Assembly (NCBI GenBank): GCA_029865945.1
Contig: JARXAH010000051.1
Coordinates: forward strand, 1 to 32,907
Source of the DNA: Bacteriovoracaceae bacterium
GTDB lineage: Bacteria > Bdellovibrionota > Bacteriovoracia > Bacteriovoracales > Bacteriovoracaceae
Length of the DNA stretch: 32,907 nucleotides
Reading direction: 5' to 3'
Below the pieces are notes generated by a model, which was not told the DNA's origin, made no database searches, and saw only the letters and a program-made list of their open reading frames with translations. This document shows, piece by piece, positions 1 through 32,907 of this stretch. The position numbers and the translations under genes were made by a program. How positions within the stretch are numbered: the first letter of the stretch is position 1; the number at the start of each line of letters is the position of its first letter.

Positions 1-169
1 TGAAACTAACTTAAGTAAACTTAAATTAGCGTTCGAATTTTATTTTGATTTTTGAAAGTATCCAGAAGCATTGCTGCTTCCACATTCTCTCAGAATTGAT
101 CGGTTCTCTTCTGTAATCCATACTCAACTGCTTTTACACAGCAAGCACAGATTCTTTACTTTATTTGAA

Positions 170-183
170 TTTCAAAGATCAGC
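170..183 (-). promoter_or_regulatory. Possible boxA-like antitermination sequence downstream of tRNA-Ala
   Basis: The minus strand reads GCTGATCTTTGAAA about 23 nt after the tRNA CCA. This resembles rRNA boxA (E. coli TGCTCTTTAACA; 9 of 12 positions match TGATCTTTGAAA). Such sites occur in the 16S-23S spacer between the tRNA genes and 23S. The rest of 1-205 shows no ORF and only a small GAAGCA-TTGC-TGCTTC hairpin at 65-80 without a U tract. Calling it boxA is inference from a short motif. Confidence 0.3.
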
Positions 184-205
184 TTTTAATCAACATAACT
201 ACAAT

Positions 206-281
206 TGGTGGAGATGACAGGGATCGAACCTGCGACCCTCTGAATGCAAATCAGATGCTCTCCCAACTGAGCTACATCCCC
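206..281 (-). tRNA. tRNA-Ala (anticodon UGC)
   Basis: Read on the minus strand, this 76-nt segment folds as a complete cloverleaf. The 7-bp acceptor stem (GGGGATG with CATCTCC) has one G-U pair. The anticodon stem TCTGA/TCAGA encloses the loop TTTGCAT, giving anticodon TGC (Ala). The T loop contains GGTTCGATCC, and the discriminator A is followed by an encoded CCA (206-208). It has its own promoter just upstream and is not preceded by a 16S gene or tRNA-Ile. Confidence 0.97.
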
Positions 282-314
282 AAAAATTATTTCTTAATTT
301 AAAGGCAGAAGTCG

Positions 315-343
315 ATAATAGATTAACCAAACTTTTGTGTCAA
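315..343 (-). promoter_or_regulatory. Sigma70-type promoter of tRNA-Ala
   Basis: On the minus strand a perfect -35 TTGACA (338-343) is separated by exactly 17 bp from TATTAT (315-320), a 5/6 match to the -10 consensus. The expected start near 308 leaves a leader of about 27 nt before the tRNA. The promoter lies in the gap after the last gene of the respiratory operon, so the tRNA can be expressed independently of it. Confidence 0.85.
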
Positions 344-368
344 TAATTTCTATTAAAAAAATTAAAAA

Positions 369-647
369 TTATTCTAGATCCTTTCTTTTTTCATCAGGTA
401 GGTAAATAAAATATTTCAATATTATAAAAATTACCACTAAGAAGCCTAATACCCATACGGTTGGAAGAAATATTCCCTTCAATTCTACATGATCCAACTT
501 CCATCCCTTCTGCGGGGCTGCTTCAGTTGTTATTAGATCTTGTTTTGATGGTTGCTGTGCTCTCTCAGCATTTTCATCTGCAAGAGTTGAATTCGAAATT
601 AATAGTAATGATGTCGTTGTATATAATTTTTTATTTCTTTTTTTCAT
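369..647 (-). CDS. Small membrane protein at the 3' end of the oxidase operon
   Basis: 92 residues, unrecognised. The N-terminus looks like a signal peptide (MKKRNKK, a hydrophobic stretch, then LAD near residue 23). A polar linker follows, then one transmembrane helix at about 60-81 and a short charged tail (DEKRKDLE). The start is supported by GAGG four bases before the ATG. It begins 8 bases after the subunit IV stop, so it is very probably co-transcribed with the oxidase genes and could be a small accessory or assembly subunit. That role rests on context alone. No promoter or good terminator is visible between it and the tRNA promoter. Confidence 0.7.
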   Translation of the reverse strand: MKKRNKKLYTTTSLLLISNSTLADENAERAQQPSKQDLITTEAAPQKGWKLDHVELKGIFLPTVWVLGFLVVIFIILKYFIYLPDEKRKDLE

Positions 648-655
648 AATTCCTC

Positions 656-958
656 TTATCTAACGATGGATTCCACAACTACAAAAACGGTATATAAAAC
701 AGCAAATACGGGTAGTATTGCAATGAACTTCAGCCACATCGCTTCCTCTTTTAAATGCATAAAATAAAAGGCAACAATAAAAACCTTAAATAAGGCCATT
801 GCTGTTTGCAAAAATGCGTTTGTTAAATGTTCATAATTTTGTGATTTAAGATAAAGCTGGGCCAACGTAACAACGATTAAAACCAAAAAAAGACTAAGGT
901 GCATTAATGCACTTTTTTTTGCACTTTCTGGTGAAATCAATGCCGAACCTGTTGCCAT
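656..958 (-). CDS. ctaF: Cytochrome c oxidase subunit IV (prokaryotic type)
   Basis: 100 residues with three predicted membrane helices (about 20-36, 48-70 and 75-97). The FYFMHLK motif ending the second helix is typical of the prokaryotic COX4 (CtaF/CyoD-like) family, which stabilises the haem-copper oxidase core in the inner membrane. Length matches the family (about 95-110). The start has AAGGAG five bases upstream. It lies 28 bases after the SCO gene and 8 bases before the last small ORF of the operon. The family assignment is fairly secure; its exact role in assembly is inferred from homologues. Confidence 0.85.
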   Translation of the reverse strand: MATGSALISPESAKKSALMHLSLFLVLIVVTLAQLYLKSQNYEHLTNAFLQTAMALFKVFIVAFYFMHLKEEAMWLKFIAILPVFAVLYTVFVVVESIVR

Positions 959-986
959 AATTGCTCCTTACTTTTTCGTTAAATTC

Positions 987-1649
987 TTAAATACGGTTAA
1001 TCATTAAACCGATATCAATCATCATTCGATTCACTTCTGAAACATTGTTATGATAAATGCCTCTTACATTAAGACTGCGATCCATAACAAAAAAAGAGCC
1101 GGAATGAACGATATCTATGGCCGAAGTATCTTTAGTAAAATGAACGGGTGACTGTTTAAAAGATTGTAATAGTTCTTGAATTTGTAACTCTGTTCCGGTT
1201 AAAAATTTCCAAACAAAAGGATTCGCACGGTGTTTTCTCGCCAGTGGGAATAATACTTCGGGTGTATCTTTCAAAGGGTCGATGGTGACCGATAAGATGG
1301 AAATACTTTGGCCTAGGCCTCTCACCCTTTTTTCCATATTCTGAGCAGTTTTTAGCATTTCTGGGCATATAGTGGGACACGATGAAAAATGAAAGTGCAC
1401 TATAGTAAATTTCTTGGCCAAAGAAAGGGAGTTAAACTCCACTCCATTTTCATCTAAAAGAGTAAAATTTTTAACAGTAAATAATACTGAAGGAGGCTCT
1501 GGTAAAGGACGAATGACTGAGCGATAAATTGGCGTAAGAAAGGAAAAACCGACCAATATAACCCAGAATAGTTTTTTCTGTACCATGTTGGTGACGAAAT
1601 CCGAGACATGTGAGGTCACCGATTTATTGTTATTAATGACTACATTCAT
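987..1649 (-). CDS. sco: SCO1/SenC-family copper chaperone
   Basis: 220 residues. One N-terminal membrane anchor (about 26-43) precedes a periplasmic thioredoxin-fold domain. The CPTIC copper/redox motif is visible (C91, C95), as is the downstream conserved histidine in DIVHSGSFF (H182), which together form the Cu site of SCO proteins. These proteins deliver copper to, or reduce, the CuA site of oxidase subunit II, and a CuA-bearing subunit II is encoded in the same operon. The ATG overlaps the stop of the upstream cytochrome gene as ATGA, indicating translational coupling. Length is normal for the family. Confidence 0.93.
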   Translation of the reverse strand: MNVVINNNKSVTSHVSDFVTNMVQKKLFWVILVGFSFLTPIYRSVIRPLPEPPSVLFTVKNFTLLDENGVEFNSLSLAKKFTIVHFHFSSCPTICPEMLKTAQNMEKRVRGLGQSISILSVTIDPLKDTPEVLFPLARKHRANPFVWKFLTGTELQIQELLQSFKQSPVHFTKDTSAIDIVHSGSFFVMDRSLNVRGIYHNNVSEVNRMMIDIGLMINRI

Positions 1650-2596
1650 TTACTTCCAACTTTTGTGGGAGCAACTAATTTCTTCATTAGTTCTTCTCGA
1701 CTTTTAAAGTCATTCTTATAATCAACCAAACTATTCACATAATAAGATAATGCCCAAACATCTTCATCACTAACAACCCCACACCAAGCAGGCATTCCTG
1801 AGCCAGTGACACCTGCACACAATCTTTCGGCAACACCTTTTTCATCAGACGCACTCTTCATTGTATTCCAAGTAAAATCAGGTGGAAGAATTTTTATCTT
1901 TCGATCCTTGTATTGATAGAGATAATATTCGGATTCTTGAATCTTTAAATCATACATCGTAGGGTCAAATTCTGAGGCCGGAGTTTGATTGATTTTCATA
2001 CTCAAAGAATTTAATTCATCTTGAGTTACATAGGCCCGATGGCAGCTCTGACAGTTGGCCACGATATGATAAACTTCCTTTCCTCTTTCGATGGCAAAAG
2101 ACTTACGAGCTAATCCAAAAGGGTCATTCATCAAGCTGATTTTTTCACCAACTTTTATTTCCTTATTTTCCCAAACTTGAGGTGCAAAAGTTTTTATAAA
2201 TTGAGTAACGGCGTAGGTCTGCTGATCTGAAATATCCCACTTAAGCATCCCTGTTCCATTGAGGCCATGCTGAATGATTCTTTTAAAATCTTCATCCGTG
2301 GGCAAACCACCATCCTTCACTAAACCAAATTTATACAAACCTTGAGTAAAATTCCTTGGAGGTGGTACAGAACCTTTCGCTGCTGGCCCATTACCTTCGC
2401 CAGTCATCCCGTGGCAACTCATGCAGTATTCCATGTATACTTGCCGTCCCAAATTGAGTGTCTGGACGGAAACGACCTGATTTCCGTTAAAGATTTTTTC
2501 AGACTTAAAACCAGATTCCTCGCATGAAGTTAAAAAAATAAAAAAAAGTAAATAAACCAAACACTGAAATCTATTGGTGAATGATGTTTGCATCAT
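1646..2596 (-). CDS. Dihaem c-type cytochrome, lipoprotein
   Basis: The ATG at 2596 is chosen over an upstream GTG (2614) because GGAAAGG lies nine bases before it. The 316-residue product has a lipoprotein signal peptide with lipobox LTSC (Cys25), so it should be a membrane-tethered periplasmic protein. Two class-I-like haem domains follow: CMSCH (58-62) with probable axial Met117 in the TGMLKW segment, and CQSCH (182-186) with probable Met268 in SGMPAW. It sits between oxidase subunit III and SCO and overlaps SCO by 4 nt. A likely job is passing electrons to the CuA centre, since subunit II carries no haem c domain of its own. That role is inferred. Confidence 0.88.
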   Translation of the reverse strand: MMQTSFTNRFQCLVYLLFFIFLTSCEESGFKSEKIFNGNQVVSVQTLNLGRQVYMEYCMSCHGMTGEGNGPAAKGSVPPPRNFTQGLYKFGLVKDGGLPTDEDFKRIIQHGLNGTGMLKWDISDQQTYAVTQFIKTFAPQVWENKEIKVGEKISLMNDPFGLARKSFAIERGKEVYHIVANCQSCHRAYVTQDELNSLSMKINQTPASEFDPTMYDLKIQESEYYLYQYKDRKIKILPPDFTWNTMKSASDEKGVAERLCAGVTGSGMPAWCGVVSDEDVWALSYYVNSLVDYKNDFKSREELMKKLVAPTKVGSK

Positions 2597-2614
2597 AAAA
2601 CTCTGCCTTTCCAC

Positions 2615-3226
2615 TTATAAAGGTGCAAATAATCCAATTAGTAATAGAACCCACACCAGACTCAAAAAATGCCAAAACGAAGAGTAAAAATTTATCTTAA
2701 TTGTTTGTATTTTATATTCATTCTCATTGAGGAAAAAATCTGTCCTAGATTTTCGAATTCTATTTAAGAAAATCAACAAGAAAAAAAGTCCTAACAAAAT
2801 ATGGGCCGCATGTATCCATGTCATGGCTTGCAGAAAAGAAGCAAATGCCCCCGATTCAACGTTGAAACCATGAGTATTCAATTCTCTCCAAAACAAAAAT
2901 TGAACGGCCAAAAAACAAAATCCTAAGAAGATACTTAACTTCAAAGAAATCCGCGCCTTTTTTAACTTTTCAGGAGTTGATAAGTTTCGCTGAGCTGACC
3001 ATAAAAATAAAGAACTTAAGAAAATAAATATGGTACTTAAGGTTGGTTTTGAGATCGATAACAATAAAAAAGCAGGTGGCGGCCAAACCACGAAATTATC
3101 TCGCATGAGAATTAAGCAGAGCAAAAGAGCAGCAAAAAGCATACCAAAAATTAGCAAACTAATCGTTGATGCAATATTTAATCCATCGATTTTTTGTTGC
3201 TCTAAAAACGTTTTTTCATCAATCAT
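2615..3226 (-). CDS. Cytochrome c oxidase subunit III-like protein (second copy)
   Basis: 203 residues with about five hydrophobic helices. The C-terminal FWHFLSLVWVLL segment is the family signature (compare FWHFVDFVWILV in the other copy), and TWIHAAHILLGLFFL matches the HxxH helix of subunit III. It is quite divergent from the copy at 7893-8504. The ORF starts one base after the subunit I stop and ends immediately before the cytochrome c gene, so it belongs to the same transcript. Subunit III stabilises the proton-uptake side of haem-copper oxidases. Whether both copies sit in one enzyme cannot be told from sequence. Confidence 0.85.
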   Translation of the reverse strand: MIDEKTFLEQQKIDGLNIASTISLLIFGMLFAALLLCLILMRDNFVVWPPPAFLLLSISKPTLSTIFIFLSSLFLWSAQRNLSTPEKLKKARISLKLSIFLGFCFLAVQFLFWRELNTHGFNVESGAFASFLQAMTWIHAAHILLGLFFLLIFLNRIRKSRTDFFLNENEYKIQTIKINFYSSFWHFLSLVWVLLLIGLFAPL

Positions 3227-3227
3227 A

Positions 3228-4952
3228 CTACCTGACCAACTCTTCAGTTTGATATTGAAAATCTCTTCCAGTTTTTAATAAAGGATTACCAAATTCGTGA
3301 GGACCACATTTGACAGTTGGGATCGTATCAAAATTGTGTGTTTTTGGTGGAGACGGGAGCGTCCACTCTAGCGTTCCCACTTGCCATGGATTTTCAACGG
3401 CGATTGGGCCTTTCCAAAGGGAATAAATAAAATTAAATAAAAAGGGAAGCTGACCAAATCCCATTAATAAAGCACTCCAGGTAATGAAAGTGTTTAGTGG
3501 AATTAGATTTTGCATAAACTCGTAGACAAATGGATTGTATAGACGACGATGCATTCCTGCATATCCAACAACTAACATTCCAAAAAAAACACCATTGAGA
3601 CCAATCATTGTGATCCAAAAATGAATCTTGCCCAATGTTTCGTTCATCATTCTTCCAAACATTTTCGGAAACCAAAAATAAATTCCAGCAAAACCACCAA
3701 GAAGCACGGAGGCGGCCATCGTGTAGTGAAAGTGCCCAACGACGAAATAAGTGTCATGCAAATAAAAGTCAGTGGTGGCCGCACCAAGATAAAGACCAGT
3801 CAAGCCTCCAAGACCAAAAACAAAAACGACTCCAAGAGCAAAAATCATAGGCGTATCAAAAGATATAGAACCGCGCCATAAAGTTCCAAGCCAGTTGGCA
3901 AAGAAGATGGCAGAAGGAATGGAAATGGTCATCGTGAGAGTCATAAAAGTTTGAGTTAGAAGTGGCGACATTTGCGTCGTAAACATGTGGTGGCCATAAA
4001 CCAATGTTGATAAAACTGTAATCGCTGTCATCGAAAGTGCTGTTGCCTTTGCCGCAAAGGCTGGCTTACGCGAAAAGAAAGAAAGAAAATCCGAAACCAT
4101 TCCCCAAGCAGGAAGAATAAGAATATATACTTCTGGGTGACCAAAAATCCAAAAAACGTGTTGGAATAAGATGGGATCTCCTCCCCCAGTTGTTGCAGCT
4201 GCACCAGCGAGAAAAAAAGTGGTTCCAAAGACACGATCAAAGACGAGAAGGAGTAGCCCAGCACCTAAAACGGGAATAAATAATGCATTGAGAATGGCCG
4301 TTAACCATAATCCCCAAATTGTCAGAGGCATATCAAAGTAGCCCATACCAGGTGCTCTAAAAGCAATAATGGTAGTGATATAATTAATGGCGCCCATGGT
4401 TGAACTGACACCCAAAACAAAGAGGGATAAACACCAAAGCGTTTGTCCAGCACCTGGAGAGCCGATTAAAGTACTTAGCGTTGGGTATGAAGTCCAGCCG
4501 CCAGCAGCTCCACCGAGAGGTAGAAAAAGCGAGGCCAGCATAAGGACAGCAGAAAGAACGGCGATGTGAAAGGAGAGCAAGTTTAGCAAAGGAAATGCCA
4601 TGTCTCTTGCGCCTATCATGAGCGGAATACAATAGTTACCAAAAGCACCAATCAGAATGGGAGTAATTGCGAAGAAAATCATTATTGTTCCATGCAAAGT
4701 AAAAAGCATAGAATAAGTATCAGGAGGCACAACACCATTGGTATGAGGAAAAAGAATCGGCCCAATTACTGGGAAAGGTTCGCCAGGAAATGCAAGGGTC
4801 CAGCGAATGAGAAGGGCCATCATTCCACCAATACCTAAAAAGAAAATTCCGTACCACAAAAATTGTTTTGCGATCACTTTGTGGTCGTAAGAAAAAACAT
4901 ACTTGGTTAAGAATGTTGTCGGCGCCGGATGTATATCATGAGCGTATGTCAT
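3228..4952 (-). CDS. ctaD: Cytochrome c oxidase subunit I (aa3 type)
   Basis: 574 residues, the usual length, with 12 or more membrane helices. Metal ligands are present: H87 and H409 for low-spin haem a, H407 for haem a3, and H272, H321 and H322 for CuB. Tyr276 is in the HPEVY motif for the His-Tyr cross-link. Glu274 of the D pathway and the Asp117 of ARDMAF are kept, placing it among A-type oxidases. The position of the K-pathway lysine (PTGVK in typical A-type enzymes) reads PSAIF here, with Phe350. The start has GAGGG four bases upstream. It catalyses reduction of O2 to water with proton pumping in the inner membrane. It follows subunit II by 74 bases. Confidence 0.97.
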   Translation of the reverse strand: MTYAHDIHPAPTTFLTKYVFSYDHKVIAKQFLWYGIFFLGIGGMMALLIRWTLAFPGEPFPVIGPILFPHTNGVVPPDTYSMLFTLHGTIMIFFAITPILIGAFGNYCIPLMIGARDMAFPLLNLLSFHIAVLSAVLMLASLFLPLGGAAGGWTSYPTLSTLIGSPGAGQTLWCLSLFVLGVSSTMGAINYITTIIAFRAPGMGYFDMPLTIWGLWLTAILNALFIPVLGAGLLLLVFDRVFGTTFFLAGAAATTGGGDPILFQHVFWIFGHPEVYILILPAWGMVSDFLSFFSRKPAFAAKATALSMTAITVLSTLVYGHHMFTTQMSPLLTQTFMTLTMTISIPSAIFFANWLGTLWRGSISFDTPMIFALGVVFVFGLGGLTGLYLGAATTDFYLHDTYFVVGHFHYTMAASVLLGGFAGIYFWFPKMFGRMMNETLGKIHFWITMIGLNGVFFGMLVVGYAGMHRRLYNPFVYEFMQNLIPLNTFITWSALLMGFGQLPFLFNFIYSLWKGPIAVENPWQVGTLEWTLPSPPKTHNFDTIPTVKCGPHEFGNPLLKTGRDFQYQTEELVR

Positions 4953-5026
4953 AGTTCCCTCAATTAAGTTTCATTAAGTTTAAAGATATTTTAGTTTTGA
5001 ACTTTTATTTTTACATTTACTTTTAT

Positions 5027-5857
5027 TTATTGTTTTTCCCACTTCCAACCCCAATAATTTTCCACTGTAGAAGGGTCTGAACCATTTTTAGCGAGAACAT
5101 TCGCTGAAGCTTGCCATTTTTCGAAATCTTCGATTTCCATCACAACTAATTTTGCACCCATTTTATAGTGAGCAGTTCCACACATTTCTGCACAACCAAT
5201 ATCATAGGTTCCCGTCTTAGTTAGTTCTACCCAAAGCCTTGTAACTCGACCTGGGATGGCATCAACTTTATTGCGAATGAAAGGAATATAAAAAGAGTGA
5301 ATCACATCTTTCGAAGATACTCTATATTCTATTTTTCTTCCTTTCGGTACATAGAGGATGTGGTTGGTTGTGATATCATCATCGGTATTAAACTCCTTAT
5401 CACTTCCTTCATATCTAAAATTCCACATCCATTGTTGCGCCATAATCTCGACATGAAGTGGATTTTCGTCTGCTGTTGGAAATTTCCAAAAGACCTCTTT
5501 AATATCTTTATTGGCAATCCCTGCGATCATGGAGTCGATAGCAAAAAATACTACTAAACCGATCAGTAGAGTTATTTTGAGATGGGCCTTTTTATATCCA
5601 TAGGTGTAGTAAGGAACTTTATTTCTTTTTGCACTATAGTAATAACAGAAGCCAAATAGGCCGGCGCAAACAAAAATAAATGAAATAGTAATCGAAACCG
5701 TAATGTAATCAAACAACCAGTCGGATAAATGTCCATAAGTAGAAATATCGATTGGTCGCTTAAAGGCAGACCAAATGCTCGGTGCTTCAGAAACATTAAT
5801 TTGAGAAAATAAAATTTGCGAAAGAAAAAAATTGAATTGTTGCATCATCAGCGCCAT
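5027..5857 (-). CDS. ctaC: Cytochrome c oxidase subunit II (CuA subunit)
   Basis: 276 residues. A hydrophobic N-terminus (possible signal peptide) is followed by two membrane helices (about 50-75 and 93-113) and a periplasmic cupredoxin domain. The binuclear CuA ligands are all visible: H187, C222, E224, C226, H230 and M233. The aromatic electron-entry motif QQWMWNFRYEG is at about 141-151. There is no C-terminal CXXCH domain, so this is not a caa3 enzyme and needs a separate cytochrome donor. Candidates in the operon are the dihaem lipoprotein and the octahaem protein. AGAGG lies seven bases before the ATG. Confidence 0.96.
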   Translation of the reverse strand: MALMMQQFNFFLSQILFSQINVSEAPSIWSAFKRPIDISTYGHLSDWLFDYITVSITISFIFVCAGLFGFCYYYSAKRNKVPYYTYGYKKAHLKITLLIGLVVFFAIDSMIAGIANKDIKEVFWKFPTADENPLHVEIMAQQWMWNFRYEGSDKEFNTDDDITTNHILYVPKGRKIEYRVSSKDVIHSFYIPFIRNKVDAIPGRVTRLWVELTKTGTYDIGCAEMCGTAHYKMGAKLVVMEIEDFEKWQASANVLAKNGSDPSTVENYWGWKWEKQ

Positions 5858-5891
5858 AGATTTTCCTCTATTTTATTTATTCCAAAAATTT

Positions 5892-7679
5892 TTAATACCA
5901 TGCATAGATCCAAATCAGCTGCGCGGGCAAATAAACTAGCGAGCTCCAAAAAATGATTTTAGACCACTGCAAAATGCCGCTATAGTGTTTTGCTTTAATA
6001 AAAAATCCTTGGAGGTTGAGAGCTAAAAAAACTAATGAGAAAACGACTGATCCATAAACATAAGTTAAAGACTCAGTCTTACCTAGGACAAAAGGCACAA
6101 TAGTTAAAATGGTAATTAAGAAACAAAAAAAGAACATTCTTTTTTGGGTAGACCTAAGACCAAGTACATTGGGATAGATTTTAATTCCCGCTTTTCCATA
6201 ATCAGCCGCATAACGAATAGAGATCGAAAGAAAGTGAGGAATTTGCCATAAAAAAAGAATCATAAACAATAGAAAAGAGAGAAAAGAAATTTCACCCGTA
6301 ACGCCTGAGTAACCCATCAGCGGAGGAATGGCACCTGGTATAGCTCCAATAAAGACGGCCAAAGGAGTTTTAGTTTTGAGGGGAGTATAAAGAGCAACAT
6401 AAAGTACTGAAGCGCTAAGGCCAAGAAAAAATGTAAGAAAATTACTGGCAAAATACGTCAACCCAAGTCCAAAACTAAGTAGAGTTGCCCCATAGTAAAA
6501 AGCTGAAGTCGGACTAATTCGGCCAGAAGGAATGGCCCGATTGGCAGTACGTTCCATGGTTGAATCAAGCTCGCGCTCCATAAAACAATTAATCACACAA
6601 GCACCAGCAACGGTGGCGATAATTCCTAGGAGCAAAAAGATGCATTGAAAAATGTGAACTGGGGCATTGGAAATAAGCACACCCATAAGGCTAGTCATCA
6701 AAACAAGAGTGGATAGCCTTGGCTTGGTCAAAGAAAGATAATCCAAAAATGTTCGTTTCATTTTTGATAAATGAGAAAAATCGTTTTCGTTGTTTGAGAA
6801 GGCGAGCACATTTAAAAAAGTTAAAAATGTTGTACAAAACAATAGTGCTGCTAATGCTAAGTGTAGTGTTGTAGGCAATACCTCAATGCCACTCGATGCT
6901 GTCCAAATGCCAACAAAAACTTGAAAAGAAATAATCGAAATCATGATTTTCCGAACCGGCATCCCTAAAATTAGAAAACTGTTAGGAATGGAACGGTAGA
7001 GAAAAATAAAAACGGTTAAAACTCCAAGTCCAAGAATTCGGTGTGTATAATGAAGCCACGCTTCTATTGACGAAGGCAAACCCCATGCGGAATTTTGAAT
7101 CATATCTTGGCAAAGTAGGCCATTAGACCAACCTGTTCCGCAAGCGCCACCAAGACCCAAATGTCTTATAGCAGCACCCCAAACCATTTGAACAAAGAGG
7201 AAAATGAGTGCCAATAGTAAATTTTTTACTAAATTTGAAGGCAATTTAATTTTTTCTTTCGTTAGTAAAATCGGGAAGTTTACTTGATGAATAAAGATTA
7301 AAGTTAACAAAAAAAGCATGGAAGTTGCTAAGTGAGCAGTAGAAACATAAGAGGGCAGGAGAAACAAAACGGTCAATCCGCCTAATACTCCTTGAAAAAT
7401 CACCAAAATTAGGGCGAATAAAAATAAATATTTTCTAGGGTTTGATTTTAAATAAGCAGTGATGAGTAGTATGACACTGATAAATCCCACTAAGCTAGCA
7501 AGCAACCTGTGAGAGTGCTCGATGAGTACCCCCCCGACCATCACGGGCATCAACTCTCCATAGCAGAGAGGCCAATCTGGGCATGCTAACGATGAACCGG
7601 TGTTATGAACAAAGCCACCCAAACAGATGAGACAAAAAGTTAATAAAATGTTGAGTCTTATTCCCCACTTAATAATCAC
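5892..7679 (-). CDS. ctaA/ctaB: Fused haem A synthase (CtaA) - haem O synthase (CtaB)
   Basis: 595 residues, two enzymes in one chain. Residues 1 to about 300 are CtaA/COX15-like: eight helices, Cys33/Cys39 in ACPDWPLC, a second Cys pair in GACGTGWSNGLLC, and haem-ligand histidines in EHSHR, STAHL, HYTHR and TTLHL. From about residue 310 (LTKPR) to the end is UbiA-type protohaem IX farnesyltransferase. Its first prenyl-diphosphate motif has Glu in place of the more common first Asp (NCFMERELDSTMERT). CtaB makes haem O and CtaA oxidises it to haem A for the oxidase encoded next door. The start is a GTG overlapping the upstream stop (GTGA), with AAGGA ten bases before it. Confidence 0.95.
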   Translation of the reverse strand: MIIKWGIRLNILLTFCLICLGGFVHNTGSSLACPDWPLCYGELMPVMVGGVLIEHSHRLLASLVGFISVILLITAYLKSNPRKYLFLFALILVIFQGVLGGLTVLFLLPSYVSTAHLATSMLFLLTLIFIHQVNFPILLTKEKIKLPSNLVKNLLLALIFLFVQMVWGAAIRHLGLGGACGTGWSNGLLCQDMIQNSAWGLPSSIEAWLHYTHRILGLGVLTVFIFLYRSIPNSFLILGMPVRKIMISIISFQVFVGIWTASSGIEVLPTTLHLALAALLFCTTFLTFLNVLAFSNNENDFSHLSKMKRTFLDYLSLTKPRLSTLVLMTSLMGVLISNAPVHIFQCIFLLLGIIATVAGACVINCFMERELDSTMERTANRAIPSGRISPTSAFYYGATLLSFGLGLTYFASNFLTFFLGLSASVLYVALYTPLKTKTPLAVFIGAIPGAIPPLMGYSGVTGEISFLSFLLFMILFLWQIPHFLSISIRYAADYGKAGIKIYPNVLGLRSTQKRMFFFCFLITILTIVPFVLGKTESLTYVYGSVVFSLVFLALNLQGFFIKAKHYSGILQWSKIIFWSSLVYLPAQLIWIYAWY

Positions 7680-7876
7680 AAATTCTTTTTCCTTCTTTTG
7701 TAGGCCAAATGGTAAATTTTAAAAAGCGGAATATAGCAAAATAAAATAAAGACACCAAGAATGACGAACGAACCTATTCCACTAGGATTTTTAGATGCGC
7801 CGCAGTTAGGACAACTTAATGCCTCCCAAGTGGCACACAAAGAGTAGAGCAAAGTCGCATTAAGAATTAATTTCAA
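7676..7876 (-). CDS. Small membrane protein with CPNC motif
   Basis: 66 residues, not recognised. A hydrophobic N-terminus (about 2-20) is followed by a CPNC motif (about 22-25), one transmembrane helix (about 33-55) and a basic tail (YKRRKKNL), which suggests the CxxC faces the periplasm. The start is TTG with a strong GGAGGG eight bases upstream. The stop overlaps the GTG of the CtaA-CtaB gene, implying coupled translation. Position between subunit III and the haem A enzymes suggests an oxidase assembly, thiol or metal-handling role, but this is inference from context. Confidence 0.75.
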   Translation of the reverse strand: MKLILNATLLYSLCATWEALSCPNCGASKNPSGIGSFVILGVFILFCYIPLFKIYHLAYKRRKKNL

Positions 7877-7892
7877 AATTGAAACCCTCCCT

Positions 7893-8504
7893 CTAGATCA
7901 AGTAGACAAATGTAAATACTAAGATCCAGACAAAATCGACAAAATGCCAAAATAGACTCGCAATTTCTAGTTTCCCAGAATCACCATGATCGTAGTGCCC
8001 TTGATAGGCCAATACGTACTGACAGGTAAGATAGATAACCCCAGATAAAATGTGAAGTCCATGGAAGCCGGTAATTAAGTAAAAGGTAGATCCAAATAAA
8101 TTATTCCCGTGCAAAAAGTGTGTTAATCCCAAACCGTGAGAAACTAGATGGGTGTATTCATAAGCTTGAATTCCTAAAAATGCGACTCCGCCTACAATGG
8201 TGGCCATCAACCAATTGAGCATTTTTGCGCGATTTTTCAAACGGCAGTAGTGAATACTAAAAAACATAGTTAGAGATGTGATATTGAGAATGATGGTGGC
8301 AACGCCAGCGAGTCCAAAACCCAAATGTTCAACTGGCGACGGCCAAGTCTGTGTGGAGCGCATGACTGCGTAGGCAAGCAAAAACCCAGAAAAAGACATG
8401 GCATCGGTCACTAGAAACATCCACATCGCCAATTTACCAGGAGTCATCGTCCCAAACTGTGGTGATACATAACCTTTATTTACTAAATGATATCCGCCGC
8501 CCAT
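7893..8504 (-). CDS. ctaE: Cytochrome c oxidase subunit III
   Basis: 203 residues with five predicted helices, the short bacterial form. The family features are clear: GMTPGKLAMWMFLVTDAM near the N-terminus, GSTFYLITGFHGLHI in the middle and FWHFVDFVWILVF at the C-terminus. This copy is closer to consensus than the one at 2615-3226. AAGGA precedes the ATG by nine bases. It is 36 bases downstream of the octahaem cytochrome gene and 16 bases upstream of the small CPNC protein, so it bridges the bc part and the oxidase part of the operon. Confidence 0.95.
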   Translation of the reverse strand: MGGGYHLVNKGYVSPQFGTMTPGKLAMWMFLVTDAMSFSGFLLAYAVMRSTQTWPSPVEHLGFGLAGVATIILNITSLTMFFSIHYCRLKNRAKMLNWLMATIVGGVAFLGIQAYEYTHLVSHGLGLTHFLHGNNLFGSTFYLITGFHGLHILSGVIYLTCQYVLAYQGHYDHGDSGKLEIASLFWHFVDFVWILVFTFVYLI

Positions 8505-8540
8505 AGTGATTTTTCCTTATCTTAAAATCGTATTTGTTCC

Positions 8541-11378
8541 TTAAAGGTCTTTATATTTAGTTCCTTTAGGGTAATCATTTTGACTCATTTCCAATAAATA
8601 TTTTACGAGTGCATTAATTTGTTTTTCTGGATTATCATCCAACACTCCGGGAACGGCCGATGTTTTACCGTCATCCCAAAAATTTGGCATTGGCGTATAA
8701 GGCAATATAGCTTGAGGATTATTTAACCATTTCTTAATCCACGCTTCTCTCAATCTCATCTTCACTTGATGCAAGTCAGGTCCCTGGGCCGTATCATTTG
8801 TGAAACCAGTGGAGTGACAAGAAGTACAAGCTAATTCATTAAATATTTTAATGGCGGCCTCTCTTTCACCAGGCTCCCAATTCACTTTTCCAGAAAGATC
8901 CGCAAACATCGTTTGATCACTTTCTGCAGCAAAGTAAGCAACAAGTTTATTTACTTCATCATCAGAAAAATTAAACGATGGCATTCTTATCGTAAGATAG
9001 GTTCGGATCGGATGAACATTCCTTAGGAAGTGGTACAACCACTCAGAGTGTACTCTCAATCCTTCCTTCATCAACCAAGGAGGGCCCGCATTTTGGTCAT
9101 CTTTGTATACTTCGTTCACGCCAGCGATGTGTCCTTCTATATTATGACATCCGTAACAATTATATTTAGTGGCCACTTTTTTACCTTCTTCTGCAATGGC
9201 CTCTCTCGCATTCAAAATTTTCTTACCGGATGCAGGCACGTAATCATTGACGAGGCCAAGTAAAAATCCCGTGATGCTTGTAATTTCCTCTGGGTTAAGA
9301 TAGAAATTCGGCATTTTTGTTAGATCTTTAAATTTCTTAGGAACACCCAAATCCCACCTAGAGGGTTGCTCTAAATGATTGGTAATCCAATCATGTCTTG
9401 TGTGCGGAACTTGTTTTTGTTGACCAAATCCAAACTGCTCAACTGGCTTACTACCGACTGCTGAAAGTTCAGGCCCGATGGGTGGCATACTTTCGTCAAA
9501 TCCGGCAATCTGGTGACAAGAGTAGCAGCCGTATTTGGAGATACTTTTCTTACCGAGTGCTAGGGTGCGTTCTTCTTCGCTTAAGGCACTTAATTTTAAT
9601 TTTGCTGCCGCTTCCGTTTCAAAAGTTGAGAAGTCTTCAATTAATAATTGATCTCGCATTTTCGGATTTAATATTTCAAACTTGAGTGATTCAAAAGTTT
9701 TATTCTTCAAAGATAACATGTACGCAGTAAGGTCATTGGCCTCTTTTTCTGTGAGGCGAAACTTAGGCATGATCGTATTTTCTTGATAGTGAGCTGGTTT
9801 TAAAATCCAAGATTTAAGCCAATCTCCACTCACTTTAGAACCAATACCTGTCAAATAAGGCCCACTCATATTGGCCGTTTTGCTATAAGGTTCATCTATG
9901 CCTTCGACCTGGTGACAGCCAATACATCCGATGGTTTGAATAAGATGTTTTCCATTTTCAGCATCACCAGAAGTATATTTTGCAAACGGAGTATAAGATT
10001 CCGAGTTTTTATATAAGTACTCAACCATGGAATTTACTTCTGCCACGTTGAGCGCCATAAATTCAGGATTTGAATTATTGGCCTGGTTAAAGAAAGCTGG
10101 CATTCGCGATTTATGATTAAAAGAATGGGGAGACCAAATCCAATTTTTAGTAAATTCTGGCGTAATTTTGCCAGCGATTTTTAATAAACTAGGTCCCGGT
10201 TTAACTTTGTCGGCCCATCCTTCAATTTTGTGGCAACCATAACAACCATAATTTTCAATGAGACGTTTACCCTTATTGAGCTTATGGGCCATTGGTAAGT
10301 ACTCAACTCCTTGGTGACACTTGATACACATTCCTTCTGCGTACTGAAGCGGAAGCATGGGTTGAGGAACTTTGTGGGGTTCATGCCATTGATATTTTTT
10401 TATCCAATCTTGTTTTTGTTTTTCATTTTGAGGAACGTGGGCAGCGGAATTGAAATCATTTACCCGGTGTCCTTCGCCGCCGTGACAAGACGTACAGCCA
10501 AACTCTTTCAGAGGGTGTTTGGAATCTGGCCCTGCCGCAAGGGTATCAACATGAGGGTGAGTTTTATAAGGGTTTTCTTGATTTTCAAAGCCTTTTTGAT
10601 CAATGAAGACGTGACAGGTAGTACATCGATCCACTTTAGTGGTTTGTTGAAAATATCTGTCGTCCGTTAAGCGCTTAAGAACGACTTGTTTAATTTTAAC
10701 CGTGGGATCTAAGTAATCTAAAAAAGGAAGATTTCGAAGGAGCCATACAAAGGATTTAGAATTTAAATTGGCCGCGACGGTGAGCCTGTCTCTTGCTCCA
10801 ATAATTTCTTTAATTTTCTTATCTATCTCCATTTGAGAATTTTTAATTTCAAGGAGCTTTTTATTGAGCGAATTTTCCTCTGATTGAAACGCTTTTAATT
10901 TGTCTCGACCAAGATCAAAATTAGCTTGCGCCTCTTTCATTTTTTTATAGTAAATTTCTGCTTTCTGAGTTTCCTTAGCAACGTTGTAGTGCTCATAATT
11001 AAATTGATATTCACCCGATTTTGATCCCCAAACACCATTAGTCATATTTTGGGCGTAAATCTTTTTTTCTACTTCGCCAATTTCTCTTTCAATTCTACTT
11101 ATATCTGTGGCCTTGGATTCTAATTCTTGCTCAGCTTGCTTGAGTGAGGTTTCAAAATTTTTTAGCGCCACTTGATCAATATCTTTTGAAGTGGCAGCAA
11201 TTTGGTCATTAAGGTGCTGCTGTTTAATATCGATGGCCTTTAATTGAACGGCCTTCCAAGGTCTAAGATAATCATCAACAAACATCCACAAAACAGCAAA
11301 AAGTAGCAATACCGCCAAAACAGCAAATACTTTATTTAGCTTTTTGGTGTCGTACGCCATTCCAGGTTCTTTCTTCAT
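8541..11378 (-). CDS. Octahaem c-type cytochrome with membrane anchor and coiled-coil stalk
   Basis: 945 residues. Order: one N-terminal membrane helix (about 17-35); a long Lys/Glu-rich heptad-like region (about 45-200, a likely coiled coil); then eight CXXCH sites at C252, C295, C351, C379, C485, C618, C741 and C851. The first three are close together and lack nearby Met motifs, so may be bis-His haems. The last five are spaced about 105-135 residues apart, each followed by a Met-Pro motif (M426, M537, M689, M799, M897), the mark of five tandem class-I cytochrome c domains. It follows the cytochrome b gene, in the place usually held by cytochrome c1 or an equivalent, and precedes oxidase genes. 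It probably carries electrons from the Rieske centre towards CuA. RBS AGGA is nine bases from the ATG. Confidence 0.93.
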   Translation of the reverse strand: MKKEPGMAYDTKKLNKVFAVLAVLLLFAVLWMFVDDYLRPWKAVQLKAIDIKQQHLNDQIAATSKDIDQVALKNFETSLKQAEQELESKATDISRIEREIGEVEKKIYAQNMTNGVWGSKSGEYQFNYEHYNVAKETQKAEIYYKKMKEAQANFDLGRDKLKAFQSEENSLNKKLLEIKNSQMEIDKKIKEIIGARDRLTVAANLNSKSFVWLLRNLPFLDYLDPTVKIKQVVLKRLTDDRYFQQTTKVDRCTTCHVFIDQKGFENQENPYKTHPHVDTLAAGPDSKHPLKEFGCTSCHGGEGHRVNDFNSAAHVPQNEKQKQDWIKKYQWHEPHKVPQPMLPLQYAEGMCIKCHQGVEYLPMAHKLNKGKRLIENYGCYGCHKIEGWADKVKPGPSLLKIAGKITPEFTKNWIWSPHSFNHKSRMPAFFNQANNSNPEFMALNVAEVNSMVEYLYKNSESYTPFAKYTSGDAENGKHLIQTIGCIGCHQVEGIDEPYSKTANMSGPYLTGIGSKVSGDWLKSWILKPAHYQENTIMPKFRLTEKEANDLTAYMLSLKNKTFESLKFEILNPKMRDQLLIEDFSTFETEAAAKLKLSALSEEERTLALGKKSISKYGCYSCHQIAGFDESMPPIGPELSAVGSKPVEQFGFGQQKQVPHTRHDWITNHLEQPSRWDLGVPKKFKDLTKMPNFYLNPEEITSITGFLLGLVNDYVPASGKKILNAREAIAEEGKKVATKYNCYGCHNIEGHIAGVNEVYKDDQNAGPPWLMKEGLRVHSEWLYHFLRNVHPIRTYLTIRMPSFNFSDDEVNKLVAYFAAESDQTMFADLSGKVNWEPGEREAAIKIFNELACTSCHSTGFTNDTAQGPDLHQVKMRLREAWIKKWLNNPQAILPYTPMPNFWDDGKTSAVPGVLDDNPEKQINALVKYLLEMSQNDYPKGTKYKDL

Positions 11379-11409
11379 TTTTATTTATCCTAAATAATTG
11401 GCCAACTTA

Positions 11410-12483
11410 TTATATGTTCAACTCGAACTCTGGCATGAAAACAATATACTTAAGATTGATAAACCATCTTAGGTACATTTTTAATGGTAAACTCATCATC
11501 GTTAGTACCAAGAAAATGAGAAAATAATATCTTGCTTTGCCCATCGTAATGAGAAATTTTTGGCCAAATTTTCTGGTAATAAAAACAGGTACAAAAGTGT
11601 AATAGATGGCCACAAGTATCAGTCCTAAAAATTCTCTGGCAAAAATATTTTTTGGTAGAGGCATATTGAGGAACTTAATCCAAAAAATTTCCGATAGGTT
11701 AATGTTATTGGCAGCAACAACTTTGTGGGCATCCCAAAATTCAAATGGGCCATAAAATGTCCAGTTAGGGCCACGCAAAAACGTTCCAATAATGATAAGG
11801 AAGATCCACAACAATAACCAACCAAACAGAAAGGAAGTTATGGCGAACTTGCGATCTTTAAAAGAGTAGTATCCATTCCCTTTGGGATTGGTATCGATAT
11901 AGGGAATCGCAATCAATCCTACAACAATGAGTACTGGCAAAGTTACTCCGGCGATCCAAGGATCAAAATAAACCAACATTTCTTGAAGACCTAAAAAGTA
12001 CCAAGGGGCCTTTGCAGGATTGGGCGCCCAGGTGGGATTGGCCGGCTCTTCAAGCGGTGATTTTAGTAATATTGACCAGGCGATCAAAAAAACAGTACCC
12101 GCAATAATGGCAAATAATTCTGTATAGACTAGGTTTGGCCAGGCCCAAACTTTTTCACGATTTTCTGGAGTTCCTTCGACCGGTGGCTCACCTGCGGCCA
12201 TTCTTTGATCATTGATTACCCCTTTGTGAATGGCAAACCATGTCGACCAAATGACAAGTGCTAATAAAAAGATGATCGGTACGTTATCGGGCCAAATAAC
12301 AATTGATAGAAAAACAGGGTCTAAACTCATCCATCCGAAAATGATTAAAATTAAGATAAGAGCGATGGTTGCAAATTTTTTGCTGGCCACTACCTCAATG
12401 TGCTTGATGCCTAAAAAGAAGAAAAAAATAATTCCGGTAAAACTAAAAACCGGATCTGAAAGATAATTGATTATGGCCTTCAT
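11410..12483 (-). CDS. petD: Cytochrome b C-terminal (subunit IV-like) protein of the quinol oxidoreductase
   Basis: 357 residues. The centre (about 112-250) matches subunit IV or the C-terminal half of cytochrome b: PNLVYTELFAI, the Qo-site segment and following helices. The Qo motif, PEWY in most families, reads A159-P160-W161-Y162, followed by FLGLQEMLVY. Compared with plastid subunit IV (about 160 residues) it is enlarged, with about three extra helices before the domain and two or three after it. It pairs with the b6-like protein encoded 81 bases upstream to form the membrane quinol-oxidising core. GAGG lies seven bases before the ATG. Confidence 0.92.
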   Translation of the reverse strand: MKAIINYLSDPVFSFTGIIFFFFLGIKHIEVVASKKFATIALILILIIFGWMSLDPVFLSIVIWPDNVPIIFLLALVIWSTWFAIHKGVINDQRMAAGEPPVEGTPENREKVWAWPNLVYTELFAIIAGTVFLIAWSILLKSPLEEPANPTWAPNPAKAPWYFLGLQEMLVYFDPWIAGVTLPVLIVVGLIAIPYIDTNPKGNGYYSFKDRKFAITSFLFGWLLLWIFLIIIGTFLRGPNWTFYGPFEFWDAHKVVAANNINLSEIFWIKFLNMPLPKNIFAREFLGLILVAIYYTFVPVFITRKFGQKFLITMGKARYYFLIFLVLTMMSLPLKMYLRWFINLKYIVFMPEFELNI

Positions 12484-12564
12484 TCATTTTCCTCAAACAC
12501 AAACATACAAAGATACAAATTTATTCAACACAATACTTAATTTCAAAACTTCTTAAGAACATTT

Positions 12565-13350
12565 TTAAAGAGGAGCTGAAATTCCCCCATCCTTACGAAC
12601 TCGCCAGAAGTGAACAGCAATTAAGACGGCCACAACCACGGGAATGAAAACACAGTGCAAAATATAAAAACGTAGCAGTGCCGCTTCACCAACGAAACGT
12701 CCACCCAGCAACTGAAATCGAACATCATTTTTATCAGAAACGAGGGCAAAATCACCAATTTTTGCAAACGCAGCCCCGGGCCCGCCATTACCTAGAAAAG
12801 GAGTCGCTTTTGCCATGTTAGATCCTACCGTAATGGCCCAAATGGCCAACTGATCCCATGGAAGTAAATATCCTGTAAAAGAAAGCAACATCGTTAACAC
12901 TAAGAGAATAACACCCACTCCCCAGTTAAATTCGCGAGGTGGTTTATAAGAACCGGTCATAAAGACGCGGAACATGTGAATCCAAACAGTGATAACCATA
13001 GCATGTGCGCCCCAACGATGAAGCTCTCGCATGATTCCTAGGGGAACGTGCTCGCGCAAAGCAATAATATCGTTGTAGGCATACTCGGCCGTGGGACGGT
13101 AATAAAACATTAACAAAATACCGGTGACCGTGAGGGCCAAAAAAATAAAGAAAGTTAAACCACCCATACACCATGTGTAACCAAGTTGAACGCCTGATTT
13201 TTTTAGCTTAATGGGATGTAAGTGCAAAAAAACGTTACCTGCAACAACAGCAGCACGATTCCTCGCATTGTTTGGTGGGCCATGGCGAAAGATAGATTTC
13301 CAAACTTGGGTTTTGGAAACTTTTTCTACAAATGATTCATTATCGGCCAT
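12565..13350 (-). CDS. petB: Cytochrome b6-type N-terminal cytochrome b
   Basis: 261 residues, four core helices. Haem b ligands are H111/H125 (helix B) and H232/H247 (helix D). The +15 spacing on helix D is the b6 pattern rather than the +14 of mitochondrial cytochrome b. Cys61 in [10 protein letters not shown] aligns with the b6 cysteine that covalently binds the extra haem c_i (c_n), so that haem may be present. The [15 protein letters not shown] segment is also b6-like. It is the quinol-binding core of a Rieske/cytochrome b complex in the inner membrane. AGGAG is ten bases upstream of the start, and the gene follows the Rieske gene by 47 bases. Confidence 0.95.
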
Positions 13351-13397
13351 ATAACTAGTGCTCCTATCCTAAGAAAGACAAATTTCTTTTCAAAAAA

Positions 13398-13907
13398 TCA
13401 AACGGATATATAAGAATCCGGATTGCTCCACTCGCCTTTTTCGTAACGAAAAACTCGCGTTTTATCGACGATGGCATTCCCAGTGGCGTCCAGAAAAACT
13501 TTATATCTCTCGAGAGGTCTAGGTGCAGGCCCCTCAAAATTAATTCCGTTGGGATAAAATCCTGAACCGTGACATGGGCACTTGAATTTTCTTTCGGCTG
13601 ACAACCAAGTTGGTACACAACCTAAGTGAGTACAGATGTTGGACATGGCAACGAATTTTCCATCGCTCTTAAAAATCCAGACCCCGTAGATTTTTTTCCA
13701 ACGCTCGTCTACGCCCGTGTCGTATGCTTCCGGTCTGCCAGCATTAAAATCCATCGCTGGTTCAAATACAACATTGGGATAAAGATAACGAAAAATGAGA
13801 CTTAGTACTCCTCCAACGGATGCTGACAAAGCAATAAATCCAATGGAAAGGTAACTAAAAAATTCCCGTCGATTAATACTAGATTTTTTTTCTACTTCTA
13901 AGGCCAT
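13398..13907 (-). CDS. petC: Rieske iron-sulfur protein of the bc/b6f-type complex
   Basis: 169 residues. Both cluster-binding boxes are present: CTHLGC (C92, H94, with C97 for the disulfide) and CPCHGS (C110, C112, H113), giving the 2Fe-2S centre with two His and two Cys ligands. The N-terminus has a twin-arginine-like NRREFFSYL followed by one hydrophobic helix (about 20-44), as expected for a Tat-inserted, membrane-anchored Rieske protein. It is the first gene of the respiratory operon. AAGGA lies nine bases before the ATG, and a -35-like TTGACA is about 95 bases upstream. Confidence 0.96.
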   Translation of the reverse strand: MALEVEKKSSINRREFFSYLSIGFIALSASVGGVLSLIFRYLYPNVVFEPAMDFNAGRPEAYDTGVDERWKKIYGVWIFKSDGKFVAMSNICTHLGCVPTWLSAERKFKCPCHGSGFYPNGINFEGPAPRPLERYKVFLDATGNAIVDKTRVFRYEKGEWSNPDSYISV

Positions 13908-13979
13908 GTCCGCGTTTCCTTAGTTCATATTTTAAATACTGATTCAACTACAATATTAAACGAATACAATTTTTTAGAT

Positions 13980-14006
13980 AGAGTAGATAACGTTAATCTA
14001 TGTCAA
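13980..14006 (-). promoter_or_regulatory. Putative promoter of the respiratory operon
   Basis: The minus strand has a perfect TTGACA (14001-14006) about 95 bases before the Rieske ATG. The best -10 candidates are weak (TACTCT at a 15-bp spacing, CTCTAT at 17 bp), so the promoter could need an activator. It is the only gap in the 13.5-kb cluster with room for a main promoter. Confidence 0.35.
13984..14000. promoter_or_regulatory. Near-perfect palindrome next to the operon -35 element
   Basis: The 17-bp sequence TAGATAACGTTAATCTA becomes a perfect 16-bp palindrome if one A/T pair is removed. It directly abuts TTGACA and fills the spacer of the putative respiratory promoter, where a regulator would be expected to bind. 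No regulator can be named from the sequence. Confidence 0.4.
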
Positions 14007-14035
14007 AAAAAAGAAATGGTATTTTGATTCCCATT
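14005..14035 (-). terminator. Possible weak terminator of the HEAT-repeat gene
   Basis: Minus strand: AATGG (14031-14035) and CCATT (14015-14019) can form a 5-bp stem with an 11-nt loop, followed within three bases by a run of eight T (14005-14012). It lies 12 bases after the HEAT-repeat gene stop and overlaps the -35 region of the next promoter. The short stem keeps confidence low. Confidence 0.4.
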
Positions 14036-14046
14036 ATCTAGAATAA

Positions 14047-14949
14047 TTAAGATTTTTTCAACATGATTAGTAGTTCTAAAATTTTCATATTCACAACGTT
14101 ATCTTTTTCTAATTTTTTGAGCTCACTAAGTAAATCAATAAAGTATTGATGAGGAGTGATGTTGTGCGAAAGGAGTGTGTTGATGGAGGAAAGAAAGTTC
14201 AATTGTAATTGCTGATATTGGTTGTTATCAATTCCCAGCTTTTGCATAACCTCTTGACGACTTTCAAGCTTCCAAAATTCTCGAATGTTTGAAATCCCTT
14301 TGGGATTATTAAAATAAACAAGTCCAAGAGCAGCGTGAAGAGATTCAAGTCCAATGCTTGCTGAGGAGCTGCTGACGAGAGATTCAAAATAAGGGACCTC
14401 TTCTGTTTTCTCGCCTTGCGCGAGAGTGATGATGGCAACTTGTTTGAGGCCTCTATCTTGTGTTTGATGCATCAAAAGTTGTAAAGGTTTCCAAGGAAAT
14501 TGGGGAGAATTTTTAAAATTGATGGAAAGTTTTCCTAGGCCGACCACACCACTAAATTGCACTTGAGGGTCTGGATCCGTAAGGGATTTTTCCAACCAGG
14601 GAAGCACAGACTCGTGGTTAATAGAGGACATCGTGACGATGATAAAATTTCTGGTGCGAGGATCTTGTTGTTGAGATTTATAAGTCGCTCCTAGCTGTTC
14701 AATGAGCCAGGGAATGTCTTCCTCGGGAATATGGGAGGAATTAACATACTTAGATAATTCATAGGCCGCGACCCATTTGTTACCAAAAGTTTTACTATCG
14801 AGTTCTTCGACTAATGTTTTATAGTCCCCTGATTTTGAGATAAGTTTGGTGAGCGCAAAAAAAAGGAGCGATACTCCTATAAGAATAAAAATGGGCATGG
14901 ACCATTCTGTCCACCAACTTTCGCTGATGTTTTCAGAGTTATTTGACAT
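14047..14949 (-). CDS. Membrane-anchored HEAT-repeat-like protein
   Basis: The ATG at 14949 is preferred because AAGGA lies eight bases upstream; a longer reading to 15006 has no comparable site. The 300-residue product has one membrane helix near the N-terminus (about 17-36) and then a helical region. Repeated patterns such as DPDPQVQFSGVVGLGKL and the surrounding paired helices look like HEAT/armadillo repeats, a protein-protein interaction scaffold. It ends 140 bases before the Rieske gene on the same strand, so it may help assemble or regulate the respiratory complex, but a separate promoter seems to divide them. Function unknown. Confidence 0.75.
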   Translation of the reverse strand: MSNNSENISESWWTEWSMPIFILIGVSLLFFALTKLISKSGDYKTLVEELDSKTFGNKWVAAYELSKYVNSSHIPEEDIPWLIEQLGATYKSQQQDPRTRNFIIVTMSSINHESVLPWLEKSLTDPDPQVQFSGVVGLGKLSINFKNSPQFPWKPLQLLMHQTQDRGLKQVAIITLAQGEKTEEVPYFESLVSSSSASIGLESLHAALGLVYFNNPKGISNIREFWKLESRQEVMQKLGIDNNQYQQLQLNFLSSINTLLSHNITPHQYFIDLLSELKKLEKDNVVNMKILELLIMLKKS

Positions 14950-15035
14950 GTCAGAATTCCTTGATTGGCAGTGATTCAATATAGCGATAAATTCCCATAA
15001 TACCAATCCCTCAATGTTCGCTTTGGAAAAAATTT

Positions 15036-15599
15036 ATGTCTTTTCTTCTTCAATTTTTGCTCTCGCTCATCACTTTTTTTGGCTGGTTTACGGCCGCTGT
15101 GGCCTACGGGTTGGTTCCAACAACTTTGTCTCATATCTTGCTCGCGGTCCCTTTTGTCATTGTCTTAATTTTTGTTTTGGCCTTCGTCATGTTTTATTTT
15201 ATGGGAGTAAGGCAATTAGTCGTCAATGTGATGCATGGCCTACAAACTTCCAACCGCGAACAGTTAGGTCAATTTTTTTCCTGCAGCGACGAGGAAATTC
15301 CCAAAGACTTAACACCCTACTTGAGTAAATTGAATCGATTTTATTATGTGGTGAATCAGGCCAAACGAAAATCTATCCCCTGGTGTATTTTGATTTTGAT
15401 ATTAGGAATCTTGGCCTTTTTACTGGGGGCGGCCCATCATACACAAGTAGTTGATAAATCCATTCACTTAGGTGTGGTGATTGGATATTTAGTGGCGTCA
15501 ACACTGGGATGGGTTTGGATGATGAAGTATTTGCGAGAAGCCAATAAGACTCTCAGACAAGTAAAAGAACTTTTTGGCCTAAAATCCAATCAGATGTAG
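15036..15599 (+). CDS. Four-helix integral membrane protein, unknown function
   Basis: 187 residues. Four predicted membrane helices (about 5-25, 31-57, 113-134 and 142-165) are separated by one cytoplasm-sized polar loop of about 55 residues between helices 2 and 3. That loop contains an FSCSDEEIPKDLTPYLSKLNRFYYVVNQAKRK-type stretch, partly charged. No family was recognised. The start has a GGA eight bases before the ATG. It is divergent from the HEAT-repeat gene with an 86-bp gap that could hold both promoters. Confidence 0.75.
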   Translation: MSFLLQFLLSLITFFGWFTAAVAYGLVPTTLSHILLAVPFVIVLIFVLAFVMFYFMGVRQLVVNVMHGLQTSNREQLGQFFSCSDEEIPKDLTPYLSKLNRFYYVVNQAKRKSIPWCILILILGILAFLLGAAHHTQVVDKSIHLGVVIGYLVASTLGWVWMMKYLREANKTLRQVKELFGLKSNQM

Positions 15600-15720
15600 C
15601 CCAAGAGATAGGTTTGTTTTGAGCAAAAAGTGGGTACGAAAGTGGGCGGTATTTTTTGAAAATTTAAGTTGAGAGAGGGGTTTTTAGAAGTTTTTCCGTC
15701 ACATGTTAAAATAGAAGTTG

Positions 15721-17379
15721 ATGGGAACACAAATTTTTTTATATTTTCTGATCATTATATTCGTATCTAGTAACGCAGATGCCAAAGATCAACTGGTGTC
15801 ACCATCTTTTTCCCCACACACGGCCGTGTTCTCTCATTTTAAAGAACGTGAAATCAAGGGACAATTAGCTCAGTCCCAAGAACTTAAAGATTGCCAAGAT
15901 AAAGCCAAAGTTAAATACCCAGATCAAAATGATATGATTTCTAAAGGATATGCAGAAATCAGTTCCTGTTTCAAAGAACAAATCGACAGGCTTCCAAAAG
16001 AAAAATTAAAACAACTAGAAGAATCGCTCGGATTAAAAAAATTTGGTCTCATTAAAAGTAAAGAATCAGAAAAAATTGGCGAATATTTTTCGAAGTTAAT
16101 CCAAGAAGCATTTTTACTTAACGTCGCAAATGATACGAAAGGTAAACAGCTAAACTATCTCAATCATCAGCAAGTAAATCAGATTTACCATCAGATGATG
16201 ACTCAGCAATTTTTCAATGAACTTTCTAGCTATTGTTTAAAAGATTCTCAAACTAAAGAACAATATAAAATCACAAAATCAAGTAATGATGAAATGCTAA
16301 AGATGGAAGATATACTTCAACTTGATCCAACCCAAGTAAATAAATTTTTCAGCGAATGCTTAGTCGAAGTCAATGAGGCCTGTGGGAAAAAGGGAACTAC
16401 CAATCAAAATCATGCTGGTTGTGCCTTTAACTCAAGAATGCGGGATTACAAAAAAATTACTAAGCATTTAGAGAAGGCGAATAAAGATTTTACTCAGTGG
16501 GCCGCTGAAAATCCTAATACCACGATTTGGCAATTTGCCGTTCAAAATTCCAGTAAGGCCGGCCAAATTTCTCAAGACAAGATCGATAAATTGACAAAAA
16601 TATCGAGCACGCAGTTTGTTGATGAAATGCATGGTGAAAGACAAAATGCCTTAACCAAAACGGCAACTAATTTTGATGAAAAATGCGGACCACAGGGCTC
16701 TGATAAAGATTGTGAAATGTTAATTGAAAAAGGTTCTCAGGAATCTCTGGGTGAGTTAATGATGAATCAAGAATTACAATATCTCGCGAGGGAAAAATTG
16801 TTGGACGAAACGAAAGGCGCTGATGAATTAAAAAAGATGCTGGAAGATGAATCCATCACATCCATTATAGGTAAAGATAAGTTAGAAGAATTAAAAAATT
16901 CTAATGATGCAGGGAAAATAAAAGAATTTTTACAAGAACACTTAGTGCAATCCAAGCTCGCGATTAAAGAGATGATAAAAAAGCGATTGGAAACCATCGG
17001 GCTGTCAAAAAATGATCAGATAAGAACAGCAACGCAAAAAATTCAAAATATAAGTAAAGAACTTAAAGATCGACCGGGTGAATATAGCGCTATCGTTTTT
17101 TTTGCCAATGTCATTAGTTCAATACCCACTTACATTAAGGGGGGACAAAAACATACGGACAATTTTAATACAGAACTTGCTAGCTGGAAAAATGATACAA
17201 CATTGCAGTCAAAATATGGTGGAGTTGGTCTAAAGTGGTTAACTGATTACGCAGCAGCTGAACACGGAAGAGCGCCGGCCTCCTCTGGCAGTGAGGATTC
17301 GGGAGTGATTGATGATGAGGGGCTCGATTCTTTTACTCTGGATAAAAAACAAGATGCGAACGCTGCTCCTAGTAATTAA
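15721..17379 (+). CDS. Secreted Cys-containing helical protein, unknown function
   Basis: 552 residues from the ATG at 15721; a TTG one codon earlier is the alternative, and the ribosome site is weak for both. A signal peptide is evident (hydrophobic core FLYFLIIIFV, cleavage expected after NADA). The mature protein is Lys/Glu/Gln-rich and mostly helical. It has eight cysteines, all in the first two-thirds, consistent with disulfides in the periplasm or outside. The C-terminus is acidic and low in order (SSGSEDSGVIDDEGLDS). No known domain was recognised. Its stop codon lies inside the left arm of the inverted-repeat element at 17373-17556. Confidence 0.8.
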   Translation: MGTQIFLYFLIIIFVSSNADAKDQLVSPSFSPHTAVFSHFKEREIKGQLAQSQELKDCQDKAKVKYPDQNDMISKGYAEISSCFKEQIDRLPKEKLKQLEESLGLKKFGLIKSKESEKIGEYFSKLIQEAFLLNVANDTKGKQLNYLNHQQVNQIYHQMMTQQFFNELSSYCLKDSQTKEQYKITKSSNDEMLKMEDILQLDPTQVNKFFSECLVEVNEACGKKGTTNQNHAGCAFNSRMRDYKKITKHLEKANKDFTQWAAENPNTTIWQFAVQNSSKAGQISQDKIDKLTKISSTQFVDEMHGERQNALTKTATNFDEKCGPQGSDKDCEMLIEKGSQESLGELMMNQELQYLAREKLLDETKGADELKKMLEDESITSIIGKDKLEELKNSNDAGKIKEFLQEHLVQSKLAIKEMIKKRLETIGLSKNDQIRTATQKIQNISKELKDRPGEYSAIVFFANVISSIPTYIKGGQKHTDNFNTELASWKNDTTLQSKYGGVGLKWLTDYAAAEHGRAPASSGSEDSGVIDDEGLDSFTLDKKQDANAAPSN

Positions 17380-17556
17380 CCTGAGCTCGGGAAATCCGTC
17401 GGTCTGCTGTGTCGCAAGAACTGCTCTCTTCTTGCGGCTTGGTTTTCACCAAGCCTCAGTCGGTCGCACTTCTGCTCCTTGCATACCTCGGATTTGCCGA
17501 CTCAGGGTTTTCCAGCAATAAAGTTCTGATGTTTTTCACCGAGCTGAGGTTAATTA
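17373..17556. repeat. 184-bp structured element with 18-bp terminal inverted repeats
   Basis: The left arm TAATTAACCTGAGCTCGG (17373-17390) and right arm (17539-17556) are reverse complements with one mismatch. Inside are two adjacent perfect 8-bp hairpins: CGCAAGAA/TTCTTGCG (17413-17436) and GGCTTGGT/ACCAAGCC with a 4-nt loop (17436-17455). A further pairing is AAATCCG/CGGATTT (17392-17398 with 17489-17495), and AGTCGG/CCGACT (17458-17463 with 17497-17502) competes with alternatives. It is visibly more GC-rich than its surroundings. It sits between convergent genes and contains both their stop codons. It may be a mobile palindromic element (MITE/REP-like), a structured RNA or a bidirectional terminator; no U tract is seen. 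Confidence 0.7.
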
Positions 17557-18867
17557 AATTTCCTTAATCCAAACGAAAACTTTTTCTTTGCCTGGAGGAG
17601 AAGGGCGAGAAGATTTACTTATATAAACATTTACCGAATCCGTTGAATTTAACTCACGAACAAAAGATTCAATATTTTTTGAAGGCACGTGAAGATTAAA
17701 AAATACGCCGCCAGGAATTTCATTGCCTACTAACTCGTTGGTCACGGGAGAAATTTCAAATTTTTTTACTAAATCTAAGATTTTACTTTTAGAGGCAAAG
17801 ATATCAGAGGACTTCACTAGCAAACGATAGGATTTATAAAATCCATACTGCGTATCTCTAAAATCATCCTCAGAATTGCTAAAACTAAAAATACTATACC
17901 GATCGCCTTGCTTTTGACCGAAGTCCACGGTGGTGGCCAAAATATCAGTTTCAGGCGTGAGGAAGTCGGGAATGTTTGGATTATTGAATTTTGTTTGAAT
18001 GTTTTTAAACTCATCTACGGAAAGCTCTATCTTTCTTTTTGCGGGGGGAACTTGAGTTTTAAAAACTAGTTTCGTGTCGGGTGCAGAGTGATTAATTTCC
18101 AATGCGGCAATTTCTTTAAGTAAGTAAGATTGATATATCTTAGAGAATTTATTGTAGCTAAAAATGAAAAGCACGAAAATAAAAAGAATGATGGTTGTTT
18201 CTCTAAATACTTTACCCCACCAGCCATAGAATAAAGGGATCGACTTTTGCTCTGGAATTTTCTCATCAGAGGTTATACTTGAGGCCGTTACGGTTGGAGG
18301 AGGAAAAACCGTATTTTGATTCAACTGCAAAATTTGTTCAAACTCTCTATACCGCCAAAGGTGACCTACACTAATTGGATGAGCTGAATGAACGGCTTGA
18401 TCTTGATGAGTATCTAAATTCATATCTCGAAATAAAAAAGAATCCCCTTGATAAATCCACCTTCCTAGGTAAAAAAAATCTTGAATCGAAGTGGACTTGT
18501 GGGGATACAACTTTAGGTAAGTGGAACGTAACGAAGTGATAATAAATTTTTCTGTTAACCCCAGATGCTTGGCGATCAATGGTAAGGGTTGCTTTAGTTC
18601 AGAATGAAGAAAGAAAATAAAAATATTAAAAAAAACTTCGAACACTTGTCTCACTAGAGGGTGAGTACTCGATTCACAATAATTTTTTAAAATTCTTCCT
18701 TGCTCCATCCAACTTAAATCGGATTGCAAGTAAGTTTCAAAGAATTTCTTGGAATAAGTATACTTTTGAGAGGTGGGAAAAAATTTCCCTATAAAGTGAG
18801 TTGAAACCATTCTTTCGTGATCATGATTTAAACTTCTTGATTGATCTTGTGTCGCCGTTATCTCCAT
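17554..18867 (-). CDS. Single-pass membrane protein, unknown function
   Basis: 437 residues. A cytoplasmic-looking N-terminal part (1 to about 215) is followed by one membrane helix (about 222-240) and an extracytoplasmic C-terminal part. The latter (about 330-435) alternates predicted strands and helices, with segments like YRLLVKSSDIFASKSKILDLVKKF and GGVFFNLHVPSKNIESFVREL. These recall the DUF4349-like fold in which a periplasmic domain follows one TM helix; this likeness is weak. It converges with the secreted 552-aa protein across the palindromic element. The ribosome site is weak and an internal start (Met20) is possible. Confidence 0.7.
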   Translation of the reverse strand: MEITATQDQSRSLNHDHERMVSTHFIGKFFPTSQKYTYSKKFFETYLQSDLSWMEQGRILKNYCESSTHPLVRQVFEVFFNIFIFFLHSELKQPLPLIAKHLGLTEKFIITSLRSTYLKLYPHKSTSIQDFFYLGRWIYQGDSFLFRDMNLDTHQDQAVHSAHPISVGHLWRYREFEQILQLNQNTVFPPPTVTASSITSDEKIPEQKSIPLFYGWWGKVFRETTIILFIFVLFIFSYNKFSKIYQSYLLKEIAALEINHSAPDTKLVFKTQVPPAKRKIELSVDEFKNIQTKFNNPNIPDFLTPETDILATTVDFGQKQGDRYSIFSFSNSEDDFRDTQYGFYKSYRLLVKSSDIFASKSKILDLVKKFEISPVTNELVGNEIPGGVFFNLHVPSKNIESFVRELNSTDSVNVYISKSSRPSPPGKEKVFVWIKEI

Positions 18868-19012
18868 GGATACATTCTCAGGTTTTGTTTTACCAATGAC
18901 AATAAACGCAAATTTCGTAGGCTTTTTTTGCCCCGATTTAACAAATTAATAAATACGCTTATTCTTAATAATAGTGGGATTTCTTTCTAACTCTAACGGA
19001 GGTTACCGGTCC

Positions 19013-19426
19013 ATGGCAAGCATAAGAACATCTGAAAGCGACCGTGCCATAGGTCAAAACCAAACCGAACAAGCTCATCAGCTCAGACAGGAACGAGTCA
19101 ACCATGCTCGAGAGCTAAACGGTATCAAAGAAAAACAAGAACTAGAAAGAGATCGCATGGCCAGAGACTACGACTTGAAACTAAGCAATGAAAAATCTCA
19201 GTTTGAAAATTCCATTAATAATGTTCGAAAAAAATATGAGGATTTAATCGCAGAAGAAAATAAAAGATACGAAAAGACACTGGGTGATTTAAAGGCCGTT
19301 CATGATGAAAAAGTCGCCGAGTTACAAAAAAATAACACGGATCAACTTAGTGATGTTGAAAAGATGCGAAGAGATTTTATGGCCGAGTACAGAAGAAAAG
19401 TAGAGACAGAGAGGCGAAAAATTTAA
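19013..19426 (+). CDS. Coiled-coil protein, unknown function
   Basis: 137 residues from the ATG at 19013, preferred over a GTG at 18974 because GGAGG lies ten bases before it. Nearly the whole chain is charged and helical (Glu, Lys, Arg, Gln rich, no Pro or Cys) with heptad-like spacing from about residue 20 to the end, so a long coiled coil is expected. No signal peptide or membrane helix. It precedes the FliG-like gene by 61 bases on the same strand and the two may be co-expressed. No family assignment is possible from composition alone. Confidence 0.75.
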   Translation: MASIRTSESDRAIGQNQTEQAHQLRQERVNHARELNGIKEKQELERDRMARDYDLKLSNEKSQFENSINNVRKKYEDLIAEENKRYEKTLGDLKAVHDEKVAELQKNNTDQLSDVEKMRRDFMAEYRRKVETERRKI

Positions 19427-19433
19427 TTTTTGA

Positions 19434-19464
19434 TTTTAATTTTAATTCTAATTCAAATTCTAAT
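19434..19464. repeat. Degenerate hexanucleotide tandem repeat
   Basis: Five 6-bp units follow one another: TTTTAA twice, TTCTAA, TTCAAA, TTCTAA, then TT. They occupy most of the short gap between the coiled-coil gene and the FliG-like gene. Confidence 0.7.
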
Positions 19465-19487
19465 TACTACCTAGATTGGGGACAAGC

Positions 19488-19889
19488 ATGGAAGATATCA
19501 TCATTAACGGAAGGGCCCAGGTCATAGAACTTTTAAAACTATTACCTGATGAAAATAAATTAAAAATCTTAACCATTGTTAAACAAAAAAATCCCAAACT
19601 TGCCAAAGAATTATTAATGTACACGGTTACGTTTGATACTTTCATGGGACTGAACGATAGCAGTTTAGAAATTGTATTGCCCTATATTAGTAATAAGATC
19701 TTAGCACTCTCACTTAAGAGCATTAAAAATGATTTCCAGCGAAAAATCTTGAAATGTCTTACGAGAACAAGAGCACTCGAAGTTTTTACTACTATCAAAA
19801 ATGATACAAGTACTTTTCAAGATACATTAAAGGCGAGAGAAAAAGTGGCGCAAATTTTAGGCTCCCTCTATCAAAGTGAATTGCTCTAA
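19488..19889 (+). CDS. Stand-alone FliG C-domain-like protein
   Basis: 133 residues from the ATG at 19488 (GGGG six bases upstream); a TTG at 19476 is the alternative. The middle aligns by eye with the FliG C-terminal region: a TFDTFMGLNDSSLEIVL segment parallels FEDL..DDRSIQRVL of FliG, and ILALSLKSIKNDFQRKIL parallels LALALKGA..LREKIL. A terminal helix (REKVAQILGSL) resembles ENEQKAILLIVRRL. At about 133 residues it is far shorter than FliG (about 330), and the torque-helix charges are largely absent. It is probably not a flagellar switch protein itself. Its 3' end overlaps the convergent ppx/gppA gene by 33 bp. Confidence 0.7.
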   Translation: MEDIIINGRAQVIELLKLLPDENKLKILTIVKQKNPKLAKELLMYTVTFDTFMGLNDSSLEIVLPYISNKILALSLKSIKNDFQRKILKCLTRTRALEVFTTIKNDTSTFQDTLKAREKVAQILGSLYQSELL

Positions 19890-20819
19890 GTCATTTACAT
19901 CATAAGATAGTAGACCATCCGCAACACCGAAGTCTGTGCAAATAACATCCCTTGGTTTGCCAATTTCTAAAAATTCTTTAAATAAAATCATGGCCCCAAG
20001 AATACTTCTGCTACGAAATCCAATAAAAGGATAATGATCTAAAAATTGATGGGGAGTATAATTTTGTTGCATCACTTGCTTTAAAAATTTAAGAATTGCA
20101 AAAGTATTTAGGGAACATCCGTGTTGGGAAATTTCACTAACTAACGGCCCAACACCCATCATTTGGAAAAATAAATTAATAGATCCGTAGGTGCAAAGGA
20201 CTGTGGAATCTGCCACAAAATCAACGCAACCATAAATGTGTGTTTGAAGGTCCGCGATGGAGAAAGAATTCTTTTCTATGAGCGAAGAAATCACTAAGCC
20301 CCCATAAGGGATGCTCATGATTTGGGGAGGTGTGCCTCGGCTTGCTATTTCCGTAGAAGCTCCCCCAAGATCAAAATAGCTGAGAGATTGGGACTGAATT
20401 TGCATTGACGGCAATAACGGCATCAAACTGAGCGCTCGCATCGCCAGCAAAATCTCTGCATGAGGAGTAATGATATGGACTTGAATATTTAATTTAGATT
20501 TTAAAGAATCAAAAAAATTTTGTGCCTCTTGAAAACCGATCCTGGCAGCGGCCGTAGCAACCGCCTTTATTTCAGTTGGTGGGATATGAAATTTTTTACA
20601 AATTTCTTTAAATTCACTGATCGTTTCAAAAATTAATCTTAAGGCATCTGTGCTCAAAACCCCTTTGGTTGGTAGAGTTGCCGCAAGGCCTGTGGTGACG
20701 ACTTTCTTGTACTCGGTCACAAATCCTGTAGAAAGTATCGAGCGGGAGGCGATAATCAAAGTAATGCTATTTGATCCGATATCAATGGCGGCAACATTTT
20801 GATTAGGGTCAGATTGCAT
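19857..20819 (-). CDS. ppx: Exopolyphosphatase / guanosine pentaphosphate phosphatase family protein
   Basis: 320 residues, the short two-domain form of the Ppx/GppA family (ASKHA fold). Visible motifs: the N-terminal phosphate loop AIDIGSNSITLII (about 11-23), the ATAAARIGFQEAQN segment corresponding to the conserved ATxAxRxAxN motif, and the second phosphate loop YFDLGGASTEI. The family hydrolyses inorganic polyphosphate or pppGpp in the cytoplasm, and which of the two applies here cannot be told. It is the last gene of the glmU-to-ppx operon, 6 bases after the AsmA-like gene. Confidence 0.88.
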   Translation of the reverse strand: MQSDPNQNVAAIDIGSNSITLIIASRSILSTGFVTEYKKVVTTGLAATLPTKGVLSTDALRLIFETISEFKEICKKFHIPPTEIKAVATAAARIGFQEAQNFFDSLKSKLNIQVHIITPHAEILLAMRALSLMPLLPSMQIQSQSLSYFDLGGASTEIASRGTPPQIMSIPYGGLVISSLIEKNSFSIADLQTHIYGCVDFVADSTVLCTYGSINLFFQMMGVGPLVSEISQHGCSLNTFAILKFLKQVMQQNYTPHQFLDHYPFIGFRSRSILGAMILFKEFLEIGKPRDVICTDFGVADGLLSYDVNDLEQFTLIEGA

Positions 20820-20825
20820 AGGAAC

Positions 20826-22976
20826 TCACAGGGTTTGAAATTTCCAATTTGATGAAGAGAGAGAATCTTGCAATAATTTTCCTTGATAAAAGGGTTTAAC
20901 TTTAGCGAATGAGGGTTTCTGAGAAAATATCTTAATATCAATATCAGATTCGTTTTCATTCTTCGTAGCTTGCAGATAGAATTTTTTACTTGCTTGCAAT
21001 TTTGATCCTACTAATACCGCCTGCAGTTGAAATTGCGTTGGACTCCACTGGGCATTAATCTCTGCGCTACTGCATTCAAAAGGAAGATTAAATAGACTTT
21101 TTCCCTTTTCGCGAGGAAGCATTGTGCTCAATTCTTCAGCAAGTTTAGGGAAATGAAAGGAGGAATTCTTAGATTTAATTTTTAATTCGATGGATTGATG
21201 CTTTTCATCTGAGAAGCTCGCAATCAGAGAACCATTCCATAATCCGGAGAGGATAATATTATTTTTTAGAAGCACCCAAGACCATAAAGATCCTGGCGAA
21301 TTTTGCAAACTCAAAGAAAGCAGTAAAGACTTGAAAGGGCCATCTTTATTGTCTTCATTATTTCTAAAAATAAGTTTTCCGCTAGTGTGAATTTTTTTAT
21401 TTTCAGCATTCTGTATTAACAATTCATAGAAAGAAATACCTTCTTGGGAAATCTTAGCTTTAGAAATAAATTCCTGTTTTTGATTTTCTACTAAAAAATT
21501 ATCAACGTTCAGCTCCCAAGGGATTTCTCCATTTGATAAACCCAAGAGTTCCATTTTTTTAGGAAAAATTTCTGTACCCAATGTTTTTACTAAACTATTT
21601 AGCGGAGAAATGCCTGTATTCAACAGTTTTGAGATCGAAGTGCCTTGACCGTCTAATTTATTATGTGTGGAGACGAGCGTAGAATCTTTTAAAAACAAGG
21701 AGTGATAAATATTTTCCTCCAACATAACGCCACTAAGATCGGGAATGATTCTGGTTTTCAGATAAAGTAACTGCGCGCCAGGTGGAGAAGTATTTTCAAT
21801 CGTTTTGATAGAATACAAAACTTGGGAATTCTTATTATCCTTGAGAGCAAAATCTATTTTTAGTTTATTATTATTTTTCGATATACTTGTTTTAAACTTC
21901 GCAGCAAAGCTCGAATTAGAGTCATAGTTTTTTAAATTTTCTGGATCATTTTTAAATAGGTAGTTTTCTAAGAAATTTTTTTTAATTAAATTATTTTCTA
22001 ATTCTAAATAATAATTTGCATGGTCATCCATGGTGAGAGAGCCTTGAAATCCACCGCTCTCTTCATTGGTTTTTTGCCTTAAGTTAAAAACGAGTCCAGA
22101 GGAATGAGGCTTAGCGGAATTTGCTGAAGTGGCGGAGGTGGCCGAGGTGCCAGAATTGGCAGAAGAGGCCAAGAGGGGCGTTAACTCCCAACTCCACTGA
22201 GAAAAAATATCCCAAGGTGACTTAACAACTCGTACAAAAAACTTAAAATTACTTTTATTGCCCGCCAAAAAATCGAGCAACTTAAACTCACCTGTTACGT
22301 GCGTCGTCCAATCCGTTTGGTTTTGCTTAAGAAAATTTCCTTCAACTGTTGTTTCCAGTGCCATGACGTTGCGAAAATTAATGTCTCGAAGAATGGTATT
22401 TCGAAATTCAGAAATTTGAATTAGGCCTTGGTTTTGTGAAAAACTTTGATCATTTTGAGCATTTTGAGCATTTTCAAAAATGATTTTAGTAAAGTTGGCA
22501 TTAAACTTATTGTTGCGAATTAAGGTAGGAAAATAAAAAGAAAGATTAGATTTTCCAAACAAATCGGAAATCGTATTCTTTTTTTGATAATCAAAATTTG
22601 TAACGACGACTTTGTCAGCGGAAATCTCAATTTTTCGCCCACCCAATAAAAAAAGGATAGGGACTCTGACTTTTAAATTTGTAAACTCAAGCCGCTGAAA
22701 AGGAAATTTTTCCCGCATTTCTGGAAGCACCGAAATCGTAACCTTATCTAGATCATATTTTATTCGAGATGAAAGTTTAAATTGCGGCCCACCTAACTCT
22801 ACTTGAAGATAGGGAAAATTATTGTGAATCGTATTAACAACTCCGCGCTGAAAAATACTTCCATCAAACTGATTTTTTAAAATAAAATAAGAGGTAGGGA
22901 TAAAAAAAAATAAAAAACCCACTACGATCCAAGTAATAAATAATTTTTTCTGCCGCACGACTACTATTGAGTTCAT
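20826..22976 (-). CDS. AsmA-like membrane-anchored periplasmic protein
   Basis: 716 residues. One N-terminal membrane helix (about 13-33) is followed by a long periplasmic region rich in short alternating hydrophobic strands, as in AsmA/YhdP-like proteins. The segment FQRLEFTNLKVRVPILFLLGG (about 85-105) and the following IEISADKVVV resemble the N-terminal AsmA repeat unit, but the similarity is modest. Such proteins are tied to lipid transport to, and homeostasis of, the outer membrane. Two low-complexity spots (SATSATSANSA and NAQNAQ) come from 9-bp tandem repeats in the DNA. Lies between gatB and ppx with 6-9 bp gaps, clearly in the same operon. Confidence 0.65.
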   Translation of the reverse strand: MNSIVVVRQKKLFITWIVVGFLFFFIPTSYFILKNQFDGSIFQRGVVNTIHNNFPYLQVELGGPQFKLSSRIKYDLDKVTISVLPEMREKFPFQRLEFTNLKVRVPILFLLGGRKIEISADKVVVTNFDYQKKNTISDLFGKSNLSFYFPTLIRNNKFNANFTKIIFENAQNAQNDQSFSQNQGLIQISEFRNTILRDINFRNVMALETTVEGNFLKQNQTDWTTHVTGEFKLLDFLAGNKSNFKFFVRVVKSPWDIFSQWSWELTPLLASSANSGTSATSATSANSAKPHSSGLVFNLRQKTNEESGGFQGSLTMDDHANYYLELENNLIKKNFLENYLFKNDPENLKNYDSNSSFAAKFKTSISKNNNKLKIDFALKDNKNSQVLYSIKTIENTSPPGAQLLYLKTRIIPDLSGVMLEENIYHSLFLKDSTLVSTHNKLDGQGTSISKLLNTGISPLNSLVKTLGTEIFPKKMELLGLSNGEIPWELNVDNFLVENQKQEFISKAKISQEGISFYELLIQNAENKKIHTSGKLIFRNNEDNKDGPFKSLLLSLSLQNSPGSLWSWVLLKNNIILSGLWNGSLIASFSDEKHQSIELKIKSKNSSFHFPKLAEELSTMLPREKGKSLFNLPFECSSAEINAQWSPTQFQLQAVLVGSKLQASKKFYLQATKNENESDIDIKIFSQKPSFAKVKPFYQGKLLQDSLSSSNWKFQTL
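22113..22168. repeat. 9-bp tandem repeat inside the AsmA-like gene
   Basis: The coding strand repeats GCCACCTCN units, encoding Ser-Ala-Thr/Asn triplets (SATSATSANSA). The repeat keeps the reading frame, so length changes would alter the protein without frameshift. Confidence 0.65.
22451..22477. repeat. Second 9-bp tandem repeat in the AsmA-like gene
   Basis: The 9-mer CATTTTGAG (plus strand) occurs twice followed by a partial third copy, encoding NAQNAQN. Like the other repeat in this gene it is in frame. Confidence 0.6.
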
Positions 22977-22985
22977 ATATCCTTA

Positions 22986-24467
22986 CTATTGTTGATCGAT
23001 TAGTTTCTTTAAGAGCTCTGTGGCCAATTGTGCATTGGCCTTGCCACCGGTTTGTTTCATCACTTGGCCAATAAAAAAACCCACCATTCTTGCATTGCCA
23101 GATTTTATTCCCTCAAGTTCCTTGGGATGATTGAGAATTAATTTCTCTAAAATGGACTTTAACTCACCTTCATCGGAAGTTTGCTCAAAGCCTTTGCTGG
23201 CGATGATTTCGCTGGGAGATTTTTTTAAATCAAACATTTCCGCAAAAACTTCCTTGGCCTGTTTGTGGGAAATTTTTCCTGACTCTAGGATGGAAATTAA
23301 TTCTACTAATTCCTTAGGTCTGACCGGTGAATCATTTATTTCTTTATTATATTCATTGAGAAAACGAAAGAGTTCCGTCAAAATCCAGTTGGCAATTTTC
23401 TTGGCATAATTTTTTGGATCAGAAGAATTTCTCACGCATTCTTCAAAATAATGAACGATATCAAATGACTGTGAAATTAGACTGGCATCATAATGATTTA
23501 ATCCGTAATCGGATTGCAACCTGTTTTTAATTTGGTCTGGCAGTTCAGGTAATTGAGACAAAATATCTTTGACTTTTGAGCTCGCAATAAAAATCGATGG
23601 CAGATCAGGTTCAGGAAAATAGCGATAGTCATCAGCGTCTGACTTCGTACGTAGCAAATAAGTTTTACCTTCTTGCATATTAAAGAGCCTAGTTTCTTGA
23701 AGAACCTTTCCCCTAGATTTCAAAAGATTTGCCTGCCTGATGGATTCATAAATAATCGACTTTTCCACATTCTTGAAACTATTTAAATTTTTAACTTCGC
23801 ACCTTGTCCCTAGTTTGGTGGCACCTTTGGGACTCAAGGAAACGTTAACATCGCACCTGAAATTTCCATCTTGTAAATTTCCTCTACAAATATGGAGATG
23901 CTTAAGAATGGCATGGAGTTTTTTTAAGTAAACTACGGCGTCATCAGGATGATGAAAATCGGGAGCGGTGATGATTTCGAGGAGCGGAGTTCCACAGCGA
24001 TTATAATTGAGAAGAGAGTAATCTTGGTGGTGAGTAGACTTCCCCGTATCTTCTTCGATTTGAATGCGTTCAATTCTTATGATTTTCTTTGAGTCTGTAT
24101 GATCCCATTCCATTTTCGCATCAAAGACGATGGGATTTTTAAATTGGGTAATTTGGTAGCCTTTGGGTAAATCTGGATAAAAATAATTTTTCCGATCAAA
24201 ATTTATTTTGGGAGCAATTTTTCCTTCGAGGGCAAGTCCTAAGCGAATCGCTTTATTGAGAACTTCTTCATTTAATACCGGCAAGGTACCTGGGTGACCG
24301 CTACAAATTTCGCAGACATAATGGTTTTCATAGGCCTGCCCAACACTAATGGGGCAAAAGCACCAAACTTTTGTTTTGGTATCCACTTGGGCGTGTACTT
24401 CCAGTCCCATAGTTAAATCAAATTCTTTTAAGACGTCGTCTAATGATTGAAACGATGTGGAAATCAT
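22986..24467 (-). CDS. gatB: Asp/Glu-tRNA amidotransferase subunit B
   Basis: 493 residues, typical length. Signature segments: LTMGLEVHAQ at the N-terminus, CxC(x)nCxxC zinc-type cysteines (WCFCP and CEICSGHPG), NYNRCGTPLLEI and RRYFPEPDLP-like DYRYFPEPDLP. The C-terminal helical GatB/YqeY tail binds tRNA. GatB activates the tRNA-bound Asp/Glu side chain and forms GatCAB with the two upstream gene products, making Asn-tRNA and/or Gln-tRNA. The ATG at 24467 overlaps the gatA stop as ATGA, with AAGGA six bases upstream; an earlier TTG (24482) is less likely. Confidence 0.96.
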   Translation of the reverse strand: MISTSFQSLDDVLKEFDLTMGLEVHAQVDTKTKVWCFCPISVGQAYENHYVCEICSGHPGTLPVLNEEVLNKAIRLGLALEGKIAPKINFDRKNYFYPDLPKGYQITQFKNPIVFDAKMEWDHTDSKKIIRIERIQIEEDTGKSTHHQDYSLLNYNRCGTPLLEIITAPDFHHPDDAVVYLKKLHAILKHLHICRGNLQDGNFRCDVNVSLSPKGATKLGTRCEVKNLNSFKNVEKSIIYESIRQANLLKSRGKVLQETRLFNMQEGKTYLLRTKSDADDYRYFPEPDLPSIFIASSKVKDILSQLPELPDQIKNRLQSDYGLNHYDASLISQSFDIVHYFEECVRNSSDPKNYAKKIANWILTELFRFLNEYNKEINDSPVRPKELVELISILESGKISHKQAKEVFAEMFDLKKSPSEIIASKGFEQTSDEGELKSILEKLILNHPKELEGIKSGNARMVGFFIGQVMKQTGGKANAQLATELLKKLIDQQ

Positions 24468-25945
24468 AAAAAGTCCTTCCAATGATTTTTGGCCCCATGA
24501 TCAATGGGCAATTCCAGCTCCAGGTTTCTAGCAAAGGCAAGGAGCTCTTGATCGGAAAAAGTTGGCCCAATGAGTTGCATGCCCAGCGGCAATCCTTGAG
24601 AGCTAACTCCAGTGGGGAGCGCAATCGCAGGAACGCCGGCCAAATTTACGGGGATAGTAAAAATATCATTCATATAATCTTTGAGTGGGTCCATGGGGAT
24701 TTTATTAAATTGGCGCTTTAAAAAAGCAGTGGAAGCGCAAACCGGGGTAAAGTAAAAGTCACACTTCTGAAAGGCGTTTTTAAAATCATTCCAAATCAAA
24801 CGTCTCACTTTTGAAGCTTTCGCAAAATAATCCTCACTATAACCCGAAGAGAGGGCAAAGGTTCCAATGAGAATACGGCGCTTAACTTCCTCGCCTAAGG
24901 ATTCGCTTCTGGATTTCACAAAGAGGGATTCTAAGTTGGGAGTTTTGGGAGTGCGGTATCCATAAACAACTCCATCATAGCGGGCCAAGTTGGCGCTCGC
25001 TTCTGCAGGGGCCACGAGATAATAAGTGGCCACAGCGTGTTCAAATGAGGGCATAGGAATTTCTACGAGCTCAATTCCCATGGACTGAAAATGTTTCATC
25101 CATGAAGCGCCCACTTCCTGAACCTCAGGGTCACAAGAATTCCAAAGAGCAGGATGAAATCCAATGGTCTTTCCTTGTAGTCCTTTCTTTCCAGTTTGTT
25201 GCTTGATGACATCTACCCATGAATGCTTCGATTGATAGACTTGAGTAGCATCGCGGGGATCACTCTTGGAAAGTTCTTCCATTACTACCGCAATATCTGA
25301 AACATCGATGGCGAGCGGTGAGGATTGATCCAAACTTGAAGCGTAAGCAATTTGGCCGTAACGAGAAACAACACCATAACTGGGTTTAAAACCGACGAGT
25401 CCACAAAAACTTGCAGGCAATCTCACCGAGCCGCCCGTATCAGTTCCGATACTAAAGATCGATGATCCCTCGGCCACACTTGCGGCAGAACCACCACTAG
25501 ATCCACCGGCCACGTGCTGGGGATGACCCGGCAAACTCACCGCACCAAAAGGTGTATTCTCATTGGTCGATCCCATTCCGAATTCATCACAGCCCGTTTT
25601 ACCAACTAAGACAGCTTGAGAGCTTTGTAGCTTTTCTGAAACGTGCCCATCATAAGGAGGAATATAATTCGCAAGGTGGGCAGATCCTGCGGTGGTGCGA
25701 ATTCCTTTGGTAATAAATAAATCTTTAAGTGAGAAAGGAATTCCGTGTAAGTAATTGGGTAGATTTCCTTTCACAGAAAGCCATTCATCACATTGCTTAG
25801 CTTTTAGTTCGGCATGGTGATCAAGGATAGAAATATAAGCATTATTTTCTTTCTGATGAGACCTTATGGACTTGAGAGCGTGCTTGATCAAATCAAGAGC
25901 AGAAATTTTTTTACTTTTTATTTTTTCGTGTAATTCTAAAATCAT
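24464..25945 (-). CDS. gatA: Asp/Glu-tRNA amidotransferase subunit A (glutamine amidase)
   Basis: 493 residues, full length. The amidase signature is clear (HVAGGSSGGSAASVAEG, then GTDTGGSVRLPASFCG), with the Ser-cisSer-Lys catalytic set at K74, S149 and S173. The enzyme releases ammonia from glutamine and channels it to GatB. The start overlaps the gatC stop by 4 nt and its own stop overlaps the gatB start, the usual tight gatCAB arrangement that keeps subunits stoichiometric. Confidence 0.97.
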   Translation of the reverse strand: MILELHEKIKSKKISALDLIKHALKSIRSHQKENNAYISILDHHAELKAKQCDEWLSVKGNLPNYLHGIPFSLKDLFITKGIRTTAGSAHLANYIPPYDGHVSEKLQSSQAVLVGKTGCDEFGMGSTNENTPFGAVSLPGHPQHVAGGSSGGSAASVAEGSSIFSIGTDTGGSVRLPASFCGLVGFKPSYGVVSRYGQIAYASSLDQSSPLAIDVSDIAVVMEELSKSDPRDATQVYQSKHSWVDVIKQQTGKKGLQGKTIGFHPALWNSCDPEVQEVGASWMKHFQSMGIELVEIPMPSFEHAVATYYLVAPAEASANLARYDGVVYGYRTPKTPNLESLFVKSRSESLGEEVKRRILIGTFALSSGYSEDYFAKASKVRRLIWNDFKNAFQKCDFYFTPVCASTAFLKRQFNKIPMDPLKDYMNDIFTIPVNLAGVPAIALPTGVSSQGLPLGMQLIGPTFSDQELLAFARNLELELPIDHGAKNHWKDFL

Positions 25946-26310
25946 AGTTCCTCAATAACGGCATTAATTTTTATTTGATTTTCTAATTGATCAGGGGCAT
26001 TGGATAACACTTCCCCAACAGATAAAGATTTTTTTTCTGTATCTATGTGCAGGTGGGGTTGTTCACTTACTTTAACATTTTCCCACTGAGTTCCCTTTTG
26101 GATTTTTGCCCCTATCATGAGTCCTTCTTCCACGGGATTATAGAGAGGGGAAATTCCTTCGGTGGGTGCCTTTTGTAGGCCATCAGCATACTTTAGTAGG
26201 TTGGATAAATTTTTTACATATTCATCGGACTCACTTTCAGAAAATTCTAGTCTTGCCAGCTGAGCGACGTGCTTTAATAAATTTTTATCTACGTTCACTT
26301 TCATATTCAT
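25942..26310 (-). CDS. gatC: Asp/Glu-tRNA amidotransferase subunit C
   Basis: 122 residues, somewhat longer than the usual 95-100. The N-terminal HVAQLARLEFSE segment is the family hallmark, and the C-terminal VLSNAPDQ matches the conserved end of the wrap-around linker. GatC holds GatA and GatB together. The ATG overlaps the helicase stop codon as ATGA, coupling its translation to the upstream gene. Met3 is an alternative start. Confidence 0.9.
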   Translation of the reverse strand: MNMKVNVDKNLLKHVAQLARLEFSESESDEYVKNLSNLLKYADGLQKAPTEGISPLYNPVEEGLMIGAKIQKGTQWENVKVSEQPHLHIDTEKKSLSVGEVLSNAPDQLENQIKINAVIEEL

Positions 26311-28634
26311 AAAAAATCCTGTTCCGTTAATTTTTCCATGGGAGTAAATTTCGCCATAAATTTTTTTAAGGATCCATCATAAAATTTCACCGTCACTTTC
26401 TCTTGCTCTCCACTCCCCTCACACATCACCACAATACCTTGGCCATAGAGTTGGTGCTGAATTTTTGTACCCTTGGGAAATTTTGATAAATCCATAGCGA
26501 CATAAGAAGGAACATCTACCAGAGGATCGGAATCTTGAAAAGTGTTAGAACTAAAATGATTCCCGGAGTCGGAGTAAGAACTTCCACTATGAAAATTTTT
26601 AGATTTTTTCTTCCAATCTAAAAAATTTTCTGGAATCTCAAACATGAACCGGCTGGGATCATAATATTTAATCGAACCATAAAGCATGCGCGCCTTAGAA
26701 AAACTAATGGATAAATGCTTCATTGCTCTTGTCATCGCGACGTAAAAGAGGCGTCTCTCTTCTTCCAGCGCTAGCTCACCTCTTTCAATATTTTGCATGG
26801 AGGGAAAAATTCCATCTTCGGCGCCACATAAAAATACGACATCGTATTCTAGGCCCTTAGATCCATGAATCGTCATAAGTGAAACGTAAGCTTTTGAAAT
26901 TTGCGCGTTCTCGTCTTCCCATTGAGCGGCCGGATCTAAGGCCAAGGATTCTACAAAATCACTTAAGGTAGGTATTTGCCCAGTGGAGACACGGCCCTCA
27001 CTTTCAAATTGCTCCATGGCGCGGTGAAATTCTTCTAAATTTTCTAGGCGGGCGCGGTCTTCTTGATTTTTCTGGGATTTTAAATAATCAAAATAACCAG
27101 ACTTATTCATTAAGTGTTCAAACAATCGTGTCGGTGAAGCATCTTTTTCATGCATCGCTTTCGCTTCTAAAATTAATTCTATAAATTCTTTGGCGGACGA
27201 TTGAACTTTTTTTGAAAACGAGGTGAGGCCCCCATCATTTAATTTATTTTTCAAAAAATTAAAAATAGATTGCTGGGATTGGATCGCTTCCTCTTCAATT
27301 TTTTTAAGAGACGTCGTACCAATCCCGCGAGCAGGGACATTGATAATTCGTGAAAGCGATAGCGAATCATCAGAATTTAAAATTAATCGCAAATAGGCCA
27401 AAGCATCTTTAATTTCTTTTCTTTCGTAAAACTTGATACCACCAATAATTTTGTAGGGAATGCGGTGTTGCCTCAAGGCATCTTCAAACGATCTCGACTG
27501 AGCGTTATTTCGATAAAAGACGGCAATATCTTTGGCCGCAAAATCTCCTTGATCTAAATATTTGCGAATGGATGAGGCAACATATCTTGATTCTTCTCGG
27601 TCGTCTCCACACTCTTGGACTTTAATCAAATCTCCTCTTGGATTATCGGTCCACATGACCTTGCCTTTGCGCTGGGTATTGTTGGCAATGACGTGAGAGG
27701 CCGCCTCAATAATGTTTTTCGTAGAACGATAGTTTTGTTCCAGTTTTATGAGCTGGTACCCTGGAAATTCTGTTTCAAATTGCAAAATATTTCTTAAATC
27801 GGCGCCGCGCCAAGAATAGATTGATTGATCCTCATCGCCTACGACACATAAATTTTTATGAATACCGGAAAGTAATTTAATCATCAGAAATTGGGCCCGG
27901 TTGGTATCTTGATATTCATCTACGTGAATGTATTCGTATCGTCTTTGATACTTTTCTAAAACTTCGGGGTGCTGATAAAATAGTTGAAGCGTCGTCGAAA
28001 TCAGTCCACCAAAATCGAGAGCATTATTGAGTCTTAGTTCTTTTTCATAATCAGAAAAAAATTCATAAGTGAAAGGATCAATTTTTAATAGCGCAGGATC
28101 TAGGCCATCGGCCACTGATTTTTCATGGTGTTCAGCGCCCCAAAAAAAACCTTGGTTCTTTAGGCGATCAATCGAAAAAGAAATTTCATAAGGCGAAATT
28201 TCTTTGGCCGAAAGATTTCGGCGCTGCATAATTTGCTTAATTAACGTGTGAGAATCGTCTTCATCATAGATGGTAAAACTCTTCGATAGTCCTAAGTAGT
28301 GAGATTCCATTCTCAAGAGGCGCGCGCAAAAAGAATGAAAAGTAGTAATGGGAAGACTGTGGGCCGCCCCCAAAAGAACATCGTCTGGGAGGGCAGCTAC
28401 TCGGTCACGCATTTCTTTGGCGGCCTTATTAGAAAACGTAACTGATAAAATTTTATAGGGAGACACGCGCTTGTGAATTAATAAGTGTTGAATGCGGGCG
28501 ACCAAGGTTTTGGTTTTTCCGGCACCTGCTCCTGCCAAGACCATGAGTGGCCCTTGGATTTGCGTAGCGACCGTTCTTTGAACATCGTTTAGCCCTTTTA
28601 AGTGTTCCAACTCCATCCTTTTGCCGTTATTCAT
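26307..28634 (-). CDS. pcrA: PcrA/UvrD-family 3'-5' DNA helicase
   Basis: 775 residues, a typical superfamily 1A helicase. Visible motifs: Q motif around Gln19 (LNDVQRTVA), Walker A GAGAGKTKTL (35-44), a TFHSF segment (Ia), DEYQDTN (Walker B), GDEDQSIYSWRGA (III), QNYRST (IV), TIHGSKGLEYDVVF (V) and VAMTRA (VI). The C-terminal basic segment (FPKGTKIQHQLYGQGIV) is the Tudor-like RNA polymerase-binding tail seen in PcrA/UvrD. It acts in repair and in removing stalled polymerase. No clear ribosome site is seen for Met1 or Met7, so the exact start is uncertain. It follows glmS by 15 bases. Confidence 0.95.
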   Translation of the reverse strand: MNNGKRMELEHLKGLNDVQRTVATQIQGPLMVLAGAGAGKTKTLVARIQHLLIHKRVSPYKILSVTFSNKAAKEMRDRVAALPDDVLLGAAHSLPITTFHSFCARLLRMESHYLGLSKSFTIYDEDDSHTLIKQIMQRRNLSAKEISPYEISFSIDRLKNQGFFWGAEHHEKSVADGLDPALLKIDPFTYEFFSDYEKELRLNNALDFGGLISTTLQLFYQHPEVLEKYQRRYEYIHVDEYQDTNRAQFLMIKLLSGIHKNLCVVGDEDQSIYSWRGADLRNILQFETEFPGYQLIKLEQNYRSTKNIIEAASHVIANNTQRKGKVMWTDNPRGDLIKVQECGDDREESRYVASSIRKYLDQGDFAAKDIAVFYRNNAQSRSFEDALRQHRIPYKIIGGIKFYERKEIKDALAYLRLILNSDDSLSLSRIINVPARGIGTTSLKKIEEEAIQSQQSIFNFLKNKLNDGGLTSFSKKVQSSAKEFIELILEAKAMHEKDASPTRLFEHLMNKSGYFDYLKSQKNQEDRARLENLEEFHRAMEQFESEGRVSTGQIPTLSDFVESLALDPAAQWEDENAQISKAYVSLMTIHGSKGLEYDVVFLCGAEDGIFPSMQNIERGELALEEERRLFYVAMTRAMKHLSISFSKARMLYGSIKYYDPSRFMFEIPENFLDWKKKSKNFHSGSSYSDSGNHFSSNTFQDSDPLVDVPSYVAMDLSKFPKGTKIQHQLYGQGIVVMCEGSGEQEKVTVKFYDGSLKKFMAKFTPMEKLTEQDFL

Positions 28635-28649
28635 TATAATTGGTGTTCG

Positions 28650-30485
28650 CTATTCTACTGTTACAGATTTTGCAAGATTTCTAGGTTTATCAATATCTGT
28701 TCCTTTTAACTTGGCCACCTCGTAGGAAAATAATTGAAGAACTACGTTAAAAGCGAGGGGCGCCAAGTGAGGACAATTTTCTAAATCTTGAATGGCAAAA
28801 AACTCATCGCTAATCGTTTCACAAGTGGAACGATTTTCTTCACTACTAATCACCAGCATGGTTCCTTTGCGAGCGCGAATTTCTTGGGCATTAGAAAAAT
28901 TTTTATCGAATAAATCGTTAGGGATTAAGGCCACATTCACCATTCGCTCATCAATGAGCGCTATGGGGCCGTGCTTTAACTCTCCGGCCGCGTACCCTTC
29001 TGCGTGCACGTAAGCAATTTCTTTAATTTTCAAAGCGCCCTCTAACGCCATCGCCACATAAGCACCGCGGCCTGTGAAAATAAAACCTTGATGCTGAAAA
29101 AATCTTTCTGCCATTTTTCTTATTTCAGATCTTCGAACCAAAATATTGCTCACCGATTGTTCGAGCGCCTGAAACTCTCGCCACATCGAAGACTCTCGCA
29201 CCAGTTTTTCTCCGCTCATGATTTTAGCAAGGATAAAACCAGTCAGCACTTGAAGAGTAAATGCTTTCGTACTAGCCACCCCAATTTCTTGGCCTGCATT
29301 TGTTAAAATTTGGTGGTCACAAAGACGAAAGAGGGAAGATCCTTTGACGTTAACAATGGCAAGCGTTTCAATATTGAAATCTTTACAAAGTTGCGCGGAG
29401 GCCAAGGTATCGGCCGTCTCTCCCGACTGGCTAATAAAGATGGCCAAATCTTTTTTTCCCAAGATGGGATTTCGATAACGAAACTCACTTGCCAGCTCTA
29501 CATTCACGCGCTTCTTGGTGAGCTTCTCTAAATATTCTTTAAGCACTAAACCTGCATGCCACGCAGACCCACAGGCCACCACATGAAAAAAATCAAAGGT
29601 TTTGTTTTCAATGGCAAAATCTGTAAAACTACTGGCACCTTCTTCGCAGGCATATTGCTGGAGTTTTTTAATTAACATGGGCTGTTCAAAAATTTCTTTA
29701 AGCATGAAGTGCTCAAATTCACCCTTAGTCGACACTTCTAAGTCTTGTAGTCTTGCTTCTTTTTTATACTTAAGAGTTTCTTTGCCCGTATCCACATCAA
29801 AAAACTCTATCTTATCGAGCTCACGATTGAGCACAGAGAGAACTCGGTTTTCTGGAAAATAAATGGTATCCACGTGGCCGACTAAGGCATACGGATCCGA
29901 TGACAAATAGAGCTCTGCTTCGCCAGTTTTATTTTTACGCTCACCACAAACCAGAGGGGCGCCGGAGCGCAGTCCATAAATATTTCGATCATGAAACGAC
30001 ATCACCACGAAGGCCGAATGACCTTTTACAAGAGCAAAGGAATTTAAGATGGATTGCTTGACGTCTTTCGTTTGACGATAAAATTTTGTCACCAATAATA
30101 AAAAAACTTCCGAGTCTGTTTCCGATTGAAATTTGTGGCCTTCTTTGATCAACTGCTCTTTGAGGTGATGGGCATTTTCAATAATCCCATTATGCACGAC
30201 AGAAAAATCTTTATTGGCATGGGGATGAGCATTGATGTCATTGACGACTCCGTGTGTTGCCCACCTAGTGTGACCGATCGCCTGATGACTTTTTAAATCA
30301 TATTGCGCCAAAACTTCTTTTAAATTTCCTAGCTTTCCTTCTTTCTTAAAAACAATCAATTCTTTTTGAGAATTGAGTAAGGAAATTCCCGCGGAATCAT
30401 AGCCACGATACTCAAGCCGAGTTAATCCTTCGATCACTGGAGCAATGGCGTCGCCGCGACCCGTATAACCAACAATTCCACACAT
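28650..30485 (-). CDS. glmS: Glucosamine-6-phosphate synthase (glutamine:fructose-6-phosphate aminotransferase)
   Basis: 611 residues, full length. Cys2 of MCGIVGYTG is the N-terminal nucleophile of the glutaminase domain (about 1-240; RLEYRGYDSAG, GHTRWATHG and HNGIIEN motifs). Two SIS domains follow, with SQSGETADTLAS and TGRGAYVAMALEGALKIKE. The C-terminal DKPRNLAKSVTVE is the conserved end. It makes glucosamine-6-phosphate, the first step towards UDP-GlcNAc for peptidoglycan and lipopolysaccharide, and sits directly after glmU of the same pathway (gap 15 bases). There is no room for a glmS ribozyme. Confidence 0.98.
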   Translation of the reverse strand: MCGIVGYTGRGDAIAPVIEGLTRLEYRGYDSAGISLLNSQKELIVFKKEGKLGNLKEVLAQYDLKSHQAIGHTRWATHGVVNDINAHPHANKDFSVVHNGIIENAHHLKEQLIKEGHKFQSETDSEVFLLLVTKFYRQTKDVKQSILNSFALVKGHSAFVVMSFHDRNIYGLRSGAPLVCGERKNKTGEAELYLSSDPYALVGHVDTIYFPENRVLSVLNRELDKIEFFDVDTGKETLKYKKEARLQDLEVSTKGEFEHFMLKEIFEQPMLIKKLQQYACEEGASSFTDFAIENKTFDFFHVVACGSAWHAGLVLKEYLEKLTKKRVNVELASEFRYRNPILGKKDLAIFISQSGETADTLASAQLCKDFNIETLAIVNVKGSSLFRLCDHQILTNAGQEIGVASTKAFTLQVLTGFILAKIMSGEKLVRESSMWREFQALEQSVSNILVRRSEIRKMAERFFQHQGFIFTGRGAYVAMALEGALKIKEIAYVHAEGYAAGELKHGPIALIDERMVNVALIPNDLFDKNFSNAQEIRARKGTMLVISSEENRSTCETISDEFFAIQDLENCPHLAPLAFNVVLQLFSYEVAKLKGTDIDKPRNLAKSVTVE

Positions 30486-30500
30486 AAATTAGTCCTCTAT

Positions 30501-31904
30501 TTATTTTTCTAAAAATTTTTTGGCAAGTCCCACTTTGTTGACTTGCCTGGTGCGCGCTACTGCAAAATCACCGGCGCCCACTGACTGAGTAATCGTTGAA
30601 CCGGCGGCCACAAAGGATCCTTCGCCCAGTGTGATCGGTGCGACGACTTGGCAGTCAGAACCAACAAACACATTATTTTCAATGATAGTTTGGTGCTTAT
30701 TTTTACCATCATAATTGCAAGTTACAAACCCGCATCCAATATTTACTTTTGATCCAATGGTCGCATCGCCCACATAAGAGAGATGAGGTACTTTAGACTT
30801 TGGCCCCAGTTTTGTCTTCTTAAGTTCCACGAAATTGCCTATTTTAGTTTCTGATCCTAAATCGCAATCGGGGCGCAAACGAGCGTAAGGGCCAAGCTGA
30901 GAATTTTCTCCCACCTTGCTATCCACTAAGTGATTATGAGCATGCAACTCACACCCATTACCAATGATCACATTTTCCAAATAATTCCAAGGCCCAATTT
31001 TCACTTGCTCACCTACGTGAGTCTTTCCTTTAATAATCGTAAAGGGAGCGATTTGACTTCCGGCCCCGATTTCCACATCCCAATCAATAAAGGTCGAGCT
31101 TTCATCTTGAATGTAAACGCCTTCCCTTCTTAGATTCTGAATTTTTCTTTTCTTTAAAACTGACTCTGCTTCATTTAATTGGTTCATGTCATTAATGCCA
31201 AGAAAATTTTGGGCATCTTCAAAACAAAACTCCACCACCTTGGGATCTTGAGAAAATAAATCCGTCAGATAAAACTCGTGAGCTAAATTGGTATTTTTTA
31301 TTTCATCTAATTTTTTTAGTAAGGATTTTTTTAGTAAATAAAGGCCCGCATTGACTCGCTTCACTTTTTTTACTTCCATGGTAGCGTCCTTCTCTTCCAT
31401 GATTTGTAATCCAGAGGGTGTGCTAATCACTCTCCCATAACCAGTCGGGTTACTTAAATCAAAGGTGGAAAGTACCGCTAGATTTTCCTTAGGGTTCGCT
31501 TGCATTTTTTCCCACATGGCAAAAAAATGATTTTCCGTAAGGAGCGGCGTATCACCACACAAAATTAAGAGATGATCGTATTCAAATTTTGTATTTTGCG
31601 TAAAGGCCTTAAGTGCGTCAGCAGTCCCTTTTTGCTCTTTTTGCTCATAGAAATGAATCAAAGAATTATTTTTTAAATAATCTTGAATGGATTCTTTTTG
31701 ATGTCCCACCACTACCCCTATGTGAAATTCTTGCGCGTGACTTTTTACAAAATTCATCGCCGCTTGGATGACAAAATCAATCACCTTTTTCCCAAGTAGC
31801 GGTGCCATCACTTTGCTGTAAGGGAGCTTCATTCGGGTACCTTTGCCTGCGGCCAGAATGACCACAGCAAGTTTAGATATTTTAGTGGCGCTATTTGTAG
31901 GCAT
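30501..31904 (-). CDS. glmU: Bifunctional UDP-GlcNAc pyrophosphorylase / GlcN-1-P acetyltransferase
   Basis: 467 residues, full length. The N-terminal uridyltransferase domain has LAAGKGTRMKLPYSKVM (about 17-33) and LCGDTPLL. The C-terminal half is a left-handed beta-helix of hexapeptide repeats with the acetyltransferase motifs RPDCDLG, GNFVELKKT, and KVPHLSYVGD containing the catalytic His. Both halves appear intact. The product is UDP-GlcNAc. It is the first gene of the operon; AAGGGG lies six bases before the ATG and a good promoter lies about 40 bases upstream. Confidence 0.97.
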   Translation of the reverse strand: MPTNSATKISKLAVVILAAGKGTRMKLPYSKVMAPLLGKKVIDFVIQAAMNFVKSHAQEFHIGVVVGHQKESIQDYLKNNSLIHFYEQKEQKGTADALKAFTQNTKFEYDHLLILCGDTPLLTENHFFAMWEKMQANPKENLAVLSTFDLSNPTGYGRVISTPSGLQIMEEKDATMEVKKVKRVNAGLYLLKKSLLKKLDEIKNTNLAHEFYLTDLFSQDPKVVEFCFEDAQNFLGINDMNQLNEAESVLKKRKIQNLRREGVYIQDESSTFIDWDVEIGAGSQIAPFTIIKGKTHVGEQVKIGPWNYLENVIIGNGCELHAHNHLVDSKVGENSQLGPYARLRPDCDLGSETKIGNFVELKKTKLGPKSKVPHLSYVGDATIGSKVNIGCGFVTCNYDGKNKHQTIIENNVFVGSDCQVVAPITLGEGSFVAAGSTITQSVGAGDFAVARTRQVNKVGLAKKFLEK

Positions 31905-31941
31905 GAAAGGCCCCTTTTAAGGAATATTTTTTTGATCCCTC

Positions 31942-31970
31942 ATCATAATCTGAGGCCAAAATACTGACAA
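31942..31970 (-). promoter_or_regulatory. Sigma70-type promoter of the glmU-ppx operon
   Basis: Minus strand: -35 TTGTCA (31965-31970; 5/6) and -10 TATGAT (31942-31947; 5/6) with exactly 17 bp between them. The predicted start is about 30 bases before the glmU ATG. No equally good promoter was seen in the short gaps further down the operon. Confidence 0.7.
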
Positions 31971-32062
31971 GGTTAGTGGGATAGCTCATCAAAATAATTA
32001 GAGTTTTTTTTGATATTTGCATATTTCCTTAAAGTACGAACTCCCTTTTCCCGAAGTAGAAC

Positions 32063-32091
32063 TTAAGACGGTTAACGTCTCTCTCTAGGAT
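32063..32091 (+). promoter_or_regulatory. Putative lon promoter with inverted repeat
   Basis: Plus strand: TTAAGA (32063-32068; 4/6) and TAGGAT (32086-32091; 4/6) spaced 17 bp. A 5-bp inverted repeat AGACG-GTTAA-CGTCT (32066-32080) lies inside it and could be an operator. No CIRCE or typical heat-shock sigma elements were seen in this 253-bp divergent gap (31905-32157). Confidence 0.3.
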
Positions 32092-32157
32092 TGAGAAAAA
32101 AACACATTGAGTTCACTTAGGATGAGTGCCGGCCATACTTGCAGTTTTGGGGGATAA

Positions 32158-32907
32158 ATGGTTTCAAATTTAGGCGGCGATGCCATGGAATTCAAGAGCA
32201 AATTACCACTACTTCCCGTTCGAGATCTTGTTGTTTACCCCTACATGATTATTCCTTTGTTTGTAGGAAGAGAATCCTCCATCCAAGCGGTGGAAGAGGC
32301 GATTTCAAAATATGATCGACTGATTTTTCTCTCGAGCCAAAAAGATATTCAAACGGAGCGCCCAACACCTGAAGAAATTTTTAATCTAGGAACAGTGGCC
32401 GTCATCATGCGGATGCGAAAGCTTCCCGACGGGCGAATAAAAATTTTAGTGCAGGGTTTAAGCAAAGCGCGCATTGTGAATTTTGCGGAAGTGATGAATC
32501 AAGGTTTCTACACCGTTGATTTAGAAAAAATGGAAGCGCCAAAAATTACGGAAGATAAATTAATCATTGAAGCGATTATTCGCAATGTACGAGAAAAAAT
32601 TGAACGCCTGGTTTCCATGGCGCAAGGATTATCTCCCGATCTGCTCATGATTTTGGAAGACATTGAAGACCCTGGACGCATGGCGGATTTAATCGCATCT
32701 AATCTCAATTTAAAAGTGCACGAATCGCAGAGTGTTTTGGAAACCATCAATGCGGTGGATCGTTTGCGTTTAGTTGATAATTTACTGCAAACACAACTCA
32801 ACGTTTTGCAAGCGCAAGAGCGTCTTAAATCTCAAAACAATAAAGACAATTTAAAAGATAGTATCAAGTCGAATAAAGATTTTTTGCATCAAACGCTGCG
32901 CAACCAA
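32158..32907 (+). CDS. lon: Lon protease, N-terminal part (cut by window edge)
   Basis: An open frame of 250 codons runs from the ATG at 32158 (GGGGG four bases upstream) to the end of the window without a stop. The sequence matches the Lon N-terminal substrate-binding domain: KLPLLPVRDLVVYPYMIIPLFVGR near residues 15-38, GTVAVIMRMRKLPDGRIKILVQG in the middle, and the start of the coiled-coil linker (LQAQERLKS). The AAA+ and Ser-Lys protease domains would lie beyond 32907. Lon degrades misfolded and regulatory proteins in an ATP-dependent way. Met10 is an alternative start with a weaker ribosome site. Confidence 0.95.
   Translation, partial: MVSNLGGDAMEFKSKLPLLPVRDLVVYPYMIIPLFVGRESSIQAVEEAISKYDRLIFLSSQKDIQTERPTPEEIFNLGTVAVIMRMRKLPDGRIKILVQGLSKARIVNFAEVMNQGFYTVDLEKMEAPKITEDKLIIEAIIRNVREKIERLVSMAQGLSPDLLMILEDIEDPGRMADLIASNLNLKVHESQSVLETINAVDRLRLVDNLLQTQLNVLQAQERLKSQNNKDNLKDSIKSNKDFLHQTLRNQ

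Follow-up and report, generated by a model that had tools for sequence, protein, structure and literature searches.

From protein anatomy, operon structure, conservation, gene co-occurrence and the kinship of the Rieske protein, we conclude that the octahaem c-type cytochrome encoded in the contig analysed here (JARXAH010000051.1 of the Bacteriovoracaceae assembly GCA_029865945.1; 32,907 nucleotides, hereafter the window) is very probably the electron-output subunit of a b6f-like complex of split cytochrome b and Rieske protein, in which it occupies the position held elsewhere by cytochrome c1 or f. The closest match of the Rieske protein and the published descriptions of similar operons place this complex in a known kind, of which the Bdellovibrionota are a further lineage.

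Anatomy of the octahaem cytochrome

The gene (8541..11378, minus strand, ATG start) encodes 945 residues that comprise a membrane anchor, a helical hairpin, a bis-His tri-haem module and five class-I domains with His/Met ligation. The single hydrophobic segment covers residues 17-35, and eight CXXCH motifs are found at 252, 295, 351, 379, 485, 618, 741 and 851. Past the anchor, the helical region (residues ~69-205; 10764..11175, minus strand) is followed by the tri-haem module (residues ~246-372; 10263..10643, minus strand), delimited by alignment and profile, which holds the CXXCH motifs 252/295/351 and lacks a Met-Pro motif but contains three invariant spare histidines, His274, His288 and His314. 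The C-terminal part (residues ~373-932; 8583..10262, minus strand) is resolved by Pfam, motifs and alignment into five domains with CXXCH at 379/485/618/741/851, each with one Met-Pro ligand motif (Met 426/537/689/799/897). Besides these class-I domains, Pfam gives weak cytochrome c7/c3 matches at residues 287-384. The anatomy that the initial annotation had read from the sequence, namely a membrane anchor, a three-haem module without Met motifs and five Met-Pro class-I domains, is thus present in the 945-residue reading frame, and its placing of the gene between cytochrome b and oxidase subunit III is also correct, with petB- and petD-like genes on one side and a coxIII-like gene (7893..8504, minus strand) on the other.

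Neither Pfam nor NCBIfam, the domain libraries searched, contains a model for the whole protein, and the single-haem Cytochrom_C1 family (PF02167) has no match in this eight-haem sequence. We also considered the octahaem enzymes of the HAO/OCC/OTR type and rejected them: five of the eight haems lie in Met-ligated class-I domains and no HAO-family match was obtained.

The Rieske/cytochrome b operon

The octahaem gene follows four genes of the same strand. The first encodes a membrane-anchored HEAT-repeat protein (14047..15006, minus strand), which is conserved within the order Bacteriovoracales and precedes the Rieske gene throughout it; we know of no role for such a protein in complex III. Then come a Rieske iron-sulfur protein of 169 residues (13398..13907, minus strand), a PetB-like cytochrome b6 of 261 residues (12565..13350, minus strand) and a PetD-like subunit IV of 357 residues with extra predicted membrane segments (11410..12483, minus strand). 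The order Rieske-PetB-PetD-octahaem is maintained in every locus with enough flanking sequence, within Bacteriovoracales as well as in further families, and PetB and the octahaem gene occur together, the exceptions being likely assembly breaks. Nowhere beside the Rieske, b6 and subunit IV genes is there a c1 gene, the octahaem protein being the sole c subunit encoded there. This constant arrangement supports the proposal of the initial reading that c1 is replaced, the octahaem protein standing in for cytochrome c1/f.

PetB Cys61, at what we take to be the cysteine site of haem c_n in cytochrome b6, is invariant across all split-b loci, as is the APWY motif at the Qp site of PetD, and the b-haem His spacings, read from the sequence, are b6-like. 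The Rieske motif in these loci is CPCHGSGF or CPCHGSGY. The change from PEWY to APWY and the residue after CPCHGS are commonly taken as signs of menaquinone and of lower potential. Such motif readings call for caution, however, since Kustd1480, with Phe at that position, still has a high potential (PMC12954380). In the proposed mechanism, menaquinol would be oxidized at a Qp site built by PetB and PetD. One electron would reach the other quinone site by way of the b haems and, probably, haem c_n. Its partner would go from the Rieske cluster into the membrane-proximal bis-His tri-haem module and from there along the five His/Met class-I haems.

Other parts of the window contain a 137-residue reading frame with a FliG C-terminal domain match (19476-19889, plus strand), no other flagellar genes being recognized in the window, and two larger frames without a Pfam match: one of 553 residues (15718-17379, plus strand), with weak relatives at the corresponding position of other genomes, and one of 437 residues (17554-18867, minus strand).

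Distribution and conservation

Strong matches to the octahaem protein occur in 86 of the 116 Bacteriovoracales genomes. The relatives returned by one scan of genome contigs with the octahaem protein were from Bacteriovoracales only; full-length relatives with 33-39% identity are also encoded in other Bdellovibrionota families. In an alignment of 14 sequences, the eight CXXCH motifs, the five Met-Pro pairs and His 274/288/314 are all invariant. The architecture is therefore not a chance assembly, as it recurs in 86 of 116 genomes and as even the distant relatives retain every haem and ligand motif. Among sequence variants, the octahaem proteins of one genus (g27, loci L003-L006) have 25-50 extra C-terminal residues.

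A profile search found the tri-haem module essentially once per genome, and only in the octahaem protein or in three shorter relatives of 588-597 residues with six or seven haems (L056:8146-9912, L057:8651-10444, L058:8000-9787), which are encoded downstream of a Rieske protein and a longer cytochrome b. These proteins retain the same three CXXCH motifs and three histidines, lack the long helices and have roughly 40-60 residues between membrane and first haem; they may represent an ancestral or a parallel form. Since the module is found only beside Rieske/cytochrome b, it is a feature of Rieske/cytochrome b complexes in Bdellovibrionota, and within this phylum the long helices were found only with split-b complexes.

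Plasmid records yielded single class-I domains only, mostly from Rhizobiales, and a scan of viral contigs gave no octahaem relative. A phmmer search of the PDB with a 141-residue stretch spanning most of the tri-haem module found no match, while two profile searches with the module weakly matched the c7-like subunit of PDB 8k9e (E 1.7e-4 and 0.014), presumably from alternative complex III (ACIII), a marginal match that makes it a candidate relative. ACIII has a multihaem c subunit like that of the window, but no Rieske protein or cytochrome b.

The long helices

Two AlphaFold2 runs gave the same helices, at residues 11-64, 69-133 and 137-204. The turn at 134-136 separates two arms (69-133 and 137-204) and is predicted with a pLDDT of about 92 (block means 92-95 at 133-137), the second run having block means of 88-95 over residues 91-180, turn included; the model is poorer in the haem domains, where pLDDT falls below 70 in places. 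The arms have a nearly fixed length in the 14 relatives: Trp41 and position 133 are 92 residues apart in 12 of them and 89 in two, and position 145 and Arg215 are 70 residues apart in 12 and 71-72 in two. Their sequences are only 15-33% identical, compared with 50-63% in the tri-haem module, and the tip between them varies from 5 to 24 residues. Because arm length is fixed, arm sequence poorly conserved and the tip variable, the helical part is most likely an antiparallel hairpin and not an extended rod, the packing of arm against arm being read from secondary structure, confidence across the turn and length statistics. A fixed arm length despite weak sequence conservation amounts to a specific structural prediction.

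The initial annotation had proposed a 150-residue coiled-coil stalk that might set the distance from the membrane or drive oligomerization. Its coiled coil is upheld by the long helices that AlphaFold2 predicts, but the helical part measures about 165 residues and is folded back on itself, which disfavours a spacer. The helices might also pair in parallel between chains, thus spacing the cytochrome from the membrane or promoting oligomerization, and many relatives have, in both arms, a heptad-like hydrophobic period of 3.45-3.55 (p<0.05 for arm B in 11 of 14 and for arm A in 5 of 14) that could be read in this way. We nevertheless regard such a parallel coiled coil as unlikely, given the confident helix-turn-helix at 133-137, the restriction of length variation to the turn and the lack of significant periodicity in either arm of the window's own protein (p 0.12 and 0.08). 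A fold search of the PDB with the AlphaFold2 model returned generic coiled coils only, none with E below 0.001.

In the preferred hairpin, arms of ~65 residues, roughly 100 Å each, would fold back instead of distancing the haems from the membrane. By analogy with the model of the Kuenenia counterpart, they most likely serve as a brace for the complex and its Rieske subunits or wrap around them.

The oxidase operon and the electron output

In the window, as in several genera, an aa3 oxidase operon directly follows the octahaem gene. Its first gene is the coxIII-like gene mentioned above, which goes with the aa3 operon where the latter stands apart; CoxI of an A-type oxidase (3228..4952, minus strand), CoxII with an intact CuA motif (CAEMCGTAHYKM; 5027..5857, minus strand) and a class-I cytochrome c that has two haems and a lipobox (LTSC; 1646..2614, minus strand) are also encoded. 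The latter is present in nearly every aa3 operon read, both in the order and in family f7, and was absent from the sole f3 aa3 operon read (L081); it is the likely donor to CuA. Two different coxIII genes (2615-3226 and 7893-8504, minus strand) lie in this one oxidase cluster and both are kept in relatives; CtaA/COX15 and CtaB/UbiA are fused in one 595-residue frame (5892-7679, minus strand) and are separate in the distant relative L082.

Across the 116 genomes, the octahaem gene and the window type of CoxI are both present in 83 and both missing from 26, three having the octahaem gene only and four CoxI only (Fisher p about 1.5e-18, uncorrected for phylogeny); the exceptions can be explained as draft-assembly effects. 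The physical linkage is looser. Homologues of the octahaem gene always adjoin Rieske and cytochrome b genes, but oxidase genes are neighbours only in some genera, and in many genera the oxidase is far away. In genus g34, the aa3 operon (CoxIII-CtaA/B-CoxII-CoxI-CoxIII-dihaem c-SCO-COX4) is located elsewhere in the genome, and no oxidase adjoins the octahaem gene in families f3 and f7. In genomes G029 and G001, the first coxIII stays beside the octahaem gene and the remaining aa3 operon lies farther off.

These observations bear on the wire of the initial annotation, said there to replace soluble cytochrome c as well as c1, and on its reading as a fixed supercomplex in which no other protein than the octahaem cytochrome links the complex with the CuA oxidase. 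The adjoining aa3 operons with CoxIII first and the strong co-occurrence would agree with such a bridge, and a five-helix CoxIII is known to link ACIII and oxidase in the Flavobacterium supercomplex (PMC8361435). Yet we consider it unlikely: the two operons are far apart in g34 and in families f3/f7, and the hairpin adds no reach. Moreover, the claim regarding soluble cytochrome c is not supported by the gene content, since a dihaem lipoprotein cytochrome c comes with the aa3 operon itself and the host genome also encodes both a soluble cytochrome c of 112 residues and a cbb3 oxidase that includes CcoO/CcoP, so that the octahaem protein need not be the only wire to CuA. A stronger version, in which the hairpin and the octahaem chain form a clamp round the mobile Rieske heads with a continuous haem path, complex III and aa3 making up one quinol oxidase unit, is improbable in our view; if true, the clamp would be an independently built supercomplex comparable to that of Actinobacteria.

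Conversely, the chief output might be another periplasmic acceptor, such as cbb3 or a peroxidase, with aa3 as one sink among several. Two genomes of high completeness, G023 and G035, have the octahaem gene and a cbb3-type oxidase, and aa3 CoxI was not detected in them. Both are draft assemblies, however: the octahaem gene of G023 sits at a contig end, and G035 retains CoxIII beside the gene, while the aa3 operon, 37 kb away in a sister genome, would lie past the G035 contig edge. Assembly gaps being likely, G023, G035 and G058 were dropped as proof of independence from aa3, and we hold this second output to be very unlikely as the main one. We favour an exit of the electrons to c-type carriers, which would feed the aa3 oxidase and probably cbb3.

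Comparison with known complexes

Nitrospina gracilis is reported to have a Rieske protein and a split cytochrome b adjoining an "atypical octaheme cytochrome c", with the same operon type in Kuenenia and Methylomirabilis oxyfera (PMC3578206). As far as that description goes, these organisms resemble the window in having a Rieske protein, a split cytochrome b and no c subunit besides an octahaem c. The model of Kustd1480-1485 of Kuenenia stuttgartiensis includes a cytochrome b of the b6 type, a subunit IV with five helices and haem c_N, and the long helices of its large multihaem c are modelled half round the complex, Rieske subunit included (PMC12954380). The window shares with it a four-helix b6-like cytochrome b, the cysteine for haem c_N, a subunit-IV-like protein with extra helices and a multihaem c with long helices. 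The initial annotation, which could match the architecture to no named family, was hence correct inasmuch as the whole protein is named in none of the libraries, but the type of complex is in print (PMC3578206, PMC12954380).

The Rieske protein provides the direct link: its best PDB match is 9rk3 (E 2.3e-41, 144.7 bits, 52% identity), followed by 9rk4 (79 bits, 39% identity), all other entries reaching at most 54 bits. From its molecule name and the Phe at the Tyr site, as described in PMC12954380, 9rk3 is taken to be Kustd1480. It is this match, together with the published operon and model descriptions, that assigns the complex to the known kind, and the octahaem proteins of the window and of Kuenenia, Nitrospina and Methylomirabilis are likely homologous. 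The two systems also differ. The Kuenenia complex includes subunits of an NAD(P) oxidoreductase and serves an anaerobic function, whereas the window encodes an aerobic chain with aa3, and no NAD(P) oxidoreductase subunit was found among the annotated neighbours in the window and the loci read. For subunit IV of the window, about eight membrane segments are predicted, some within a ~100-residue N-terminal extension outside the subunit IV match, compared with five in Kuenenia.

Two further systems are more remote. The Geobacter cluster ExtOPQS also combines a Rieske protein, the b6-like ExtP and ExtQ with a multihaem c, and in NCBIfam PetB and PetD match ExtP and ExtQ best; however, identity with ExtP, ExtQ or ExtS was rejected, all scores being below the curated cut-offs (256.5/290, 54.6/150 and 47.2/100 bits). 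ExtS is a four-haem lipoprotein (PMC5877670). In the bcc complex of Actinobacteria, the multihaem QcrC likewise stands in place of c1 and feeds aa3, but cytochrome b is unsplit, unlike in the window. QcrC has two haems and is not known to have a hairpin. The actinobacterial III2IV2 supercomplex is obligate and operates without soluble cytochrome c (PMC8361435).

Discussion

Our literature search, which covered open-licence papers, found no description of a split-b Rieske/octahaem complex in Bdellovibrionota. Within complex III, conservation is lowest in the c-haem subunit, and the octahaem design, until now associated with anammox, nitrite-oxidizing and nitrite-dependent methane-oxidizing bacteria, is the ordinary complex III of many aerobic Bacteriovoracales and of other Bdellovibrionota. 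Since some relatives of Bacteriovorax can be cultivated, this design becomes testable outside the slow-growing organisms of the nitrogen cycle.
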